Shown: positions 1 to 64,000 of the stretch, piece after piece
How the letters are laid out: each line of letters begins with the position of its first letter
Position numbering within the stretch: position 1 is the first letter of the stretch
NCBI RefSeq assembly: GCF_014230055.1
Contig: NZ_JACHVA010000053.1
Span: forward strand, 186,001 to 250,000
DNA from: Puniceicoccus vermicola
Lineage (GTDB): Bacteria > Verrucomicrobiota > Verrucomicrobiia > Opitutales > Puniceicoccaceae
Direction: 5' to 3'
Length of the DNA: 64,000 bases
Program-made: the position numbers and the translations under genes
The notes under the pieces: generated by a model
What the model saw: only the letters and a program-made list of their open reading frames with translations
What the model was told of the DNA's origin: nothing
The model's database searches: none

Positions 1-543
1 CTGCCTTATGAGGAATCTGCGCACATCCCCCTGATTCTCGGAGGAGGAGTTCCTGAGCTGCGTCAAGGGGAATGCAAGGAACTGATTGGTTTTGTCGATT
101 TATTCCCGACATTGCTGGGCATGATGGGGCTTTCGTATTCAACGGAAATTGATGGCTCGGACCTTTCGCAGTTGTTGCGGTGCGAATCAGCAAAGGGGCG
201 GGAGGAGATCTACCTATATAATCCGATCCCATGCCATCATGGAGTGGATCGCGGAGATGGTTGTTGGAGGGCCATTCGTAAGGGGAATCATGTCTTTGCT
301 TTGAACCTGGACGATGATTCGGACTGGTTCCTATACGACGTGGTTCAAGATCCTTTCCAACTGAACAACCTTCTAGGAAAATCAGAAGAGGATGATCGGG
401 TAGCCAGCGAATTGCGTAGGGATTTGATGAGGGAGGTGGGTCGGTATGATGCGGCTCTTCCGTGGCCAGAGTTGATCGATCAGTTGGGTCTTCGAGATCG
501 ATGGAATACCAGTCAGCGCTATTTTGATTTACCGGAAATGTAG
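1..543 (+). CDS. Sulfatase, C-terminal part (gene truncated by window edge)
   Basis: The frame is open from base 1, so this is the last 180 residues of a longer arylsulfatase-type protein. The start PYEESAHIPLIL matches the conserved 'P-Y-E-E-S-x-R-I-P' segment of formylglycine-dependent sulfatases. It is followed by the 'VDLFPTLLGMMGL' block and the usual C-terminal part in which substrate-side loops and 'D-x-x-Q-x-x-N-L' (here DPFQLNNLL) occur. The catalytic Cys/Ser-x-Pro-x-Arg motif and metal ligands lie upstream of the window. Such enzymes remove sulfate esters from glycans, usually in the periplasm or outside. The convergent regulator and downstream glycosidase and PL22 genes suggest a sulfated or uronate-rich glycan as target, which is inference. 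Confidence 0.88.
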   Translation: MPYEESAHIPLILGGGVPELRQGECKELIGFVDLFPTLLGMMGLSYSTEIDGSDLSQLLRCESAKGREEIYLYNPIPCHHGVDRGDGCWRAIRKGNHVFALNLDDDSDWFLYDVVQDPFQLNNLLGKSEEDDRVASELRRDLMREVGRYDAALPWPELIDQLGLRDRWNTSQRYFDLPEM

Positions 544-577
544 GATAGGGCCGGTCTATCGGCTGGAGAACTTTGTT

Positions 578-2080
578 TTAGGAGTCTTGGGAGCAGGTTG
601 TGGTTCCCGGTCGAAATTTACCTTCTACCATGAAGGATCTTGGTGATTGGGGGACCCCTCGTTCATTATTTCTCATAAGGCTAAGAAGAAGGTCGATTGA
701 AGCGAAGCCCACTTGCTGGGATTGTTGGTCGATCCCGGTAACTTCCTGCATAGCCGGGGTTAGGTTTACATGAGCAAGACCTACTTCCTCTGGGTATGGG
801 ATTTCCAGTTCTTTGAGCCACCGCTGGATTTCCGGCCCAGTTGTGACAATCGCATCAGGGCGGGAATTTTCAAACCATTGGCCGAATCTCTTCCGATTCC
901 AGTCGCGGCTTAAAAGGAATGGAGCTTCCTCAGGTGCGGTTTTTCCTGAAAGGGCTGAGAGATAGCCGCCCTTCCAGTTGTGCTGCACTCGGTTATCTTG
1001 GTCTTCTTCCATCGCGAAACCGATCCGGTGGTATCCTATCTTCTGGAGTTCACGCATCAGTAATTGCATGGATTGAAACTGGTGGTTGCACGCTCGATAC
1101 AGCGAAGGGTGCTGAAGCGAGTATCCCAGCTCAACTGCGGAGAAGTAATGCCACCGAAAAGCCTCCAGAGACGGGCGAGATTGCGGGAGTGGTGCGACGA
1201 CTACGCCTTCGATCCCACGTTGGCGAATGATTTCACTCAGCCTGTGAGCAGACATTTCCGGTTCGTTGAGCCAAAATTCTTCAAGTTGGTACCCACATTG
1301 GCGTGCACGCTCATAGGCACCCTCCCTGTAAGCTCGATGGGTTGGATTCTTCTGCCAGTCATTGCGATCCTGATAGGCGGTCAGATACGCGATAATGTCA
1401 GGCGTCCGGTTTCGGCGATTCTCCCGAACTTTTTCCATCAATTTCTCCATATTTGGATCAGGAGCATATCCCCATTTATTGGCTAACGTCTTGATGTATC
1501 GCCGGGTTTTCTCGGGTAGGGTAGAGCTATCGCGTAGTGCCAGTGACACGGTAGTTTTGGAGTAGCCGGTTGCTTTGGCTAGATCCAGGAGAGTCGGGAC
1601 CTTGTCAGGTCTTTCTTCGGAGGTTAGGGACCGAGTCTTTTGTTTACTCCACCCGTATTTATGCAGGAGGCGATACAGCGTGGTTTTTGGCACCTTGCGA
1701 CCTAGCTTCTGAGCCAGAGCCTCTGATATCTGGTTTACCAGTTCTGGGGGATTTTCGCGGATTTCATGATTCCAGGCTTTAAAAAAATCCCGTTCTTCCT
1801 TGGGACTCATGATCGCGTTGCGGCGTCCTCCTCGATGATCTTTCGATTGAGCATTTTTGACCGGTCGTTTCTGGAGGCGGATCAGCGTAGATCGGCTAGT
1901 GCCGAGACTCTTCGCGGTTTGTTCCTGGGTGAGTCCGGCCAGCTGAGGCAGGATTATCGACTGCGCCTGCCTTAGTTCATCCAGCGTTTTTGCTTCTCGG
2001 GCCGCCTGGAGGGCCAGGTCAAATTGATCCTGGGAAGGGTCAATCCCAGGGCTTGGGGCGCGGGGTGGGTCTTGTTTCAT
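578..2080 (-). CDS. LacI-family regulator with an IS630-transposase-like DNA-binding N-terminus
   Basis: This 500-residue protein has two parts. Residues about 37-150 look like the bipartite DNA-binding region of IS630-type transposases. A first helix-turn-helix (LTQEQTAKSLGTSRSTLIRL, 50-69) is followed by a basic GGRR linker (84-87), then a winged-helix segment ending KTTLYRLLHKYGWSKQKTR (132-150). Residues about 161-207 are a canonical LacI headpiece (LLDLAKATGYSKTTVSLALR and an NKWGYAPDPN hinge). A periplasmic-binding-protein-like sensor domain fills the rest. No transposase DDE domain is present. LacI regulators normally have about 330-350 residues, so the first 160 are extra. It faces the sulfatase end tail to tail, 34 bp apart, and probably controls the local glycan genes. 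No strong ribosome site precedes the ATG. Confidence 0.85.
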   Translation of the reverse strand: MKQDPPRAPSPGIDPSQDQFDLALQAAREAKTLDELRQAQSIILPQLAGLTQEQTAKSLGTSRSTLIRLQKRPVKNAQSKDHRGGRRNAIMSPKEERDFFKAWNHEIRENPPELVNQISEALAQKLGRKVPKTTLYRLLHKYGWSKQKTRSLTSEERPDKVPTLLDLAKATGYSKTTVSLALRDSSTLPEKTRRYIKTLANKWGYAPDPNMEKLMEKVRENRRNRTPDIIAYLTAYQDRNDWQKNPTHRAYREGAYERARQCGYQLEEFWLNEPEMSAHRLSEIIRQRGIEGVVVAPLPQSRPSLEAFRWHYFSAVELGYSLQHPSLYRACNHQFQSMQLLMRELQKIGYHRIGFAMEEDQDNRVQHNWKGGYLSALSGKTAPEEAPFLLSRDWNRKRFGQWFENSRPDAIVTTGPEIQRWLKELEIPYPEEVGLAHVNLTPAMQEVTGIDQQSQQVGFASIDLLLSLMRNNERGVPQSPRSFMVEGKFRPGTTTCSQDS

Positions 2081-2185
2081 TTTGAATGGAAATAAAAAAC
2101 CATAAAGCCACGAGGCAATTGAAAACTTGTGCCGGTTTTAATGTTGTCGTGGGTATCTTCCCCAAAGAATCACACTTTTTACCCG

Positions 2186-2875
2186 ATGTTCAGAACCCCT
2201 TTAGAAGCTTCCCAGCGTCAGATCCCCAAAGCACTCTGCGGATTCACCTTGGTCGAGCTGATCACCGCAATCGCCGTATTGGGGATCTTAACAGCAATTC
2301 TGATTCCCTCTCTCAGTAGCGTCCGCCGGAGAGCGGAAACCGCCGAGTGTGCTTCGAATATGAGGCAACTCTATTCCGCGATCGTTCAGCAGGCACAGGA
2401 CAACGGGGGGCGATTCGTAATGGCCAATAATAATACTACGGGCGTTCGCTGGTTCCAAGGAGAACTAAATAGAGCCGGCAAGGGTAAGTCTGAACTGTCT
2501 CCCTTTGCGGGGGGAGGAGATACTTTGCAGCGGCTATCCGTATGTCCTTTGAACCTTACCGATGAACCGGTGGCCTATCCGCGCAACGACTACGGCTATC
2601 CCTATGTTGTGAACTATCATGTTCTAGCTCACTCGGGAGCAGACCGCCGAACATCACTTTACGAAATGGAAGATCCATCAAGGGTTGTAATGATGACAGA
2701 CTCTAATAAAGGACCCGATTGGGGAAATTCAGGATTTGGAGAATCCACCAACCCCTCTTGGTCACGGATTGCCGAGCCTCACGGAGGAAAGACCAATGTC
2801 CTTTGGTGTGACGGCCACGTGACCCTCCAGCCGAAATCAGAAATTGAAGAGAATACACAATTACTCAGCGACTGA
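2186..2875 (+). CDS. Type II secretion/type IV pilin-like pseudopilin with H-X9-DG motif
   Basis: The N-terminus has a prepilin peptidase site, CG|FTLVELITAIAVLGILTAIL, with Glu at +5 of the mature chain and a following hydrophobic helix. From the ATG at 2186 the leader is 19 residues; an in-frame GTG at 2129 and ATG at 2141 would only lengthen the leader. The C-terminus carries H-G-G-K-T-N-V-L-W-C-D-G, i.e. the H-X9-DG signature of large pseudopilin-like families in Planctomycetes and Verrucomicrobiota. It is 229 residues, longer than a GspG major pseudopilin. Such proteins are inserted in the inner membrane and processed by PilD-type peptidase; their exact role is unknown. The neighbouring LamG protein and glycosidase suggest a surface or secretion role in glycan use. 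Confidence 0.8.
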   Translation: MFRTPLEASQRQIPKALCGFTLVELITAIAVLGILTAILIPSLSSVRRRAETAECASNMRQLYSAIVQQAQDNGGRFVMANNNTTGVRWFQGELNRAGKGKSELSPFAGGGDTLQRLSVCPLNLTDEPVAYPRNDYGYPYVVNYHVLAHSGADRRTSLYEMEDPSRVVMMTDSNKGPDWGNSGFGESTNPSWSRIAEPHGGKTNVLWCDGHVTLQPKSEIEENTQLLSD

Positions 2876-2948
2876 GTTCCGATTTTTCCAATGCGGAAAA
2901 GGACCGTTACCGGTTCCATCTATTTATTCACCCAAACACACATCTCCT

Positions 2949-3848
2949 ATGAAAAGAATAACTCGTCGATCCCCTCGTCTCCTGTCATGCGCAGCTTTGC
3001 TTGTCGCTTCAAGCGCATGGTTGCCTGCTCAAACCTTGCTCCTGAATTACGACTTTGAGGGTAGCGGTACTACGGTTACCAATGCTGGAGATACCTCCGG
3101 TGCCAATCTTACGTTTTTCGATTCGGGGGGAGCGGCCAGTGATTTGTTTTCTTCTGATGGAGAAGGGGTCGGCGGAGTGGGTCAGGCCTTTGATAATAGC
3201 GCGTCGACCGGAATGGGGAGTCAAGGCACCGGGGGACGTGCCCAATCCGATACTTCCGTCGGAGGCAGCGTTGGAAGCCTATCCTCATTCACGATTACCG
3301 GATGGTTTAAAACGGACGGCGTGCCTTTCGAATACGGGGCGACACTGTTTGCAATGAGCGATGGATCGACCAACGGGATTTCTTTGTCGACAGGAAACAA
3401 CGAAAATGACGGACGCATTCGAATGAGGGTTAATGGCACAGCGACCGATAGCTCCGCTGTTAACCGCTACAACACTGTATCGGATTGGCAGTTCTTCGCG
3501 GTGACTTACGATGGGACTTCGAGCTCGAACAATGTGAATTTTTACGTCGGTACCGAAGAGGACGCCCTTTCTTTGGTATCCGTCGGCTCTCTAAACGCAG
3601 GAGTGGTGGAGTCAGCGACGGGGCGGCCTGTCGTGTTGGGGAATAATCAAGACAGTAACACCCGTCCATTTGATGGATTTTTGGATGACTTTCGGCTGTA
3701 TGGCGAATCAACCGGAGCAGATGGGGTTTTGGACTTTTCCGAAATCGAACAGATTCGGGCGAGCAGTATTCCAGAATTATCCAGCTCCAGTATGGTCATC
3801 ACCATTTTTGCCTTCGCGATGGTTCACTTTGTAAGACGCCGTCGCTAG
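2949..3848 (+). CDS. Secreted LamG/concanavalin-like protein with PEP-CTERM-like tail
   Basis: The 299-residue product starts at the ATG at 2949, giving a clear signal peptide (basic MKRITRRSPR, hydrophobic core, cut near LPAQ). An upstream in-frame ATG at 2844 lies inside the pseudopilin gene and is unlikely. The middle (about residues 85-260) has the LamG/laminin-G-like pattern: 'FTITGWFKTDG', 'WQFFAVTYDGT', 'PVVLGNNQDS', 'FDGFLDDFRLYG'. The C-terminus reads IPE, then a hydrophobic helix and RRRR, a degenerate PEP-CTERM sorting signal that an exosortase might recognise. LamG domains bind carbohydrates, so a role in substrate capture near the glycosidase is plausible. No exosortase is in the window. 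Confidence 0.78.
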   Translation: MKRITRRSPRLLSCAALLVASSAWLPAQTLLLNYDFEGSGTTVTNAGDTSGANLTFFDSGGAASDLFSSDGEGVGGVGQAFDNSASTGMGSQGTGGRAQSDTSVGGSVGSLSSFTITGWFKTDGVPFEYGATLFAMSDGSTNGISLSTGNNENDGRIRMRVNGTATDSSAVNRYNTVSDWQFFAVTYDGTSSSNNVNFYVGTEEDALSLVSVGSLNAGVVESATGRPVVLGNNQDSNTRPFDGFLDDFRLYGESTGADGVLDFSEIEQIRASSIPELSSSSMVITIFAFAMVHFVRRRR

Positions 3849-3879
3849 GATTTGTTCCTTACCTGCATTCTCATTTGTG

Positions 3880-6800
3880 ATGTTTCATAAGATCAATCGT
3901 TTCTGCCTGATCGCAGTTCTCTGTTCATGGGGGGCGGCCTTGCTCCCTGCAGGGGTAAAGGCTCCCGAGTTCGACATACCAAGCTTCACGCTTGCTCAAA
4001 ATGGAGTGATCGCGCTGGACGGGATCTCCATAGGGGTGGGGCACTACGATCTCGATTGGAATCACGTGTGGCAGAATAATTTGGAGGCGGATCCTGATTC
4101 ATTGGTTTGGGAGGAGAGCCAAAAGGCGTTTGTGATTAAAGGGTCACTCGTTACGAAAGGAGGTGGAGAACCATTGTTGGTGGAGGAGAAGGTTTGGCCG
4201 GTTGGGAGTCGCGACTTCGATGCCAGCTATACTGTGAGCCACTCGGATGGTCTTCCCACAAACGACCTGAGCTTGCGAGTCTACCTGCCACTGCCCGTGG
4301 CCGCGGGGCGATTGGTTCGGATTGATGGAAAGGGTTACGAATTGCCCGCTGAATATGACGAATCAGCGCTTTTTTATATCAAAGAAGGAATGCATGTTGT
4401 CGAATTGCCGACGCAGAAGGGCACACTTGTTATCGAAGGCAAATTCGGTGTCATCGGGACCGATCAAAAGCCCTCAAAGTTTCGTCGGTATTCAGTCCGC
4501 TTGAATTTTTTCAACGAGGAGGATGCTCTAAAGTCAGCCTCGATTTCAGTCAAAGTGCGCTACGTGCCATTTCGCAGTGAGCCAGTGGATATGCGCGCGG
4601 CTGTGAATCGAGCGCTGGTGGATGAGGTAGCCTCGGATGGAAAAGGGGGATGGACGGATCAGGGGCCAGAGAATGATTTGTCTCCTCTGGAGCCAGGCGA
4701 AGTGACTGCTTCAAATGTAGTTTTTGAGGTCATTGACGCTGAGCAGAATCAGGATCGTGCAGCCCTCGTTTTTGCGAACGAGCAGCAGCCCGACTTGCCT
4801 TCCTCGGCTTTAGTTTCAGTCCCAGGGAATCCGATTTGGCGTAATCTCTATCTGCTCCATGCCGCAGCTTGGACTGCTCCGAGTGGAACCTTGAATGGTG
4901 AGATAGTCATCCGCTATTTGGATGGTAGCGAAACGCGCCACAAAATTAAGAGCGGCGACGATGTAGGGAACTGGTGGGCACCCGTTTCCTATGCGAACTC
5001 AGTTGTTGCGTGGGTCGGGGAAAATGAAAGCAAGCGAGTCGGCCTCTTTGTCTCCCGATTTCCCTTGGACGAGAAGCCGATTGATACGATCTCTCTGGTC
5101 AGTACAGGGGCTTCCATGTGGATGATCGTGGGTATGTCCGGTTCGCCGGATGATATTCCAATTGGAGAGATCAAAATTCCGTTGGAATTGAAAGCCGGCA
5201 ACGATTGGGGTGCTTACGAGCATGAGTTGGAAATCGAGAAGGGTAGTGTGTTTGATTTTTCAGATTCGCTCGATGCGCCCGCCGGTAAATTTGGCTATGT
5301 CGTTCCTACGGAAGAAGGTCATTTGGCTTTTGAGGATCGACCAAACGAGCGAGTCCGTTTTTGGGGGATAAATCTATGCTTCACCGCAAATTTCCTGACT
5401 CATGAAGAATCGGATAAGCTGGCGAACCGGATCGCTCGGTCGGGTTATAATGTGGTTCGGCTTCATCATTTTGATGCGCATTTGTCTGCCAAGCAGGAAG
5501 ACAGCTCCATACTGGATCCGGTGCGTCTTGATGAGATTGACTACTTGGTAGCGGCTTTGAAGAAGCGGGGAATCTATGTGAACATCGACCTCTACTCGAC
5601 GCGAAGATTTAGCGAGGAGGAGCTGGTCTCGTTTGGGATAGATCCAAGTATTTCGCAAAGCCGGACCCGGGAGCCCTATAAAGCTCTGGTCGCTATTTCG
5701 GAAGAGGCTTTTCAATCCTGGGCAAGTTATGCGGACAATCTATTGTTGCATCGCAATCCCTACACTGGACTCACTTGGGCAGAGGAGCCCGCAATCATAA
5801 GTATGTGTCCTATCAATGAAGTGGTAATTGAACGCATCTTACCCTATAATAATGCAGTGCGCGAACAATTTGAAATGCGCTTCGAGGACTGGCTCCAAAC
5901 GCCAGAAGGCATAGCTACAGTAGATCCGGATGCGGGTGAAGGAGAACGAGACGCTGCATTTCGGCAGTGGATTTACGAGACGGAAGGGAAGATGAATGTC
6001 CGGCTGGAGAATTATCTGCGATCGATAGGAGTGAAAAGCATGCTGACGGGGACCAATCATATGAATGTCCAAGGGTTGACCTTCTTGCGGGAAGACTACG
6101 ACATCGTCGACAATCACCATTATTGGGACCATCCTCAGTTTCCCAAGACCCGTTGGCGTCTGCCTTATGCCTTTCATCAGAAAAGCGTTTTGTCGGAGGA
6201 GGTTCGAACCCCTCGTTATCTCATGGCGACTCGTGTGCCCGGCATCCCTTTTAGTGTTTCTGAGGTTAACTTTGTGCGTCCGAATCAATTTCGGGCTGAA
6301 GGCGGTGTCTTAATGCCCGCGTATGCGAGTTTGCAGGATTGGGATGCGATTTATAACTTTGAATACGCGATGAATCAGAGGCATGCAATCGACGGAGGTG
6401 TAGATAGTGTGTTTTCGTTGTCCAATGATCCGATTGGGCTTTTGGCAGATCGAATTTCAGCGGTGCTTTTCCGCCGAGAATATATTGCCTCGGCGCCGGG
6501 CTTGATTACCTATGCGGTTCAGCCTGAGGAGGCTTTTTCTGAAACGAGAAAAGAGTTCTCAAATGATTTCACGCGCTTGGGCCTTGTTACCCGCATCGGT
6601 TCACTTCCTGGCTCTCCGCAAGAGGTCTTGGAGCAAACAGAGTCGCTAGCGGTTGTAACCGGAATGGGTGACGAAAAGCCTCCCGTGTATCTTTCAAATC
6701 CGAATCTCGACCAAGAGTTGCAGCAGGGCGGGGTTTTACCCGAGGGTAGTATTTCGCCGAGGGGAGAATTTAAGAGTGAGACCGATCAGATCAGGCTGGA

Positions 6801-7263
6801 TACGAAGAAGCTTACTGCGAGTGTCATAGCGCCGAAGTGCGAGCTTTTCGTTTTACCCGCAAGAACCAGAAGCGAAGGGGAGATTGTTTCAGTAGTCAAT
6901 GGCGATGCCTTTGCTACCATTTCTCTAATAGCGGTGGACGATGAGGAGTTGGCCGAGAGTCGACGTCTCTTGCTAATGCACCTGACAGATGGTTTGCCCA
7001 CAGGGATGAGATTCGAGGATGAAGACCGAACGGTTCTAACGGATTGGGGTCGCCTCCCTTACTTGATTCATCAAGGTGCCACTGAAGTTTTGTTGAGGCT
7101 CCCTGCTAACGTAGACTACTCCGTCTGGGCCGTCGATGCAACGGGTCGCCGGACTCACGAGATTCCCATGAACCGAACTTCTGAAGGCTGGCGTATCACG
7201 CTGAAAACAGTAACTTCTGAGGGAGTTCAATTGGCTTATGAGATTGTCCGCAATGAAGGCTGA
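3880..7263 (+). CDS. Large secreted clan GH-A-like glycoside hydrolase
   Basis: The 1127-residue protein starts at ATG 3880 (a GTG lies one codon upstream) with a signal peptide ending near LLPAG. About 470 residues of beta-rich sequence precede a TIM-barrel region beginning 'RVRFWGINLCF' and continuing 'SGYNVVRLHHFDAH'. The barrel shows the two glutamates expected in clan GH-A: CPINE (acid/base, Glu647) and SVSEVNF (nucleophile, Glu795). An 'NHHYWDHPQF' strand lies between them. The last about 260 residues are again beta-rich. I cannot assign a CAZy family; GH5-like is the nearest guess. It is followed directly by the oligogalacturonate lyase gene, so the two are probably co-transcribed. The substrate is unknown. 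Confidence 0.75.
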   Translation: MFHKINRFCLIAVLCSWGAALLPAGVKAPEFDIPSFTLAQNGVIALDGISIGVGHYDLDWNHVWQNNLEADPDSLVWEESQKAFVIKGSLVTKGGGEPLLVEEKVWPVGSRDFDASYTVSHSDGLPTNDLSLRVYLPLPVAAGRLVRIDGKGYELPAEYDESALFYIKEGMHVVELPTQKGTLVIEGKFGVIGTDQKPSKFRRYSVRLNFFNEEDALKSASISVKVRYVPFRSEPVDMRAAVNRALVDEVASDGKGGWTDQGPENDLSPLEPGEVTASNVVFEVIDAEQNQDRAALVFANEQQPDLPSSALVSVPGNPIWRNLYLLHAAAWTAPSGTLNGEIVIRYLDGSETRHKIKSGDDVGNWWAPVSYANSVVAWVGENESKRVGLFVSRFPLDEKPIDTISLVSTGASMWMIVGMSGSPDDIPIGEIKIPLELKAGNDWGAYEHELEIEKGSVFDFSDSLDAPAGKFGYVVPTEEGHLAFEDRPNERVRFWGINLCFTANFLTHEESDKLANRIARSGYNVVRLHHFDAHLSAKQEDSSILDPVRLDEIDYLVAALKKRGIYVNIDLYSTRRFSEEELVSFGIDPSISQSRTREPYKALVAISEEAFQSWASYADNLLLHRNPYTGLTWAEEPAIISMCPINEVVIERILPYNNAVREQFEMRFEDWLQTPEGIATVDPDAGEGERDAAFRQWIYETEGKMNVRLENYLRSIGVKSMLTGTNHMNVQGLTFLREDYDIVDNHHYWDHPQFPKTRWRLPYAFHQKSVLSEEVRTPRYLMATRVPGIPFSVSEVNFVRPNQFRAEGGVLMPAYASLQDWDAIYNFEYAMNQRHAIDGGVDSVFSLSNDPIGLLADRISAVLFRREYIASAPGLITYAVQPEEAFSETRKEFSNDFTRLGLVTRIGSLPGSPQEVLEQTESLAVVTGMGDEKPPVYLSNPNLDQELQQGGVLPEGSISPRGEFKSETDQIRLDTKKLTASVIAPKCELFVLPARTRSEGEIVSVVNGDAFATISLIAVDDEELAESRRLLLMHLTDGLPTGMRFEDEDRTVLTDWGRLPYLIHQGATEVLLRLPANVDYSVWAVDATGRRTHEIPMNRTSEGWRITLKTVTSEGVQLAYEIVRNEG

Positions 7264-7264
7264 G

Positions 7265-8455
7265 ATGAAGAAGGATTTTCTGGAATCTCGACTTTTCACC
7301 CCATGGAGTGACCCTGTCTCAGGGGTAACAAGCTATGTCCTGACGCAACGGGTCGCTCCGGTGCAGCAGTCCTTTTACTATGTAAACCAAAGTTTGAATT
7401 CGGATTGCACCCAGTATTGGTTTTACTGCGCTTTCCCACCCTCAGGGAATGCCAATTCGGGTCGCTGTTTGGGGATGGCCGATCTAGAAGGTGGAAATCT
7501 TTCCTATTTTCCCGATACCCAGTTTACGATGGCTTCTCCGCTTCTGGATAGTGAGACGGGAGATGTTTATTGGGCGAACGAGTCCGGCGTGTGGAAACGT
7601 TCCTTCGAAGAGGACCCGACCCTTGTGGGTCGTTTTCCTGATAGTGTTACGCGCAAGAGGAAGGTTTCTCGTTACGCGACTCATCTTTCTCTCTCTGCCA
7701 ACCGACAGGCTTTAGGCATCGATGGCACGATCGGTGAAGACAATGTCGTCGGCTCTCTTCTGTTGGAGAATGGAGACATTGAGATTTGGCAGACCTTGGA
7801 GCCCAATTGGAATCATGGGTGCTTTCATCCGAAAGATCCCGACCTCATGTTGCTGGCCCAGGATTATCGGCAGGATGCAAAGACCGGATCTTTGAAGCGT
7901 TATGAGAACCGTTTGTGGACTATTCGTCGTGGTGGGGTTCCTCAAGCAGTTTACCCGGACGCGGTGGATGAAGAGTACAGCACGACCGCCTCATACTCCC
8001 ACTTGGATGAAGTTCCGGTAGAGGTGACGGATCGAAGATCAATGCATGGGCACGAATGGTGGAGTGCCGAAGGTCGTCGGATTTGGTACGTCCATTACAA
8101 GCAAGGAGTGGAGTGCGTTGATTTGGATGGGAGGCAATGCCGCTTGGTTTGGCCTCACCAGACTGTCAGTCACGCTCACTCGGATACTCAAGATCGATGG
8201 TTGGTAATGGACAGCTTGCCGCCGGATAGTCCTTTGGATCACAAGGTAACTTTTGCCAATCTGCAGAATGGTCGATCCATCGATATTGTTTCTCTGATGG
8301 ATCAAGTTCCTCCGGAACTAAAAAAATATCATGTACATCCTCATCCTCAGTTTTGCGGAAATGATCAGTATATCTGCTATACCACGCTGGTGATGGGGAA
8401 AGTCGACGTGGCGTTTGTACGAGTCGCAGATTTGTTAGAGAAGACCTCTGACTAG
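7265..8455 (+). CDS. Oligogalacturonate lyase-like protein (PL22, seven-bladed propeller)
   Basis: The 396-residue protein lacks a signal peptide and matches the layout I recall for PL22 oligogalacturonate lyases along its length. An N-terminal 'W-x-D-x-x-(S/T)-G-V' segment leads into propeller repeats. HEW at residues 263-265 corresponds to the catalytic-His motif THEFW. S-H at 302-303 and H-P-H-P at 358-361 correspond to metal-site motifs. The Gln found three residues before the H-P-H-P in known enzymes appears to be Tyr355 here. PL22 enzymes split unsaturated digalacturonate in the cytoplasm by beta-elimination. I chose ATG 7265 because GAAGG sits five bases upstream; ATGs at 7238 and 7253 overlap the preceding gene. 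It follows the glycosidase without a gap. Confidence 0.78.
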   Translation: MKKDFLESRLFTPWSDPVSGVTSYVLTQRVAPVQQSFYYVNQSLNSDCTQYWFYCAFPPSGNANSGRCLGMADLEGGNLSYFPDTQFTMASPLLDSETGDVYWANESGVWKRSFEEDPTLVGRFPDSVTRKRKVSRYATHLSLSANRQALGIDGTIGEDNVVGSLLLENGDIEIWQTLEPNWNHGCFHPKDPDLMLLAQDYRQDAKTGSLKRYENRLWTIRRGGVPQAVYPDAVDEEYSTTASYSHLDEVPVEVTDRRSMHGHEWWSAEGRRIWYVHYKQGVECVDLDGRQCRLVWPHQTVSHAHSDTQDRWLVMDSLPPDSPLDHKVTFANLQNGRSIDIVSLMDQVPPELKKYHVHPHPQFCGNDQYICYTTLVMGKVDVAFVRVADLLEKTSD

Positions 8456-8498
8456 GATTCGGCATTTGCCCTTTTTCAGAGGTGTCGCAGAATGAGTC

Positions 8499-8957
8499 AT
8501 GCGCTTATCTCTTCCTCTTTTCTTCTTCCTTTCCTTTGTCGGAATTACGGCGCCCGCTTCAGCGGTGGAGCCAGTGAATGAGACCTTTTTCGGGAGTCTT
8601 GCCATTCATGGCTATGATCCCGTTGCCTATTTCATTGAAAAGAAGCCAGTGAAGGGCGAGAAGTCATTCAGTTATGAGTGGGAAGGGGCAAAGTGGCTTT
8701 TTGCTTCCAATGAGAATCTGAAGGCATTTGAGAAAGCACCCGAAAAGTATGCACCCCAGTTCGGAGGTTATTGCGCTTGGGCCGTGGCTCACGGGTCTAC
8801 GGCCGATATCGATCCGGAGGTTTGGTCCGTGGTCGATGGGAAGCTCTATCTCAATTACAGCAAAGATATTCAGAAAAAGTGGAATGCCGATCGGGCTGCC
8901 TTGATCAAGAAGGGGAACGAGGAATGGCCGAAGATCGTGGACGGCGGGGATCAGTAG
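8499..8957 (+). CDS. Secreted YHS-domain protein
   Basis: The 152-residue protein has a signal peptide (MRLSLPLFFFLSFVG...ASA) and a YHS domain. 'IHGYDPVAYF' is the domain start and 'YEWEGAKWLFASNENLKAFEKAPEKYAPQFGGYCAWAVA' spans the core with its single Cys. YHS domains are thought to bind metals or haem-type ligands; stand-alone secreted versions are of unknown function. It lies 43 bp after the PL22 gene but need not share its promoter. The product ends with a charged stretch (WPKIVDGGDQ). Confidence 0.85.
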   Translation: MRLSLPLFFFLSFVGITAPASAVEPVNETFFGSLAIHGYDPVAYFIEKKPVKGEKSFSYEWEGAKWLFASNENLKAFEKAPEKYAPQFGGYCAWAVAHGSTADIDPEVWSVVDGKLYLNYSKDIQKKWNADRAALIKKGNEEWPKIVDGGDQ

Positions 8958-9109
8958 GGCACTGCGGGGTTTCTCCCGAATGGCACTCGTTTAAGGACTA
9001 ATTCGAACGGCGGGACCCCTCCATCCCTCGTCCGCGGGATCCCCTCCCCTGTGAATATCCTTACACACAAGCCTATGGCTCTGGGCGGTCTCGCAAGCGC
9101 AAGAACATG

Positions 9110-9221
9110 GGAGCGCGGAATTCATTCCGCCCCGCATGCCTCTCAGGTCTTTCGCCTTAGATTCTGAGGTAAACTTTTCATGCGCAGCCAATCTGACGGG
9201 GCGGAATGAATTCCGCGCTCC
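9110..9221. repeat. Perfect 25-bp inverted repeat with 62-bp loop
   Basis: Bases 9110-9134 (ggagcgcggaattc... to ...gccccg) are the exact reverse complement of 9197-9221. The arms are GC-rich with a central near-palindromic GGAATTCATTCC. They enclose 62 bp without an ORF of interest. The two-armed element looks like a small non-autonomous repeat (MITE or paired REP), not a terminator, because no T-run follows either side. It lies in the 472-bp gap between the YHS gene and the HAD gene. Confidence 0.75.
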
Positions 9222-9236
9222 ATTTTAGGCATGCTC

Positions 9237-9308
9237 CTACAGGGCAACTCGAAGATTTTGCAGGAAAACGTTAGTCTAGGAGTTTGTGTCTATGGATATG
9301 CCCTGTAG
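9237..9308. repeat. Secondary inverted repeat, 10-bp arms
   Basis: CTACAGGGCA at 9237-9246 pairs with TGCCCTGTAG at 9299-9308. This is a second nested dyad just right of the 25-bp inverted repeat, so the gap 8958-9429 is built of several repeat-like blocks. No coding potential stood out in this gap. Confidence 0.5.
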
Positions 9309-9365
9309 CAGGGGAGGCGTCTTTCTGTAATTTTCTGACTCCCCTTCTACGAGTAGAAGTGGGGG

Positions 9366-9381
9366 ACCAGCGCCAGCTGGT
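9366..9381. repeat. Short hairpin near the end of the HAD gene
   Basis: ACCAGC (9366-9371) and GCTGGT (9376-9381) form a 6-bp stem with a 4-base loop, beside an imperfect CCCCTTCTA/TAGAAGTGGGG dyad at about 9342-9365. It lies downstream of the leftward HAD gene but has no clear T-tail on that strand, so a terminator role is doubtful. Confidence 0.35.
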
Positions 9382-9429
9382 GGGGTAGTTCCCCTTCAAT
9401 ACAACGCGTTAAGCTAGTCTCATTCGGAA

Positions 9430-10110
9430 TTAGCCCGGCCACTTCATCTCCTGGAGGAGGGTTGGGTAGTCTGCGGCGACCCATTGGCATCCGGCATTGC
9501 GGAGATCCTCGGCTTCAAGGGTCGTTGTGAGTCCAGCGACTTTGCACCCAGCGGCGAGGGCGGCTTCAGTGCCTCGCTCTGCGTCCTCGATGACCAGACA
9601 ATCGCGGGGATCGAGGCCCAAGTGAAGGGCTCCGGTAATGTAGGGCTCCGGATGAGGTTTGGCGTGCGTGACTTCGTCGGCGCTCACCGTGTAGGCGAAC
9701 AGATGCGCAATGTCCAAAAGGCGGAGGACGAGGTCGCAGTTGTGGCGAGTCGCCGAGGTGACGACGGCTGTCGGGATCTCCTCGGCTTGCAGTCGCTCTG
9801 CGTAGGACCGAAATCCGTGGATTAGGCTGACAGAGGGAAGACCCTTTTCGAAGATCTCTTGCTTGGCGGCATGAATCTCGGGGCCTTGAAAGCGTCCGTC
9901 CGAGTACTCGCGGGCGACGAGCCCGAAGGTGTCGCGCTCGGAGGTTCCTTTGAATTCTCTTAACCGGCTATCCGGGACGGCGAGATCCATTTCTCGGAAG
10001 ACGATCAGCATGGCTTCCTCGTGGAGAGGCTCCGAGTGAATGATGACCCCGTCGAGATCAAAGAGGACTCCGCGAAACGTGGTGGAGGTGGGCTCCGGGC
10101 TTGTATCCAT
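9430..10110 (-). CDS. HAD-superfamily hydrolase, beta-phosphoglucomutase-like
   Basis: The 226-residue protein has HAD motif I 'FDLDGVIIHSEP' near the N-terminus, motif II Thr/Ser in 'TAVVTSATRHN', a Lys in 'THAKPHPEPY', and motif III/IV 'CLVIEDAERGTEAALAAG'. A four-helix cap lies between motifs I and II, as in the PGMB/YcjU/phosphoglycolate phosphatase branch. The substrate cannot be read from the sequence; sugar phosphates are the usual ones. I chose the ATG at 10110. The frame stays open to 10215, but the extra 35 residues look non-coding. The gap up to the terminator at 10418 shows no gene. Confidence 0.85.
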   Translation of the reverse strand: MDTSPEPTSTTFRGVLFDLDGVIIHSEPLHEEAMLIVFREMDLAVPDSRLREFKGTSERDTFGLVAREYSDGRFQGPEIHAAKQEIFEKGLPSVSLIHGFRSYAERLQAEEIPTAVVTSATRHNCDLVLRLLDIAHLFAYTVSADEVTHAKPHPEPYITGALHLGLDPRDCLVIEDAERGTEAALAAGCKVAGLTTTLEAEDLRNAGCQWVAADYPTLLQEMKWPG

Positions 10111-10417
10111 AGAGACCAGTTTGGGCCAAACGGGAAGAATCGCAAAAGAAGAATGAATTTCTCCGTCGAGGGGGGAGCCGGGAATGGGGGTACTGCTTCG
10201 GACATTGGCAGCCATTTTGTGGGAAAACCACGGAGAAGTCTGGTGGGGGGCTTGGGCCCGGGTTTTCCGTAGGTTCTGGTCCTTGCGTAGGCAGGCTGAA
10301 GCGCTGCGCTCCGAAAAGCCGAGGCAGACGGGAATCGTTTCGTTCCATGACTACCCCCAATTGTCTGTTGCTTCCCGTAGATCGAACTGCCTCAGGACGG
10401 CACTTTTTTCGTAAATA
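10111..10417. other. Gene-free stretch between HAD and pirin genes
   Basis: This gap presumably holds the promoter of the leftward HAD gene. A phrase around 10290-10320 (aggctgaagcgctgcgctcc, containing the short dyad AGCGC-T-GCGCT) resembles the TTCAGCCT-containing palindrome at 19646-19667 and may be a dispersed repeat. I see no ORF worth calling. Confidence 0.35.
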
Positions 10418-10446
10418 AAAGGCCGCGCTCGGGAAGCGCGGCCTTT
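10418..10446 (-). terminator. Rho-independent terminator after the pirin/DoxX unit
   Basis: AAAGGCCGCGCT (10418-10429) and AGCGCGGCCTTT (10435-10446) form a perfect 12-bp stem with a 5-base loop. Read leftwards it is followed by TTTTATTTAC, a T-rich tail. It sits 40 bp past the stop of the leftward pirin gene. Confidence 0.85.
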
Positions 10447-10486
10447 GGGAAAATTACGATCCGGATTCTTCCGGAGGTTTGACGAA

Positions 10487-11206
10487 TCAGCTGAGAGGAA
10501 CGCTGAAGACAAGAACTTCGGCCGGGTTCTCACTCGGGTTGCTTATCGTGAGGGAGGTGGATTCGATTCCTAGGCTGTCCCCAGGCTGCAGGGTCTCACC
10601 CGCGGTCTCAATGGAGCCGGAGAGGATGAAAATCCATTGACCATTGAGCGGCTCTTCCGTTTCGAGTTCGATGCTCGCGCCGGGTTCGAGCACGACTGAT
10701 CGCAGTTCGGACGGATTGCGAATCGCCATCGAATGATTTCTGCCATCTCCCGAGAGGACTAGTCGCCACTCGTTCGGTTGAGAAGTCAGCAGTTTTCGAT
10801 CTTCATAGCGGGGCGCTAGACCTTTTTCGGTCGGCTCGATCCATATCTGAAGAAAATGGGCCGCTTTCGATTTGGAGGGATTGAATTCGCTGTGCACGAC
10901 TCCGCTCCCCGCGGACATGTATTGGATTTCGCCGGGTTCAATGATGCGCCCATTGCCGAGGCTGTCCTTGTGCTGTAGCTGACCCTCGATGGCGACGCTG
11001 ACAATTTCCATGTCGCGGTGCGGGTGAGGGGGGAAGCCATTTCCTGGCTCGATCCAGTCGTCATTCAGGACTCGCAGTGGACCAAAGCCCATTCGATCAG
11101 GATCATAAAAGTTCCCGAAGGAGAAACTGTGACGACTGTTCAGCCAGTCGATTTGGGTGTGACCCCGTTCGTTTGAACGGGTGAGAATGTGAGCGGTCGT
11201 TTTCAT
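10487..11206 (-). CDS. Pirin-family bicupin protein (YhhW type)
   Basis: The 239-residue protein has the pirin N-terminal pattern: 'RGHTQIDWLNSRHSFSFGNFYDP', then 'GFPPHPHRDMEIVSVAIEGQLQHKDSLGN', giving the cupin metal ligands (HPHRDME and the later His in SGVVHSEF). It continues into a weaker second cupin. Bacterial pirins such as YhhW are iron-type cupins; some have quercetinase activity. The ATG at 11206 is preceded by a strong AGGAGGT five bases upstream, which decides the start over the TTG one codon before. It is the last gene of a leftward unit with DoxX, under a palindromic operator. Control by the adjacent MarR-type regulator is likely. Confidence 0.88.
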   Translation of the reverse strand: MKTTAHILTRSNERGHTQIDWLNSRHSFSFGNFYDPDRMGFGPLRVLNDDWIEPGNGFPPHPHRDMEIVSVAIEGQLQHKDSLGNGRIIEPGEIQYMSAGSGVVHSEFNPSKSKAAHFLQIWIEPTEKGLAPRYEDRKLLTSQPNEWRLVLSGDGRNHSMAIRNPSELRSVVLEPGASIELETEEPLNGQWIFILSGSIETAGETLQPGDSLGIESTSLTISNPSENPAEVLVFSVPLS

Positions 11207-11229
11207 CAAGACCTCCTTGGTGTGAAGTT

Positions 11230-11667
11230 CTATACCTTTTTCGCGGTGAGGATGCGATCAACCGAAAGAGATCCGGCGCCGCCGATGGCCAGAGTCAGGC
11301 TCGCGAGGAGGAGGGTCAGGGCGTATTCCATTCCTTCCGGGAGGAAAAAGGCTCCGGCATGAGCGGTTGCGATCGCGACGGCCATGGTTCCTACCAAGGC
11401 TAAGCCAGCAATCCGCGTGGCGAATCCAATGATGAGAAGAATGCCGCCGATGAATTCGGTTCCACCGGCCAATGCCGCCATCAAGATACCGGGTTGGAGG
11501 CCAAGCTGCTCCGCGAAAAAGTTTCCGGTGCCCCGGAGGCCATAGCCGCCGAACATACCGAAGAGCTTTTGCGATCCATGGGCAAACATTACGGCTCCGA
11601 CTCCTAGACGAAGTGGGATGAAGGCCAGAGTGTTACGGGTCGAGAGGATGGTGGATTTGATGTTCAT
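11230..11667 (-). CDS. DoxX-family membrane protein
   Basis: The 145-residue protein has four predicted membrane helices and the DoxX/YphA signature 'PLRLGVGAVMFAHGSQKLFGMFGGYG', followed by 'GTEFIGGILLIIGFATRIAGL'. DoxX-like proteins are small inner-membrane proteins linked to quinone, oxidative or thiol stress, often next to MarR regulators and pirins. Here it lies 23 bp before pirin and its start is 24 bp from a perfect 18-bp palindrome. A stress-inducible operon is inferred. Confidence 0.88.
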   Translation of the reverse strand: MNIKSTILSTRNTLAFIPLRLGVGAVMFAHGSQKLFGMFGGYGLRGTGNFFAEQLGLQPGILMAALAGGTEFIGGILLIIGFATRIAGLALVGTMAVAIATAHAGAFFLPEGMEYALTLLLASLTLAIGGAGSLSVDRILTAKKV

Positions 11668-11690
11668 CGTGGATAGTGTGCATCGGGAAA

Positions 11691-11708
11691 TAACTTGATG
11701 TCAAGTTA
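11691..11708. promoter_or_regulatory. MarR-type operator of the DoxX-pirin unit
   Basis: TAACTTGATGTCAAGTTA is an inverted repeat with two perfect 8-bp arms and a 2-bp centre. It lies 24-41 bp upstream of the DoxX start codon, between it and the marR stop. The core CTTGA-N2-TCAAG recurs in front of the MarR gene, so both are probably bound by that regulator. Confidence 0.75.
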
Positions 11709-11717
11709 AATGGCGGA

Positions 11718-12170
11718 TTAGCCTTTCTTCGCTTCGGCTTCCACGCCGATTTTGCGAACGAGGGTGCCAAACTGATCTTTTTCTTCTTCGGTAAAAACGG
11801 AGAAGAGCTCGTCGAGTCGTTGAGAATGCTCGCGAAAGCTGCTCTCGATTAAAGAGCGGCCAACTTGGGTGAGTTCGACCCGCACTACTCTTCGGTCGAG
11901 ATCGTCGCGGATTCGCTCGACCAACCCTTTTTTCTCGAGGCGTTGAACCGCGGTGGTAATAGAGCCACTCGTCAGAAGAACTTTTTCGCCAATCTCGTTC
12001 ACGGGCATCGAACCTTTGTGGAGTAAGAGTTCCAGGACGGCGAAGTCGGTGAGAGAGCCGCAACCCACTTTCTGGATGCTCTCACGGTCGAAGCTCATGA
12101 TGGAGTGAGAAGCTTTCCAGAAGAGAAGAAAGAGGTGTGTCCCGGAATTGCGGTAGATTTTGGTCATCAA
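11718..12170 (-). CDS. MarR-family transcriptional regulator
   Basis: The 150-residue protein has the winged helix-turn-helix of the MarR family: 'LTDFAVLELLLHKGSMPVNEIGEKVLLTSGSITTAVQRLEKKGLVERIRDDLDRRVVRVELTQVGRSL', with the wing Asp-x-Arg-Arg (DLDRR). Flanking helices would make the dimer interface. A single Cys (near residue 37) might allow redox sensing as in OhrR/MhqR-type members, but that is a guess. A CTTGAGGTCAAG site precedes its own start, indicating autoregulation, and the same core precedes the DoxX-pirin genes. Confidence 0.88.
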   Translation of the reverse strand: MMTKIYRNSGTHLFLLFWKASHSIMSFDRESIQKVGCGSLTDFAVLELLLHKGSMPVNEIGEKVLLTSGSITTAVQRLEKKGLVERIRDDLDRRVVRVELTQVGRSLIESSFREHSQRLDELFSVFTEEEKDQFGTLVRKIGVEAEAKKG

Positions 12171-12193
12171 AGGAATTCTAGAGTAAGAAAAGG

Positions 12194-12205
12194 CTTGAGG
12201 TCAAG
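12194..12205. promoter_or_regulatory. Second CTTGA-N2-TCAAG operator, upstream of marR
   Basis: CTTGA-GG-TCAAG forms a 12-bp dyad 24 bp upstream of the marR start. The core equals that in the 18-bp palindrome at 11691, while the outer bases differ, so binding may be weaker. Confidence 0.65.
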
Positions 12206-12257
12206 GTAAGTTGGGGTGGCGATTCTCTAATCGCCCTGTTTTGGGGTCGTTGGAAAT

Positions 12258-13058
12258 TTAGGATAAGGGACTCGTGGGACCATCGACGGCGAGGAGCTGA
12301 TGGTGGTCTGATTCGACCCAGTGGGCGTTCACGTGGTAGACGTCTTGGATCAGCTCGGGGGTCAGCACTTCGCTGGGGGTGCCTTGGCCGGTGACCATGC
12401 CCTCTTTGAGGACGGTGACCGTTTCGGCAAATCTCATGGTCTGATTGAGATCGTGCAGAACTAGAAGTACTGCGGCTCCGTTCATTGCCCATTCCCGGGC
12501 AATGGCAAAAACTTGATGCTGGAAAGTGAGGTCAAGGCTTGCCGTCGGCTCATCCAGGATAAGGACGCTGTTCTCAGGTTGCCCCAATTGGGCGAGAATG
12601 CGGGCGAGGTGGACTCGTTGCTTCTCGCCTCCCGAGAGGTGGAGGTAGCCTTCATCGGCCCGTTCCCACAAGCCGACTTTCTCGAGGGCTTTCTCGATAG
12701 CGGCGGTGGTTGCGACCTTCGATTCCCGGTAGGGGAGCCTTCCGATCTCTACAACTTCGCGGATGGTGAACGGGAAGGTAAGCGATGAGGTTTGTGGGAG
12801 AAAGGCGCGGCGTCGGGCGAGGTCGGAGCTTTCGTATTCAGCTAAATTTCGGCCATCGAGCGCAACGCTTCCAGAAGTCGGATGGGCTTCCCCCGTCAGG
12901 ACGCGGAGGAGGGTGCTCTTGCCCGCGCCATTCGGGCCCACGATAACGTGAATCTTTCCCCGTTGCAGGGTGAAATCCACATTGCGAAGGAGGGGCTTGG
13001 CGCCAGCGCGCATGCAGATGCCCTCGGCACGGAGGATCTCTGGAGGTGGTGGGTTCAT
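12258..13058 (-). CDS. hmuV: Haem ABC transporter, ATP-binding protein
   Basis: The 266-residue ATPase shows Walker A GPNGAGKST (41-49), Q-loop in 'FLPQTSS', signature LSGGEKQ (141-147), Walker B SVLILDEP and the H-loop His in 'LLVLHDLNQ'. Overall it matches HmuV/BtuD-type importers. It works with the permease encoded just upstream; start and stop codons overlap by 4 bp. With HmuT and HmuU it would drive haem from the periplasm into the cytoplasm. It is the last gene of the leftward operon. Confidence 0.9.
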   Translation of the reverse strand: MNPPPPEILRAEGICMRAGAKPLLRNVDFTLQRGKIHVIVGPNGAGKSTLLRVLTGEAHPTSGSVALDGRNLAEYESSDLARRRAFLPQTSSLTFPFTIREVVEIGRLPYRESKVATTAAIEKALEKVGLWERADEGYLHLSGGEKQRVHLARILAQLGQPENSVLILDEPTASLDLTFQHQVFAIAREWAMNGAAVLLVLHDLNQTMRFAETVTVLKEGMVTGQGTPSEVLTPELIQDVYHVNAHWVESDHHQLLAVDGPTSPLS

Positions 13059-14185
13059 AGGCCGATCGAGGAAGCTCCTTTCCGCGCTTTGAGGAGGAGA
13101 GCGAGGAAGAAGGGGCCTCCGATGAGCGAGGTGAGAATTCCGATCTGGATCTCGGAAGGAGCTACTGCGGTGCGGGCGAAAACATCGGCGATGAGGAGAA
13201 GGATCGAGCCGAGGAGGGCGCCGGCCGGTAGCAGGAGTCGATGGTCTGGACCAAAAACGGTGCGAATCATGTGGGGAACGACGAGACCGACAAATCCAAT
13301 GATCCCGCAGAAGGCCACGGTGATTCCGACCATCAAAGCGCTGAGCAGGATGACCGCCCGCTTCACTTGATGCACCTGAATGCCGAGATGGAAGGCCTCC
13401 GCTTCTCCGAGGAGGAAGGAGTTCAGGGCTCGATCATACCGGAGGGCGAAAAAAGCGCAGGGAATGATCAGGATGGTTAGGTGCAAGGTTGACGTCCAGT
13501 TCGAGCCAGCGAGGCTTCCGAGAGTCCAAAAAGTGACGCTGCGCAATTGGTCGTCGGTGGCGAACATCGTAACGAGGAGTCCGACGAAGGCTCCGCCGAT
13601 CGCGTTCGCGGCAATGCCAGTCAGAAGCATCGCCGGGACATTGATTCTGCCCCGGACGAGAGAGATGCGGTAGATCGTAAAAGTCAGGCCCACGGCTCCG
13701 GCCATGGCAAAAACCGGAAGTCCGAAATGATCGAAGAAATCGACGAGGGCCTGCGGTGTCTGGATATTTGCCTGGGCAAGTCGTGTCAGTGTCAGTGGCA
13801 GGAGGACCAAAGCGAGGACTCCCCCCATTGCGGCCCCACTCGAGACGCCGATGAGTGCGGGGTCGGCCAGTGGGTTGCGGAAGAGCCCTTGGAGGAGCGC
13901 GCCGGACAGAGAGAGTGCGGCACCAACGAGAATTCCCGAGATGACCCGCGGGAGGCGAATCTCCCGGATGACCACCTCTTGAAGGCTGACTTGAGAATCT
14001 TCGCCGTCTCCGGTCAGCCCGGTCCAAACTTCTTCTGCGCTCGTCGAGACCGCTCCGCTGCCCAGAGACCAAAAGGCCACTCCGACCAGGAGAAGGCTCA
14101 ATGCTGCCAAGACGATCCAGTGCTTAGCGCGTCGATTCGGTGTGCGGCGGGATTTGGATGAATCGGTTGAGGACACAGGAATCAC
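13055..14185 (-). CDS. hmuU: Haem ABC transporter permease (FecCD family)
   Basis: The 376-residue protein has a first helix after a basic N-terminus and about ten membrane segments. It shows the FecCD hallmarks 'RLPRVISGILVGAALSLSGALLQGLFRNPLADPALIGVSSGAAMG' and the C-terminal 'GFVGLVVPHMIRTVFGPDHRLLLPAGALLGSILLLIADVFAR' coupling region. It overlaps hmuT upstream and hmuV downstream by 4 bp each, indicating translational coupling. The assignment to haem rather than siderophore or B12 rests on the divergent hemS gene. Confidence 0.9.
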   Translation of the reverse strand: MIPVSSTDSSKSRRTPNRRAKHWIVLAALSLLLVGVAFWSLGSGAVSTSAEEVWTGLTGDGEDSQVSLQEVVIREIRLPRVISGILVGAALSLSGALLQGLFRNPLADPALIGVSSGAAMGGVLALVLLPLTLTRLAQANIQTPQALVDFFDHFGLPVFAMAGAVGLTFTIYRISLVRGRINVPAMLLTGIAANAIGGAFVGLLVTMFATDDQLRSVTFWTLGSLAGSNWTSTLHLTILIIPCAFFALRYDRALNSFLLGEAEAFHLGIQVHQVKRAVILLSALMVGITVAFCGIIGFVGLVVPHMIRTVFGPDHRLLLPAGALLGSILLLIADVFARTAVAPSEIQIGILTSLIGGPFFLALLLKARKGASSIGL

Positions 14186-15180
14186 GGTTCTCTCTGGGCG
14201 AGTTGATTCCCCGCGGGTGGATTCGCTTGTTCAGAGAGAATCTGGTTCCACCTCAAGGCGGCTTCACCCAGACGGGGGCCAAAAGTCAGATCATCAAGGG
14301 GAACTCCGTAGACCGCTTCATTTTGAATTGCGGAGACCGATGAAAGGGCGGGATTGTCGCGGAGAGCCTGAATCGTTTCCGGTGACGCCCCGTGCCCAGG
14401 CGAAATGCCGCAGATGATCACGTCCGGATTCATCTGGATGACGCTTTCAAGGGAAACTGGTTGAAACCCCGAAAACTCTTTAGCGGCATTGGTTCCGCCC
14501 GCCAACTCGATCAGGGTCGCCGATCGGGAGTCGCTCCCTCCAGCCATTCCTCCAGTCGATGCGGTCGGAGGATTGAGGAAAAAGAGGACCGTTGGCTTTT
14601 CGCGACTCCAGGATCGAGCCTCGGACTCGGCCTGGCTGAGCTGGGACTGGATGGTTTTGAGCAGAGCTTCTCCTTCCTCTGGTTTTCCCAATTGTTGAGC
14701 GACCTCCGACACAGACCGCTCAAGATCCTCCACGGTCTTGGGATCGGGAAGCCAGAGGGTCGGGATGCTGAGTTCTTCCATTATTTCGCGGGCAGCCGGC
14801 GGGCCAAGGGCGCCAGTCGCGATAATCAGTCCGGGATCCTTAGACAGAACCCCTTCCGGAGAAATACTCCGGACGTAACCCACTTGAGGGAGTTGCCGAA
14901 CCTCTGGCGGAAAGGTGCTGGAAAGGTCGACTGCCGCAACTTGGTCGCCTGCGCCGAGAGCAAAGACAATCTCGGTTGCCGCTCCGCCAATGGTAACAAT
15001 GTTTGTCGGTGAACCCTTGTCGGAATCGATCTGGGTCTCCGAAGATGAGAATTCGGGAGAAGATTTTTTTTCACCGTTTTCGCTGCACCCGAAGAGCAAG
15101 GCGATGGCTGCACAGGCTCCTAGAATGGGGAAATTACGCATGAGACGAGCACAATAGCTCTGCTTGTGAGAATGAGACAT
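14182..15180 (-). CDS. hmuT: Haem ABC transporter substrate-binding lipoprotein
   Basis: The N-terminus carries a lipobox (ALLFGCSENG), so the protein is probably a lipoprotein in the periplasm. The body fits the HmuT/BtuF-type class III binding proteins: 'NIVTIGGAATEIVFALGAGDQVAAVDLSSTFPPEVRQLPQVGYVRSISPEGVLSKDPGLIIATG' and 'MNPDVIICGISPGHG'. The ATG at 15180 gives 332 residues; an inner ATG at 15141 (MRNFPILG...) would also leave a complete signal peptide. It is the first gene of the leftward hmuTUV operon, divergent from hemS by 75 bp. Confidence 0.88.
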   Translation of the reverse strand: MSHSHKQSYCARLMRNFPILGACAAIALLFGCSENGEKKSSPEFSSSETQIDSDKGSPTNIVTIGGAATEIVFALGAGDQVAAVDLSSTFPPEVRQLPQVGYVRSISPEGVLSKDPGLIIATGALGPPAAREIMEELSIPTLWLPDPKTVEDLERSVSEVAQQLGKPEEGEALLKTIQSQLSQAESEARSWSREKPTVLFFLNPPTASTGGMAGGSDSRSATLIELAGGTNAAKEFSGFQPVSLESVIQMNPDVIICGISPGHGASPETIQALRDNPALSSVSAIQNEAVYGVPLDDLTFGPRLGEAALRWNQILSEQANPPAGNQLAQREP

Positions 15181-15255
15181 AGTTGCAATAAATCTCTATG
15201 AGGGCTTGACGGGGCAAGAGTAAAACGCTACCGAGTCTCAACATCACAAAATTTT

Positions 15256-16308
15256 ATGGAAACCATTACCACTCTCCGCGACCGATATACAGCTCTCAAA
15301 CAGGAGGAGCCCCGTCTACGCATTCGCGATGCGGCCACTCGTCTTGAAGTGGGAGAGGCGGAGCTCGTGGCTTTGGACTGTGGAAACTCGGTGACCCGTT
15401 TGGACATCTCCGATTGGCACTCGTTTATTCGGGCGCTCAAGCCACTGGGAAAAGTGATGGTGTTGACGCGCAACGAGTTTTGCGTCCACGAGAAGACGGG
15501 GGAGTATGAGTTCATTCCTGAAAGCGGGGCACACGTGGGACTGGTGACGGGGAAAGACATTGATCTGCGCCTCTTTTACAAGAGTTGGGATTCTGCGTTT
15601 GCCGTGGAGATCGAAAATCCGCGGGGCGGCATGATGCGTTCTTTCCAGTTTTTCGATTCGGCGGGAACGGCGATTCACAAAGTCTATCTTCGGAACGAGG
15701 AAGGCTTGAACGAGTTCCGGTCCTTGACCGAACGCTTTCGTGCCGAGGATCAGGGGGATTCTCAGGTAACGGCTCCGTTGAGCAAGAGCTCTTCCGATAT
15801 CGAGCCGACTGAGGAAACCAAAGAAGCGTTGATTGCCGATTGGTCGGCCCTGGAGGATACCCACCAGTTTTTCATGCTTCTGCGGAAGCACAAGATCAGC
15901 CGCTTGAACGCGATCCAAGTGGCTGAAGGCCATTTCACGCAAAGAGTCGGGAACGATGCGGCGGCTAAGATTTTGGAGGGGGCCGCCGAGAAGGGCGCCC
16001 CGATCATGGTTTTTGTCGGAAACGAGGGCGCGATTCAGATTCACACCGGTCCTGTGCAAAAAACTGCCCGCATGGGAGATTGGATGAACGTCATGGATCC
16101 CGGTTTCAACTTGCACCTCCTCGAAAGTGGCATCGCCACTTCCTGGATTGTGGAGAAGCCCACCAAAGACGGTACCGTGACCTCCCTCGAGGTGCTCGAT
16201 CAGGAAGGGGAAACGATCGTCCAATTCTTCGGCGAGCGTAAGCCAGGCAAGCCGGAGCGCGAAGACTGGCGAGACCTGTTGGCCGACCTCATCGCCGAGC
16301 AGGCCTAA
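15256..16308 (+). CDS. hemS: Hemin-degrading factor / haem-trafficking protein
   Basis: The 350-residue protein has the two-fold HemS/HmuS/ChuX layout. An N-terminal repeat includes 'LRIRDAATRLEVGEAELVAL' and 'GKVMVLTRNEFCVHEKTGEYE'. A second repeat contains 'SRLNAIQVAEGHFTQRVGNDAAAKILEGAAEKGAPIMVFVGNEGAIQIHTGPVQKTARMGDWMNVMDPGFNLHLLES', where haem ligands lie in homologues. It acts in the cytoplasm, receiving haem from HmuTUV and releasing iron. Divergence from hmuT suggests a shared control region, but I see no convincing Fur box in the 75-bp gap. Confidence 0.92.
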   Translation: METITTLRDRYTALKQEEPRLRIRDAATRLEVGEAELVALDCGNSVTRLDISDWHSFIRALKPLGKVMVLTRNEFCVHEKTGEYEFIPESGAHVGLVTGKDIDLRLFYKSWDSAFAVEIENPRGGMMRSFQFFDSAGTAIHKVYLRNEEGLNEFRSLTERFRAEDQGDSQVTAPLSKSSSDIEPTEETKEALIADWSALEDTHQFFMLLRKHKISRLNAIQVAEGHFTQRVGNDAAAKILEGAAEKGAPIMVFVGNEGAIQIHTGPVQKTARMGDWMNVMDPGFNLHLLESGIATSWIVEKPTKDGTVTSLEVLDQEGETIVQFFGERKPGKPEREDWRDLLADLIAEQA

Positions 16309-16417
16309 CACTTTTTAAGGAACATCACCGCAAAGACAGAGAATTCATCAGATAGGAAAATGAGAATGAGTCCCGGTATAACTAGTGCCGGAGCAAATGT
16401 CTATCAATCGATAAAGT

Positions 16418-17095
16418 ATGAAAATCAGTAAATCACTTCTTCTCGCGGCCGCCACTGGCTTGGCCGCTTCTTCCGCGGCGAATGCGGTCGTGTTGGCAGA
16501 TGCCGATTTCGACACGTATTCCTATGTGTTCATGGGAACCAATAATACCGGTGCGCCAACTGTGAACGTTTCTCAGTATAGTGGAGCGGGTCATTTCACT
16601 TTTGGTGTTATCTCCTTTGATGTTTCTGAACTGTCGGTAAGCGGCGACAAGTATCTATCACTGCAAGCTTCCGGATATCCCGATGGGTCAATGGGACCTG
16701 GATCCGTGCCGATCGGGACAGGAACTGTCAATGTTGGAGTCTTAGGCGAGTCCTACTCTGACTACTTGGACAGTGGCGACAAACTGGCATGGTTTAATTC
16801 CAATGTTCTGACGTTAACTCCTGTTGGCGAAATGACATTCACTAATGGCGGAGTTTCCTCCATGGATGTCACGAGCTCGGTCAATGACTGGATCGATTCT
16901 GGGTCGAGCAACTATGGTTTCGTCTTTTGGACAACTGACAATGCAGGGGTCCAGATTGTTTCTAGCGATGCAACCTCGGGTTACACACCGGCATTGACCT
17001 CCAGCGCAGTTCCTGAGCCCGAAACTTTTGGAGCCATCGCTGGTGCTCTTGCTCTCGGGTTGGCGGTTTGCCGCCGCAGAACATCGAAAAGCTGA
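16418..17095 (+). CDS. PEP-CTERM protein
   Basis: The 225-residue protein has a signal peptide (MKISKSLLLAAATGLAASSAANA) and a classical PEP-CTERM tail: VPEPETFGAIAGALALGLAVCRRR. The mature part is Ser/Thr/Gly-rich and beta-rich ('FGVISFDVSELS', 'MDVTSSVNDWIDSGSSNYGFVFW'), resembling the DNRLRE type of carbohydrate-surface proteins. Exosortase would cut at the PEP motif and attach the protein to the envelope or exopolysaccharide. It has its own terminator. Confidence 0.85.
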   Translation: MKISKSLLLAAATGLAASSAANAVVLADADFDTYSYVFMGTNNTGAPTVNVSQYSGAGHFTFGVISFDVSELSVSGDKYLSLQASGYPDGSMGPGSVPIGTGTVNVGVLGESYSDYLDSGDKLAWFNSNVLTLTPVGEMTFTNGGVSSMDVTSSVNDWIDSGSSNYGFVFWTTDNAGVQIVSSDATSGYTPALTSSAVPEPETFGAIAGALALGLAVCRRRTSKS

Positions 17096-17129
17096 ACCAG
17101 CTGAAGCAAACCTACTCGCATTCGTCTAC

Positions 17130-17158
17130 GGGGAGTCGTTGCAGTTCAACGACTCCCC
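17130..17158 (+). terminator. Terminator hairpin after the PEP-CTERM gene
   Basis: GGGGAGTCGTTG (17130-17141) and CAACGACTCCCC (17147-17158) form a perfect 12-bp stem with a 5-base loop 34 bp past the stop. The tail is CCTTCCC, pyrimidine-rich but not a true T-run. Confidence 0.7.
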
Positions 17159-17191
17159 CTTCCCATCTCCGCCGAACCTTTCTTGGATCTC

Positions 17192-18523
17192 ATGAAAAAA
17201 TTCATTTTTCTAGTGGCACCCTGTGTGACGGGTTTTTTCCTTCACGCAGATTATGTTGAACCTGACATTCCTCAGGATGCGGAATATTCGGTGGGGATTT
17301 GGTCTGCTTTCTTTGCAGGTGATCCCTACTACGGAGATCCGATTACGGCGAATTGGGATCTGCCCGAGGTGGGGGAGCTCGTCGACCCGTTTCCCGCAGG
17401 GGAAGGGAATCTCACCGATGATGGATTTGATGAAGATGCGCTTCTTCTTCAGACTGGGCTTGATTCGGGGGTTATTATCTCGGGTTCGGGCGGACTCTAT
17501 AGTTTTGGTGGGCCGTCGGCCTTCGTGGTGCACGACGCGCCGACATTCGATGCGAAAACGATCCTGTTTCAAGTTCGTTCGATTGGAACGGTGCCGGATA
17601 TTGACTCGGCTCACCTTTACTATCGGGAATCGGATTTAGGACCGCTTCTCGACGGTGGGACACCAGACGGAAATGGATTTCTTATTGGGACTTCGGAAAC
17701 CTACACTTCTTGGGAATGGGATACCTCAGAGTTAAGCATATTTGACTACTTTATCGCTTTCTCGAGTGAGGAAAGTAGTATGAGTTTGAAAGGCGCAATG
17801 CTCATTTCGATGGACGAAGTGATCAATAGCATTGGGAGGGCTCTCCGAGTCGAAACAACTTCAGTCTTCAAGACCGTGGGCTCAGTCGAGCATCATTTGT
17901 ATGGGGAAACCGAGCCCCAAGAAAGCTATGAAGTTGATGATGTGATTGAGATTACGGCGATTCCGGAGCCGGCCTATGGGTTCGAATTCGTCGGTTGGGC
18001 TGGTTCGGCTTCGGGAACTTCTACAACGACTACTGTGGTTATGGAGGAGGATACCGTTGTACGCGCGGTTTTCGCACCAACCGACTTTGAAAGTTGGGCG
18101 GATAATGAGGTAAATAACTACGTAACTGACCCTCCGATCAACACTCGCAATGCTCCGGAAGATGATCCGGACGAAGACGGTTATAGCAACCTCTTGGAAT
18201 ACGCCCTAGGGGGTGCGCCGGAATCTGCGGCGGATTTTGCTGAAATCCAACCGATATCCTCGGTGGATGAAAGTGGATACTCCCAACTTTCTTACCGTCG
18301 TCAAATTGCCGCCGAGGATTTAGTCTATCGCGTCTTGGTTTCCGAGGATCTGGAGACCTGGAACTATAACGGAGACGGTACTGGGTTTATCTATACGGAA
18401 GAGCTACCAGATCCGGTCTTCAATGACGACGGAACCGAGACCGTCACCGTTCGCACCCTCGAAACTCTCGCCCCGGGAGAAGCACGCTTTCTGCGCCTCG
18501 AAGTAATCCACCAGCCTGAATAA
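17192..18523 (+). CDS. Secreted protein with InlB-type repeat and Ca-binding-like C-terminal module
   Basis: The 443-residue protein starts with MKKFIFLVAPCVTGFFLHA, a signal peptide. The first about 230 residues are not recognised. Residues about 247-294 ('EITAIPEPAYGFEFVGWAGSASG...DTVVRAVFAPT') match the divergent InlB B-repeat/bacterial-repeat pattern. Around residue 324 the acidic DDPDEDGYSNLLEYALGG, like a thrombospondin-3/EF-hand calcium loop, introduces a C-terminal beta module common on large Verrucomicrobiota surface proteins. No membrane anchor follows. Function unknown; probably extracellular. It lies 14 bp before the next pseudopilin gene and may be co-expressed with it. Confidence 0.75.
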   Translation: MKKFIFLVAPCVTGFFLHADYVEPDIPQDAEYSVGIWSAFFAGDPYYGDPITANWDLPEVGELVDPFPAGEGNLTDDGFDEDALLLQTGLDSGVIISGSGGLYSFGGPSAFVVHDAPTFDAKTILFQVRSIGTVPDIDSAHLYYRESDLGPLLDGGTPDGNGFLIGTSETYTSWEWDTSELSIFDYFIAFSSEESSMSLKGAMLISMDEVINSIGRALRVETTSVFKTVGSVEHHLYGETEPQESYEVDDVIEITAIPEPAYGFEFVGWAGSASGTSTTTTVVMEEDTVVRAVFAPTDFESWADNEVNNYVTDPPINTRNAPEDDPDEDGYSNLLEYALGGAPESAADFAEIQPISSVDESGYSQLSYRRQIAAEDLVYRVLVSEDLETWNYNGDGTGFIYTEELPDPVFNDDGTETVTVRTLETLAPGEARFLRLEVIHQPE

Positions 18524-18537
18524 TCCAGCGAATTACT

Positions 18538-19464
18538 ATGCGCATGCACTCGAATCCAAATCGTTATTCTCTCGGGATGAGACATCCCAACACTTCGGCC
18601 TCGGCCGCCAATGTCCGCCACGCGAAGCGAAAAGGTTTTTCGTTGGTAGAGATTCTCGTGGTCATTGCCGTGATTGGAATCCTCGGCGGCATCGCGGTTG
18701 CCGGGGTGGAAAAAGTTCGCCAATCCGCACAGACCTCCGCGGAGACGTCTGCGGCACGGCAAGTGATCCAAGCTTATCTGATGACGCCCATTGATAACAA
18801 AGGAAGATTCATGATGGGGTATGGGGACGCGGGAAAGACTCTCTATCCGGAGGGGTTTTCACCGATCACGAGTGACGCCGAAGACGCCAAGCGCTATCCG
18901 CTCCGGTTGGCTCCCTTGCTCGAGAACAATTTGCAGACTCTCTTTGCGGGGAGAGATCTGCGATACTATCACGAAGTCGCCTCGAAAAGCCCGTATGCGG
19001 CGAGTCTCAACCCATCGTTTGGGATGAATAGTGTTTTCGTTGGTGGGCATTGTGATGGCCGTATTTACGATCCGGGGTATGAGCCGGGTAGATGGAGTCG
19101 GGATCAAACCAAAATGCCCAACAGTTTCTGGGTGCTTCGCCCGGCAGATGCGTATAGCCCGTCCAAGCTGATTGTCTTTACTTCCTCTCTCTATTCTCCT
19201 CCGGCAGACTATGGAGAACCAGTGGGGTTTTATCGGGTCAATCCGCCGAAGCTGCCGACTGGCACTTCCTGGGGAAGTTATAATCCAGACATTCCTGCGA
19301 GTATGGGCTATGTATCTCTTGAACATGGAGGCCGGACAGTGGCGGCCCACTTGGATGGTCATGTCGACCTCCTCGATGGGGAACAGCTTCGCGACATGCG
19401 GCGGTGGTCCAATCAAGCGGCCATATTCGACGATCCGAATTTTTCTGATTGGACGCGTCAATAG
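18538..19464 (+). CDS. Pseudopilin-like protein with H-X9-DG motif (second copy type)
   Basis: The 308-residue protein has the prepilin site KG|FSLVEILVVIAVIGILGG with Glu at +5 and the long N-terminal helix. Its leader is 33 residues, or 20 from the inner ATG at 18577. Near the C-terminus 'EHGGRTVAAHLDGHVDLL' gives H-X9-DG, as in the protein at 2186. It therefore belongs to the same type but is longer and diverged. Role unknown; probably an inner-membrane pseudopilus subunit or a T2SS-like accessory. It is followed by a block of palindromic repeats. Confidence 0.8.
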   Translation: MRMHSNPNRYSLGMRHPNTSASAANVRHAKRKGFSLVEILVVIAVIGILGGIAVAGVEKVRQSAQTSAETSAARQVIQAYLMTPIDNKGRFMMGYGDAGKTLYPEGFSPITSDAEDAKRYPLRLAPLLENNLQTLFAGRDLRYYHEVASKSPYAASLNPSFGMNSVFVGGHCDGRIYDPGYEPGRWSRDQTKMPNSFWVLRPADAYSPSKLIVFTSSLYSPPADYGEPVGFYRVNPPKLPTGTSWGSYNPDIPASMGYVSLEHGGRTVAAHLDGHVDLLDGEQLRDMRRWSNQAAIFDDPNFSDWTRQ

Positions 19465-19488
19465 GCTCTTTCTCTTGTGAGGTTGATC

Positions 19489-19520
19489 TCGCGCTTCCTA
19501 TCTCCGGAGCGGAAGCGCGA
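19489..19520. repeat. Palindromic repeat with 10-bp stem
   Basis: TCGCGCTTCC (19489-19498) pairs exactly with GGAAGCGCGA (19511-19520). The loop contains the smaller palindrome CTCCGGAG. No T-run follows, so it looks like a REP-type element, although it could also stop transcription from the pseudopilin gene. Confidence 0.6.
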
Positions 19521-19645
19521 TGGCGCTTTCGACAAGGTTGAGGCGAGCTTTAAGAGCGGAAAAGGGAAGTGGTGAGTCCTGGGAAAGGGAGCGTCCGCTT
19601 TCGCAGCCGTCGGCGAGTCTCTCGGGGTGCGACGCTCTCGCAGTG

Positions 19646-19667
19646 GGGCAAGGCTTCAGCCTTGCCC
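19646..19667. repeat. Palindromic repeat GGGCAAGGCT/AGCCTTGCCC
   Basis: A perfect 10-bp inverted repeat has only two bases between the arms. With the dyad at 19489 it makes the 310-bp gap 19465-19774 repeat-rich; no gene was seen there. Confidence 0.6.
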
Positions 19668-19774
19668 GCGCACAACGCCGATGGATCCTTGCGACCGGAG
19701 TCAATCCTTCCTCCGTGCCCATCGATTCGTCACTCGCCGCCCCATCTCGCAAGCGGATCGATTCTCGCCGGAGC

Positions 19775-21430
19775 TTATCCGCGGCGGCAGAGACCTTGCA
19801 TGATGTTGAAGAGATCGCTGTTGACGGCCTTGAGGTAGTTGAGGAGATCGATCGTCATCATCCCACTGTCGATGTCGCCGTTACGGTGCATGATCTGGGT
19901 CTGCTTCTGGCGTAGGGCCTTGATCGAGTTCTTCACCCCGTCGCGGTATCGAATGGCGGTTTCCATGGAGGCGACAGAGGTTTTCTCTTGGGTGGCAAAG
20001 TGGACGAATTGAATGAAGTCGCGCAGGTGCCGCATGAGGGCGCGGAGTCGTTCCTCCATGCTCGGCTCGATGATGATTCCTTCGCGGGAGCGGCGATCGG
20101 AAATCTGTGCCAACCGATAGCAGGCATCGCTGACTTCCTCTAGCTCGGCGATCGTCATAAAGAGGACGGTGACATCATCCGCTTTCTCCTCACTGAGTTT
20201 GTTGGTCGAGCAGTGTGTGAGGAATCGGGTGATGTCGAAAGCGAGGTGATCGCAATCTTCCTCCAGTTGGGCCGCTTTCTTAAACCGGCCTTTGCCTTTG
20301 GGGCCGGGATTTTCGAAGAGGTCGACAAAAATGTCGAAGATCTCCAGCCCCATCTTGGCGAGGCGGGAGGTTTCGAGTTCGGCTTCGACGACGTTGAGGG
20401 ATCCGGTGGAGGCGGCTGTCGTCGAAATATGTTCGAAGCGGACGGTCGACGGCTCGGGATCCTTTCCGATCGATTTCACCAGCCGCACCAAGAGAGGAGT
20501 GAAGCCAATGAGGACTGAGACGTTGATCACGTTGAAGATCGTGTGGAAGGCGGCGAGGTAGACGGCGATCCAAGCCGAGGGGTCCGATACCACCCCGGGG
20601 ACAAACTGCACCACCAATTCGGAGAATGGACCGAATAGGGCAATGACCCAAATGACGCCGAAGATGTTGATGAAAAAGTGGAGAAGGGCGGCCCGTTTCG
20701 CATTCAGATTCCCCGCGAGGGCTGCCAGGTTGGCGGTGATCGTGGTCCCGATGTTTTCTCCTAGAACGATGGCTGCCGCCAAATCGTAGCCGATCCACCC
20801 TTTGGCGGCCATGGTGATGGTGATCGCCATCGCCGCGGAGGAGCTCTGGACGACAATCGTGAGGAGAACACCGAGTCCGACAAAAAGGAGGACCGACAGC
20901 ATTCCTTGGGCAGAATGGTCCGAAATGAAAGAAAGGAGAGGGGAGTCGGGAGATACCTCCGGAACCGATTCCTTCAGGAGGCCGAGGCCGAGGAACAGAA
21001 TTCCGAAACCGATCAAGCATTCGCCAAAGTCCCGCCAACGTGGTTTGCGGCCAAAAAGAATCAGAGCCATTCCGATTCCGGCGAGTGGGACCGCCATCGA
21101 AGTGATGCTGAATTTGAAACCGAAGAGGGAGATGATCCAAGCCGTCATCGTCGTCCCGATGTTCGCACCGAGAATGATCCCCGCCGATTCCATCAGGGTG
21201 AGGAGCCCTGCGTTGACGAAGCTCACCACCATCACCGTCGTGGCTGAGGAGGACTGAATCAGGGAGGTGATCCCCACTCCGCAGAGAAGCCCGCGAAAAC
21301 GGTTTTTGGTCATGGACCGCAAAAACTCCCGGAGCTGGTGTCCGGAGAATTTTTGCAAGCTCTCACTGAGCATCCGCATCCCGAACAAAAAGAGTCCGAG
21401 GCTACCGAAAATCGCTAGAAAGGTTCCCAT
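19775..21430 (-). CDS. Na/Pi cotransporter family protein with PhoU-like C-terminus
   Basis: The 551-residue membrane protein has the duplicated QSSS motif of NptA/PhoU-linked Na/Pi cotransporters (LIQSSSATT at 58-65, VVQSSSAAM at 194-202), each followed by a glycine-rich segment (ANIGTTMTAW, ENIGTTITAN). About eight hydrophobic helices fill residues 1-330. The C-terminal about 200 residues are helical and PhoU-like ('AQLEEDCDHLAFDITRFLTHCSTNKLSEEKADDVTVLFMTIAELEEVSDACYRLAQI'). It would move phosphate across the inner membrane with sodium. An 11-bp direct repeat resembling a Pho box lies 29 bp upstream, consistent with phosphate control. Confidence 0.88.
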   Translation of the reverse strand: MGTFLAIFGSLGLFLFGMRMLSESLQKFSGHQLREFLRSMTKNRFRGLLCGVGITSLIQSSSATTVMVVSFVNAGLLTLMESAGIILGANIGTTMTAWIISLFGFKFSITSMAVPLAGIGMALILFGRKPRWRDFGECLIGFGILFLGLGLLKESVPEVSPDSPLLSFISDHSAQGMLSVLLFVGLGVLLTIVVQSSSAAMAITITMAAKGWIGYDLAAAIVLGENIGTTITANLAALAGNLNAKRAALLHFFINIFGVIWVIALFGPFSELVVQFVPGVVSDPSAWIAVYLAAFHTIFNVINVSVLIGFTPLLVRLVKSIGKDPEPSTVRFEHISTTAASTGSLNVVEAELETSRLAKMGLEIFDIFVDLFENPGPKGKGRFKKAAQLEEDCDHLAFDITRFLTHCSTNKLSEEKADDVTVLFMTIAELEEVSDACYRLAQISDRRSREGIIIEPSMEERLRALMRHLRDFIQFVHFATQEKTSVASMETAIRYRDGVKNSIKALRQKQTQIMHRNGDIDSGMMTIDLLNYLKAVNSDLFNIMQGLCRRG

Positions 21431-21458
21431 TTGGGGAAGACTGCACCGAAAGATCGGT

Positions 21459-21476
21459 CTGTGACAATCCTGTAAC
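21459..21476. promoter_or_regulatory. Pho-box-like direct repeat upstream of the Na/Pi gene
   Basis: CTGTGAC-AATC-CTGTAAC is two 7-base half-sites in direct repeat with an 11-bp period, the layout bound by PhoB/PhoP-type regulators. It is 29 bp from the start codon of the phosphate transporter. On the coding strand it reads GTTACAG-GATT-GTCACAG, so the E. coli-type orientation points away from the gene. Confidence 0.6.
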
Positions 21477-21583
21477 GGTCCTTCGACGCAGAAGCAGTGG
21501 CTCGTATAAGCCCTAATGCCGATCGTTATCCGGTGGGCCGGGAGGGCGACCGAGAATTCTGCCCGGAAACGGAGGGTTGCTGG

Positions 21584-22627
21584 CTAGTCTTGGGTTGGCT
21601 CGTGGATGAGGTTCCACAGAGCTCGGCACTGGCGAATCGTTTTCTCAAGGGCGGCTGGATCGAGAGCTTGCTTGGGGTCGTCGCCGATTCCCTTGCGAGG
21701 TTCGACATTGGCCTCAATGCCCAATCCATCGGCCCCATAGGCGATGGCGGCCAGGGAAGCCGCGGGCACATACGAGGCGTGCCCAGTAGAGTGGGAGGGA
21801 TCGCAGACGACGGGTGCCCAGGTGCGTTCCTTGAGAAGAGGAGTGATCGATTCATCGGGATGATTTCGATATCCGTCCAGCTTCGGCATGGTGCCTCGGG
21901 GGCAGAGGAGGATGCGGGGATTGCCTTCGGCTGCGAGATACTCGGCGGCTGAGAGGAATTCGTCAGGATCCGCCATGTGGCGTCCACGCTTGAGAAGGAT
22001 CCACGACCGGGTAGGAGCCGAGAGTCGCCCCACCGCTTTCAGGAGCGAGTAATTCAGAGCATTTCGGGTCCCAATCTGTAGAACATCGACCTCCGCCTCG
22101 AGGGCGATTTTAAGCTGCTCCTCGTCCATGACCTCGACGACCAGAGGGAGGCCGGTTTTCTCACGCGCTTCGATGAGAATCTCGAGTGCATTGTGATCCC
22201 CTTGGTAAGAATAGGGCATGGTTCTCGGTTTCCAAACACCGCCCCGGAGTAATTGGGCCCCGGCGGATTTGACGGCATCGGCAGTCTCCAGTGTGAGCTG
22301 TGGATTTTGAGGATTGACGGTGCAAGGGCCGGCGATGAAGAGGGGCTCCTCACCGATGGGAACACCCCCGAGCACCAAGCGCTGATTGGCCAACTCGGAA
22401 CTCTTGTCCAGCAAACGATAGGAGGATTCGATATGATCCACCCGGGCGACATAGGAGAGTCCGATGAGGCGGTTAAACATCAGCTCGTGACGCTCATCGC
22501 CAAGGATGGCATAGATGTTCCGATGGGCTCCGACGATTTCCTGAATCCGGCAGCCAAATTCCTCCACGATTCCCGTAACTTCGCGAAGTTGTTCGGGGCT
22601 GAGGCGACTCTCCTTGGGTATAATCAT
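21584..22627 (-). CDS. aroF: 3-deoxy-7-phosphoheptulonate (DAHP) synthase, type I-beta
   Basis: The 347-residue enzyme has an N-terminal about 80-residue regulatory (ferredoxin-like) domain, then the barrel: 'LFIAGPCTVN', 'LLRGGVWKPRTMPYSYQG', 'VLQIGTRNALNYSLLKAVG', 'WILLKRGRH', 'ILCPRGTMP', 'PVVCDPSHSTGHASYVP', 'DGLGIEANVEPRKGIGDDPKQALDP'. These are signatures of the AroF/AroG type I-beta subgroup. It condenses PEP with erythrose-4-phosphate, the first step of aromatic synthesis, and supplies chorismate to pabB further on. The N-terminal domain suggests feedback control. It stands alone. Confidence 0.93.
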   Translation of the reverse strand: MIIPKESRLSPEQLREVTGIVEEFGCRIQEIVGAHRNIYAILGDERHELMFNRLIGLSYVARVDHIESSYRLLDKSSELANQRLVLGGVPIGEEPLFIAGPCTVNPQNPQLTLETADAVKSAGAQLLRGGVWKPRTMPYSYQGDHNALEILIEAREKTGLPLVVEVMDEEQLKIALEAEVDVLQIGTRNALNYSLLKAVGRLSAPTRSWILLKRGRHMADPDEFLSAAEYLAAEGNPRILLCPRGTMPKLDGYRNHPDESITPLLKERTWAPVVCDPSHSTGHASYVPAASLAAIAYGADGLGIEANVEPRKGIGDDPKQALDPAALEKTIRQCRALWNLIHEPTQD

Positions 22628-22744
22628 CTTTCTCGTCTAGCTCGGTCTCCGAGGAAGGGCAATGCCAGAGAGTTGGAGATACGCCGTTGTCCGGATCGTT
22701 CTCGGAGCTTGACGAAGGGTCAGTTTTTGAGCAAAAATCTACAC

Positions 22745-23092
22745 ATGAAACCTAGGGATGAATCGCTCTCCAGAGTTGAGCAGGAAATTGGAGGTTTTGT
22801 TCGATCCAAGCGGAAGGCTGCCGGATTGAGTCAAGAGGCACTGGCTGAGCGATGCGGAATCGTCCGGAGAACCCTCTTCAGCCTCGAGGCCGGCGAAGGC
22901 GGAAACCTGCGAACACTCCTCTCCGTCTTAGCGGAACTGGGAGAGTTGGAGAGTGCGACCCGAAGCTTCAGCCTGAGGCCTCCTACCAGACCTGCTCCAG
23001 AAGCTCCTGAGGCCGCGACTGCAAAAGAAGAAGAAGAAGAAACTCCCAAGGCTGGAAATCCGTGGGTGATGACTGATCACGCAGTCCTTTAA
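22745..23092 (+). CDS. Small XRE/HipB-like regulator
   Basis: The 115-residue protein from ATG 22745 holds a helix-turn-helix: 'VRSKRKAAGLSQEALAERCGIVRRTLFSLEAGEGGNLRTLLSVLAELGELE'. This resembles the XRE/HipB type that acts alone or as antitoxin. The rest is a Pro/Ala/Glu-rich tail (PTRPAPEAPEAATAKEEEEE). No HipA-like toxin gene is beside it. The open frame runs far upstream, but that part overlaps aroF on the other strand and lacks coding character. A TTGACG hexamer about 37 bp upstream of the ATG may be the -35 box. Confidence 0.8.
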   Translation: MKPRDESLSRVEQEIGGFVRSKRKAAGLSQEALAERCGIVRRTLFSLEAGEGGNLRTLLSVLAELGELESATRSFSLRPPTRPAPEAPEAATAKEEEEETPKAGNPWVMTDHAVL

Positions 23093-23140
23093 GGATCGGG
23101 AAGCAGGCCCTCTTTGCGTAGATCGAGTCCGGAAGGGCGG

Positions 23141-23617
23141 TTACTCTTTTTTTCGCAAGAGTAACGCGTCGGTATACTGCAGTTTGCGAGCGAGATCCCG
23201 GGCCATGTTGAGAACGAGATGGAGGAAGATTTCGGGCTCTTCCTTGTGAAGCTTCAAAAGTTTCGCCCGAGAGAGACTGACGAGCCGGGTGTTCTCTGCC
23301 GCGACGAAGGTGGCGGTTTCATTGATGAGGGCAAGGAGAGCGGCTTCTCCGAAGCAATCACCAACGTGAAACTGACGTTTTGAGATCAGGTCACCATGGT
23401 CAGAGATCAGGAGGTCCACTTTGCCCTCTTGGATGATGTGCACATGCGAAGGAACCTCCCCCGGATGGGCAATGGACTCGCCTTGAGAGAATTCCGCGAC
23501 CTCAAGTCTTGGGAATATCCGTTCCCGCTGGTCCGCGGTGAGGCCTCCCAGAAACGAAACTTTGGGAAGTATCTCAGAGATCAGATCATGATCCGTAAGT
23601 GGGGCGAAGGGATTCAT
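23141..23617 (-). CDS. Cyclic nucleotide-binding domain protein (Crp-type sensor, no HTH)
   Basis: The 158-residue protein is a single cNMP-binding beta-roll: 'AEFSQGESIAHPGEVPSHVHIIQEGKVDLLISDHGDLISKRQFHVGDCFGEAALLALINETATFVAAENTRLVSLSRAKLLKL'. The phosphate-binding cassette G-E-A-A is present. No DNA-binding domain follows, so it is probably a stand-alone sensor or a regulatory subunit. I took ATG 23617 because GGGAGGA lies just upstream; a further 13 residues are open before it. Ligand unknown. Confidence 0.82.
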   Translation of the reverse strand: MNPFAPLTDHDLISEILPKVSFLGGLTADQRERIFPRLEVAEFSQGESIAHPGEVPSHVHIIQEGKVDLLISDHGDLISKRQFHVGDCFGEAALLALINETATFVAAENTRLVSLSRAKLLKLHKEEPEIFLHLVLNMARDLARKLQYTDALLLRKKE

Positions 23618-23890
23618 GCTTCCTCCCAAACGAGCCACAGAGGCCCTTGGCGTCAAGCCTAGGGAATCGATTTATAAAGTTTAGGGATGCCGAAATAGGC
23701 GTAGCTGAATTGAATTTATATAACAGAGGTAAAATCATTGACTCGAGGCGGGCCCCGTCTTTCTGAGGAGGTTGATACTCCGAATTGACACGGACACTTG
23801 CCCCGAATCACAATTGAAGGGATGTAGATCCGCTGGCTCTTTTCGTCAGAAACGCTTTTTCCTCGCGCCCTCACTGGAGGTTTGAGGACA

Positions 23891-24520
23891 ATGGTAGCGG
23901 TGAGGAGGATATGCTTAGGTTTCATCGGGTTGCTCGTCTCAACTGGCTTTCTTGCTGCGGAAGAGCGGCAGGGACACGGACTGGTTTTTGAGCAACAGAT
24001 TTGGAACCATCTGTTCCAGCGTGGGTATACCGATGAATGGGACATTCCCGGTGAGGCGAATTTGTATCATCGGGGCCTTCCGATTTCGGTGAAGTATACG
24101 CAGTGGGGTTCGAGCATTTATCTCGGGGATGCGGTCAGACAGCGATCAATCGATATCCCTTTTGAGATGGTTGTCGGGTTTCACGAAACTGTGGAGGGGG
24201 AGAAACGGACGGTCGCGATCTGCGATTTGGTGTTCACTCCGGAACAATGGGCGGCCGGATGGGGCGATGTGACGATTGAGGAGCTCGAAGCTTTCGCCGA
24301 GAAGATCCATGAAGGTTCGGTGGAGGAAGCGCAGGCGTTTGCGCGGGTGCGGGCGGCGGAGCTGCGAGAGAAGTCGCCGGTTTTCAGTATCAATCCGAAG
24401 ATCAACGAAGACCAGCGGAGGATTCAGTGCTCCGTGCCGTTTTCCGTCTTCTTCCGGGAATGGGTGGGGGAGGAGCCGCAAAAGCAGCAGATTCTCGAGC
24501 TCTGGGGACGGGAGCTCTAG
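23891..24520 (+). CDS. Secreted protein resembling PD-(D/E)XK nucleases; function unknown
   Basis: The 209-residue protein begins at ATG 23891 (GAGG just upstream) with a signal peptide ending near FLAAEE. The mature part starts 'GLVFEQQIWNHLFQRGYTDEWDIPG' and continues 'LPISVKYTQWGSSIYLGDAVRQRS'. That pattern, Glu34 in an alpha helix, Asp51, then SVK at 66-68 and an IYLGDA strand, is like PD-(D/E)XK restriction-type endonucleases. The signal peptide is odd for such a fold. I am not sure of the fold; no methyltransferase is nearby. The last about 100 residues are helical with 'FSVFFREWVG'. Confidence 0.55.
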   Translation: MVAVRRICLGFIGLLVSTGFLAAEERQGHGLVFEQQIWNHLFQRGYTDEWDIPGEANLYHRGLPISVKYTQWGSSIYLGDAVRQRSIDIPFEMVVGFHETVEGEKRTVAICDLVFTPEQWAAGWGDVTIEELEAFAEKIHEGSVEEAQAFARVRAAELREKSPVFSINPKINEDQRRIQCSVPFSVFFREWVGEEPQKQQILELWGREL

Positions 24521-24549
24521 CCGGGGTATTCGGATCTGAAAGACCTGGG

Positions 24550-25224
24550 TTAGGTTCGGTCGCCGACGTAGATTCGGTAGGCGGCCCGCTTTGCGTTTTC
24601 GTGCACCTTGGCCGGAATTGACCGGACGTGGAATTCGGCTCGCTCCATGCGTTCGTGAAAAAATTCGTCTTCACCCGCGGACCAGACCGCGACGCGGCCT
24701 CCGGGTTTGAGAGCGGTGCGGGCGGCTCGCATTCCTTTGCGGGAATAGAGGGAGTTGTTGGAATCCTTGACCATTCCCCGGGGGCCATTGTCGACATCGA
24801 GCAAAATCGAATCGTAGGTGTTGGGGTTGGCTTTGCGGATAACGGTTTTTACATCGGCAATCTCGAGTTTCACTCGTGGGTCATCGAGCAGGTTGCCGTT
24901 AAGATCGTGGAGAAAATCGCGGTTCCAGTCGGCAACTTCCGGAATGAGCTCGACCACATGAACGATGGCGTCGGGCTGCACGGCTTTGAGCACGGTGAGA
25001 AGGCTGAAGCCTAACCCCAGTCCCCCGACCAGAATATGAGCTTTCGGGGTTTTCCAGAGCTTTTGCACGGCGATCTCCCCAAGAAGAAGCTCAGAGGCGG
25101 AGGCACGGGAGTGCATCAATTCCTGTCCGCCAAAACTGATGGAGTAGTCTCCATCCTGTTCATGGAGGATCATCGGCTTCCCGTCCGGGGAAGTGGATTC
25201 AGCAAGTTTGATGCGCGGTTTCAT
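24550..25224 (-). CDS. Spermidine-synthase-like methyltransferase-fold protein
   Basis: The 224-residue protein has the spermidine synthase/SAM-methyltransferase Rossmann layout: 'ILVGGLGLGFSLLTVLKAVQPDAIVHVVELIPEVADWNRDFL', 'DDPRVKLEIADVKTVIRKANPNTYDSILLDVDNGPRG', and a later 'LKPGGRVAVWS'. The catalytic polyamine Asp pair is not clearly conserved, so it may be a non-polyamine member of the family. It runs leftward and converges with the secreted nuclease-like gene. Confidence 0.75.
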   Translation of the reverse strand: MKPRIKLAESTSPDGKPMILHEQDGDYSISFGGQELMHSRASASELLLGEIAVQKLWKTPKAHILVGGLGLGFSLLTVLKAVQPDAIVHVVELIPEVADWNRDFLHDLNGNLLDDPRVKLEIADVKTVIRKANPNTYDSILLDVDNGPRGMVKDSNNSLYSRKGMRAARTALKPGGRVAVWSAGEDEFFHERMERAEFHVRSIPAKVHENAKRAAYRIYVGDRT

Positions 25225-25370
25225 ACCTCAAGACGGCATGGCGAATGGCTCGAAGCAACGAAATACGCCTTCAAGGGAATCTAGGGGAAAGAGGAGGGCT
25301 TTGTTAAGAATTTGTTTATAAAATAGGTTTGAGGTTGTTTCGGGCCTGAATGTTGCTACCGCTTTGAGCC

Positions 25371-26054
25371 ATGAGATTACATCGGGCAGCTTTTTGGGGT
25401 ATGGGGTTTCTCTTTTGCTGCGTCCAGAGCGGTTCTGCAGCTTTGATCGCCTATTGGGATATGGATGCCGGGACGGTTTCTGGAAAACTTCCGGCCAACG
25501 GAGGTGCACAGGCAGGATCGGTTTCTGCCAGTATTGTGGATATCGGAGCGGGTTTCAGCAACACGGTCGAAGCAGATGTTGCCGGGACGGATTTGAATCT
25601 GTCGGGTGCCGAGGGAGATCCGAATCGTGCAGTTGGTTTTTATCGGATAGGTAGCGTTTACGAGAATGGATCTTTCCGAATGGCGGGATTCGATTTCACC
25701 GGGCAGAGCGATGTGCGGATTTCTTTTGCCTATGACAGTCTCAGTGCGTTTACATGGAATAGTAATTTGCATGTCGACTATCGTATCAATGATGGACAAT
25801 GGATCGACTTTGACGAAGGCCAGAGTTGGCTCGATGGCTATGTGATCGCCGACATTTCATTGCCCTCGGATCTCAACAATCAGAGTGATGTGGATATCCG
25901 CATTCGGACGAACAATTGGTTATCCTCTTACGGCCACCTGGATATCGACAACCTCCAGGTGAATGCGGTGCCGGAGTTTTCCCAGGTGGGCCTGGGTCTG
26001 GCTCTGGCGGCTTTGCTCGCGGTGGGCTCTCGCCGTCGCCGACAGGTTACCTAA
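25371..26054 (+). CDS. PEP-CTERM-like secreted protein
   Basis: The 227-residue protein has a signal peptide (MRLHRAAFWGMGFLFCCVQSGSAA). Its beta-rich body has 'ALIAYWDMDAGTVSG', 'VRISFAYDSLSAFTWNSNLHVDYRINDGQWIDF' and 'DIDNLQVNAVPEFSQ'. The tail VPEFSQ-hydrophobic helix-RRRRQ is a weak variant of the PEP-CTERM signal. Role unknown; probably on the cell surface. It diverges from the spermidine-synthase-like gene across a 146-bp gap. Confidence 0.75.
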   Translation: MRLHRAAFWGMGFLFCCVQSGSAALIAYWDMDAGTVSGKLPANGGAQAGSVSASIVDIGAGFSNTVEADVAGTDLNLSGAEGDPNRAVGFYRIGSVYENGSFRMAGFDFTGQSDVRISFAYDSLSAFTWNSNLHVDYRINDGQWIDFDEGQSWLDGYVIADISLPSDLNNQSDVDIRIRTNNWLSSYGHLDIDNLQVNAVPEFSQVGLGLALAALLAVGSRRRRQVT

Positions 26055-26221
26055 GTCGGCTGATCGAAACCTCGATCGATTCGTTTCGGCCCGCGAAGTT
26101 TATTCCGCGATTCAAAAGATGACTTCACATTGAGCCCCGGTCGGAGCATGTGGCCATCGCTCGAGCTCTAGCCCACCGGGAAGAAGATCGGAGCCACTGA
26201 AGACGCACCGGAGAGAACCTT

Positions 26222-26677
26222 CTACGGGGCTTGTTCGGATTCAATTGCCTCGAGTCCTGCCCGCAGTTTCTGCAGTTGTTCGCGCAACACCGTAAGCTCC
26301 TTCGTCGACGGAGAGTAGGTCGAGGTCTTCACCAGTTCGGACTCTTTCGCGAGCATCTTCTGAATCAACCGATCTCCTTTCGAGGTGAGTGCGAGCAGGG
26401 TGGAGCGGCGGTGCCGAGGGTTCGGTTGCGATTCGACGAGGCCCTCCTCCAAGAGATCGTTGACCTGAGTCTGGACCACTTGTCGGGAGACCAATCGTTC
26501 GCGGGCGAGGTCGGGAACCGTCTGAGGACCTTCGCGGTCGAGGGTGAGAAGAAGGCTCCGCTTGGCGGCCGTGACCCCGAGATCGAGGTGGAGAGTGTCC
26601 CCCAGCCAGCGCAAGCGATTGTTGATCTTGCGGACCTCATCGAATAAGTCTTGGGCGGCTTCACTTCTCTCACTCAT
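26222..26677 (-). CDS. MarR-family transcriptional regulator
   Basis: The 151-residue protein has the MarR winged helix: 'LGVTAAKRSLLLTLDREGPQTVPDLARERLVSRQVVQTQVNDLLEEGLVESQPNPRHRRSTLLALTSKGDRLI', with wing NPRHRRS. It is divergent from the large acyltransferase/transporter gene by 89 bp, and two GACAA-N5-TTGTC sites fill that gap. It probably represses its own gene and that gene. Confidence 0.87.
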   Translation of the reverse strand: MSERSEAAQDLFDEVRKINNRLRWLGDTLHLDLGVTAAKRSLLLTLDREGPQTVPDLARERLVSRQVVQTQVNDLLEEGLVESQPNPRHRRSTLLALTSKGDRLIQKMLAKESELVKTSTYSPSTKELTVLREQLQKLRAGLEAIESEQAP

Positions 26678-26707
26678 GACTCCAACTTAGATCAATCGAT
26701 TTTAAAT

Positions 26708-26748
26708 GACAACTTTATTGTCTTTTCAGGATTGACAGCAAAGTTGTC
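26708..26748. promoter_or_regulatory. Paired operator between marR and the lplT-aas fusion gene
   Basis: GACAA-CTTTA-TTGTC (26708-26722) is a perfect dyad and GACAG-CAAAG-TTGTC (26734-26748) a near copy; centres are 26 bp apart. The outer sequence also forms a longer inverted repeat: AATGACAACTTT at 26705-26716 against AAAGTTGTCATT at 26740-26751. Two such sites in a divergent gap suggest binding of two MarR dimers. Confidence 0.7.
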
Positions 26749-26766
26749 ATTATTGATTTTGCTCTC

Positions 26767-29700
26767 ATGTCGAAATCTTCTTCTCCCTTTCCCGGCACTT
26801 TTGGCTGGCACAACGCGACCCAGTTTACGGGGGCGCTGAACGATAATCTCTTCAAGCTCCTCATCATCTATGCTCTCGCGGTAGCTTGGCCGGATAAGAG
26901 CGTAGATACGACCCTGGTGGTGGTGGGCGTGCTTTTTGCCCTGCCGTTTCTGCTCTTCTTGGGCGCTGGCGGGATTCTAGCCGATCGCTTCGGGAAGAAT
27001 CGGGTTGTCCGCGGGGTGAAGCTGGCGGAGATCGGGGTGATGGGTTTTGGGGCCCTGTCGCTCTTTACCGGATCCGGATGGATGATGCTGGTGACCGTTT
27101 TTCTGATGTCGACTCAGAGTGCGCTCTTCGGTCCGACGAAATATGGAATCATTCCCGAGCTGGTCGGGAAAGAAGGGATTTCCCGGGCCAATAGTTTTCT
27201 CCAGTCGGCGACCTACGCTGCGATCATCCTCGGCACCGCAATGGCTCCAGAAGTGAGTCTTTGGCTCGGTCAGAATTACGGATTCGCAGGCCTTCTCTGT
27301 GTCGGGATTGCCGTTGTGGGTTACATCTGCTCGCGGAAGATCGCCTCGACTCCGCCCAGTGGAGGCAATCGGCGTATGGCCAATTTGTTTTATCGGGATC
27401 TGGTTACAAGCCTGCGCGAAGTACACCGCGATAGTTTTCTGGCTCTCGCGGTTTGGGGCTCTGCCGTCTTCTCATTGGTGGGAGCATACGTGCAGATGAA
27501 CTTTTTGGCATATGGGGAGGTTATTCTCGGGTTGGGCCGCGAGGAATCGACGCGCCTGTTCTTTCTGACCGCCATCGGAATCGGTGCAGGTGCCCTCCTC
27601 GCCGGTCGGTTGAGCCGCCGCGGGATTGAGTTCGGGTTAGTCCCGATTGCGACCGCACTGATGTCGGTGAGCTGTATTCTTCTTTTTACGACGGATGCGA
27701 GCACGAGTGTCTATCTCGCCGGATTCTATGGTTTTATCATGGGGGTCGGGGCTGGATTTTTCCTCGTGCCCATTGAGTCCTTCATCCAATTCCGAAGCCC
27801 CCCCGAGCGGGTCGGAGGTATCGTTGCAGCTTCCGCCTGGCTCAGCTGGGTGGGAGTGCTGGGCGGTGCGTTGCTTCTCTATGTGAATACAAAGTGGCTG
27901 GGGTTGGATCCGGCGCAAGGGTTCTTGGCTCTGGCAGCTCTGCTCGTGGTATTGACCGGGGTCGGTATCTGGGTCTTGCCGGACTTCTTCGCTCGCTTCT
28001 TCGTTTTTGCCCTCACTCGTTTCTTCTACCGAGTTCGGGTAGCGGGGCGTGAGAATCTTCCGGCTCAGGGCCCGGCTCTTCTCGTTGCCAATCATGCGGC
28101 GTTGATGGATGCGATCTGGATCATTTCGCTGCAGCCCAGGCGGGTCCGTTTCCTCGTCTCGCGAAAGTATCTTGAGGAGAAAGGTTGGTTCCTCCGCACG
28201 ATCCTCAAGATCTCTGGGGCGATTCCGATTCACGAAGAAGACGGGCCGAAGGCGATTGCGAAAGCGCTGGCCGAGGCGCGGAAGGCGCTCGAGGAAGGGT
28301 ACATCGTAGGTGTATTTCCCGAGGGCCGATTTACTCGCACCGGTCATCTCCTCCCGTTTAAACAAGGTTTTGAGCGCATTGTGAAGGGGACCGATATTCC
28401 CATTCTGCCGATCGCGATCCACGGAGGTTTTCGAACCTATGCGGGACTGGGGTTGGCCGATGAGTCGAGGTTGTTTCATCCGGGAGACTTTCGGCGTGAG
28501 GTCTATCTTTCCGTGGGTGCTGCGGTTCCTCAAACGGCCCAAGGCGCCGATCCTAAGGATCAATCTCTGGTCGACCGGGTGCGGGAGGCCGTGTCGGAGG
28601 AGATCATTGCTGCGGCCCATCTACGTCTTCAACATTCTGGGAACGCGGGTGAGCGATTTATCCGCTGCGCAAGGGCGAATCGAAAGCGGTTGGCCATGGC
28701 CGATTCCGAGGGGAAGGAGTTGAAGTTTGGCCGAGTCCTCGCCGGGGCCATTGCGTTGCGTGGATTGCTTCGGGAAGAGCTGGAAGGAGATCCTCGAGAG
28801 GTCGGAGTCGTCTTGCCTCCCTCGATCGGTGGCACCTTGACCAATCTTGCCCTCGTTCTCGATCGAAGGGTTCCGGTGAATCTCAACTTTACGATGCCCG
28901 AGGCTTCTTTTCGCTCAACGGTAGAGCAGGCCGGGGTGAAAACGGTCTTAACCGCCCGCAGGGTTTTGGAGAAGTTTCCGGATCTGAAGATCCCCGGGCG
29001 ACTGGTCTTCGTTGAAGATCTTCTGGCGCGTCTGTCGACTTCCCAGCGAATCCGGGCGGGATTGATTGCGCGTCTCTTCCCCTGTTCCTGGATTCTGGGT
29101 CGAAATCCCGCGAGGGCCGATGATCCGCTTGCGATTCTTTTCAGCAGTGGAACTACGAACGAACCCAAAGGAATCGTTCTTACTCACGGCAATATTCTCT
29201 CCAATATCAATTCTTTTGAAGAGGTCGGACGCTTCCGCAAGAAGGATCGTATTCTCGGGACACTACCGTTTTTCCACTCCCTTGGGCTAACGGTTACCGT
29301 CTGGATGCCGATGACTCAGGGAGTCGCCGTGGGTTATCATTCGAATCCCCTGGAGGCTGCAAAAATCGGCGAGTTCTCGGAGAAGTTTCACCCGACGATT
29401 ATCCTCGGCACTCCTTCTCTTCTTCTCGGGTGGGCTCGAAAAATTAAACCGGAATCCTTCGAATCCGTGCGGTGGATTGTCGCCGGGGCCGAGAAGTTGT
29501 CTCCGAGAATCGCCGATTTTATCGAGAAGCGGTATGGGTTGCGTCCTTACGAAGGATATGGAGCTACGGAATGTTCGCCAGTGGTGGCACTCAACGTTCC
29601 TTCGGCTGATCTGGATGGATACTGTCAAAAAGGTTGTGAGCCCGGCACGGTCGGGCGTCCGCTGCCGAATGTGCGGGTGCGTATTGTCAATCCGGACACG

Positions 29701-30201
29701 AGGGAGATTTTGGCGCCAGGGGAAGAGGGTCTGATCGAAGTTCGTGGGCCGAATATTTTTCCCGGATATCTCGGGGCGCCAGAGAAGTCGGCGGAAGTTT
29801 TGCAGGACGGATGGTATCGAACTGGTGACATCGGTCACTTGGACGAGGACGAGTTTCTGACTCTGACGGATCGCCTCTCGCGGTTTAGCAAAATTGGAGG
29901 TGAGATGATCTCGCATTCACTGGTGGAAAACGAGTTGCGGGAGGCTCTCGACTTTGATGCCGATCAACTTTGTGTCACCTCGGTTCCGGACGAGAAACGC
30001 GGAGAACGGCTGGTGGTTGTCGTCGTCCGTGATATGGACCTCACCTCCCAGCGTTTGTCAGAGGCTCTGAGCCGGACGAGTCTTCCCAATCTTTGGAGGC
30101 CGTCGCCCAACTCCTACGTCGTCGTGGAAAAGATCCCCCAATTGGGTACGGGGAAGCCTGATCTGATGGGGATTCGCAGGTTGGCCACCGGTGAGGAATG
30201 A
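26767..30201 (+). CDS. LplT-Aas-like fusion: MFS transporter, acyltransferase and acyl-ACP ligase
   Basis: The 1144-residue protein has three domains. Residues about 1-415 are an MFS lysophospholipid transporter (LplT-like), with 'GWHNATQFTGALNDNLFKLLIIYALA'. About 425-620 is a PlsC acyltransferase with NHAALMD (His443, Asp448; H-X4-D) and FPEGRFTRTG. About 640-1144 is an AMP-binding acyl-ACP/CoA ligase with AILFSSGTTNEPKG (789-802) and GYGATECSPV. Together they would import lysophospholipid and re-acylate it, recycling 2-acyl lysolipids as LplT plus Aas do in enterobacteria. It lies 89 bp from a divergent marR with a paired operator. Confidence 0.88.
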   Translation: MSKSSSPFPGTFGWHNATQFTGALNDNLFKLLIIYALAVAWPDKSVDTTLVVVGVLFALPFLLFLGAGGILADRFGKNRVVRGVKLAEIGVMGFGALSLFTGSGWMMLVTVFLMSTQSALFGPTKYGIIPELVGKEGISRANSFLQSATYAAIILGTAMAPEVSLWLGQNYGFAGLLCVGIAVVGYICSRKIASTPPSGGNRRMANLFYRDLVTSLREVHRDSFLALAVWGSAVFSLVGAYVQMNFLAYGEVILGLGREESTRLFFLTAIGIGAGALLAGRLSRRGIEFGLVPIATALMSVSCILLFTTDASTSVYLAGFYGFIMGVGAGFFLVPIESFIQFRSPPERVGGIVAASAWLSWVGVLGGALLLYVNTKWLGLDPAQGFLALAALLVVLTGVGIWVLPDFFARFFVFALTRFFYRVRVAGRENLPAQGPALLVANHAALMDAIWIISLQPRRVRFLVSRKYLEEKGWFLRTILKISGAIPIHEEDGPKAIAKALAEARKALEEGYIVGVFPEGRFTRTGHLLPFKQGFERIVKGTDIPILPIAIHGGFRTYAGLGLADESRLFHPGDFRREVYLSVGAAVPQTAQGADPKDQSLVDRVREAVSEEIIAAAHLRLQHSGNAGERFIRCARANRKRLAMADSEGKELKFGRVLAGAIALRGLLREELEGDPREVGVVLPPSIGGTLTNLALVLDRRVPVNLNFTMPEASFRSTVEQAGVKTVLTARRVLEKFPDLKIPGRLVFVEDLLARLSTSQRIRAGLIARLFPCSWILGRNPARADDPLAILFSSGTTNEPKGIVLTHGNILSNINSFEEVGRFRKKDRILGTLPFFHSLGLTVTVWMPMTQGVAVGYHSNPLEAAKIGEFSEKFHPTIILGTPSLLLGWARKIKPESFESVRWIVAGAEKLSPRIADFIEKRYGLRPYEGYGATECSPVVALNVPSADLDGYCQKGCEPGTVGRPLPNVRVRIVNPDTREILAPGEEGLIEVRGPNIFPGYLGAPEKSAEVLQDGWYRTGDIGHLDEDEFLTLTDRLSRFSKIGGEMISHSLVENELREALDFDADQLCVTSVPDEKRGERLVVVVVRDMDLTSQRLSEALSRTSLPNLWRPSPNSYVVVEKIPQLGTGKPDLMGIRRLATGEE

Positions 30202-30220
30202 CGAGTCCGGTGCGCGTTCC

Positions 30221-31204
30221 TCAGAACCACTTTTTGAAATAGAAGAATAGGAGCTCAATGGCGCCGACGAGAAAGAGCGCGAGGCAGACGACGGTAAACG
30301 CGATCGAGGAGTTCGTGCCCGGAATGCCGCCGACGTTGATCCCGAGCAATCCCGTGAAGAAACCGAGGGGAAGAAATACGGCGGCCACTAGGGATAGAAC
30401 ATAGGTGTTGCGGTTCATCCGGTCCTGCGAGCGGGCGAGTAATTCCTCCTGGGTCACCGCCGCTCGCTCGCGAATCGCGTCGAGGTCTTCCACGTGACGG
30501 GTAATCCGGTCAGTCGATTCGCGAAGATGGGATCTGTTGTTTTCCGACATCCATGGAAGGGGCTCGATGGAAAGGCGGGCAAAGACATCCCGCTGTGGGG
30601 AAACGTAGCGGCGAAGAGCGACGGCTTGGCGGCGTACGTCGCTCAATGGGCCACGGGCGGCGGCATCCGCTTTGTCGATGAGGGATTCTTCGACACCGTC
30701 AAGGTCGTCCTGGAGCGCGTCGACAACGGGCCCCATGCGGTCGATGAGCCGGGAAGAGAGGAGGGAAATGAGGTCGCCGGAGGAGAGGAGGGGTTCGCCG
30801 GATTGGATGCGTTCCTCGACGTCTGAAATCGCGAGGACACGGGGGCCGCGTAAACTGATCAATCGTTGCCCGTCGGACCAAAGGCGGATCGAGACCATAT
30901 CTTCTGGATCGGCGCCGGGATTCAGGTTTACCCCCCGGAGAATGAGGAGAAGATTCTCGCGAACAATGTCGCACCGGGGGCGAGTCTCTTCGGCGAGGAG
31001 GGCGTCGCAGAGGATACGCGAGAGGCCAGATTCCCGGTGGAGCCATTGGCGGGCTTCTGGGCTGTAGCGGTCGAGGTGGATCCAAAGGAATCCCTCGCCT
31101 GGCTGCCATTGGGCAATGCTCTGCCATTCCAGCTTTTCGGCCGTTCCGTCGGGTCGAAACCAATAGGAACAGAGGAGAGGGGAGGAGTCGGTTTGAGAAC
31201 TCAT
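30221..31204 (-). CDS. zntB: Zinc transporter of the CorA family (ZntB-like)
   Basis: The 327-residue protein has a long cytoplasmic domain and two C-terminal membrane helices. The helix-1 end carries GIN at 288-290 (GINVGGIPG), the CorA-family GxN motif in the ZntB form. Earlier segments 'RGVNLNPGADPEDMVSIRLW', 'LISLRGPRVLAI' and 'LDAIRERAAVTQEELLARSQDRMNRNTYVLSLVAAVFLPLGFFTGLLG' fit ZntB. It converges with the preceding fusion gene. Transport of zinc rather than magnesium is inferred from the family match. Confidence 0.85.
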   Translation of the reverse strand: MSSQTDSSPLLCSYWFRPDGTAEKLEWQSIAQWQPGEGFLWIHLDRYSPEARQWLHRESGLSRILCDALLAEETRPRCDIVRENLLLILRGVNLNPGADPEDMVSIRLWSDGQRLISLRGPRVLAISDVEERIQSGEPLLSSGDLISLLSSRLIDRMGPVVDALQDDLDGVEESLIDKADAAARGPLSDVRRQAVALRRYVSPQRDVFARLSIEPLPWMSENNRSHLRESTDRITRHVEDLDAIRERAAVTQEELLARSQDRMNRNTYVLSLVAAVFLPLGFFTGLLGINVGGIPGTNSSIAFTVVCLALFLVGAIELLFFYFKKWF

Positions 31205-31510
31205 GAGATGCGGAAGGGGCGGGACGTGTTTGGGGTCTGAGAAAGTTTGGGGCTGTTGGTCAGGATCGTGAAGAGCTTCTCGAGGGTAGATCCCAGTTCA
31301 TTTCGATTTGCGAGAATGTTTGGGCCTTCCGAAGGGTTAAAAGAATGGGTCGGCCGGGGGTGAACCCTCGTGTCGGAGGCAACTCGGTAGGCAAACATTG
31401 TCCGTAAAAGGGAACAGATCCTGGCCCGACAGGCGAGCCTGCAGTTGGAGGGGGAAGGTTTGAGAGTAATCGCTTTTGAACCTCTTGATCAGCGGGAGGC
31501 GGCATCCTTT
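31205..31510. other. Gap between zntB and the DUF4174 gene
   Basis: About 306 bp upstream of zntB and downstream of the DUF4174 gene hold no ORF I can support. A short imperfect dyad (GGGTT...AACCC near 31335-31368) is the only structure seen. Confidence 0.4.
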
Positions 31511-31939
31511 CTACCGCATCTCCTGCTGGCGCATTGGCATCGAATCGATACGGTCAAACCATTCACGAAGGTCAAAATCCTCCGTTTGACGGTCTTTCTC
31601 GCCTCCGTCTTTTCCAATGAGAAGGAAAACGGGCTGCGGAGAATCTATATCCAGATGGAAGCGCTCCGTCAGTTCTTGAATAGCCTCGGGTGAGAGTTCG
31701 TGGTGAGAAGGGATATCTGGTCTTGTGCCGAGCCGGAGAAATATGAGGTCCCGGTCTCGAATGCCTTCTTCGTCGGCTTTGATTGTCTTTTCGAGGTCGG
31801 GTAATTCCTTATCCGGCAGGCGATAAACGATGATACGGTTCTTCCATTCGTAGGATTTGAGGGGAGAGGAATCGGCGAAGCTCATAGTTGCGAATATCAG
31901 GCAAAATAGGAGAGGGATCAGTCGTTTGCTCAGGCGCAT
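31511..31939 (-). CDS. DUF4174-family secreted protein
   Basis: The 142-residue protein has a signal peptide (MRLSKRLIPLLFCLIFATMSFA) and fits DUF4174: 'LKSYEWKNRIIVYRLPDKE', 'DRDLIFLRLG', then 'VFLLIGKDGGEKDRQTEDFDLREWFDRIDSMPMRQQEM'. The last block (GKDGG-K-R...L-x-x-F-x-x-I-D-x-M-P-M-R-x-x-E) is the family hallmark and resembles a thioredoxin-like fold without the catalytic CxxC. Function unknown. Confidence 0.85.
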   Translation of the reverse strand: MRLSKRLIPLLFCLIFATMSFADSSPLKSYEWKNRIIVYRLPDKELPDLEKTIKADEEGIRDRDLIFLRLGTRPDIPSHHELSPEAIQELTERFHLDIDSPQPVFLLIGKDGGEKDRQTEDFDLREWFDRIDSMPMRQQEMR

Positions 31940-32080
31940 GAGGAAGTCTACGGATTAGGAAAACCGGTGCAAATGCGTCCGTGATTCTGGGTGGGCTGCG
32001 GAGTCGCTTTTTTTCGGTCGAGCGGGAAGAATCCGAGATAGATTGCTTTTGGCAGGAATCTTGCCGTATTTTCCTAGCGT

Positions 32081-32848
32081 ATGTTGAAAGGGATTCAAGG
32101 AGTGCTTCTGGATCTCTCGGGAACCCTTTACTCAGGGAACGAGAGAATTGAGGGGACTCGTAAGTGCCTCGCAGAATTGAATGAACGGGGAATCGAGTAT
32201 CGGTTCCTCACCAATACGACCACAAAGTCGCGGTCCAAGATCCGGGAGAAACTGGCCTCGTTAAAAGTCGAAGTCGACGAACGCCTGATCATCACCCCCA
32301 TGGCCGCAGCCCGGGAACAGATTCGGAAAGACGGATACCTCACCGCGAACATTCTCGTTCATGAGGATGCGAGGGACGACCTTGGAGCAATCGATGAGTC
32401 GGATGATCCGGATGTGGTCATTCTTGGAGACCTGGGGGATGGGTATACCTATGAGGTTTTGAATAAGGCCTTTCGGCAGCTTTCGAACGGTGCGGCCTTC
32501 TACGCGTTGGCCAAGAACCGGTTCTTCGAGTCGAATGGTGAGCTCTTTCTCGATATGGGCGCCTATGTCGAAGCCCTTTCGTACGCCAGCCATAAGCAGG
32601 CGCTTTGCCTAGGGAAACCCTCAGAAACCTTTTTTGACCGGGCGGTCGAATCGCTGGATCTTCCCAAGGAAGCGATTGCGGTGGTCGGAGATGATCTCGA
32701 GAGCGATGTTCTCGGTGCGATGGATTATGGAATGAAGGGAGTTCTGGTGCGGACGGGGAAATTCAGTGAAGAGACGATCAAGAATGTGGATCGGGAGCCG
32801 GACTATGTCATCGATTCCATTCGGGATCTCCCCCGATTGCTCGATTAG
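32081..32848 (+). CDS. HAD-IIA hydrolase (LHPP/NagD-like)
   Basis: The 255-residue protein has a HAD nucleophile region 'VLLDLSGTLYSGNERIEGT', in which the second Asp of DxD is replaced by Ser (D-L-S-G-T). It has 'YRFLTNTTTKSRSKI' (motif II Thr) and 'LCLGKPSETFFDRAVE' (motif III Lys), plus 'VVGDDLESDVLGAMDYGMKGVLVRTGKF' (motif IV). The order and length match the TIGR01458/LHPP-type subgroup, where a Ser at the +2 site occurs. Substrate unknown. Confidence 0.82.
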   Translation: MLKGIQGVLLDLSGTLYSGNERIEGTRKCLAELNERGIEYRFLTNTTTKSRSKIREKLASLKVEVDERLIITPMAAAREQIRKDGYLTANILVHEDARDDLGAIDESDDPDVVILGDLGDGYTYEVLNKAFRQLSNGAAFYALAKNRFFESNGELFLDMGAYVEALSYASHKQALCLGKPSETFFDRAVESLDLPKEAIAVVGDDLESDVLGAMDYGMKGVLVRTGKFSEETIKNVDREPDYVIDSIRDLPRLLD

Positions 32849-32905
32849 TGGATCTGTTTTCTGGGGATTGCTTTTTGTAGAGCTTCCCCCAATGGTTTCT
32901 CACTT

Positions 32906-33406
32906 ATGAGTAGCGAAACTGCGACAATCGAGACAACCAAGGGCACGATGGTCGTTACGTTCTGGGAGGACGTAGCGCCGAAGACCGTGGAGAATTTCAA
33001 GAAGCTGGCCAAGGAGGGCTTTTACGACGGAACGGCTTTCCACCGGATCATGAAGGGCTTCATGATTCAGGGGGGCGATCCGCTGACCAAGGATGAGAAA
33101 AAAGAGCATCTTTGGGGAACGGGAGATCCTGGGTATAAGGTTAAGGCCGAGTTCAACGCCAAGCCCCATAAGAAAGGCGTGCTTTCCATGGCTCGCTCGG
33201 CGCATCCCGATTCAGCGGGATCCCAGTTCTTTATCTGCCTCGGGGATTGCTCCTTCCTCGATGGCCAATACACCGGTTTTGGTGAGCTGGAGTCGGGCGT
33301 CGAAGTCCTCGAAGAGATCGGCGAGACTCCTTGTGCCTACGGTGCTGGGGGAGAAAAAAGCCGCCCCACCGAGCGTGTTGAAGTCACCAAAGTGACCATC
33401 GGGTAA
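32906..33406 (+). CDS. Cyclophilin-type peptidyl-prolyl isomerase
   Basis: The 166-residue protein has no signal peptide and is a cytoplasmic cyclophilin: 'APKTVENFKKLAKEGFYDGTAFHRIMKGFMIQGGDP' and 'KKGVLSMARSAHPDSAGSQFFICLGDCSFLDGQYTGFGELESG'. The active Arg (FHRI), Gln and Phe (QFF) are present. It is followed by a good terminator and so is probably monocistronic. Confidence 0.93.
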   Translation: MSSETATIETTKGTMVVTFWEDVAPKTVENFKKLAKEGFYDGTAFHRIMKGFMIQGGDPLTKDEKKEHLWGTGDPGYKVKAEFNAKPHKKGVLSMARSAHPDSAGSQFFICLGDCSFLDGQYTGFGELESGVEVLEEIGETPCAYGAGGEKSRPTERVEVTKVTIG

Positions 33407-33429
33407 CTCAGCGACCCATTTGATTGGAG

Positions 33430-33468
33430 GCCGGGCTGCGGAGAAATTTCTCTGCGCCCGGCTTTTTT
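33430..33468 (+). terminator. Rho-independent terminator after the cyclophilin gene
   Basis: GCCGGG (33430-33435) pairs with CCCGGC (33457-33462), and the inner GAGAAATTTCTC adds a second stem. TTTTTT follows at 33463-33468. It lies 23 bp after the stop. Confidence 0.85.
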
Positions 33469-33520
33469 ATGGAATCTCGAAGCGGCTGGTGGCTGGTTTC
33501 TCGTGGGCCTCACCCGCAAC

Positions 33521-34693
33521 TCACGAGGAGGAATCCTCTGCCGGCGAGTCGTTTGCCGGTGATAGATCGAAGACCCCTCCCTGGAGTTTTCCGCGTTTCA
33601 CGGTGATATCGAGATCGGCTTCGTATCGACGGATCAGGCGAACTTCATCTCCCGCGACGATGGAAATGGCTACACCCGCCTCTCCCATGCGCCCCGTTCG
33701 TCCGACGCGGTGCAAATAGTCATCGGGGAGTGTCGGTATATCAAAATTGATGATATGCGTCAGACCCTGGATATCGAGACCGCGAGCGGAAACGTCCGAG
33801 GAAATTAGGTAGGGGACCGTGCCGGTGCGGAAACGTTTGAGGGCGCTCTCCCGCTCAAACTTGCTCAACTCGCCGTGGAGGACGGCATGGGGAATGTCGA
33901 ATCGTTCAAAACCATTGCCGAGTTCCTTCGCCCCTCGGTTGCGATGAGTGAAGATGAGGGCTCGCTGTGGCTGGACGGCCCGCAGGAGCTTCCGCAAGGT
34001 GTCGGCTCGATGATGATAGTCGGAGTCGACGTAAAAGTGTTCGATTGTGGAATCGCTCTCGATGTTCTCGCCGGTAACCCAGGCGACCTCCTTGCCCATT
34101 TCCTGAGCGATCCGGAACGCGTCGGCCTTTTCGGTAGCGGAGGAGAAAACGAGTTGGCGGTCGCGGGGCATTCTTTTCAGTAGCGCCTCAAGATTGCCAA
34201 TGTGATCTTCGGAAAGCATCACATCGGCTTCATCGATAGAGACGGCCCGCACATTATGGAGTTTCAGTTTTCCGGCTTGGACCAGCTCGATCATTCGCCC
34301 GGAGGATCCAATGACGATGTGTGGCTTCTTCTTCTTGAGCTGTTCCTTTTGGCGTTTCGAGGAAGCGTTCCCGATGAGGAGTTGACTGCGAATGGCCAGA
34401 TTCCCGTTCGCATCAAGGGTGCGGACGGCCTCGTGAATTTGCACGGCCAGTTCCTGCGTCGGCGCGATCACGGCGACCTGAATATCCTTGGTGCTCGTGT
34501 CGGTCCTCTCCAGAAGGGGGATGAGGTAGGCCAGAGTCTTGCCGCTACCCGTAGGGGCATTGAGCCATGCATCCTTACCTTTGCTGAGAAAAGGGTAGGC
34601 CTGAATCTGGATGTCGGAAGGGGTTCGCATCTTCAGTCGATCCAGTTCACGGAGAAAAGAATAGGAAATTCCTATAGTTTTGAAAGTCGACAT
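33521..34693 (-). CDS. DEAD-box RNA helicase
   Basis: The 390-residue protein from ATG 34693 shows Q-motif region 'TPSDIQIQAYPFL', motif I APTGSGKT, Ia 'APTQELAVQ', motif II DEAD in 'SIDEADVMLS', motif III SAT, and 'ARGLDIQGLTHIINFDIP' with 'HRVGRTGRMG' (V and VI). It is shorter than the usual cold-shock helicases and ends in an acidic-Ser tail (SPANDSPAEDSSS). It remodels RNA; the exact target is unknown. The open frame extends upstream to 34816, but the start at MSTFKTIG fits family starts. Confidence 0.9.
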   Translation of the reverse strand: MSTFKTIGISYSFLRELDRLKMRTPSDIQIQAYPFLSKGKDAWLNAPTGSGKTLAYLIPLLERTDTSTKDIQVAVIAPTQELAVQIHEAVRTLDANGNLAIRSQLLIGNASSKRQKEQLKKKKPHIVIGSSGRMIELVQAGKLKLHNVRAVSIDEADVMLSEDHIGNLEALLKRMPRDRQLVFSSATEKADAFRIAQEMGKEVAWVTGENIESDSTIEHFYVDSDYHHRADTLRKLLRAVQPQRALIFTHRNRGAKELGNGFERFDIPHAVLHGELSKFERESALKRFRTGTVPYLISSDVSARGLDIQGLTHIINFDIPTLPDDYLHRVGRTGRMGEAGVAISIVAGDEVRLIRRYEADLDITVKRGKLQGGVFDLSPANDSPAEDSSS

Positions 34694-34856
34694 GGGATCC
34701 ACCGTTACATGACTGAGGCGAAATAGCACTTCGTTAAAAGAGAGAATTTGGCCGAAAAATCGAAAGTATGGAAGGAATGGTATTTGGGAAGGCACCGGAG
34801 CGCGCCAGCTTAGCAAAGCTTGTGCCTTGCGCAGAACCGAGTACTCTATTCTTCCA

Positions 34857-35942
34857 ATGACCCTTACTGATCTCGGATGGAATACTCAGCTCGAAGCCGA
34901 ATTTGCGGAATATCGCGAAAACGGTTGGGAGCCAGCGCGTCTCATCCGCGACAACAAGATCTCCTATGGAGCATTCTTGGGAGATGGCGAGGAAGTCGAA
35001 GTTTCGCTGGGCGGAAGTGTCTATCACGATGCTGAGACCGATGCCGAATTGCCATCGGTTGGCGACTGGGTGGCTTTGGAAATGGGAGCGGAAGGCTACG
35101 AGTATGACGCGGTTATCCGCGCACGCCTATCCCGGAGAACCTGTCTCTCGCGGAAAGCGACCGGAAAGGCCGCCGCGGAGCAAGTCATTGCGGCGAATGT
35201 AGACAGGGTTTTCGTCGTCACCGATCCAGGTCAGGATTTCAATGAACGCCGAATGGAGCGCTACTTTGAGGTGATTGAGCAGAGCGGAGCCAGCCCCGCA
35301 GTTATCTTGAATAAGGTTGATCTCCACTCGGACGAAGAGAGCCGAATCGCTAAGCAGAAAGTAGAGGCCCTGAGCCCAGGAGTTCCGGTGCTCCTGACAT
35401 CGGCAATGAACGAATCCGGTGTCGATTCGATCCGAAGCTTTCTCGAGCCCGGGTTGACGATCGCGCTGGTCGGCTCAAGTGGGGTGGGAAAATCTTCCAT
35501 CGTTAACCAACTCCTCGGGGAGGAATGGCAATGGGTTGGAGAGGTCAATGCCGCCACGGGAAAAGGAATGCATACGACATCGGCCCGAGAGCTTCTCTGC
35601 CTCCCAGGAGGAGGAATGCTCATTGACAATCCCGGAATTCGGGAAGTCCAGCTCTGGCGCGATGCAGAAACCCTCAAAGCTAGCTTCTCAGATTTCGACG
35701 AAATCGCAAAACAATGTAAGTTTCGGGATTGCGGTCACGGAGCCGACAAAGGCTGCGCCATTCAGGCCGCAATTGCCGAGGGAACCCTCAGTCGAGAACG
35801 CTTCATCAATTATCTAAAACTGGACGAAGAGCTCGAGCGACTCAGTCACCGCCAGAAAAAACGCCAGATCACCATTGGCCGCCGAAACCGCCGAGAGCAG
35901 AAATCCAAAGACGAAAAATACAATCGGAAGCGGGGGTATTGA
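34857..35942 (+). CDS. rsgA: Ribosome small subunit-dependent GTPase
   Basis: The 361-residue protein is a circularly permuted GTPase. G4 NKVD precedes G1 GSSGVGKSS, and the N-terminal domain is an OB fold. The C-terminal zinc knuckle is CKFRDCGHGADKGCAI (Cys-X4-Cys-X-His-X6-Cys). Its role is late 30S maturation. I start at ATG 34857 (MTLTDLGWN), 30 bases inside the longest frame. The tail is very basic (QKKRQITIGRRNRREQKSK). It diverges from the helicase across 163 bp. Confidence 0.92.
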   Translation: MTLTDLGWNTQLEAEFAEYRENGWEPARLIRDNKISYGAFLGDGEEVEVSLGGSVYHDAETDAELPSVGDWVALEMGAEGYEYDAVIRARLSRRTCLSRKATGKAAAEQVIAANVDRVFVVTDPGQDFNERRMERYFEVIEQSGASPAVILNKVDLHSDEESRIAKQKVEALSPGVPVLLTSAMNESGVDSIRSFLEPGLTIALVGSSGVGKSSIVNQLLGEEWQWVGEVNAATGKGMHTTSARELLCLPGGGMLIDNPGIREVQLWRDAETLKASFSDFDEIAKQCKFRDCGHGADKGCAIQAAIAEGTLSRERFINYLKLDEELERLSHRQKKRQITIGRRNRREQKSKDEKYNRKRGY

Positions 35943-36035
35943 GGATATTATAGGCATAAAAGGAGATAAAAGGCCATCGATCGATAAATAATATAACTGT
36001 TTTATTTAGTCTTGATTGGCTGCGGACGATGATTT

Positions 36036-37004
36036 ATGGTTTTGATTATGGGCAGACTTAGGCGTAAGGAATCGAATCGATTGTCTTATCATCATCTGAT
36101 GAGCCGGACAGTGAATGGGGAGGCTCTCTTTGGCGACCGGGAGAGGGAGGTTTTGCGGAAGATGATTTGGCAGGTAGCTGAGTTTTCCGGGGTTCGGGTG
36201 GTTACTTATGCGGTGATGAAGAACCATTTCCATATTTTGGTGGAGGTGCCACCGACAGGGACGGAGGTTTCGGATGCGGAGTTGGTTCGTCGGTATCGGA
36301 AGCTGTATCCTAAGCCTACGCCTTGGAACCCGATGCCTGCGGAGGTTTTGGAGGGGCATTTGAAGGATAACTTCCTTGATGGGAGAGAGTTGCGGAAGGA
36401 GCTTACCCGCCGCATGCATGATGTTTCGGAGTTTATGCGGACTCTAAAGCTTCGTTTTACGCTTTGGTTCAATCGATCACGTGATCGGTTTGGTCCGCTT
36501 TGGTCGGCTCGGTTTAAGAGTGTTTTGGTAGAAGGGGATCGTTGGGCGCTACGGACTGTGGCGGCCTATATTGACCTCAATGCGGTTCGGGCGGGGCTGG
36601 TTTCGGATCCTAAGGATTATCGGTTTTGCGGGTATGCGGAGGCTCTTGGGGGCGGCCGACTGGCTCGGGCCGGGCTTTCGGTTGTCGATAAGGATCTGGC
36701 TGGGTATCGGCAGACTTTGTATGGGGCTGGCGATGGAGAGAAAGAGGGGAAAGTGTCCATTTCTCACGAAGAAGCGGTGCGGGTTTTGCAGGAGGAGAAG
36801 GGGAAGTTGCCCTTGTCGGTCGTTTTGCGGTGCCGGGTTCGCTATTTTTCGGACGGGATGGTGCTGGGATCGGAAGATTTTGTGAACAAGTTCCTAGAGG
36901 GCGAACTGGATGGGAAGCGGGCGCGAAGACCTCATCCTCTGCGTGGGAGTGACTGGAAGGGGCTTGCCGTGGGGACTGGGCTGCGGATGAAGATCTTTGA
37001 GTAG
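36036..37004 (+). CDS. REP-associated tyrosine transposase-like (RAYT / IS200-type Y1) protein
   Basis: The 322-residue protein has the Y1 HUH-type transposase signature: 'SYHHLMSRTVNGEALFGDRE', then 'YAVMKNHFHILVEVPP' with the HUH motif HFH, and 'GPLWSARFKSVLVEGDRWALRTVAAYIDLNAVRAGLVSDPKDYRFCGYAEAL' typical of RAYTs. A catalytic Tyr is probably among those in 'FCGYAEA' or nearby. Codons are G-rich (gtt/ggg/cgg runs). It has no visible partner ORF, so it is a solitary domestication-type gene; dispersed palindromes in this window might be its substrates. Confidence 0.85.
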   Translation: MVLIMGRLRRKESNRLSYHHLMSRTVNGEALFGDREREVLRKMIWQVAEFSGVRVVTYAVMKNHFHILVEVPPTGTEVSDAELVRRYRKLYPKPTPWNPMPAEVLEGHLKDNFLDGRELRKELTRRMHDVSEFMRTLKLRFTLWFNRSRDRFGPLWSARFKSVLVEGDRWALRTVAAYIDLNAVRAGLVSDPKDYRFCGYAEALGGGRLARAGLSVVDKDLAGYRQTLYGAGDGEKEGKVSISHEEAVRVLQEEKGKLPLSVVLRCRVRYFSDGMVLGSEDFVNKFLEGELDGKRARRPHPLRGSDWKGLAVGTGLRMKIFE

Positions 37005-37154
37005 CACTGATCTCTCCGGGGATCGGGTTGAGCCACTCTTCCTTTCGCCTCGGACCTAGTCGGGATCAGATTCTTTTCGGCTAGAGCCTTGATTCTCCTT
37101 TGGATTTCATCTTGGCCGAAGGGCGTGTGATCTGGGGGGAGTTTGGGCTTTTTC

Positions 37155-37574
37155 CTAGAACCACTGATAGAGGAAGAAGTAGATTAGGACTCCGGTCACG
37201 GAGACATAGTACCAGATGGGATAGGTGACTCGGGCCCATTTGCGGTGCGCGTCGAATCGTCCTTTTATCGCGAGATAGAGGGTGCGGAAGATCAACGGGA
37301 GTATGACCATCGCCAAGATCACGTGAGTGATCAGCATGACGTAGTAGATGGGTCTCCAATATCCTTCGCCGCCAAATTCGGTGTGAACTCCTCCTTTCAG
37401 ATATTTGTCGAGAACGTAAAAGAAAAGGAAGACGGCGCTAAAAATCAGAGCCGTGACCATCAGGTTCCGATGGGCCCTTTGGTTACCTTTCCGGATGAAG
37501 GCGAATCCTGCTGTGAGGCATATCGCGGCGGATCCGTTCAGGGCGGCATTGAGAGCGGGAAGGGAAAATTCCAT
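37155..37574 (-). CDS. DUF420 membrane protein
   Basis: The 139-residue protein has four helices and the DUF420 signature: 'KGNQRAHRNLMVTALIFSAVFLFFYVLDKYLKGG', 'YYVMLITHVILAMVILPLIFRTLYLAIKGRFDAHRKWARVTYPIWYYVSVTGVLIYFFLYQ'. Conserved His residues (AHRN, THVILA, AHRKWAR) suggest haem or copper contact. DUF420 proteins occur beside cytochrome oxidase and haem A genes (CtaM-like). It lies 9 bp after ctaB, so it belongs to the same leftward unit. Confidence 0.88.
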   Translation of the reverse strand: MEFSLPALNAALNGSAAICLTAGFAFIRKGNQRAHRNLMVTALIFSAVFLFFYVLDKYLKGGVHTEFGGEGYWRPIYYVMLITHVILAMVILPLIFRTLYLAIKGRFDAHRKWARVTYPIWYYVSVTGVLIYFFLYQWF

Positions 37575-37583
37575 GGGCTGAGA

Positions 37584-38510
37584 TCAGGAATAAGTCCGAT
37601 CGAAAAGAAGGACGATGAGGAGAAGAGGGAGGTATAGGAGGCTGAAGAGAAAGAGTCGATTGCCCGTCGAGCCTCCCGTGCGAACGGTCTTGGCAAAGCG
37701 GATGCCTTCGAAGAGGAAAATTCCGTTAAGCAGGAGTGAGGAAGCTCCATAGATCCATCCCGCTTCGCCACGGAATACAGGAGCGAGGCAAACGGGAAAG
37801 AGGAGTCCCAGATAGAGAAAATTTTCAAAGACTAGGCGTGAGCCTTTAGGACGGGTGACGGAAAGCATTTGTAGGCCTCCGCGGGCGTAGTCTTCCCGGC
37901 AGAGCCAAGCGATGGCGAAGAAGTGAGGCATCTGCCAGAGAACGAGAATCAGGAAGAGCCAAATCCCGAGTCCGCCGATGTGCCCGGTTGCGGCTGACCA
38001 ACCGATCAAAGGAGGAAGAGCGCCAGGAATGGCCCCGATGTGAGTGCACCAATGGGTGCGACGTTTCATCGGAGTATAGAGGAGGACGTAGATTAATACG
38101 GTGGCGAGGATGAGGCTGGCGGCGGAGAGGGGGAGGAACAGGAAGGCGATGCCACAACCGATTGCAGCTGTGATGATTCCAAAGATCGAAGCCGAACGGG
38201 TGGCAATGAGTCCGGCGGGGAGCGGGCGATCCTTGGTGCGGTCCATTTTGCCATCAACGTTCCGCTCGATCACTTGGTTGAGGGCGAGGGCTCCGGCAGC
38301 CGAGAGAAAGATGGAAACTCCGATGGCGAGAAAGGGGAGCCATTGGAAATTGTCGGGGGCGGCGAGGTATCCGGCTAGACCGGTCAAGGTTGAAAGAAAG
38401 GCCAGTCTGGGTTTGGTCAGGTCCAGGAACACCCCCCATCCCGCACGACACTCGCCGGAGGTATCGGCGTCGGTATCCGCGGGTCCTTGACTGTTGGTTT
38501 CGGTGGGCAT
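37584..38510 (-). CDS. ctaB: Protohaem IX farnesyltransferase (haem O synthase)
   Basis: The 308-residue membrane protein from ATG 38510 has the UbiA/CyoE prenyltransferase motif 'NQVIERNVDGKMDRTKDRPLPAG', with the Asp-rich N-x-x-x-D-x-x-M-D-R-T-x-x-R-P, and the second loop 'WLCREDYARGGLQML'. It transfers farnesyl to haem B giving haem O. Next to ctaA it forms the haem A pathway. A longer frame to 38633 overlaps ctaA and is unlikely. Confidence 0.92.
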   Translation of the reverse strand: MPTETNSQGPADTDADTSGECRAGWGVFLDLTKPRLAFLSTLTGLAGYLAAPDNFQWLPFLAIGVSIFLSAAGALALNQVIERNVDGKMDRTKDRPLPAGLIATRSASIFGIITAAIGCGIAFLFLPLSAASLILATVLIYVLLYTPMKRRTHWCTHIGAIPGALPPLIGWSAATGHIGGLGIWLFLILVLWQMPHFFAIAWLCREDYARGGLQMLSVTRPKGSRLVFENFLYLGLLFPVCLAPVFRGEAGWIYGASSLLLNGIFLFEGIRFAKTVRTGGSTGNRLFLFSLLYLPLLLIVLLFDRTYS

Positions 38511-38538
38511 GAAAATTACGAGAAGGCGATCGAGGCCC

Positions 38539-39516
38539 TTATGATTCCTGTCTGCGGCTCCGAGTCGACCACAGAATCGAGGACCAGAGGGTTGCGAGAA
38601 GAACGGCGCCATTGAGCATATGGAGGGTGGCAACGTGAGGATTGCGGGCCGTTTGCAGAATCAGCCAACCGAGCCAAATCTGGAGGCAGGTGAGGAGGAC
38701 GGCGGCGATGGCGAATTGAGTCGCATAAGGGTGCCAGACCTTCTTGGAGAAGCTGAGGAGAGCGTAGATTAGGATCCCGATTCCTCCCAACATTCCCAGG
38801 GTGCGGTGGAGGAAGTGAACCCATACTACAAAGAGATCGCTAGAGGGTATCCATGATCCGTCGGGGGACGCAGCGGGAAAGGTGGGAATCGCCAAGGCCG
38901 CTCCGTTGTGTCGCATGACTGCTCCAATGAGGATGGCCACGGCCAGGAGGAGGAGCGTAGCGATACCAAAGGTGCGCAGGAAACGACCTGTCCCCGCGGC
39001 GAGAGAGGTGGACCACTGTGGTGCCGAGAGGACGGCGAGCGAGGTCAGGGTGAGGACGACTCCTTGAGCGCCCATCGCATGGGCGATGGCAAACGAGCGG
39101 GCGGTGAGATTGTGGTCGCTACCGGTGTTCAAGTGATCGAGGCGGACGCGCAGTCCACCCAACAGCCCTTGAAAGACGACCAGAAAGAGGAGAAAGTAGG
39201 CGAGGCGGCGGACCCAGATACGTTTCTCGATACGGTTGTAAGCAATGGCGAGGGTGATCGATAGGAGGCCGATGATCATGCCCGCTAGGCGGTGGCTATG
39301 TTCCGCCATTTGGTCCGCATTGTCGGTCCATCCCTCTGGGTTAAGGGACCCGTTGGAAAGGGGCCAATCCAGAAACGCCATTCCCGCTCCAATGCTGGTG
39401 GTGAATCCGCCCGCAAAGAGAAGTACTCCCGCCCAGACCAAAGCGCCGAGCGTCAGGAGAAAAAGGAGGAGGGAATATTGGGATCCTGGCGAACTTTGGG
39501 AAGGGGGATTCTGCAT
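38539..39516 (-). CDS. ctaA: Haem A synthase (COX15/CtaA family)
   Basis: From ATG 39516 the product has 325 residues. Membrane helices alternate with haem-ligand His in 'EHSHRLAGMIIGL' and 'HFLHRTLGMLGGIGI' (W-V-H-F-L-H-R), and 'FAIAHAMGAQGVVLT' is a third His site. It oxidises haem O to haem A in the inner membrane. Upstream in-frame ATGs at 39582 and 39642 would add a Ser/Asn/Pro-rich tail of 22 or 42 residues; the last would overlap the divergent gene. It lies 28 bp before ctaB. Confidence 0.88.
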   Translation of the reverse strand: MQNPPSQSSPGSQYSLLLFLLTLGALVWAGVLLFAGGFTTSIGAGMAFLDWPLSNGSLNPEGWTDNADQMAEHSHRLAGMIIGLLSITLAIAYNRIEKRIWVRRLAYFLLFLVVFQGLLGGLRVRLDHLNTGSDHNLTARSFAIAHAMGAQGVVLTLTSLAVLSAPQWSTSLAAGTGRFLRTFGIATLLLLAVAILIGAVMRHNGAALAIPTFPAASPDGSWIPSSDLFVVWVHFLHRTLGMLGGIGILIYALLSFSKKVWHPYATQFAIAAVLLTCLQIWLGWLILQTARNPHVATLHMLNGAVLLATLWSSILWSTRSRRQES

Positions 39517-39632
39517 GGGTCGGAGGCTTGATGATTTGCTTGGTAAGGATGAAGTCAAGTTGTTGGACGGAGGGTGATCCATTTCGCTGGAATTGTTGAA
39601 CGGAGGGAGAGGGTTGTAGTCTAAACGGTTAA

Positions 39633-40250
39633 ATGAGTTCACAAAGCCGCCTTTCTCCCTTGGAGCTTCTCAGGAAATCCGTTTCTCAAGCAGTTGCTCT
39701 GTTGGTAATTCTTTTCGCCCTGACGATGGTTCCGCGAACCTTGGGGAGTCCGTTAGGCGAGGGATTGGAGTTCTGTGGATACTTTTTGCTGGTTCTGGCA
39801 GCGGTGGGGCGAATTTGGTGTAGTATTTACATCTCCGGTCGGAAGAACCGGGAGCTTTGTGTCGAGGGGCCCTATTCCTTGTGCAGGAATCCTCTTTATT
39901 TCTTTTCCTTTCTCGGGGTGGCGGGTTTCGGATTTGCGCTTCAGTCGGGTCTCTTGGCCCTCGGGTGTTCGTCGCTCTTCCTCGCTTTTTATGCCTTTGT
40001 CATCCGGAAAGAAGAGGTTCGTTTATCGCAGATATTTGGAGCCGATTTTGAGAAATACGTGGCGAATACGCCGCGGTTTTTTCCGCACTTCAAGGGATAT
40101 TCCCGAGTTGAGTCCCTGGTGATCGAGCCACGTGTGGTCGAAAGATCTTTATCTGAGGTTGTTTGGTTTCTTTTCGCGATTATTGCGATCGACTTGATCG
40201 AGGCGATTCACGAATCAGGCAACATGGTTCTGGGCTATCTCTATTTCTGA
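39633..40250 (+). CDS. Isoprenylcysteine carboxyl methyltransferase-like membrane protein
   Basis: The 205-residue protein has about five hydrophobic helices and the ICMT/PEMT-like C-terminal core: 'CVEGPYSLCRNPLYFFSFLGVAGFGFALQSG', then 'RKEEVRLSQIFGADFEKYVANTPRFFPHF'. The R-N-P-x-Y and E-E-x-x-L-x-x-x-F-G-x-x-Y motifs are those of S-adenosylmethionine-dependent methyltransferases that act on membrane lipids or protein thiols. Substrate unknown. It diverges from ctaA. Confidence 0.85.
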   Translation: MSSQSRLSPLELLRKSVSQAVALLVILFALTMVPRTLGSPLGEGLEFCGYFLLVLAAVGRIWCSIYISGRKNRELCVEGPYSLCRNPLYFFSFLGVAGFGFALQSGLLALGCSSLFLAFYAFVIRKEEVRLSQIFGADFEKYVANTPRFFPHFKGYSRVESLVIEPRVVERSLSEVVWFLFAIIAIDLIEAIHESGNMVLGYLYF

Positions 40251-40303
40251 TTGAGATATAGCCCTCCACCTCTCTCGATGAGGGGTGTTGGTGGAAAAGG
40301 ACT

Positions 40304-40645
40304 TTAGCCCTTAGACTGGAGTGTCGGGGGAGAAAGTGGATTCCGTTTGTCCTTGATGTGAAGGATCAGGTTGTACCCAGCTACTCCGGCAGGCATCAGG
40401 TTGGACAATACGCCCACGGAATCGTTTTTCCCAAAGGTGAAATAAGAGAGGAGGAGGATGCTGCCAGTGAGGCTGAGCATCCAGAACAGTAGGGGGAACG
40501 TGGGTCTCTGGCTCTTGTGGGAAGCCACGAGTTGGATGATCCAGCGACTGCCGAAACAGAGAACTCCGACGTAACCGATGATCTTCCACGGAGTGACGAC
40601 GATGTCTGCATCAAATAGAGAGAAACTAAAAAGGATTTCGTTCAT
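40304..40645 (-). CDS. Lipid A biosynthesis N-terminal domain (LAB_N) protein
   Basis: The 113-residue protein has three hydrophobic helices and fits LAB_N: 'GYVGVLCFGSRWIIQLVASHKSQRPTFPLLFWMLSLTGSILLLSYFTFGKNDSVGVLSNLMPAGVAGYNLILHIK'. The F-x-x-R-W-(I/L)-x-Q-(L/W)-x-x-S motif is the family hallmark. Here it is a small stand-alone protein, often next to GT2 and GT39. It starts at ATG 40645 and overlaps the GT2 stop by 20 bp, so the two are coupled. Confidence 0.87.
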   Translation of the reverse strand: MNEILFSFSLFDADIVVTPWKIIGYVGVLCFGSRWIIQLVASHKSQRPTFPLLFWMLSLTGSILLLSYFTFGKNDSVGVLSNLMPAGVAGYNLILHIKDKRNPLSPPTLQSKG

Positions 40646-41495
40646 GATGAATTTCGTTTGAAAGTTCAGGCCGGACGTGGCGGCGCAAATACCAGCGGAC
40701 TCCAATGAGGTCGTAGATTCCCCGAAGACCTCGTTCCCAATTTGTGTATTTGGAGGTTCCGAGTGAACGGGGCCTATGATTCACCCGAACTTCTTCAATC
40801 CGGAATCCAGAGGCCCGGAAAAAGGCCGGCAGAAATCGATGCATTCCATTGAAAGGAACGAGGCACCCGATGGCTTCTCGCCGGAAGACTTTGAGGGAGC
40901 ATCCTGTGTCGCGAACTCCATCCCGAACAATCATGCGGCGCACTTTGTTGGCGATTTTCGAAGAGGCTCGCCGACTCCAGTTGTCTTGGCGGCTCGCCCG
41001 GTATCCGCAAACCACATCAGCTTGCGTCTGGTGGAAATGCCGAACGAGGTTCTGGATGTCCGCGGGATCGTTCTGGCCGTCTCCGTCAAGAAGCACGCAC
41101 AATGATTTGGTCGCCCGTGACAGGCCGGCGAGAATGGATGCGCTCTGCCCTTGGTTTTTCTCAAAGTAGACAGTGCGAACTCCTTCGAATTGAGAGATGA
41201 TATTGCGAGTTTGATCGGTGCTCCCGTCATCGACAGCGATGATTTCTTCGTGGGGATAAAGAGAGAGTATTTCTTCAATCACCACGCGGGCCGATTCTTC
41301 TTCATTGTAGAAGGGGATGACGATGGAAATCCCCAAGCGTCTCGAAGAGCTTCTTACTTCGGAGAGGGTGCTTCTTGGAGAAGAAGTCTCTGCATTCCGA
41401 TTGCATCGGTCTTTTTCTCGCTGAACCTGCGGAGTTTTCGCAGAGTGATTGGAGGAGCTGCGGGGGCGGTCGTTGAGAGATTTTGTTCTATCCAT
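40626..41495 (-). CDS. GT2 glycosyltransferase (dolichol-phosphate mannosyltransferase type)
   Basis: The GT-A domain begins LGISIVIPFYNEEESARVVIEEIL, followed by IIAVDDGSTDQT, 'GQSASILAGLSRATKSLCVLLDGDGQNDP' (DXD-type) and 'GCSLKVFRREAIG'. No C-terminal membrane helices follow, in line with DPM1-type soluble or peripheral enzymes. It would transfer a sugar to polyprenyl phosphate. The start is unsure. ATG 41495 overlaps the GT39 gene by 142 bp with a Ser/Arg-rich leader; a TTG at 41336 starts right at the domain. Confidence 0.83.
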   Translation of the reverse strand: MDRTKSLNDRPRSSSNHSAKTPQVQREKDRCNRNAETSSPRSTLSEVRSSSRRLGISIVIPFYNEEESARVVIEEILSLYPHEEIIAVDDGSTDQTRNIISQFEGVRTVYFEKNQGQSASILAGLSRATKSLCVLLDGDGQNDPADIQNLVRHFHQTQADVVCGYRASRQDNWSRRASSKIANKVRRMIVRDGVRDTGCSLKVFRREAIGCLVPFNGMHRFLPAFFRASGFRIEEVRVNHRPRSLGTSKYTNWERGLRGIYDLIGVRWYLRRHVRPELSNEIHHERNPF

Positions 41496-42871
41496 TGATC
41501 TAATTTCTGTGGAGGGCCCGGGAGAAGGTTGTCTTTCCATACCAAGAGAATTGTTGGGTTTTCGGGAAGTGAGAGGAGGGGAGTTCTGGGAGAGAGAATG
41601 GTTGAATCAGGAAACTGGAGACGGAAATTGCCCGCGTAGAAATGGTCTTCGGCAACGATGACCTGAGGTGGAGGGCCTTGATTGCGGATCTTTTCGGCAA
41701 AGTCGGCGAAGGGTATGTTGAGTCGACTTTTGGCTGCGACAAACGTTCGCCCGGCCGTCAATCCAAGCACCAGCATTCCGATGAACAGGGACACTCCCGC
41801 GAGAACCTTTAAGAAGCGAAGGGGAAGAGGATCTCCAAGGCGGAGGATGAGAAGGACTGGGATGAAAAAGAGGAGTGGCTGCATCCACCGGTCCTTAAAC
41901 TCGGTGACTCCTGCAAAGAGGATAAGCGCTCCGCAGAGAAGAATTGCCGCGATGGCTACGATGCAAAATAGTTTGAGCCAGGTTTTTGGAGCTGGATCGT
42001 TCCTGGGGTGCTTTCGGACGAAGAAGATTCCCGCGCCCACCGCTAACAGAGGGCCCAGATAGCTGAGCACGGCGATGATGAGATTTTTAAATCCGTGGAG
42101 AATGGCGGAAAAAGACGGCTGGGACACCTGATGGAATTTATGAGCATCAAGGGTGACGAGAGCGATCTGATCGAGGGCAGCCCAGCCATGGGGCAGGACG
42201 ACTAGCACTGCTGCCAAGATCGTCCAAAGAAGTTTCGGATGAAGGAGTTTTTTTCGGATTTGGGGAGTTGCGGCGATGCCGATCAGGAGAGCTACCCAGA
42301 ATAGCGCGTAGTTGTATTTGGAGAGAAACCCGAATCCGGAGACTATCCCGAAAAGAATGTAGCGGAGAGTGGAGGGTCGGGCCCACAGGGCTCTTAGTGA
42401 AAGGAGCGTTGCGATCCCCATCGAGGTGACGAGGATCGAGTGGGTAAGGTCGCGCTGGGATTCCCAGACAACCTGGGGGATAAGAAAGAGAAGAAGTGCG
42501 GAGGCCAGTCCCTTTCGGGCGGAACCGGTGATGGATCGGGTGAAGAAAAAAGTCCCGCTGTATGTGAATAGAAGGAGGAGATTCTTCAATAGAGCGAGTC
42601 CGACGATTCCAGGGCCCGTGAACTGAAAAATCAGGATTTGCAGCCAAGTATATAAAGGCGGTTGTGATCCATAGACCCAACTGAATTGCTGCGTGAGGAC
42701 GAGCTGCTCGGCCTCATCGAGCTCTGCACCGGGAGAGAGGCAGATTCGGAGTAGGAACTGGAGGGTAAAATAGAGGGCGAGAGCCGAAAGCGTTATCCAT
42801 GCGCAGCGTGAATCGACTCTGGGTTCCATGGCTGGTTCAGAGCTATTTTCGAAGATGCTTAGCGGGTTCAT
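41354..42871 (-). CDS. GT39-like polyisoprenyl-dependent glycosyltransferase (ArnT/PMT type)
   Basis: The membrane protein has about twelve hydrophobic helices. It has the first-loop acidic motif 'CLSPGAELDEAEQLVLTQQFSWVYGSQPPLYTWLQ', where D-E-A-E holds the catalytic Asp of the GT-C fold, then 'SQRDLTHSILVTSM' and a soluble C-terminal part. ATG 42871 (505 residues) and 42829 (491) are both possible. With LAB_N and GT2 it forms a cassette that makes a polyprenyl-phosphate sugar and transfers it to a lipid or protein in the periplasm, perhaps lipid A. Confidence 0.8.
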   Translation of the reverse strand: MNPLSIFENSSEPAMEPRVDSRCAWITLSALALYFTLQFLLRICLSPGAELDEAEQLVLTQQFSWVYGSQPPLYTWLQILIFQFTGPGIVGLALLKNLLLLFTYSGTFFFTRSITGSARKGLASALLLFLIPQVVWESQRDLTHSILVTSMGIATLLSLRALWARPSTLRYILFGIVSGFGFLSKYNYALFWVALLIGIAATPQIRKKLLHPKLLWTILAAVLVVLPHGWAALDQIALVTLDAHKFHQVSQPSFSAILHGFKNLIIAVLSYLGPLLAVGAGIFFVRKHPRNDPAPKTWLKLFCIVAIAAILLCGALILFAGVTEFKDRWMQPLLFFIPVLLILRLGDPLPLRFLKVLAGVSLFIGMLVLGLTAGRTFVAAKSRLNIPFADFAEKIRNQGPPPQVIVAEDHFYAGNFRLQFPDSTILSPRTPLLSLPENPTILLVWKDNLLPGPPQKLDQWIEQNLSTTAPAAPPITLRKLRRFSEKKTDAIGMQRLLLQEAPSPK

Positions 42872-43064
42872 ATTGTACGGCAAGCGACCCGTTATAGCTC
42901 AGGGGAATGAATCGCGGATGAATCGATTATTAATGTTTTTTAACCTTTGGGTCGGTAAGGGTAACTGGTTGGCTTGTTGCTCCGTTTGGGTGGGATGCTT
43001 TGGGCGCGCTCGGATTTTTGTGGGCTTGCCGATTTGTAATCATTCGTGGGAGGTTCTCTTGGAG

Positions 43065-43760
43065 ATGATGAGACTGGAGTCAGTGGTTCCGTGGGGTAGA
43101 TCCTTGGACGAGTATCGGGCGATGTTTGCTTTGTCCCCGGATGATTTGCATAAGCGAATCCTCGGTTGCGGCGATGGGCCGGCTTCCTTCAATGCCGAAC
43201 TGACTGAGTTGGGCGGCTCCGTGGTCTCCGTTGATCCGGTCTACCAGTTCTCTCGGGAAGAGATTCGTTCCAGGGTCGAAGAGGTGAGGCCGAGCCTTCT
43301 AGAGAGTGTCCGGGAGAATCGGGAGGCTTTTGTCTGGAATGTGATCCCCAATGTGGAATTCTTGGAAAATCTAAGGATGACGGCGATGAACCGCTTTCTC
43401 GCCGATTTCGAAGAAGGATGCGATGAGGGGCGCTATCGTTCGGAGGGAATTCCGGAGCTAGTGTTTAGGGCTCAGGAGTTTGAACTGGCGCTCGTTTCCC
43501 ACTTTCTCTTCTTGTATTCAGAAAATTTGGACGAAGAGTTTCATTTCAATGGATTGATGGAGTTGCTTCGGGTGGCTCGTGAGGTCCGGGTTTTTCCCTT
43601 GCTGGAATTGTCCGGCAGACGGTCTCCTCATCTGGAGCCCGTATTGAAAAGGCTACGGTCTGAAGGAGTGACGGCCCGGATTCAAACGGTGGATTACGAG
43701 TTCCAAAAAGGAGGGGATGAGATGTTGGTTTTGACCCGATGCCCGGATCAAGGAGCTTGA
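43065..43760 (+). CDS. SAM-dependent methyltransferase-like protein
   Basis: From ATG 43065 the product has 231 residues. The Rossmann core starts 'KRILGCGDGPASFNAELTELGGSVVSVDPVYQFSREEIRSRVEEVRPSLLESVRENREAFVWNVIPNVEFLENLRMTAMNRFLADFEEG', with motif I ILGCGDGPASF. The later 'SHFLFLYSENLDEEFHFNGLMELLRVAREVRVFPLLELSG' fits a class I fold. I started inside the longer frame because residues before that look non-coding. The substrate is unknown. It lies between the lipid glycosylation cassette and the folate operon but reads opposite to the cassette. Confidence 0.72.
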   Translation: MMRLESVVPWGRSLDEYRAMFALSPDDLHKRILGCGDGPASFNAELTELGGSVVSVDPVYQFSREEIRSRVEEVRPSLLESVRENREAFVWNVIPNVEFLENLRMTAMNRFLADFEEGCDEGRYRSEGIPELVFRAQEFELALVSHFLFLYSENLDEEFHFNGLMELLRVAREVRVFPLLELSGRRSPHLEPVLKRLRSEGVTARIQTVDYEFQKGGDEMLVLTRCPDQGA

Positions 43761-43841
43761 AGGGAGCTGGGCTGAGCCTGGATCCATGGGTGACTATGCG
43801 GTTTCGAAGGTGAATCGTAGGGGGAAAGAGGCTGGGAATGG

Positions 43842-44714
43842 ATGGGGAAATCTGTTGAATTGAGCTCCGTGGATATCGATCAATCAGGATCCGTAAAGAC
43901 ACCCTGGCCCGTTGAGGGGTGGGGGCATCGAACGTATCTGATGGGGATTCTGAATGTGACCCCGGATTCGTTTTCGGACGGTGGGCGATATGCAGGGGTG
44001 GAAGCCGCGCTGAATCGGGCGGTAGCCATGGAAGCGGACGGTGCGGATTTTCTGGACGTGGGGGCGGAGTCCACCCGACCGGGAGCGGAAGAAGTTTCCG
44101 CCGAAGAGGAATGGGCAAGGTTGGAGCCGGTCCTGGAAGGATTGCGCGGGAAAATCGGCATTCCGATCTCGGTGGACACCTACAAGCCAGAGGTCGCGGC
44201 CAAAGCGCTGGAGGCCGGGGCGAAGATCGCCAACGATATTTTTGGATTTCAGCTCGACGCCCGAATGGCCGAGGTGGTGGCTTTGGCCGGAGCGGGGGTG
44301 GTCCTGATGCACAACAGCCGAGGGGCGGAGCTTGAGGGGGACCTCATCGCAGAAGTCCTGCGGTATTTTGAGGAGTCGCTGATCGTCGCGGCAGAGGCTG
44401 GCATTTACCCCGAGCGCATTATCCTCGATCCGGGAATCGGTTTTGGGAAGACGGTGGAGCAGAACTTGGAGTTGATGCGCCGGTTTGGCGAGCTGCGGGA
44501 GTTAGGTTTCCCCTTGCTACTGGGGGCTTCTCGCAAATCGGTGATTGGGAAGACCCTCGACCTACCCGTGGAGGAGCGGCTGGAGGGAACGTTGGCGACC
44601 ACGGTGGCCGGCGTGGTCGGGGGTGCCGACATTGTCCGCGTGCACGACCTCGGTCCGAACTTGAAAGCCGCCCGCATGGCGGATGCTATTTATCGTCATG
44701 AAAGAATCTCCTGA
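43842..44714 (+). CDS. folP: Dihydropteroate synthase
   Basis: The 290-residue barrel enzyme has 'LMGILNVTPDSFSDGGRYAG', 'GADFLDVGAESTRPGAEEVSAEEEWARLEPVLEGL', 'IGIPISVDTYKPEVAAKALEAGAKIANDIFG', 'VVLMHNSRG', 'IILDPGIGFGKTVEQNLELMR', 'FPLLLGASRKSVIG' and 'IVRVHDLGPN'. These are the full pterin and pABA sites. It opens a tight operon: folB starts within its end. It joins pABA to dihydropterin pyrophosphate. The usual H-D motif near the C-terminus reads V-H-D. Confidence 0.95.
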   Translation: MGKSVELSSVDIDQSGSVKTPWPVEGWGHRTYLMGILNVTPDSFSDGGRYAGVEAALNRAVAMEADGADFLDVGAESTRPGAEEVSAEEEWARLEPVLEGLRGKIGIPISVDTYKPEVAAKALEAGAKIANDIFGFQLDARMAEVVALAGAGVVLMHNSRGAELEGDLIAEVLRYFEESLIVAAEAGIYPERIILDPGIGFGKTVEQNLELMRRFGELRELGFPLLLGASRKSVIGKTLDLPVEERLEGTLATTVAGVVGGADIVRVHDLGPNLKAARMADAIYRHERIS

Positions 44715-45075
44715 TCTTATTCGTCTCCGTGGGTTGGCCTTTTTTGGGTTCCATGGGAACAACCCAGCCGAAGCCGAGTTTGGCCAACGGTTCTTCGTGG
44801 ATCTGGAATTGCGAACCGACGTGTGTGAGGCGGGGAAGTCGGACAATCTAGAGCACGCCGTGGACTATTCTGCGGTGTATCTCAAAGTGCGTCACTGGAT
44901 GGAGCAGGAGCGTTTTCATCTGCTGGAGGCTCTGGCAACCCGGATCGCCGAGGGAATTTTGGAGGATTTCGCACGCGTTTCCTCGGTTGTGGTGGAAGTG
45001 CGCAAGCCGCAGGCGCCGCTTCCGGGAATCTTCGACGAAATCTCGGTTTCGGTGGAACGATGCCGGCAGGAATGA
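44698..45075 (+). CDS. folB: Dihydroneopterin aldolase
   Basis: The 125-residue protein from ATG 44698 has 'IRLRGLAFFGFHGNNPAEAEFGQRFFVDLELRTDVCEAGKSDNLEHAVDYSAVY' and 'HLLEALATRIAEGILEDFARVSSVVVEVRKPQAPLPGIFDEISVSVER'. It shows the FolB pattern G-x-H-G-x-x-x-x-E and the C-terminal K-P-x-A-P-x-P. It converts dihydroneopterin to hydroxymethyldihydropterin. Its start lies 17 bases inside folP and its stop overlaps folK by 16. Confidence 0.92.
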   Translation: MKESPDLIRLRGLAFFGFHGNNPAEAEFGQRFFVDLELRTDVCEAGKSDNLEHAVDYSAVYLKVRHWMEQERFHLLEALATRIAEGILEDFARVSSVVVEVRKPQAPLPGIFDEISVSVERCRQE

Positions 45076-45569
45076 GGCGAGCTTGGATCGCTCTCGGCGG
45101 GAACCTGGGTGACCGGGAATCGATGTTCGCCGAGGCCCTGAAGAGATTAGCAGAGGCTTCGGGGTTGGATATCGTTCGGGGATCGGCGATCTACGAAACC
45201 CCTCCGTTTGGACCTCCTGGTCAGGATCGCTATTGGAATGCCGTGATTGAGGTGAGAACTTCACTCGAGCCTCCGGAGCTCCTGGGTCTCTGCCTTGATG
45301 TTGAGAACGGCTTGGGGAGATCCCGCGAAATCCGCTGGGGACCGCGCACGATCGATCTCGATCTTCTCCTTTTTGACGATTTGGTCTGGGAAACGGAGGA
45401 GTTGATCCTCCCTCATCCGCGGATGACGGAGAGAGCCTTTGTTCTTCGGCCCTTGGCGGACTTGATTCCAGAAAAGCGGCTGGGAAACCTTTCGGTGCGC
45501 GAACATTTGCTCGCGGTCTCCGAGGAGGGGATTGAACGGGTGAGGGATTCGGTTTTGGCATGCCGCTGA
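45060..45569 (+). CDS. folK: 2-amino-4-hydroxy-6-hydroxymethyldihydropteridine pyrophosphokinase
   Basis: The 169-residue protein has 'WIALGGNLGDRESMFAEALKRLAE', 'SAIYETPPFGPPGQDRYWNAVIEVRTSLEPPELLGLCLDVENGLGRSREIRWGPRTIDLDLLLFDDL' and 'LILPHPRMTERAFVLRPLADL'. These include the HPPK signature R-W-x-x-R-x-x-D-x-D-x-L. Its ATG overlaps folB and its stop overlaps pabB by 10 bases. It provides the pyrophosphate substrate for FolP. Confidence 0.94.
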   Translation: MPAGMRRAWIALGGNLGDRESMFAEALKRLAEASGLDIVRGSAIYETPPFGPPGQDRYWNAVIEVRTSLEPPELLGLCLDVENGLGRSREIRWGPRTIDLDLLLFDDLVWETEELILPHPRMTERAFVLRPLADLIPEKRLGNLSVREHLLAVSEEGIERVRDSVLACR

Positions 45570-46885
45570 TTGAGATCGAGAGACGGGGAGGGCTTCCGAG
45601 ATGGTTTGGCGTCTTCTCGAAACGGAACCACTGCGCCTGGCTCGATGGAGTGGATGGTGCGCGAGGAGCGGACTGGTCCATTCTTGCCGCGGATCCGGTG
45701 GAATGCCGTTCGGGCCCGGAGGAGGACTTGTTGGCTTGGTTGGACGAATGGGAGGCTCGCTTGAAAACCGTAGCGACGGCGGAAATCCCCTTTCTCGGCG
45801 GATTGATCGGGCAGTTGGACTACGAGGAGGCCATGCCGCCGTATCCTTCCGAGGGGATCCCTCGTTTGTCTGGATGGATGGGCTTGTATGACCGAGCCCT
45901 TGCGGAACACCGCCCGAGTGGTCGGATGTTCGCCGTGGTCGGAGAATGGGTTGAAGGTGCGGAGGAGGAGTTGCGCTCTTGGGTTGATCAATTGAAGGAC
46001 CTCCCAGAAAAGACTCCCGCTCCGCGGGCGATTCGCAGTTCGAAGCCGATTTCGAATCAGACGCGCGCGGAATACGTCGGTGGGGTGCGGCGGGTGCGCG
46101 AATGGATCGCTTCCGGGGATATTTATCAAGCGAACCTTTCCCAGAGATTCCGGTGTGAGACTGAGGTGCAGCCGGAAGATCTCTATCGTTCGCTGCGAAA
46201 GGAAAATCCGGCTCCCTATTCGGCCTATATCGATTGTGGCGTGAAGCAGATTTTATCCAGTTCTCCAGAGTTGTTCTTAGAGGTGGGCGCCGATCGATCG
46301 GTTTCGACACGACCGATCAAGGGAACCCGTCCGCGTTCGGCCGAGCCGAAGAAGGATCGGGAGATGGCGTCGGATCTCCAGAAGAATGCGAAAGAGCGAG
46401 CCGAGTTGCTGATGATTGTGGACATGGAGCGCAACGATCTGGGCCGGGTCTGCAGGACGGGGTCGGTCCGGGCCGAGAAGGAGTTCGCCCTCGAGTCATT
46501 TGCTTCGGTGCACCATCTGGTCGGTGGGGTGCGTGGCGAGTTGCGCCCGGAGGTCAGAATGTCGGACCTCTTTGCGGCAACCTTCCCTGGGGGGTCCATC
46601 ACTGGGGCACCCAAGTCTCGTGCGATGGAGATTATTCGAGAGTTGGAACCGGAAAGGCGAGGAGCCTATTGTGGGACGATGGGTTTCTTATCAGCAGGAG
46701 GGGTTTCCCGTTGGAACATTGCCATCCGCACGATGGAGGTTTTGGGGAATCGAGTGGAGTTTGGAGTCGGTGCAGGCATTGTCTGGGATTCGGATCCCGA
46801 GGCAGAGTTTGAGGAGACGCTTCACAAGGCGCAGAAGATCCTGTCCAGCTTGGGTTGGCCGGAGGAGCAGGAGGAGCCGCGATGA
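45560..46885 (+). CDS. pabB: Aminodeoxychorismate synthase component I
   Basis: The 441-residue protein has the chorismate-binding fold: 'RVREWIASGDIYQANLSQRF', 'LSSSPELFLEVG', 'ISTRPIKGTRPR'-type segment (here VSTRPIKGTRPR), 'LMIVDMERNDLGRVCRTGSV', 'VHHLVGGVRGEL', 'AATFPGGSITGAPKSRAMEIIRELEP', 'GAYCGTMGFLSAGG' and 'GVGAGIVWDSDPEAEFEET'. It makes aminodeoxychorismate with an amidotransferase partner (PabA/TrpG), which is not in this window. The ATGA overlap with pabC and overlap with folK show an operon. Confidence 0.92.
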   Translation: MPLIEIERRGGLPRWFGVFSKRNHCAWLDGVDGARGADWSILAADPVECRSGPEEDLLAWLDEWEARLKTVATAEIPFLGGLIGQLDYEEAMPPYPSEGIPRLSGWMGLYDRALAEHRPSGRMFAVVGEWVEGAEEELRSWVDQLKDLPEKTPAPRAIRSSKPISNQTRAEYVGGVRRVREWIASGDIYQANLSQRFRCETEVQPEDLYRSLRKENPAPYSAYIDCGVKQILSSSPELFLEVGADRSVSTRPIKGTRPRSAEPKKDREMASDLQKNAKERAELLMIVDMERNDLGRVCRTGSVRAEKEFALESFASVHHLVGGVRGELRPEVRMSDLFAATFPGGSITGAPKSRAMEIIRELEPERRGAYCGTMGFLSAGGVSRWNIAIRTMEVLGNRVEFGVGAGIVWDSDPEAEFEETLHKAQKILSSLGWPEEQEEPR

Positions 46886-47712
46886 GCGGAGGAGGCAAAG
46901 AGGCCGAACTATTCTTAGTGTGGAACGGATCTCTCCAGTCGGCAAAGGAGATCTCGATCAACCCTACCTCGGAAGGGTGGCTTTATGGGGTTGGATGCTT
47001 CGAAACCATGGGCCTGAAAGGTGGAGTCATTCGGTTCTTTGAGAACCATTGGCATCGGTTGAACTCCACTGCGTCTGCAATGGGCTTGCAGATCCCATTT
47101 TCTCCGGAGCAGATCGAGGATAAGGTTTCGGAGATGGCTGGGAAGAATGAATGCCCGAACGGGATCGCCCGGTTGTCGCTTCATCTGAATGGAGAGAACG
47201 TCGATTGGATGCTCCGGGTATTTTTGGGAAAGAGGGCTTCGCGAGGCTCACTCCAAGTGGGTCTTTCGGAGATGGTTCATCCGGGGGCCTCGCTGTTGAG
47301 CCGCTGGAAGAATAACAACTATCTCCTTCATCACCTTGCGTTCCGTCAGGCGCAGGAAGCGGGATGGGATGAGGCTCTGATGTGCCGGGGCGATGAAGTC
47401 GTCGAGGGAACTCGTTCCAATGTGTGGATCTTGCGAGAGGCAGAATTATTGACCCCTCCGCTGACCAGTGGGGCATTGCCGGGAGTGATCCGGCATCGCC
47501 TGTTGGCACTAAAGTCGATTGGAGACCTTACCGTGCGGGAAGAGAGATTGCGATTGGAAGACCTCGAGGAGGCGGATGGGTTGTTTTTTTCCAATGCCGG
47601 GATGATTTTACGATCAGCGACAAAGTTGGGGGCGTGGGAGTTTCCCGCCCACGAAGACCGAGTCCGTTCTTTGGCAACCGCCATCGGTGCAGATTCTCTA
47701 AACTCGGGGTAA
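46882..47712 (+). CDS. pabC: Aminodeoxychorismate lyase (PLP class IV)
   Basis: The 276-residue protein has the class IV aminotransferase fold: 'GWLYGVGCFETMGLKGGVIRFFENHWHRLNSTASAMGL', 'LSRWKNNNYLLHHLAFRQAQEAGWDEALM' with the PLP Lys (W-K-N), 'VVEGTRSNVWILRE' and 'LTSGALPGVIRHRLL'. The lyase releases pABA and pyruvate. It shares ATGA with pabB and ends the operon. Branched-chain aminotransferase is less likely given the operon. Confidence 0.9.
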   Translation: MSGGGKEAELFLVWNGSLQSAKEISINPTSEGWLYGVGCFETMGLKGGVIRFFENHWHRLNSTASAMGLQIPFSPEQIEDKVSEMAGKNECPNGIARLSLHLNGENVDWMLRVFLGKRASRGSLQVGLSEMVHPGASLLSRWKNNNYLLHHLAFRQAQEAGWDEALMCRGDEVVEGTRSNVWILREAELLTPPLTSGALPGVIRHRLLALKSIGDLTVREERLRLEDLEEADGLFFSNAGMILRSATKLGAWEFPAHEDRVRSLATAIGADSLNSG

Positions 47713-47793
47713 AAATCGCGAGAACCCTCTCGAATGGATTCATTTGGGGGATACACCCATGTATATTGGTTTGCGAACCAGCTCTTGGGATTG

Positions 47794-48552
47794 ATGATGG
47801 TTAGTATGAGACTTGGACGCCTGCTCCCCATTTTTTGTGGCCTCGTAATTCTCGGAGGCTTTTCCACGCTTCTCGGTACCGAGGTGAGGACCTTTACCAA
47901 TAACGAGGGTCAGTCGATTCAAGCATCCCTCGAATCGGTGGATGACACCTACGTGGAAATTCGCAGGGAGGACGGGCGCCGATTTACGATCCCGCTGCAG
48001 ACGCTCTCGAGAGAGGACCAAGAATACGTGAAAAAATGGGTTTCACTGCAGGCGATCTCCGATGAGAGACTCTTTGAGATTTCGGCGAAGCGTTTGGACG
48101 AGAACGAAACGAAATCCACTCAGACCGGCTTGGATATTGAAGAAAGAGATGGGTTTTATGAGATCACTCTCGAAAACCGGACCGGTACAAATTTAAACGA
48201 CTTGGAAGTTCGCTGGGCAATACGTGTGGAGAAAACCGCAGCCGGTGAGGTCCACGACCGAAAAGCCGATTTGTGGACGAAAGGCCGAATCAAGGATGTC
48301 GATCTTAGCGATCGGGAAGAGAAGGAGCTCGAGACCGGTCGGGTTCTGCTTCGGGAAGTGAAAGTGCAATCAGGATATAGGTGGGCCAGTAATGCTCCCA
48401 AGAATGCTCGTGATAAGTTGGACGGGCTTTACGTGGCGATCTTCCTCGATGGCATGATGATTCGCGAATATTCGCTTCCCTCCGGGCTGTTGGAAGAGGG
48501 TCGAGACGCCATGCGTTTGGAGGAACAGGAGAAGCTCCTGTTCGGGAGATGA
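47794..48552 (+). CDS. Secreted SHD1-domain protein
   Basis: From ATG 47794 the product has 252 residues with a signal peptide (MRLGRLLPIFCGLVILGGFSTLLG after a short MMVS start). An SHD1 (SLA1 homology 1)-like module follows: 'VRTFTNNEGQSIQASLESVDDTYVEIRREDGRRFTIPLQTLSREDQEYVKKW'. The C-terminal about 150 residues are beta-rich and unrecognised. Such secreted SHD1 proteins are common in Planctomycetes and Verrucomicrobiota and their role is unknown. ATG 47806 is an alternative start. Confidence 0.72.
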   Translation: MMVSMRLGRLLPIFCGLVILGGFSTLLGTEVRTFTNNEGQSIQASLESVDDTYVEIRREDGRRFTIPLQTLSREDQEYVKKWVSLQAISDERLFEISAKRLDENETKSTQTGLDIEERDGFYEITLENRTGTNLNDLEVRWAIRVEKTAAGEVHDRKADLWTKGRIKDVDLSDREEKELETGRVLLREVKVQSGYRWASNAPKNARDKLDGLYVAIFLDGMMIREYSLPSGLLEEGRDAMRLEEQEKLLFGR

Positions 48553-48597
48553 TCCTTGCGCAGGGGGTTGGGGCAGCTCACGGCTGAGCCAGCTTTC

Positions 48598-49362
48598 TTA
48601 GTCTTTGACCTCCAGACTGACCGGGCAGTGGTCACTACCCTCGATCTGATCGAAGATGTCGGCGGAGATCCAGGAATCTGAAGCTGACTCTGAAGCAATG
48701 AAGTAGTCGAGTCGCCATCCGATGTTTCGCTTCCGAGCTCCTGCGCGGTAGCTCCACCAGGAGTAGCGTTCTGTGGCATCGGGGTGGAAGTGGCGGAAGG
48801 TATCGGTGAATCCGGCACCGAGGAGGAGATCCATCTCATGGCGTTCCTCGTCGGTAAAACCGGCGTTGCGGCGATTGGCTTTCGGTCGGGCAATGTCGAT
48901 CTCTTTGTGGGCAACGTTAAGGTCGCCGCAGTAGTAGACTGGTTTGCTCGTTGAAAGAGATTTCAGGTATTTGCGGGTGCGGGGCTCCCAGGAATCGCAA
49001 CGGTAAGGTAGGCGACGCAGTTCGTTCTGGCTGTTCGGAACGTAGGCGTTGACCAGGTAGAAGTTCGCGAACTCCGCGGCGATGACTCGCCCTTCGCCCT
49101 GAAATTCAGAATCGCCAAAGTCAAATTCAACCGAGATCGGTTCTGTCTTGGAGAGAATGGCAGTCCCGGAGTAACCGGGCTTCTCCGCCGAATGGAAAAT
49201 CTGGTGGGCATACTCGCCGAGACCGGTATCGGGAGGTCCATCCCGTCCCATCTTGGTCTCCTGGAGACAGACGACATCGGGATCGACCGATTGGATGGAT
49301 TCAGAGAAACCTTTTTTGAGGCAGGCGCGGAGGCCATTTACGTTCCAAGAGAGTAGTTTCAC
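48598..49362 (-). CDS. xth: Exodeoxyribonuclease III
   Basis: The 254-residue enzyme starts at a GTG at 49362, giving MKLLSWNVNGLRACLKKGF, the usual start for the family. Signature segments are 'DVVCLQETKM', 'YCGDLNVAHKEIDIARPKANRRNAGFTDEERHEMDLLL' and 'DYFIASESASDSWISADIFDQIEGSDHCPVSLEV', with catalytic Glu in LQETK, Asp in GDLNV and the last Asp-His pair in GSDHCPV. It repairs abasic sites by AP endonuclease and 3'-5' exonuclease activity. Confidence 0.93.
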   Translation of the reverse strand: MKLLSWNVNGLRACLKKGFSESIQSVDPDVVCLQETKMGRDGPPDTGLGEYAHQIFHSAEKPGYSGTAILSKTEPISVEFDFGDSEFQGEGRVIAAEFANFYLVNAYVPNSQNELRRLPYRCDSWEPRTRKYLKSLSTSKPVYYCGDLNVAHKEIDIARPKANRRNAGFTDEERHEMDLLLGAGFTDTFRHFHPDATERYSWWSYRAGARKRNIGWRLDYFIASESASDSWISADIFDQIEGSDHCPVSLEVKD

Positions 49363-49476
49363 AATAGAATGGATTTCAGGATTCGCTAGGCAACCCCGGG
49401 TCAAATAGCGATCGAACGGAATTCGATCAATCCGGAGCCTTCAGTTTGGATCGTGCGAGAAGTGTCGATCCGCGTT

Positions 49477-50493
49477 TTACTCACCGAGCCGGCGACCGGG
49501 GATCAGGTATTCTTTGACGTAGTCGGCGACCGCCTCCTCCAGTGGGGTCAGGTCGTCGGTGTAGCCGGCTTCGCGAAGCTTCGAGATATCGGCACAGGTA
49601 TAATACTGATACTTGTCTCGCAAGATCGGAGGCATGTCGATGAACTCGATGTTCTCCTCGACCCCGGCAGCGGTAAAGATGGCTCGTGCCAAACGGAGCC
49701 AAGTATTGGCTTCGCCTGATCCCAAATTGAAGAGTCCTCCTGCGCGGGGATTTTCCGCCAGTTGGATCGTCATTTTGATGGCATCTTTTACGTAGAGGAA
49801 ATCACGCATTTGTTCGCCGTCCTTGTAATCGGGGCGGTGGCTGCGGAAGAGTCGGATGCGTCCGTCTTGCTGGACTTGCTCAAATGCTTTCATCACGAGG
49901 CTGCGCATGTCTCCCTTATGATTCTCGTTCGGGCCGTAGACGTTGAAATACTTCAAACCGACCATATTGTTGAGGAAACCATTCCTCAATGCGTAGAGGT
50001 CAAACATGTGTTTGGAGTATCCATACATGTTTAGCGGGCGGAGCGAAGAGAGGTGCTCTGTGCCCTCGTCGCTCATCCCTTGGGCTCCGTCGCCATAAGT
50101 AGCCGCGGAGGATGCGTAGACGAAGCGGCTGCTTTGCTGGAGGGTCGCGTAGGCGAGGAGCTTCGTGAACTCGAAATTATTTTGGATGAGGTGGCGGGCG
50201 TCGGTTTCAGTCGTGCTGGAGTTCGCGCCGAGATGAAAAACGGTATGAAAGCTCTTGAGATATTCCGGGCCGGAGCGAATGCGGTCGAGTAGCGTGTCGG
50301 CCTCGAGATAGTCGTCAAACTGGAGAGGAACGAGGTTCTTCCACTTTTCGTCAGTGCCAAGATAGTCTGCGATGACGATATTGTTCAGTCCGCGCTGGTT
50401 GAGTTCCCAAACCAGTGCGCTCCCGATGAATCCGGCACCGCCGGTGATCAGGATTTTCTTTTTGGAGAGATCGTGTCGGGAAAGTATTACCAT
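49477..50493 (-). CDS. hldD: ADP-L-glycero-D-manno-heptose 6-epimerase
   Basis: From ATG 50493 the product has 338 residues. It starts with an NAD-binding GGAGFIGSALVWELNQRG and has 'VFHLGANSSTTETDARHLIQNNF', 'FVYASSAATYGDGAQGMSD', catalytic YxxxK 'YGYSKHMFDL', 'GLKYFNVYGPNENHKGDMRSLVMKAFEQ' and 'DYKDGEQMRDFLYVKDA'. These fit HldD. It makes the heptose precursor of lipopolysaccharide core, so the organism probably has a Gram-negative outer membrane. The longer frame to 50835 overlaps proC and is not used. Confidence 0.92.
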   Translation of the reverse strand: MVILSRHDLSKKKILITGGAGFIGSALVWELNQRGLNNIVIADYLGTDEKWKNLVPLQFDDYLEADTLLDRIRSGPEYLKSFHTVFHLGANSSTTETDARHLIQNNFEFTKLLAYATLQQSSRFVYASSAATYGDGAQGMSDEGTEHLSSLRPLNMYGYSKHMFDLYALRNGFLNNMVGLKYFNVYGPNENHKGDMRSLVMKAFEQVQQDGRIRLFRSHRPDYKDGEQMRDFLYVKDAIKMTIQLAENPRAGGLFNLGSGEANTWLRLARAIFTAAGVEENIEFIDMPPILRDKYQYYTCADISKLREAGYTDDLTPLEEAVADYVKEYLIPGRRLGE

Positions 50494-50521
50494 GGTTGGG
50501 AGAGGAAAAGGGTGGGCCGCC

Positions 50522-51346
50522 TTACATGCTCGAGAGTTCGCGGCTGCGGTCACGGGCTGCGCGGAGAGCGCGGTCGACGATCTTGCCGAAGTCGCCTTCG
50601 AGGGTCTTGAGCGCGGCCTCGGTCGTACCTCCCGGTGAGGTGACCTCGCGGACCAGCTCAATCGGATCGGCTTCTTCCCGCTTATCCATGAGAGCTGCAG
50701 ATCCGACGACAGTCTGACGGGCGAGTTGGGCCGCGACCTCTTCCGGTAAACCGAGGGATTTTCCTGCCTCTGCGAGAAGGCGGGTAAACTCAAAGACATA
50801 GGCGGGGCCACTGCCGCTGAGCGCAGTGACCGCATCGATATGAGATTCCTCGAGCTGAATGGTTTTTCCCATCGAGGAGAGGAGAATCTCGACTGCAGAC
50901 TGATCGTCCTCCGAGAGAGGCTGGTCGCTGGCGTAGGCGGAGATCCCCTGTCCGATCTGGGCGGGTGTGTTTGGCATGACCCGGACGACGTTACGCGCTT
51001 TCGGGGCGACCTGTCTCAGCCGGGCCAGTGGGATTCCGGCGAGAATGGAGAGAATCAGTTTTCCGGAGGTCTCTTCTGCCAAGGATTCGGGGAGGCTGGC
51101 AAGTTGTTGCGGCTTGCAGGCCAAGAGCACGAAATCGGCTTCGGGAAGACCTTCGCTCGCATCGGCTACGTAGCGTATGCCTGTTCGTTGGGCGAGGGCT
51201 GGGCCAGTTGGGTCCTGCCCGCAGGTGCAGAGTAAATTTTCCGGTTGGGCCCGGCCCGTGGCCAGCAGTCCTTGGACAATCGCAGAGGCCATGCGGCCCG
51301 CACCGACGAAAAGGGTCGTGGGAAAAGAGGTTTTGGATCCGGTCAT
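50522..51346 (-). CDS. proC: Pyrroline-5-carboxylate reductase
   Basis: The 274-residue protein has an N-terminal NADPH site 'LFVGAGRMASAIVQGLLATG', a middle 'FVLLACKPQQLASLPESLAEETSGKLILSILAGIPLARLRQVAP', 'RNVVRVMPNTPAQIGQGISAYA' and a C-terminal 'DAVTALSGSGPAYVFEFTRLLAEAGKSLGLPEEVAAQLARQTVVGSAAL' plus 'VTSPGGTTEAALKTLE'. These are ProC hallmarks. It makes proline from P5C. It overlaps the receiver-kinase gene by 4 bp, so the two may be co-transcribed. Confidence 0.94.
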   Translation of the reverse strand: MTGSKTSFPTTLFVGAGRMASAIVQGLLATGRAQPENLLCTCGQDPTGPALAQRTGIRYVADASEGLPEADFVLLACKPQQLASLPESLAEETSGKLILSILAGIPLARLRQVAPKARNVVRVMPNTPAQIGQGISAYASDQPLSEDDQSAVEILLSSMGKTIQLEESHIDAVTALSGSGPAYVFEFTRLLAEAGKSLGLPEEVAAQLARQTVVGSAALMDKREEADPIELVREVTSPGGTTEAALKTLEGDFGKIVDRALRAARDRSRELSSM

Positions 51347-52464
51347 TCGGTTTCGACTGGGATTCTCAGAACGGCAGAGGTGCCTTGGCCAGAAGGATTC
51401 GCGCCGATGGTGACGCCGCCTCCGATATGAGAGATCGAGTGTTTTACAACGGTAAGACCAAATCCCCGGCCTACCGAGTTTTTCGTAGAAATGAATGGAT
51501 CGAAGAGATTATCACGGACAGATGGGTGGATTCCCTCTCCACGGTCAGAGACGCGGATCTCGACCTCATTCTCTCCGTCCTCTTCGAGGAGGTTGAGAGA
51601 GACGCGGATCGGGCGGTCTTCGGCCGGAGTGCCTTCAGGATAGCTCTCGATGCCGTTGCGGATGAGATGTTCGACGCAGGTTTCGATCGTTTCCAGCGAG
51701 GTGAACGTCTGGAAATCCTCAGGAAGGTTGTTTTCAATCGAAACCGTTTGGACCCGACCTTCGGATTGGCGGGTCGCCCGGTTTACGACGTTGGCGACGC
51801 ATTCCGCGGGATCGGCTTTGATTCGGGCTACGGGTTCATCCGTTACCATCGAGCTCAGTTGCCGCACCAGATTGACCATCCGTTTGACGGCCTTCTCCAT
51901 CGAGGCAATTCCCTTCTCGAGCTTCTCGGGCTGATTCATCCGGAGCTTGAGCAGGTCCAGATAGCCGACGACCACGCCGAGAAGGTTGTTCAAGTTGTGG
52001 GCAATGCCTTGGGTCATGCTACCGATTGCGGCCGTGCGGCGGGCTTCGCCGAGACGCTGCTGCAATTCGATGTTCTCCTCGTGCATGGTCTCCAAGCGCA
52101 GATGAGTGCGGACTCGGGCCAGAGTCTCTTCCATATCAATCGGCTTCGTGATGTAGTCGATCGCGCCCGTCTCCAGACCGGAAATTTTGTCGTGCCGATC
52201 CATCTTCGCCGTCACGAAAATGACGGGGATGGTCTCGGTCTTGGGGTTTTGCTTGAGTCGGCGGCAGGTTTCGACGCCATCCATATCCGGCATCATGATA
52301 TCGAGGAGGATGATGTCGGGGCGGCTTTCCTCCACCCGGTCAAGACACTCAAAGCCGTTTGTCGCCATACGGACTTCGTAGCCCGCCTTCTCCAGTTTGC
52401 GTTGGAGAACTTTTACGTTAACGGGTTCGTCATCGACGATGAGGATCTTGTTCTTGGCTTTCAT
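51343..52464 (-). CDS. Receiver-histidine kinase hybrid with N-terminal receiver
   Basis: The 373-residue protein has a receiver domain at residues 1-120 (acidic pair Asp11-Asp12, phospho-acceptor Asp55 in LLDIMMPD, Lys107 in ITKPID). A linker and HisKA region 'AAIGSMTQGIAHNLNNLLGVVVGYL' follow with phospho-His156. The ATPase domain has N box 'VEHLIRNGIES', G1 'VSDRGEGI' and G2 'GRGFGLTVV'. It has no membrane segment or sensor, so it is cytoplasmic. Receivers that precede a kinase often give a phospho-dependent switch. Its partner is unknown. Confidence 0.88.
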   Translation of the reverse strand: MKAKNKILIVDDEPVNVKVLQRKLEKAGYEVRMATNGFECLDRVEESRPDIILLDIMMPDMDGVETCRRLKQNPKTETIPVIFVTAKMDRHDKISGLETGAIDYITKPIDMEETLARVRTHLRLETMHEENIELQQRLGEARRTAAIGSMTQGIAHNLNNLLGVVVGYLDLLKLRMNQPEKLEKGIASMEKAVKRMVNLVRQLSSMVTDEPVARIKADPAECVANVVNRATRQSEGRVQTVSIENNLPEDFQTFTSLETIETCVEHLIRNGIESYPEGTPAEDRPIRVSLNLLEEDGENEVEIRVSDRGEGIHPSVRDNLFDPFISTKNSVGRGFGLTVVKHSISHIGGGVTIGANPSGQGTSAVLRIPVETE

Positions 52465-53042
52465 TTTGAGGAGAATGCTGGCCCTCGGACCACCCGCGTC
52501 TTTGCGAGCAGGTCATGAATGGCTGCTCGCTGCGGGTTGAAGAAGGCGAAGAGGAAGAGGAGGGTTAATAGAGGGAACAAAATCTGGAGGCAGACCGTCT
52601 TCACGGCTCCCCGGACCAGATGGGCACGGAAAGAAGCCGGAGCATCGGCTTCGCGTTGCTGAATGCGTAGATTGAAAATTCTCATGCCCAGAGTTCCTCC
52701 ACCTATCAAAAGGGGCACAAATGTAAAATAAAAGAAAATAGATAGGAAGAAGATGGCATTTATGGTCTGGGCCGCCTTCATGAGCTCGGAACTGGGATTG
52801 AGGGGTGCGGGATCTTCTCCGGCGTCTTCGTATTGCTCGATGAGCTCGATGAACTCATTCATCGCTCCAGGATACCATTCCGGGAGAATGACTTTCGTGG
52901 CGATGAGTCCGAACACCGCGATCAGGAGAATGAGGTCCAGGCAGAGGGCTCCGAAGCGGGCACCCATACTGCTGGGTTCGAATTCGGGAGCCTCTGGCTC
53001 GCCGACAACCTCCGCTTCGACGATCTCAGGCTCCTCATTCAT
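52461..53042 (-). CDS. RDD-family membrane protein
   Basis: The 193-residue protein has an acidic N-terminus, then the RDD fold: 'MGARFGALCLDLILLIAVFGLIATKVIL', 'IFFLSIFFYFTFVPLLIGGGTLGMRIFNLRIQQREADAPASFRAHLVRGAVKTVCLQILFPLLTLLFLFAFFNPQRAAIHDLLAKTRVV'. The R-x-x-x-x-x-x-D in helix 1 (RFGALCLD) and the C-terminal H-D-x-x-x-x-T are typical. Role unknown; perhaps transport or stress. The 4-bp overlap with the kinase gene suggests co-expression. Confidence 0.86.
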   Translation of the reverse strand: MNEEPEIVEAEVVGEPEAPEFEPSSMGARFGALCLDLILLIAVFGLIATKVILPEWYPGAMNEFIELIEQYEDAGEDPAPLNPSSELMKAAQTINAIFFLSIFFYFTFVPLLIGGGTLGMRIFNLRIQQREADAPASFRAHLVRGAVKTVCLQILFPLLTLLFLFAFFNPQRAAIHDLLAKTRVVRGPAFSSK

Positions 53043-53044
53043 GA

Positions 53045-53920
53045 TTAATCCTGGGCAATTTGAAAGGCCTTGTAGGTGTTGCGCATCAACATGGCAACCG
53101 TCATGGGCCCCACGCCGCCGGGCACGGGGGTGAGGTGAGAGGCAACTTCGGAGACTTCTTCGAAGTTCACATCCCCCTTGAGGGCATAGCCGGACTTCCG
53201 GCTGGAATCTTCGACGCGATTGATGCCGACATCAATGACGGTCGCTCCAGGTTTGACCATGTGGCCCTTGATCATTTCGGCGCGGCCTACGGCGGCGACG
53301 AGAATATCGGCCTGGCGGGTGATTTCCTCCAGATTTGGCGTCTTCGAGTGGCAGACGGTCACCGTAGCGTCGCCCTGGGGGTGACGGCGGAGGAAGAGGA
53401 GCGAGAGAGGTTTACCCACGATCAGGCTGCGGCCGACGATGACGACGTGCTTTCCGGGAATGCTTACGCCGGAGCGATCGAGGAGTTCAATGACGCCACT
53501 CGGAGTGCAGGCAACGAATCCGGTCGGATCTTCCTGGCAGAGTTTACCGAGGTTGATCCGGTGAAACCCGTCGACGTCTTTCTCGGCGCTGACTCGGTCG
53601 AACGCTTCCTGATCCGGAATGTGGCTCGGAAGCGGGGCCTGCACGAGGATGCCGTGGATGGAAGGGTCTGCGTTCAGGCGGTCGATTTCCGCGAATAACT
53701 CCTCTTTGGGGATGTCACTGGGGAAGACGTGCAAATCGCTGTCGATTCCGACTGCGGCGGCAGTTTTCTCCTTCTTGCGGACATAGGAGACCGAAGCGGG
53801 ATCCTCGCCGACGCGGACAAAGGCTACTTTGGGACGATGATTCTCCGGCAGCTTTCCGATCTCTTCAGCGAGCTCTTCGGTTACCTGGCGGGCGATTTGG
53901 TTGCCGTCTATCAATTCCAT
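53045..53920 (-). CDS. folD: Methylenetetrahydrofolate dehydrogenase/cyclohydrolase
   Basis: The 291-residue bifunctional enzyme shows 'VGEDPASVSYVRKKEKTAAAVGI' (Tyr and catalytic Lys), 'GILVQAPLPSHI', 'KDVDGFHRINLGKLCQ', 'FVACTPSGVIELLDRSGVSIPGKHVVIVGRSLIVGKPLSLLFL', 'TVTVCHSKT', 'ADILVAAVGRAEMIKGHMVKPGATVIDVGINRV' and 'HLTPVPGGVGPMTVAMLMRNT'. It links folate one-carbon levels. Leftward with the RDD gene 2 bp downstream. Confidence 0.95.
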   Translation of the reverse strand: MELIDGNQIARQVTEELAEEIGKLPENHRPKVAFVRVGEDPASVSYVRKKEKTAAAVGIDSDLHVFPSDIPKEELFAEIDRLNADPSIHGILVQAPLPSHIPDQEAFDRVSAEKDVDGFHRINLGKLCQEDPTGFVACTPSGVIELLDRSGVSIPGKHVVIVGRSLIVGKPLSLLFLRRHPQGDATVTVCHSKTPNLEEITRQADILVAAVGRAEMIKGHMVKPGATVIDVGINRVEDSSRKSGYALKGDVNFEEVSEVASHLTPVPGGVGPMTVAMLMRNTYKAFQIAQD

Positions 53921-53944
53921 GGATTTTCTGAGCCGAATAGGGTC

Positions 53945-55474
53945 TTAGCGGAGAGTGATGTTCGCGGCTTTAATCAGCAGGGTATCCTTTTCGCCGGTAG
54001 GGACGAGGACTCCGTAAACTTGGACGATCTGTTCGGTAAACTTTTCCTGGCTGCTCATCGGAACCTCCGAAATGTCAACGTAGGCGATCCGGTCGCCGGA
54101 ATAGTTCAGGAGCTCGAAATCATATTTGGGCTTGGATCCCCAGAATCCCTTGGAGGTGCGTTCGAGTCTTCCGATGTAAACCCGGTTGGTGTCTGTCGGA
54201 GGGATGAGCGGAGGCTCGTCCGGAACCATGGGTTGAGTGACGCCGGGGACGACGGACTCGGCCACATCGTTGGAGACTTCAACATCTTCCTCGGTTTCGA
54301 CAATGACGGCTGGAGTGGTCTCGACGACTTCGGCGGCGGGCTTGGATGCTTCGGTAGAGGCGGCGGCCGATCCGGCGGCTGCGGCGGCACTGCCCGTGAC
54401 GGCGGCTGCAGGAGCCAGAGGAATAACCTCGGAGTTGCTATCGCTGTCTTCCTCGTTGGAAAGGTCTTCGCTGCTGGCGCCTTCTTCTCCGACCATCTCT
54501 TCGGTTCCCTCGTCGAGGTTTTCCATTGCGGATTCCTGGGCTCCTTCGGCACCAGCCTCGTTGGCTGCGGCCATGGGCAATTCAGGATCTTCTACGGGCT
54601 CGATATCGCTCGGCTCGTCAGGAGTCTGCTCGATGTCGGCGTCTTCTGTTTCTGAAAGAGTGTCGACTTCTTCGGCCTGGGTCGGGGCTTCGATTGTCGG
54701 GTCTGGATCCTCGGCGGTGGGGATCGGAATGGCGGCGACGGAGGTTGGTGCCTGCATCGATGCGTCTTCGAAGGGAGCCGTGGTGTCACGCTCAGGGATC
54801 GGAGTCGATCCGGCACCGAGGCTGTAGCCGCGGGTCTGTCCGCTGTCGGAAGTGCGTCCGAAAGTCGGGTTCAGGGAATCCACTTCCTCAAATCCGGTCA
54901 TGGGTTCGGAGGTAGGGATCGTTGGCCGGGCTGCAACCGGGCCTGAGGTGGAAGTTGAAAGACTGGGAGTTTCCGGGCTGTAGCGAGTCTGCCCGGCTCG
55001 AGCCAGGAGGGGGTCGCTGGCATAGGTTACGCGGCGGTTGCTGTTCATTCCCGCACCGGCTGGGGGAGTTACTTTGCTGTCCGCAGGAATAAAGTAGCCC
55101 GGGATCGCTTTGTTAACGGTGATCTCGGTCCAATCGTCGACAAGATTGATGGAGACCTCATCACCTGCTTCGATCGTTGTGAGAACCTTGCCCGATTTTG
55201 AAGGGGTCATGAGCATCGAGGTGCCGATTTCCACAGTTCCTTCGGGAGTGAGACTGTCTTTTGCGATGAAACCGCTGTAGTAGTCCTTGCGGACGATCTC
55301 CATCCAGCCCTTCTTGCCCTCGACCGGGGTCGCGGTTTCGATTGCGTCGGATTCGGACGAGATCGATCCTAGAACCGGAGCCGTGTCATTCGGAGCGAGG
55401 TAGAGAATTTCGATTTCAGCCTTGGCGGAGAGGACTGCGCCTAGGGCCGCGAGAGAGATGAGGACTCGTTTCAT
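53945..55474 (-). CDS. Secreted acidic, low-complexity protein with SH3-like N-terminus
   Basis: The 509-residue protein has a signal peptide (MKRVLISLAALGAVLSAKA) and a first about 130 residues with SH3-like beta repeats ('GKKGWMEIVRKDYYSGFIAKDSL', 'DDWTEITVNKAIPGYFIPAD'). A long acidic, Pro/Thr/Ala-rich middle (about residues 200-400, with a poly-Ala patch) follows. A C-terminal beta domain ends the protein: 'NRVYIGRLERTSKGFWGSKPKYDFELLNYSGDRIAYVDIS'. It looks like a cell-wall or matrix-linked protein. Function unknown. It precedes folD by 24 bp in the same direction. Confidence 0.72.
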   Translation of the reverse strand: MKRVLISLAALGAVLSAKAEIEILYLAPNDTAPVLGSISSESDAIETATPVEGKKGWMEIVRKDYYSGFIAKDSLTPEGTVEIGTSMLMTPSKSGKVLTTIEAGDEVSINLVDDWTEITVNKAIPGYFIPADSKVTPPAGAGMNSNRRVTYASDPLLARAGQTRYSPETPSLSTSTSGPVAARPTIPTSEPMTGFEEVDSLNPTFGRTSDSGQTRGYSLGAGSTPIPERDTTAPFEDASMQAPTSVAAIPIPTAEDPDPTIEAPTQAEEVDTLSETEDADIEQTPDEPSDIEPVEDPELPMAAANEAGAEGAQESAMENLDEGTEEMVGEEGASSEDLSNEEDSDSNSEVIPLAPAAAVTGSAAAAAGSAAASTEASKPAAEVVETTPAVIVETEEDVEVSNDVAESVVPGVTQPMVPDEPPLIPPTDTNRVYIGRLERTSKGFWGSKPKYDFELLNYSGDRIAYVDISEVPMSSQEKFTEQIVQVYGVLVPTGEKDTLLIKAANITLR

Positions 55475-55638
55475 AAACCGTCTTTGATTTTTAAATTTTG
55501 AATTGTGGATACTAATCGTGATTTGCCCTGACGAACAACTGTTTTATGGCCAATTGCCTTGGTTTTAAGCGTGCGTGCTAGCGGGATTTGTTGGCGAGAA
55601 TAAATTGCCGGGTGGAGGTTTGGTCTGTTGAGCAGCGT

Positions 55639-56388
55639 TCAGCGCTCGTTTTCCCGTGCCGGAGCGAGAAGAGCTTTGATTTCGCTGGATTTGAGCGGCC
55701 TTGCTTGTCCGCGCGCCAAGCCTCTCATTTTGTAGGCCCCGATCTGCGTGCGCTTCAGCTTTTTGACGAGGTAGCCGAAGGACTCGAGAAGACGACGGAT
55801 CTCCCTCTTCTTGCCGTGATCCAGGTGCACCTCGAATTCAGAACCCTTGTGTTTCGGGGGAATGATCTTGTCGAATTGCAACCATTGCCCCTCCAGAGTG
55901 CGGCCGCGGAGGAGTTTGGGGATGTCGTCCCCTTGAAGATCCCGCTGAACTCGTACTTGGTAGCGCTTGATGACCCGCTTGGAGGGGTGGGTCAATCGCT
56001 GGGCAAGGTCACCATCGGTGGTGAGGATCAGGAGCCCTTCCGTATCTTTGTCGAGTCGTCCGGCGCAGATCATCCGCGGATCCTGCCAGATTTTGGGCAG
56101 AAGATCGAAGACGGTCTGATCCTGATGGGGGTCTGCGTTCGTGCAGACGTAGTGGCGCGGTTTATTGAGGACTAGGGTGAGATGATCCTGCTGGCGGGCG
56201 ATGATTCGCTTGCCATCGACACGGACCACGGCGCTGCCTGCAACGATTGACTCGCCAATCAGGGCGATGCGGTCATCGACCTCGACACGGCCCTCGCGGA
56301 TAAGCTCCTCGGCCTTGCGGCGCGAGCACACTCCCGACTGGGAAAGGAATTTTTGGAGACGAATTTCAGACTTCACTGAGGCGGGCAT
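55639..56388 (-). CDS. rRNA pseudouridine synthase (RluB/RsuA family)
   Basis: The 249-residue enzyme has an S4 domain ('RLQKFLSQSGVCSRRKAEELIREGRVEVDD') and the catalytic GRLDKDTEGLLILTTDG with Asp113 as nucleophile. It also has 'NKPRHYVCTNAD' and 'RVQRDLQGDDIPKLLRGRTLEGQWLQFDKIIPPKHKGSEFEVHLDHGKKREIRRLLESFGYLVKKLKRTQIGAYKM'. It is probably RluB-like; the exact U target is not readable. Confidence 0.92.
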   Translation of the reverse strand: MPASVKSEIRLQKFLSQSGVCSRRKAEELIREGRVEVDDRIALIGESIVAGSAVVRVDGKRIIARQQDHLTLVLNKPRHYVCTNADPHQDQTVFDLLPKIWQDPRMICAGRLDKDTEGLLILTTDGDLAQRLTHPSKRVIKRYQVRVQRDLQGDDIPKLLRGRTLEGQWLQFDKIIPPKHKGSEFEVHLDHGKKREIRRLLESFGYLVKKLKRTQIGAYKMRGLARGQARPLKSSEIKALLAPARENER

Positions 56389-56699
56389 AGGGGAAAACCC
56401 ACGGTAATTCGATCCGAAAGCGCACCGAATCGGGGCCGATGGGGCTTATGAAGGCTGATCCGATTATTCCTGGGAACAATTTGTTGTTTATATTTGGATC
56501 GAGATCTTGCCCGCGGATCGGGATGATCAGGCATTTGAGGAGGCTCGCGGAAAATGGCATCCGCCCAAAGAGAAAGGTTATTTCGTATTGGGGTTGAGGC
56601 CTTGTTCGTAAGGAAAGAGGAGCGTGGCGGCTTCGGGTAGAGCAGGGGTCGGGCTATTTTTTCCTAGCCGATGGCAGATTTTCTGGACAGGCTTCCGGC
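56389..56699. other. Gap between the pseudouridine synthase and fabG
   Basis: About 311 bp between divergent genes. The right end has GGCTA-TTTTTTCC-TAGCC at 56655-56672, a 5-bp stem that may be part of fabG promoter DNA. No ORF is supported. Confidence 0.4.
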
Positions 56700-57449
56700 A
56701 TGTCAGAGCAAGTTGAAGAGAAAAAGACAGCCCTCGTTACTGGGGCTAGTCGGGGAATTGGACTCGCGATCGCTAGGGAACTCGGAAGCCTCGGTTTTCG
56801 CGTTTTGTGTGTCGCCCGATCAGAGGAATCCGCATCGAAGGCCGTCGAGGCAGTTCGCGCGGATGGCGGAGAGGCGGAAGCCTATGGAGTCGATGTTTCT
56901 GATTCGAAGGCGGTTGCTGCGGCCTCGGAAGAGATTTTGAAAAAGTACGAGTGCGTCGATGTTCTCGTAAATAATGCCGGGATTACCCGCGACATGCTGT
57001 TTATTCGCATGAGCGAGGATGATTGGGACGCGGTGCTGCAGACTAATTTGAACAGCTGCTTCTATTGGTCGAAAAATTTAATTCGTCCGATGACCCGTCG
57101 CCGTTGGGGCCGGGTTATCAATATTTCTTCGGTGATCGGTTTGACCGGCAATGCAGGTCAGGCGAACTACGCAGCCGCCAAGGCGGGGATGATCGGTTTC
57201 ACCAAGAGTTTAGCGAAGGAGTTGGCCGCTCGGTCGATTACAGTAAACTCCGTAGCGCCCGGATTTATTCAAACGGACATGACGAATGAATTGGGCGAAG
57301 ATATTCAAGGGAACATCCTTAAGATGATCCCTCTCAAGAGGATGGGGAAACCAGAGGATATCGCCGCGACTGTGGGCTTCCTCGCGGGTCCAAATGCAGG
57401 ATACATCACCGGTCAGGTTTTTACGGTTGACGGTGGTATGGTCATGTGA
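56700..57449 (+). CDS. fabG: 3-oxoacyl-ACP reductase
   Basis: The 249-residue SDR enzyme has [12 protein letters not shown] (cofactor loop), [33 protein letters not shown] with the Ser-Tyr-Lys triad, and '[17 protein letters not shown]' and '[12 protein letters not shown]'. It reduces 3-oxoacyl-ACP with NADPH. It leads the acyl-chain set acpP and fabF; 41 bp separates it from acpP. Confidence 0.93.
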
Positions 57450-57490
57450 TTCTTCCTTCTTTTCACACAAGCTTTAAAACACCAAGGAAT

Positions 57491-57745
57491 ATGGCAGAGA
57501 AATCCATCGAAGACCGCGTCAAGGAGATCATTGTAAATCAGCTCAACGTCAATGAAGAGCAGGTTACACCTGAAGCTTCTTTTCTCGACGATTTGGGCGC
57601 CGACTCGCTGGACACGGTTGAGTTGATCATGGCTTTTGAGGAGGAGTTCAAGGATCAGATTAACGGAGAAATCCCAGAGTCTGACGCCGAGAAACTTCTT
57701 ACCGTCGGCAGCGTCGTCGAATACATCAAGAGCAAGTCTTCCTGA
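57491..57745 (+). CDS. acpP: Acyl carrier protein
   Basis: The 84-residue acidic helical protein carries LGADSLD with the phosphopantetheine Ser39, after '[20 protein letters not shown]'. It starts at ATG 57491 ([10 protein letters not shown]), preceded by AAGGA. It shuttles acyl chains between FabG, FabF and others. Confidence 0.95.
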
Positions 57746-57787
57746 TCTTGCCGCAAAGCAGATCTTCTGTTGTCGGCGATTTCTTCC

Positions 57788-59044
57788 ATGGCTCCTGAAA
57801 TGGAAAAGCGAAAGGTTGTCGTCACGGGACTCGGAATCGTCACTTCCCTCGGGAAGTCGATCGACGAGTATTGGGAATCTCTCCTTGCTGGGAAATCCGG
57901 CATTGGGAATGTGTCCCGCTTTGATGCTTCGTCATACACGTGCCAGGTCGGTGCTGAAGTCAATGACTTCGACCCCGCTGAGTACATGGACGCGAAGGAG
58001 GCCCGTCGAAACGACCGCTACACTCAGTTTGCAGTAGCAGGCACCCGCCTGGCTCTCCAAGACGCTGCTCTCGACCCATCGACGCTCGATCCCTCACGGA
58101 TCGGAGTTTTGATCGGTTCGGGAATCGGCGGAATGGAGACGATTGAGAAGCAATCTTTTGCTCTCTTCGAGCGGGGCCCGCGCAAAGTGTCGCCTTTCAT
58201 GATTCCCGCCCTGATTGCCAATATGGCGTCTGGGGTGGTGGCGATTGAGATCAACGCCCGCGGACCGAATTTCGGTCTCGTGAGTGCTTGCGCCACCGGA
58301 TCTCACTCGATCGGGGAATCGGCTCAGATGATTCGGGATGGTCGTGCGGATATCATGATTGCCGGAGGGAGCGAAGCCGCCATTACCCGATTGGGTTATG
58401 CTGGTTTCTGCTCGATGAAGGCCATGAGCACCAACTTCAACGACGATCCGCAGAAGGCCAGCCGCCCATTTGATATGAATCGTGACGGATTCGTGATGGG
58501 AGAAGGCTCTGGAATCCTGATTTTGGAGTCGGAAGAATCGGCGAAAGCCCGAGGCGCTCGCATATATTGCGAAGTCGCGGGATATGCCGCGACTTGCGAT
58601 GCCCATCACATCACCATGCCGGATCCGGAAGGAAAAGGTTTGGCCGAAGCCCTACGGGGCGCATTGGAGGATGGTGGGATCACGACGTCAGAAGTGGACT
58701 ACGTGAATGCGCACGGAACCTCGACGAAGTATAACGACAAGTTCGAGACTCTCGCGGTGAAGAATGTTTTTGGCGAGCACGCCCAAAATCTACTGATGTC
58801 TTCGACGAAGTCGATGACGGGGCACCTTCTCGGTGCGGCTGGAGGAATCGAAGCGGCGGCTTGCTGTAAAGCGATCGAGACGGGGAAGATTCCTCCCACC
58901 ATCAATTACGAAGAGCCCGATCCGGATTGCGATCTCAACTGCGTTCCCAACAAGGCGATCGAGGCAAAAGTCGATGTGGCCGTGACCAACAACCTTGGGT
59001 TTGGTGGTCACAATACTTCGATTGCGTTCCGTCGGTACGCCTAA
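57788..59044 (+). CDS. fabF: 3-oxoacyl-ACP synthase II
   Basis: The product has 418 residues from ATG 57788; ATG 57800 (MEKRKVVVTG) is the alternative. It has the ketosynthase Cys in 'VSACATGSHSIGES', His in 'VNAHGTSTKYND' and 'KSMTGHLLGAAGG', and 'DRYTQFAVAGTRLALQDA' and 'NLGFGGHNTSIAF'. It elongates acyl-ACP by condensation. Follows acpP by 42 bp. A terminator follows it. Confidence 0.95.
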   Translation: MAPEMEKRKVVVTGLGIVTSLGKSIDEYWESLLAGKSGIGNVSRFDASSYTCQVGAEVNDFDPAEYMDAKEARRNDRYTQFAVAGTRLALQDAALDPSTLDPSRIGVLIGSGIGGMETIEKQSFALFERGPRKVSPFMIPALIANMASGVVAIEINARGPNFGLVSACATGSHSIGESAQMIRDGRADIMIAGGSEAAITRLGYAGFCSMKAMSTNFNDDPQKASRPFDMNRDGFVMGEGSGILILESEESAKARGARIYCEVAGYAATCDAHHITMPDPEGKGLAEALRGALEDGGITTSEVDYVNAHGTSTKYNDKFETLAVKNVFGEHAQNLLMSSTKSMTGHLLGAAGGIEAAACCKAIETGKIPPTINYEEPDPDCDLNCVPNKAIEAKVDVAVTNNLGFGGHNTSIAFRRYA

Positions 59045-59074
59045 GACGCGGTCGCTTCGGAATTCGCGTCTTTT
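59043..59074 (+). terminator. Terminator after fabF
   Basis: AAGACGCG (59043-59050) and CGCGTCTT (59065-59072) form an 8-bp stem with TT continuing the T-run. The stem starts at the fabF stop codon. A second short hairpin CTGGCC-GAA-GGCCAG lies at 59083-59097. Confidence 0.6.
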
Positions 59075-59105
59075 GACGAACCCTGGCCGAAGGCCAGAGC
59101 GAAGT

Positions 59106-59561
59106 TTACTGACCTTCGGTAGAGGGTGGATCGTCGTAAAGGTTATCCGGTAGAATGTGAGCCGGGTGGTCGCAAAATTGGTATCGCGTGAGATTCCAGT
59201 CTGAGCCGTCGTAATAGCAGATGGTCAGAAGGTAGACCGCGCCTCGCTCGTATTTGAGAACGGAGTAGAGGATGATGTTTTCGGGAATCGGTTGATCGAC
59301 CGCAAGAACCTCAACCTCCCGGATTTTTCCGAATCGGTCCTCGTAGATTTGCGCCCAGCGGAGTTTTTTACGCCGAACCTTGTCGTCGGGTTCCAAGTTA
59401 AGGTTGTCGGGTCCCGACCAGTATTCGACGGTCGGGCCTAGATGTCCTTCGCTCTTTGCGAGGGCGAGACCCTTTTCCACTGCCTCGGGCATCGTTTGTG
59501 CCTGGGAGAGGGCGGGAATGACCATGAAGATCAAGAGGATGAAAGCGGGGATTGTTCTCAT
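59106..59561 (-). CDS. Secreted hypothetical protein
   Basis: The 151-residue protein has a signal peptide (MRTIPAFILLIFMVIPALSQAQT) and a beta-rich body ('HLGPTVEYWSGPDNLNLEPDDKVRRKKLRWAQIYEDRFGKIREVEVLAV', 'YLLTICYYDGSDWNLTRYQFCDHP'). I do not recognise a family. It converges with fabF and diverges from the small Cys-rich peptide gene. Probably exported to the periplasm. Confidence 0.65.
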   Translation of the reverse strand: MRTIPAFILLIFMVIPALSQAQTMPEAVEKGLALAKSEGHLGPTVEYWSGPDNLNLEPDDKVRRKKLRWAQIYEDRFGKIREVEVLAVDQPIPENIILYSVLKYERGAVYLLTICYYDGSDWNLTRYQFCDHPAHILPDNLYDDPPSTEGQ

Positions 59562-59615
59562 AGAAGGAACTTCGTTTGACTGAATGGAAAAAGGGCGTAG
59601 CTCTATCGTTAGTAG

Positions 59616-59768
59616 ATGGTTTGGATTTTCGCAAGTGCTCTGTTATTGGTTTTGCTCATCGTCGCTTTCTTTTTGGCAGGCGGGCGGAACTACGTGTGCA
59701 TTCGCCGAAAGAATTGTTGTGGAGCGGGCTGTGGCTGTCTTTTTCCCAAGAAGAATAAAGGGAAATAG
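59616..59768 (+). CDS. Small cysteine-rich membrane peptide (50 residues)
   Basis: An ATG at 59616 opens a 50-residue frame: a single hydrophobic helix (MVWIFASALLLVLLIVAFFLAGG), then a cysteine-rich basic tail, RNYVCIRRKNCCGAGCGCLF, ending PKKNKGK. Five Cys lie in 15 residues (C-x6-C-C-x3-C-x-C). It resembles in outline the small Cys-rich proteins next to FeoB, but no feoB is here. The function is unknown. It lies just upstream of tRNA-Ser; no strong ribosome site is seen. Single frame without homologue check, so treat as probable. Confidence 0.55.
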   Translation: MVWIFASALLLVLLIVAFFLAGGRNYVCIRRKNCCGAGCGCLFPKKNKGK

Positions 59769-59838
59769 AGAATTAGGCACATCGCGGGCGAACAAAGCTT
59801 GAAAAACGAATCCGAAGGAGATTTTGTTTCTCCTTTCC

Positions 59839-59926
59839 GGAAGGGTGGCAGAGTGGTCGATTGCGGCGGTCTTGAAAACCGCTGAGGTGAAAGCCTCCGG
59901 GGGTTCGAATCCCTCCCCTTCCGCCA
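59839..59926 (+). tRNA. tRNA-Ser (anticodon UGA)
   Basis: The 88-base gene folds as a class II tRNA. Acceptor arm GGAAGGG (59839-59845) pairs with CCCTTCC (59916-59922), discriminator G, and CCA encoded at 59924-59926. The anticodon stem is GCGGT/ACCGC around CTTGAAA, giving UGA at 59873-59875. The variable arm is long as for tRNA-Ser, and GGTTCGAATCC is the T loop. Confidence 0.95.
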
Positions 59927-60079
59927 AAGGCGGCCTTCACGAAGCGAAAATCAAAGAACGCGAGATTCGAACCGGGGTCTACTGGGTCTACTCCAAAGTT
60001 TGGGGACCGGGCATCATTTCTGATGAATATCCTTTAGGATTGTTGGGTGTTCCTGGGAGGAAATGAGGCGGTGTATTCT

Positions 60080-60967
60080 CTATCGACTGTGGGCGCATTG
60101 TGTTTGCCTCTTCCGCGCGATAGGCGTTTCGCGTTGGCCGAGCCAGATACTGACGATGACAAATAGAGCACCGATAATTTGGGGTGGGGTCAGATTTTGA
60201 TTGAGGAAGCACCATCCTAAGAGAACGGCTGTCACTGGGCTGAGAAACCCGAGGGATGACACCACCGCTGCATCCAGTTTGGCCACACCACGGAACCAGA
60301 GAATGTAGCTCAGCGCAGCGCCGATCAGCCCTAGCCACACCAGGCCCATCATGTTCGCCGGAGTTGGCACGGGGATGGTCGGTTCGAGAAGCAAGGCGAA
60401 GGGTACGAGCAGAATTCCTCCGGCCGTCAATTGCCAGGCGGTGAAAGTCAGCGATGAGACGGGCGGTTGCCATTTGCGGGTCAATACGATGCCACATGCC
60501 ATCGAAAAAGCCCCTGCGAAAGCGGCGGCGATTCCGATCGGATCAAGGGTCGTTTCTGGTGTCAGAACCAGAACGGCTACCCCGCCGAGGCCGATCATGG
60601 CGGCAAGAATTGACAGCAAGCGGATTTTATTTCCGAGCCAGAAGTGGGCGAGCACGATGACGATCAGCGGTTGCACCGCCCCGATTGTTGCTGCAACACC
60701 GCCCGGCAGCCGATAGGCAGAGACGAACAACAGACTCCAGAAAATCGAGAAGTTGAGCGCACCGAGTGCGAAGGTCCGAATCCACCATAGGCCAGTCGGC
60801 AGCTCCCTCACGATCAGGAGCAATAGGAGGCCGGCTGGCAATGCGCGTAGCATGGCTACCGTCATCGGGGAAAAATTGGCCAGGAATTGCGTCGTGACAA
60901 GGTAGGTGCTGCCCCAGATGACTGGGGCAATTGTGGTCAGGAGAAGATCCGAATTGCGTCCACTCAT
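60080..60967 (-). CDS. EamA-family transporter (DMT, RhaT/YdcZ-like)
   Basis: The 295-residue protein from ATG 60967 (AGAGGAG upstream) has ten hydrophobic helices and two EamA repeats: 'TIAPVIWGSTYLVTTQFLANFSPMTVAMLRALPAGLLLLLI' and 'PVPTPANMMGLVWLGLIGAALSYILWFRGVAKLDAAVVSSLGFLSPVTAVLLGWCFLNQ'. It is a probable metabolite or drug exporter. It starts 4 bp after the MFS gene stop, so it is an operon mate. The base composition and style resemble Proteobacteria, which may mean transfer. Confidence 0.88.
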   Translation of the reverse strand: MSGRNSDLLLTTIAPVIWGSTYLVTTQFLANFSPMTVAMLRALPAGLLLLLIVRELPTGLWWIRTFALGALNFSIFWSLLFVSAYRLPGGVAATIGAVQPLIVIVLAHFWLGNKIRLLSILAAMIGLGGVAVLVLTPETTLDPIGIAAAFAGAFSMACGIVLTRKWQPPVSSLTFTAWQLTAGGILLVPFALLLEPTIPVPTPANMMGLVWLGLIGAALSYILWFRGVAKLDAAVVSSLGFLSPVTAVLLGWCFLNQNLTPPQIIGALFVIVSIWLGQRETPIARKRQTQCAHSR

Positions 60968-60971
60968 TTTG

Positions 60972-62186
60972 TTAGGCTCCTCTGCGTCCAGTTCGAAAGC
61001 CGTAGGCTTTCGCCTGCCATGTTGTCGCCAGCGCAACGACGACTAGCGGAATCAGGGTCATCGGCAGCCATTTCGGCCCGACTGCGTCGATCACTAGTCC
61101 TCCGATCAGCCCTCCGCCTGCGACGGCGAGGTTGAAGACGGTGACAAAAATCGATTGGGCGACATCTGCATGTTCTCCCGCGGAATCGGCAAGTGCTGTC
61201 TGAAGTAAGGTCGGCGAACCGCCGAAGGTCAGCCCCCAGATGATGACTCCAGCCAGAACCAGCGTCGCTGATCCATGGGGTATCGCCAACAAGGCTACGG
61301 CGATGGCGAAGGCGGCGAGGCTGATGAGCGTCACATACCGCAAGTGTCGATCTACCAGGGCACCCGTCCCCAGAATTCCGACAACCGCCGCTATTCCGAA
61401 GCTGAATAGAATCATCTCGACCCGCAATCCTGTGCCGGACGCATCGAGGAACGGCGCGATGTAGGTGTAAAGGATGTTGTGCGCCAATATCCAGGCGAGC
61501 AGTACCAGCAACACCGGGCGGATTCCAGGAATCAGGAAGATCCTTTTCACTGGCAGGCGCTGGTGTTCTGCCTGACCGGGAAAGTCGGGGACTCCAAGCC
61601 GCACCCAAGCCATGAGGAGCAAGCCGATGGCGGACATGATCCAGAAGACCGCGCGCCAGTCGAACAGGCCACCGAGCCAGGCACCCAGTGGCACCCCGAG
61701 CGATAGCGCAATGGGTTGGCCGACGCCGACAATGGCGAGCGCCCGGCCTTGCAGGTGCCGCGGCGCGAGTCGTCTTGCGTAGCCCGCGACCAGCCCCCAG
61801 ACCACCCCCGCCGACATGCCCGCGATGAAGCGCGCGAGAAGCGTGAGTCCATAATGCGCCGATACGGCGGTCAGGATGTTGAAGATCATCAATCCCGCAA
61901 TCGCCAGCAAGAACAGTGGGCGGCGATTCCAGCTTCTAGTCACCGCGATGACCGGGATGGCCGCCACCACTGAACCGAGCGCATATAGCGTCACCGTCTG
62001 CCCGGCCATGGCTTCCGATACGCCAAGGCTCACGCTAATCTGGGGGAGGAGCCCAGCGGGCATGTTCTCGGTCATGATGGCGAGAAACCCTGCGACCGTG
62101 AATGTCAGCAACTTTCCGACTGGGAGACTCTCCCGGGAATTCATTGCTTTGGGATTTGTGAACGGAGTGTTTTTTGAGACTGGCAT
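60972..62186 (-). CDS. MFS transporter (efflux type)
   Basis: The 404-residue protein has 12 predicted helices and MFS sequences: 'FLAIMTENMPAGLLPQISVSLGVSEAMAGQTVTLYALGSVVAAIPVI', 'LLARFIAGMSAGVVWGLVAGYARRLAP' and 'RALAIVGVGQPIALSLGVPLGAWLG'. This is an AraJ/YdhP-type sugar or drug efflux family. It diverges from a MarR regulator with a palindrome in the gap and precedes the EamA gene. Substrate unknown. Confidence 0.87.
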   Translation of the reverse strand: MPVSKNTPFTNPKAMNSRESLPVGKLLTFTVAGFLAIMTENMPAGLLPQISVSLGVSEAMAGQTVTLYALGSVVAAIPVIAVTRSWNRRPLFLLAIAGLMIFNILTAVSAHYGLTLLARFIAGMSAGVVWGLVAGYARRLAPRHLQGRALAIVGVGQPIALSLGVPLGAWLGGLFDWRAVFWIMSAIGLLLMAWVRLGVPDFPGQAEHQRLPVKRIFLIPGIRPVLLVLLAWILAHNILYTYIAPFLDASGTGLRVEMILFSFGIAAVVGILGTGALVDRHLRYVTLISLAAFAIAVALLAIPHGSATLVLAGVIIWGLTFGGSPTLLQTALADSAGEHADVAQSIFVTVFNLAVAGGGLIGGLVIDAVGPKWLPMTLIPLVVVALATTWQAKAYGFRTGRRGA

Positions 62187-62266
62187 GGCCTACTCGGACT
62201 TTCTTTGGAGGAGCGGGAGAAAGATCGCAGTTGTGATTCCGCGTCTTATTCTTTAGTATTTCGATG

Positions 62267-62289
62267 TTAAGTATCTTAATGGCAAGATA
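62267..62289. promoter_or_regulatory. MarR-type operator between MFS and marR genes
   Basis: TATCTT-AATGGC-AAGATA (62272-62289) is an 18-bp dyad and overlaps TTAAG-TAT-CTTAA (62267-62279). Both lie in the 109-bp divergent gap, just left of the marR start at 62296, within a typical operator position. Confidence 0.65.
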
Positions 62290-62295
62290 AATGAG

Positions 62296-62802
62296 ATGAC
62301 AAAAATAAACGAAGACAGAGACCGCGCCGCCATCGCCGCAGCTCAGTGGCGAGCCGAGCGCCCGGATATCGACGCTTTTCCCATGGAGGTGATCGGGCGG
62401 TTGACCGAGTTGGGGTTGATCATCGCCAGGGACAGGCTCAATCCGATCTTTGCGAAGTTCGGGTTGCAGAACGGCGAGTTCGATGTGCTGGCGACGCTGC
62501 GCCGCACTGGGGGAACCTATTCGCTGACACCAACGGCCCTTTACCAGGCAACGATGATTTCGTCTGGTGGAATGACGGCGCGGATTGACAGGCTGGAGAA
62601 GGCTGGCCTGATCGAAAGAAGCAAGCATCCGACTGATCGGCGAGGCACACTTGTCGGCTTAACGGAAAGAGGAAAGGCGCTGATTGATGAAATGCTGGAG
62701 GTTCATGTCGAGAATGAGCGTGCGGTCCTCGCTCCTCTGACCTCGGACGAGCAAAAAACGCTGAACGATATCCTGCGGAAGCTTATTAATGGTTCCATCT
62801 AG
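62296..62802 (+). CDS. MarR-family transcriptional regulator
   Basis: The 168-residue protein has the MarR winged helix: 'LGLIIARDRLNPIFAKFGLQNGEFDVLATLRRTGGTYSLTPTALYQATMISSGGMTARIDRLEKAGLIERSKHPTDRRGTLVGLTERGKALID', with wing HPTDRRG. It is likely to repress the divergent MFS-EamA pair via the palindrome in the gap. The sequence style again looks proteobacterial, but this is impression only. Confidence 0.87.
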   Translation: MTKINEDRDRAAIAAAQWRAERPDIDAFPMEVIGRLTELGLIIARDRLNPIFAKFGLQNGEFDVLATLRRTGGTYSLTPTALYQATMISSGGMTARIDRLEKAGLIERSKHPTDRRGTLVGLTERGKALIDEMLEVHVENERAVLAPLTSDEQKTLNDILRKLINGSI

Positions 62803-62947
62803 GCGGTAGCTTGTTGAGTTCTCAATATTAGTGCTCGGCAGCCGGGAGGTGTAATTTGCGATTTCGTATAAATCCCTTGTCCGGAAAACTCACAGGGGAA
62901 CTCGCTTGAATCGACAACGGGTGGGAAGGTGTTTTGGATTGGGATCT

Positions 62948-64000
62948 ATGAGAGATACCTCCTCTTCCCGGAGACGGACTTTTTTTCTGATTTTCGGAAT
63001 TTGCGGAGGCCCGTTTATTATTGGGACGGACATGCTTTCGATCGGGGTGGCCCTCGCTCCCATGGCGGGAGACCTCGATGCGTCGCTCTCGACCTTGCAG
63101 TGGTTTATGTCCGGATATGGGATTGGGGTGGCGACCTTTCTGATCTCGGCGGGGAAATTGTCCGATCTTTTCGGAGCGCGGAAGATGAACTGCGCGGGTA
63201 TGCTTTTGTTTGCGGGGGCCTCGGTTTTGATGGCGTTGGCGCCCAGTAGTGGCGTGGCAATTGCCGCTCGGCTGCTACAGGGAGTCGCCGGAGCTTTCAT
63301 GATTTCCAGTAGCCTGGGGATTGCCGGCCAACACTTTGAGGGGGCGGCGCGGGCGCGCGTTTTCTCTACGATTATGGCCATGGCCGGTTTGGGAATGGGG
63401 GTCGGACCGTTACTCGGGGGCGCCCTCATTCATTGGTTCGATTGGCGGGCGGTCTTTTGGGCTAACCTTCCGATGACGTTTCTCTTTCTGGCGAACAATC
63501 TCATTTTTCTTCCCAAGCAGCAGCCGGCACTGAGGAAGTCTTTCGATTTTCCCGGATTGGTGCTTCTCACCATGACTGTGCTTCTGCTCGCGGTTCCTTT
63601 GAGTCAGGCAGGGGAGTGGGGCTGGTCTTCTTTGTGGACGCTGGGTCTTCTCGGTGGATTTTTTGTGAGCCTTGGGATTTTGATCGTCTGGGAGAAGCGA
63701 GCGAAAGAACCCCTTCTGGATTTTTCGGTTCTGACGGTTTCCGGATTCATCCCGGCGAACCTTTGCGCCTTTCTTTCCTATGCGATCAGTCTCGGCTGGC
63801 TCTTTCTCTTCAGCCTCTATCTCCATCATGTCAAAGCATTCAGTGCTTTGGAGACAGGCTTGTTCTTCCTTCCCTATGCCCTTGCCTATTTTCTAGGCGG
63901 AATGCTTTCGAGCCATCTGGGGAAGTGGATGGGATGGCGACCTTTCCTCTTTATCGGTTTGGCGATTCTCACGGCTGGAATCGGTGGATTTTCTTTCGTG
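62948..64000 (+). CDS. MFS transporter, DHA2 (EmrB/QacA-like); runs off the window end
   Basis: From ATG 62948 the frame stays open to base 64000 (351 codons, no stop). It has 'GTDMLSIGVALAPMAGDLDASLSTLQWFMSGYGIGVATFLISAGKLSDLFGARKMN', a G-x-L-x-D-x-x-G-x-x-x-x loop, 'RLLQGVAGAFMISSSLG' and 'MAGLGMGVGPLLGGALIHWFDWRAVFWANLPM' (motif C). The order of segments fits the 14-helix DHA2 group. It would export drugs or other compounds. The C-terminal part lies outside the window. Confidence 0.85.
   Translation, partial: MRDTSSSRRRTFFLIFGICGGPFIIGTDMLSIGVALAPMAGDLDASLSTLQWFMSGYGIGVATFLISAGKLSDLFGARKMNCAGMLLFAGASVLMALAPSSGVAIAARLLQGVAGAFMISSSLGIAGQHFEGAARARVFSTIMAMAGLGMGVGPLLGGALIHWFDWRAVFWANLPMTFLFLANNLIFLPKQQPALRKSFDFPGLVLLTMTVLLLAVPLSQAGEWGWSSLWTLGLLGGFFVSLGILIVWEKRAKEPLLDFSVLTVSGFIPANLCAFLSYAISLGWLFLFSLYLHHVKAFSALETGLFFLPYALAYFLGGMLSSHLGKWMGWRPFLFIGLAILTAGIGGFSFV

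Follow-up and report, generated by a model that had tools for sequence, protein, structure and literature searches.

In the window, a 64-kb stretch of Puniceicoccus vermicola DNA, the gene P0001 encodes a LacI-type regulator carrying the DNA-binding module of an IS630 transposase ahead of its own headpiece. The fusion is a derived state, its LacI core is intact, the ancestral operator has been lost, and a relic of an IS630 inverted repeat lies where the left end of the element is expected. On balance, we lean towards the explanation that the left end of an IS630 element, namely its inverted repeat and the N-terminal half of orfA, was captured in frame by lacI, giving a working regulator with autoregulation. 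DNA binding and regulation by the fused protein, its proposed function, are inferred from sequence. The coordinates of the features are summarized in Table 1.

Table 1 Features of the fused regulator gene, its surroundings and the putative operators of its unfused orthologues
Feature	Position	Strand	Evidence
Fused regulator gene P0001	578..2080	-	Open frame, coding statistics, Pfam and NCBIfam matches
Captured IS630 bipartite DNA-binding module, residues 20-146	1643..2023	-	Aligned with IS630 orfA, 25-44% identity; AlphaFold2 model with two three-helix units
First helix-turn-helix of the module, residues 33-72	1865..1984	-	HTH_23, 25.0 bits (cut-off 24.6)
GGRR linker, residues 84-87	1820..1831	-	G84 and G85 invariant in an alignment of 17 sequences
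Winged helix of the module, residues 117-156	1613..1732	-	HTH_33, 28.7 bits (cut-off 25)
Fusion junction, residues 147-157, from the end of the IS630 match to the PxK motif common to unfused orthologues	1610..1642	-	Alignments A2 and A3; low model confidence
LacI headpiece, residues 163-208	1457..1594	-	PF00356, 29 bits (cut-off 27)
LacI ligand-sensing core, residues 228-495	596..1399	-	Peripla_BP_3; 50-54% identity to orthologues
Relic of IS630 left terminal inverted repeat, overlapping the start codon	2075..2099	-	IS630-end matrix, 17.5 bits; orientation and spacing as expected
Divergent prepilin-like gene	2129..2875	+	N_methyl; synteny with two unfused orthologues
LamG-domain gene and 1128-aa glycosidase-like gene, possible targets	2844..7263	+	Laminin_G_3 above cut-off; sub-threshold GH5 Cellulase match
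CTTTATTGTAAAG sites	L079:8053, 8128, 10539; L075:9378, 11795, 11885; L096:2800

The open reading frame begins with ATG and encodes a protein of 500 aa, in which the transposase DNA-binding domain and the host LacI domains share one frame. All four Pfam matches of P0001 exceed their curated cut-offs. A complete LacI protein is contained in residues 163-495, and the sensor domain Peripla_BP_3 (PF13377) was matched at residues 345-479 with 39.7 bits (cut-off 26.5). The headpiece of LacI/GalR proteins is usually, not obligatorily, at the extreme N-terminus; in P0001 it is preceded by 162 residues. Residues 40-160 matched positions 3-126 of the 299 positions of the NCBIfam profile for IS630 transposases (NF033545, E 3.9e-10), which is the similarity that the original prediction expected a profile search to find in the N-terminal region. 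The match ends where the catalytic half would start, and its total of 39.7 bits is under the whole-protein cut-off of 100, which would be expected of half a transposase. The Pfam search gave no DDE_3 match in P0001, and with the profile match stopping at position 126 this agrees with the claim that no transposase catalytic domain follows the module. Together, NF033545, HTH_23, HTH_33, PF00356 and Peripla_BP_3 also bear out the claim that an IS630-type bipartite DNA-binding region stands ahead of a full LacI protein. The bounds proposed for this region, residues 37-150, were about right, with the correction that the aligned module covers roughly 20-146, and the GGRR linker was found as predicted, both glycines being invariant among the relatives aligned. 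The AlphaFold2 model of the module has a mean pLDDT of 78 and a low-confidence linker. Foldseek with this model returned many weak matches, Pax, SETMAR and Mos1 among them, and none that was significant, and the VIA-align match list consisted mostly of sigma-region-4-like HTH units. The fold comparison therefore adds little beyond sequence.

The two sides of the junction were alike in coding statistics, residues 1-160 giving 0.101 bits per codon and the LacI part 0.074, and similar in GC content. In-frame starts ahead of the headpiece are present only at residues 1, 91 and 130. The nearest, a GTG at residue 130, is 33 codons from the headpiece, and the corresponding distance in 81 LacI relatives is 0-13 codons. 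The coding statistics and the headpiece without a nearby start led us to reject an untranslated upstream region, and the translation of the upstream 160 codons, which the original prediction had left for checking, is supported. Promoter and terminator scans of the start region returned nothing. ATG1 has no Shine-Dalgarno sequence, which is ordinary, as most genes in the window lack one. M91 has GGAGG approximately 15 bases upstream, though those bases encode the Gly-Gly of the module. This GGAGG, and the derivation of the sequence from a single draft assembly of 143 contigs, could be taken to mean that the upstream codons are untranslated, with an internal start at M91 or V130, or that the junction is an assembly chimera. 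However, the junction lies inside a 312-kb contig with equal codon statistics on its two sides, the headpiece differs from those of the 81 relatives in its lack of a nearby start, and the start at ATG1 is normal for the window, and such an artefact is extremely improbable.

We searched 388 genomes of the phylum for relatives of residues 1-160 and obtained short ORFs whose open frames do not exceed 250 aa. For most of the relatives inspected, which are orfA genes, the DDE motif is encoded by a following orfB in a different frame. A relative in Caballeronia is annotated as a winged-HTH protein and is followed by an IS630 family transposase, its orfB carrying DDE_3. The nearest relatives of the module were L092 (44%), L033 (40%), L087 (38%) and L091 (36%). 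In the phylogenetic tree, the module grouped with L091, L092, L093 and L033 (support 87/66), which are IS630 elements of the same class. The origin of the fusion, with a module derived from IS630 orfA, is thus well supported. A mixed alignment (A1) misplaced the IS630 rows against LacI and was left out of inference.

The fusion was seen in one genome only. The proposed survey for the same fusion in Opitutales brought no second case: neither the 373 order genomes and 388 phylum genomes searched nor the 81 LacI relatives contained another fusion, and an old architecture common to the order was rejected. Nor did any IS630-type match adjoin LacI in the 388 phylum genomes. A match in Paracoccus (H6) is only partly contained in the annotated LacI gene and does not represent a fusion. 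Separately, contig 33 of G635 encodes a 505-aa protein (L081:559-2076, +) in which three IS630-type HTH and winged-helix units stand in tandem and a DDE domain is lacking; it may be a further instance, within this order, of a captured array of transposase DNA-binding units.

When the single protein was used to scan genome contigs, there were no matches; an alignment scan then identified orthologues of the LacI part in G480 (L097, 51%), G488 (L098, 50%) and an Opitutaceae MAG (L096, 54%). The three proteins have no module and start 4-13 codons before the headpiece. The tree had the form (L096,(P0001,(L097,L098))), the clade being supported at 100/100 and its inner fork at 96/84. Since the three unfused orthologues bracket P0001, the fusion is derived and the unfused state is ancestral. 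With the profile matches and the orfA relatives, this tree supports those parts of the earlier view of the module as exapted that concern its IS630 origin and the derivation from an unfused ancestor.

Each of the three unfused orthologues has the palindrome CTTTATTGTAAAG, with at most one mismatch, in its upstream region. In G480 and G488 the palindrome recurs twice at neighbouring genes, and it looks like the operator of these LacI proteins. The 5.7-Mb G480 genome contains the degenerate pattern CTTTAYYGTAAAG three times, each time in the locus of the lacI orthologue, and the genome of the window has no match to it. Likewise, no CTTTATTGTAAAG site within two mismatches was found in the window or in the 14 kb before it. 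In the alignments, the contact residues of the headpiece are K175 and T176 in P0001 and R and M in the three orthologues. We take these two positions to correspond to LacI residues 17 and 18, which contact the operator. For the headpiece with these changed contacts, no operator was identified. A 13-mer, GTGCCGGTTTTAA, is identical at window positions 2129-2141 (+) and L079:10488, intergenic beside P0001 and its G480 orthologue; the copies are inverted relative to the regulator, and there is no other copy. With the ancestral operator gone and the fusion confined to one genome, the insertion might have disrupted lacI, and the fusion would then be a decaying pseudogene or a non-functional repressor. 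The 500 codons without stop or frameshift argue against this, as do the intact domain matches and the 50-54% identity of the LacI core to its orthologues, and we consider a broken allele very improbable.

We compared the window with the ends of IS630 elements. The end repeats of the nearest elements are ATTCTAATTCGCTTTCAAGTTGAGA-like in L091, L092 and L093 and ATTCCAATTTGCATTCAAGATGATT in L034. A matrix was built from seven IS630 ends, without the window sequence, and window positions 2075-2099 (-) ranked first of 127,952 positions in the 64 kb with 17.5 bits. The same site ranked second in the window when L091-L093 alone were used, and first with L034 alone. In the simulated background, a score of 17.5 bits had a frequency of about 1e-6 per position, and equally high scores occurred by chance in some simulated 64-kb sequences. 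Given these chance scores and the second rank with L091-L093, the weight of the relic comes from its position. The relic lies 94 bp from the codon of module residue 26, and the corresponding distances are 98 bp in L091, L092 and L093 and 145 bp in L034. Its orientation is that of the left end of the element, and the probability of a chance match of such strength within approximately 50 positions of the expected place is near 1e-4 or less. The relic reads TTTTTTATTTCCATTCAAAATGAAA, with the start codon within it, and its outer 6 bases are mostly lost. No comparable site was found at the unfused orthologues. No right end of IS630 was found nearby, and the terminal-repeat pair is incomplete. A loosened genome-wide pattern, which was set after the window site had been seen, was not used as a test; the IS-end matrix was used for this. 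The inverted-repeat relic in the expected place and orientation therefore indicates that the left end of the IS was captured.

The sequence of events may have been as follows. An IS630 element would have inserted just upstream of lacI, and its orfA would then have fused in frame to the first codons of lacI (residues 147-157), so that the fusion carried both the left repeat and the DNA-binding domain that reads this repeat. The full-length protein would be made as a regulator with three HTH units. Its module is predicted to bind the relic and to anchor the fused regulator over its own start; the resulting autoregulation would probably be repressive. The LacI headpiece, whose contacts are altered, may read a new operator under sugar control. 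The predicted autoregulation is better supported than control of the neighbouring genes through the module, because the sole candidate site found for the module is at the start of the regulator gene itself and no second strong relic was found in the surrounding 18.5 kb.

The module has a long branch in the tree (1.52) and keeps 21 of 35 conserved columns, the lowest number of its set; both are compatible with relaxed constraint. The open frame and the kept fold favour retention under selection and the reduced conserved columns do not, all within one genome. In a neutral simulation, the share of runs in which codons 1-129 remained stop-free was 3% at an amino-acid identity of 54% and 9% at 66%, a result that is no more than suggestive. 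The module may instead be a passenger. In that case a genuine, translated fusion would carry the IS630 part as an inert N-terminal tail, the headpiece would do all of the binding, and the operator would have drifted for other reasons. The long branch, the poor retention of conserved columns and the lack of a second relic near the likely target genes are in line with such a tail. It would be less expected, however, to keep the two-HTH architecture and the invariant glycines, to have stayed in an open frame at a divergence comparable to that simulated, and to have a still recognisable inverted-repeat relic at its start. We regard an inert module as rather unlikely, while giving it more weight than any other alternative considered here.

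Capture with autoregulation can also be compared with a composite operator, a two-part site that the module and the headpiece would read together, as the original prediction proposed, upstream of either or both of the sulfatase gene and the prepilin-LamG-glycosidase genes. P0001 and the prepilin-like gene form a divergent pair, and such a neighbour is also found beside L097 and L098, the two orthologous loci compared in detail. In the sulfatase promoter region, a direct repeat of TCTAGTCTTG, 21 bp apart, is located about 1037 and 1016 bases before window position 1 (near L078:12963 and L078:12984), one copy being inside the near-palindrome GTCTAGTCTTGAC. The arrangement of the regulator and this repeat would suit a composite operator. 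On the other hand, no inverted-repeat-like site is prominent at the sulfatase or prepilin-LamG-glycosidase promoters, and in this one genome the two share no common motif; a composite operator is improbable. The label PL22, which had been attached to a neighbouring gene, proved weak, as the window gene scored 12.5 bits against a cut-off of 30. Elsewhere on the same contig, two near-identical Y1_Tnp (REP-type) transposase genes are located approximately 46 kb apart (window 36036-37004, +, and L078:3843-4766).

Among known systems, the closest to P0001 are its LacI/GalR orthologues and the IS630 elements. L096, L097 and L098 have a similar headpiece and sensor, and the latter two also share the divergent prepilin-like neighbour; they differ from P0001 in their R-M contacts, in the CTTTATTGTAAAG upstream and in the absence of the module, whereas P0001 has K-T, no CTTTATTGTAAAG and the added module. 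The orfA proteins of IS630 (Tc1/mariner group; L092, L033 and L091) have the same HTH-GGRR-winged helix module, with 36-44% identity, and in L091 and L092 an inverted repeat is located just upstream at nearly the same distance as the relic of P0001. In these elements orfA is followed by orfB with DDE, whereas the module of P0001 runs into LacI and the catalytic half is gone. The isolated N-terminal domain of the ISY100 transposase is sufficient to bind its 24-bp inverted repeat; it protects this repeat and has an apparent Kd for it of about 10 nM (PMC2170065). Like the module of P0001, this domain has two HTH motifs joined by a linker, which is basic in ISY100, but it belongs to an active transposase and not to a regulator (PMC2170065).

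Recruitment of DNA-binding domains from mobile elements is known from other hosts. As far as the relevant parts of the two reports describe, transposon-derived transcription factors of animals arose by recombination of a transposase DNA-binding domain with a host domain (PMC10027918), and F-box genes captured the Tc1/mariner HTH in animals (PMC12062965). The hosts in these accounts are eukaryotic, whereas the partner in P0001 is a bacterial ligand-sensing regulator. In prokaryotes, the relevant section of a review on mobile-element-derived regulators describes SfsB, which is derived from phage Mu Ner and is, like the module of P0001, a regulatory DNA-binding protein recruited from a mobile element; unlike the half-transposase fusion, SfsB was recruited as a whole small HTH protein, and that section names no transposase domain fused to a regulator (PMC8987985). 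The open-licence papers searched yielded no bacterial regulator assembled from a transposase DNA-binding domain, and a precedent may exist elsewhere. Tentatively, and with slightly more doubt than confidence, we read P0001 as a bacterial transposase capture in which a DNA-binding domain and its cognate inverted repeat arrived together upstream of a sugar-responsive LacI gene, the ancestral operator was replaced, and the element itself supplied the autoregulatory site. Because the unfused orthologues have a recognisable operator, the states before and after the fusion are comparable, and the rewiring of a sugar regulator is testable by a few binding assays. In animals, transposase capture is a described route to new transcription factors; P0001 would be a bacterial counterpart. 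It also suggests a way in which a fusion of this kind could function from the outset, as the element supplies both the DNA-binding domain and the site that it reads.
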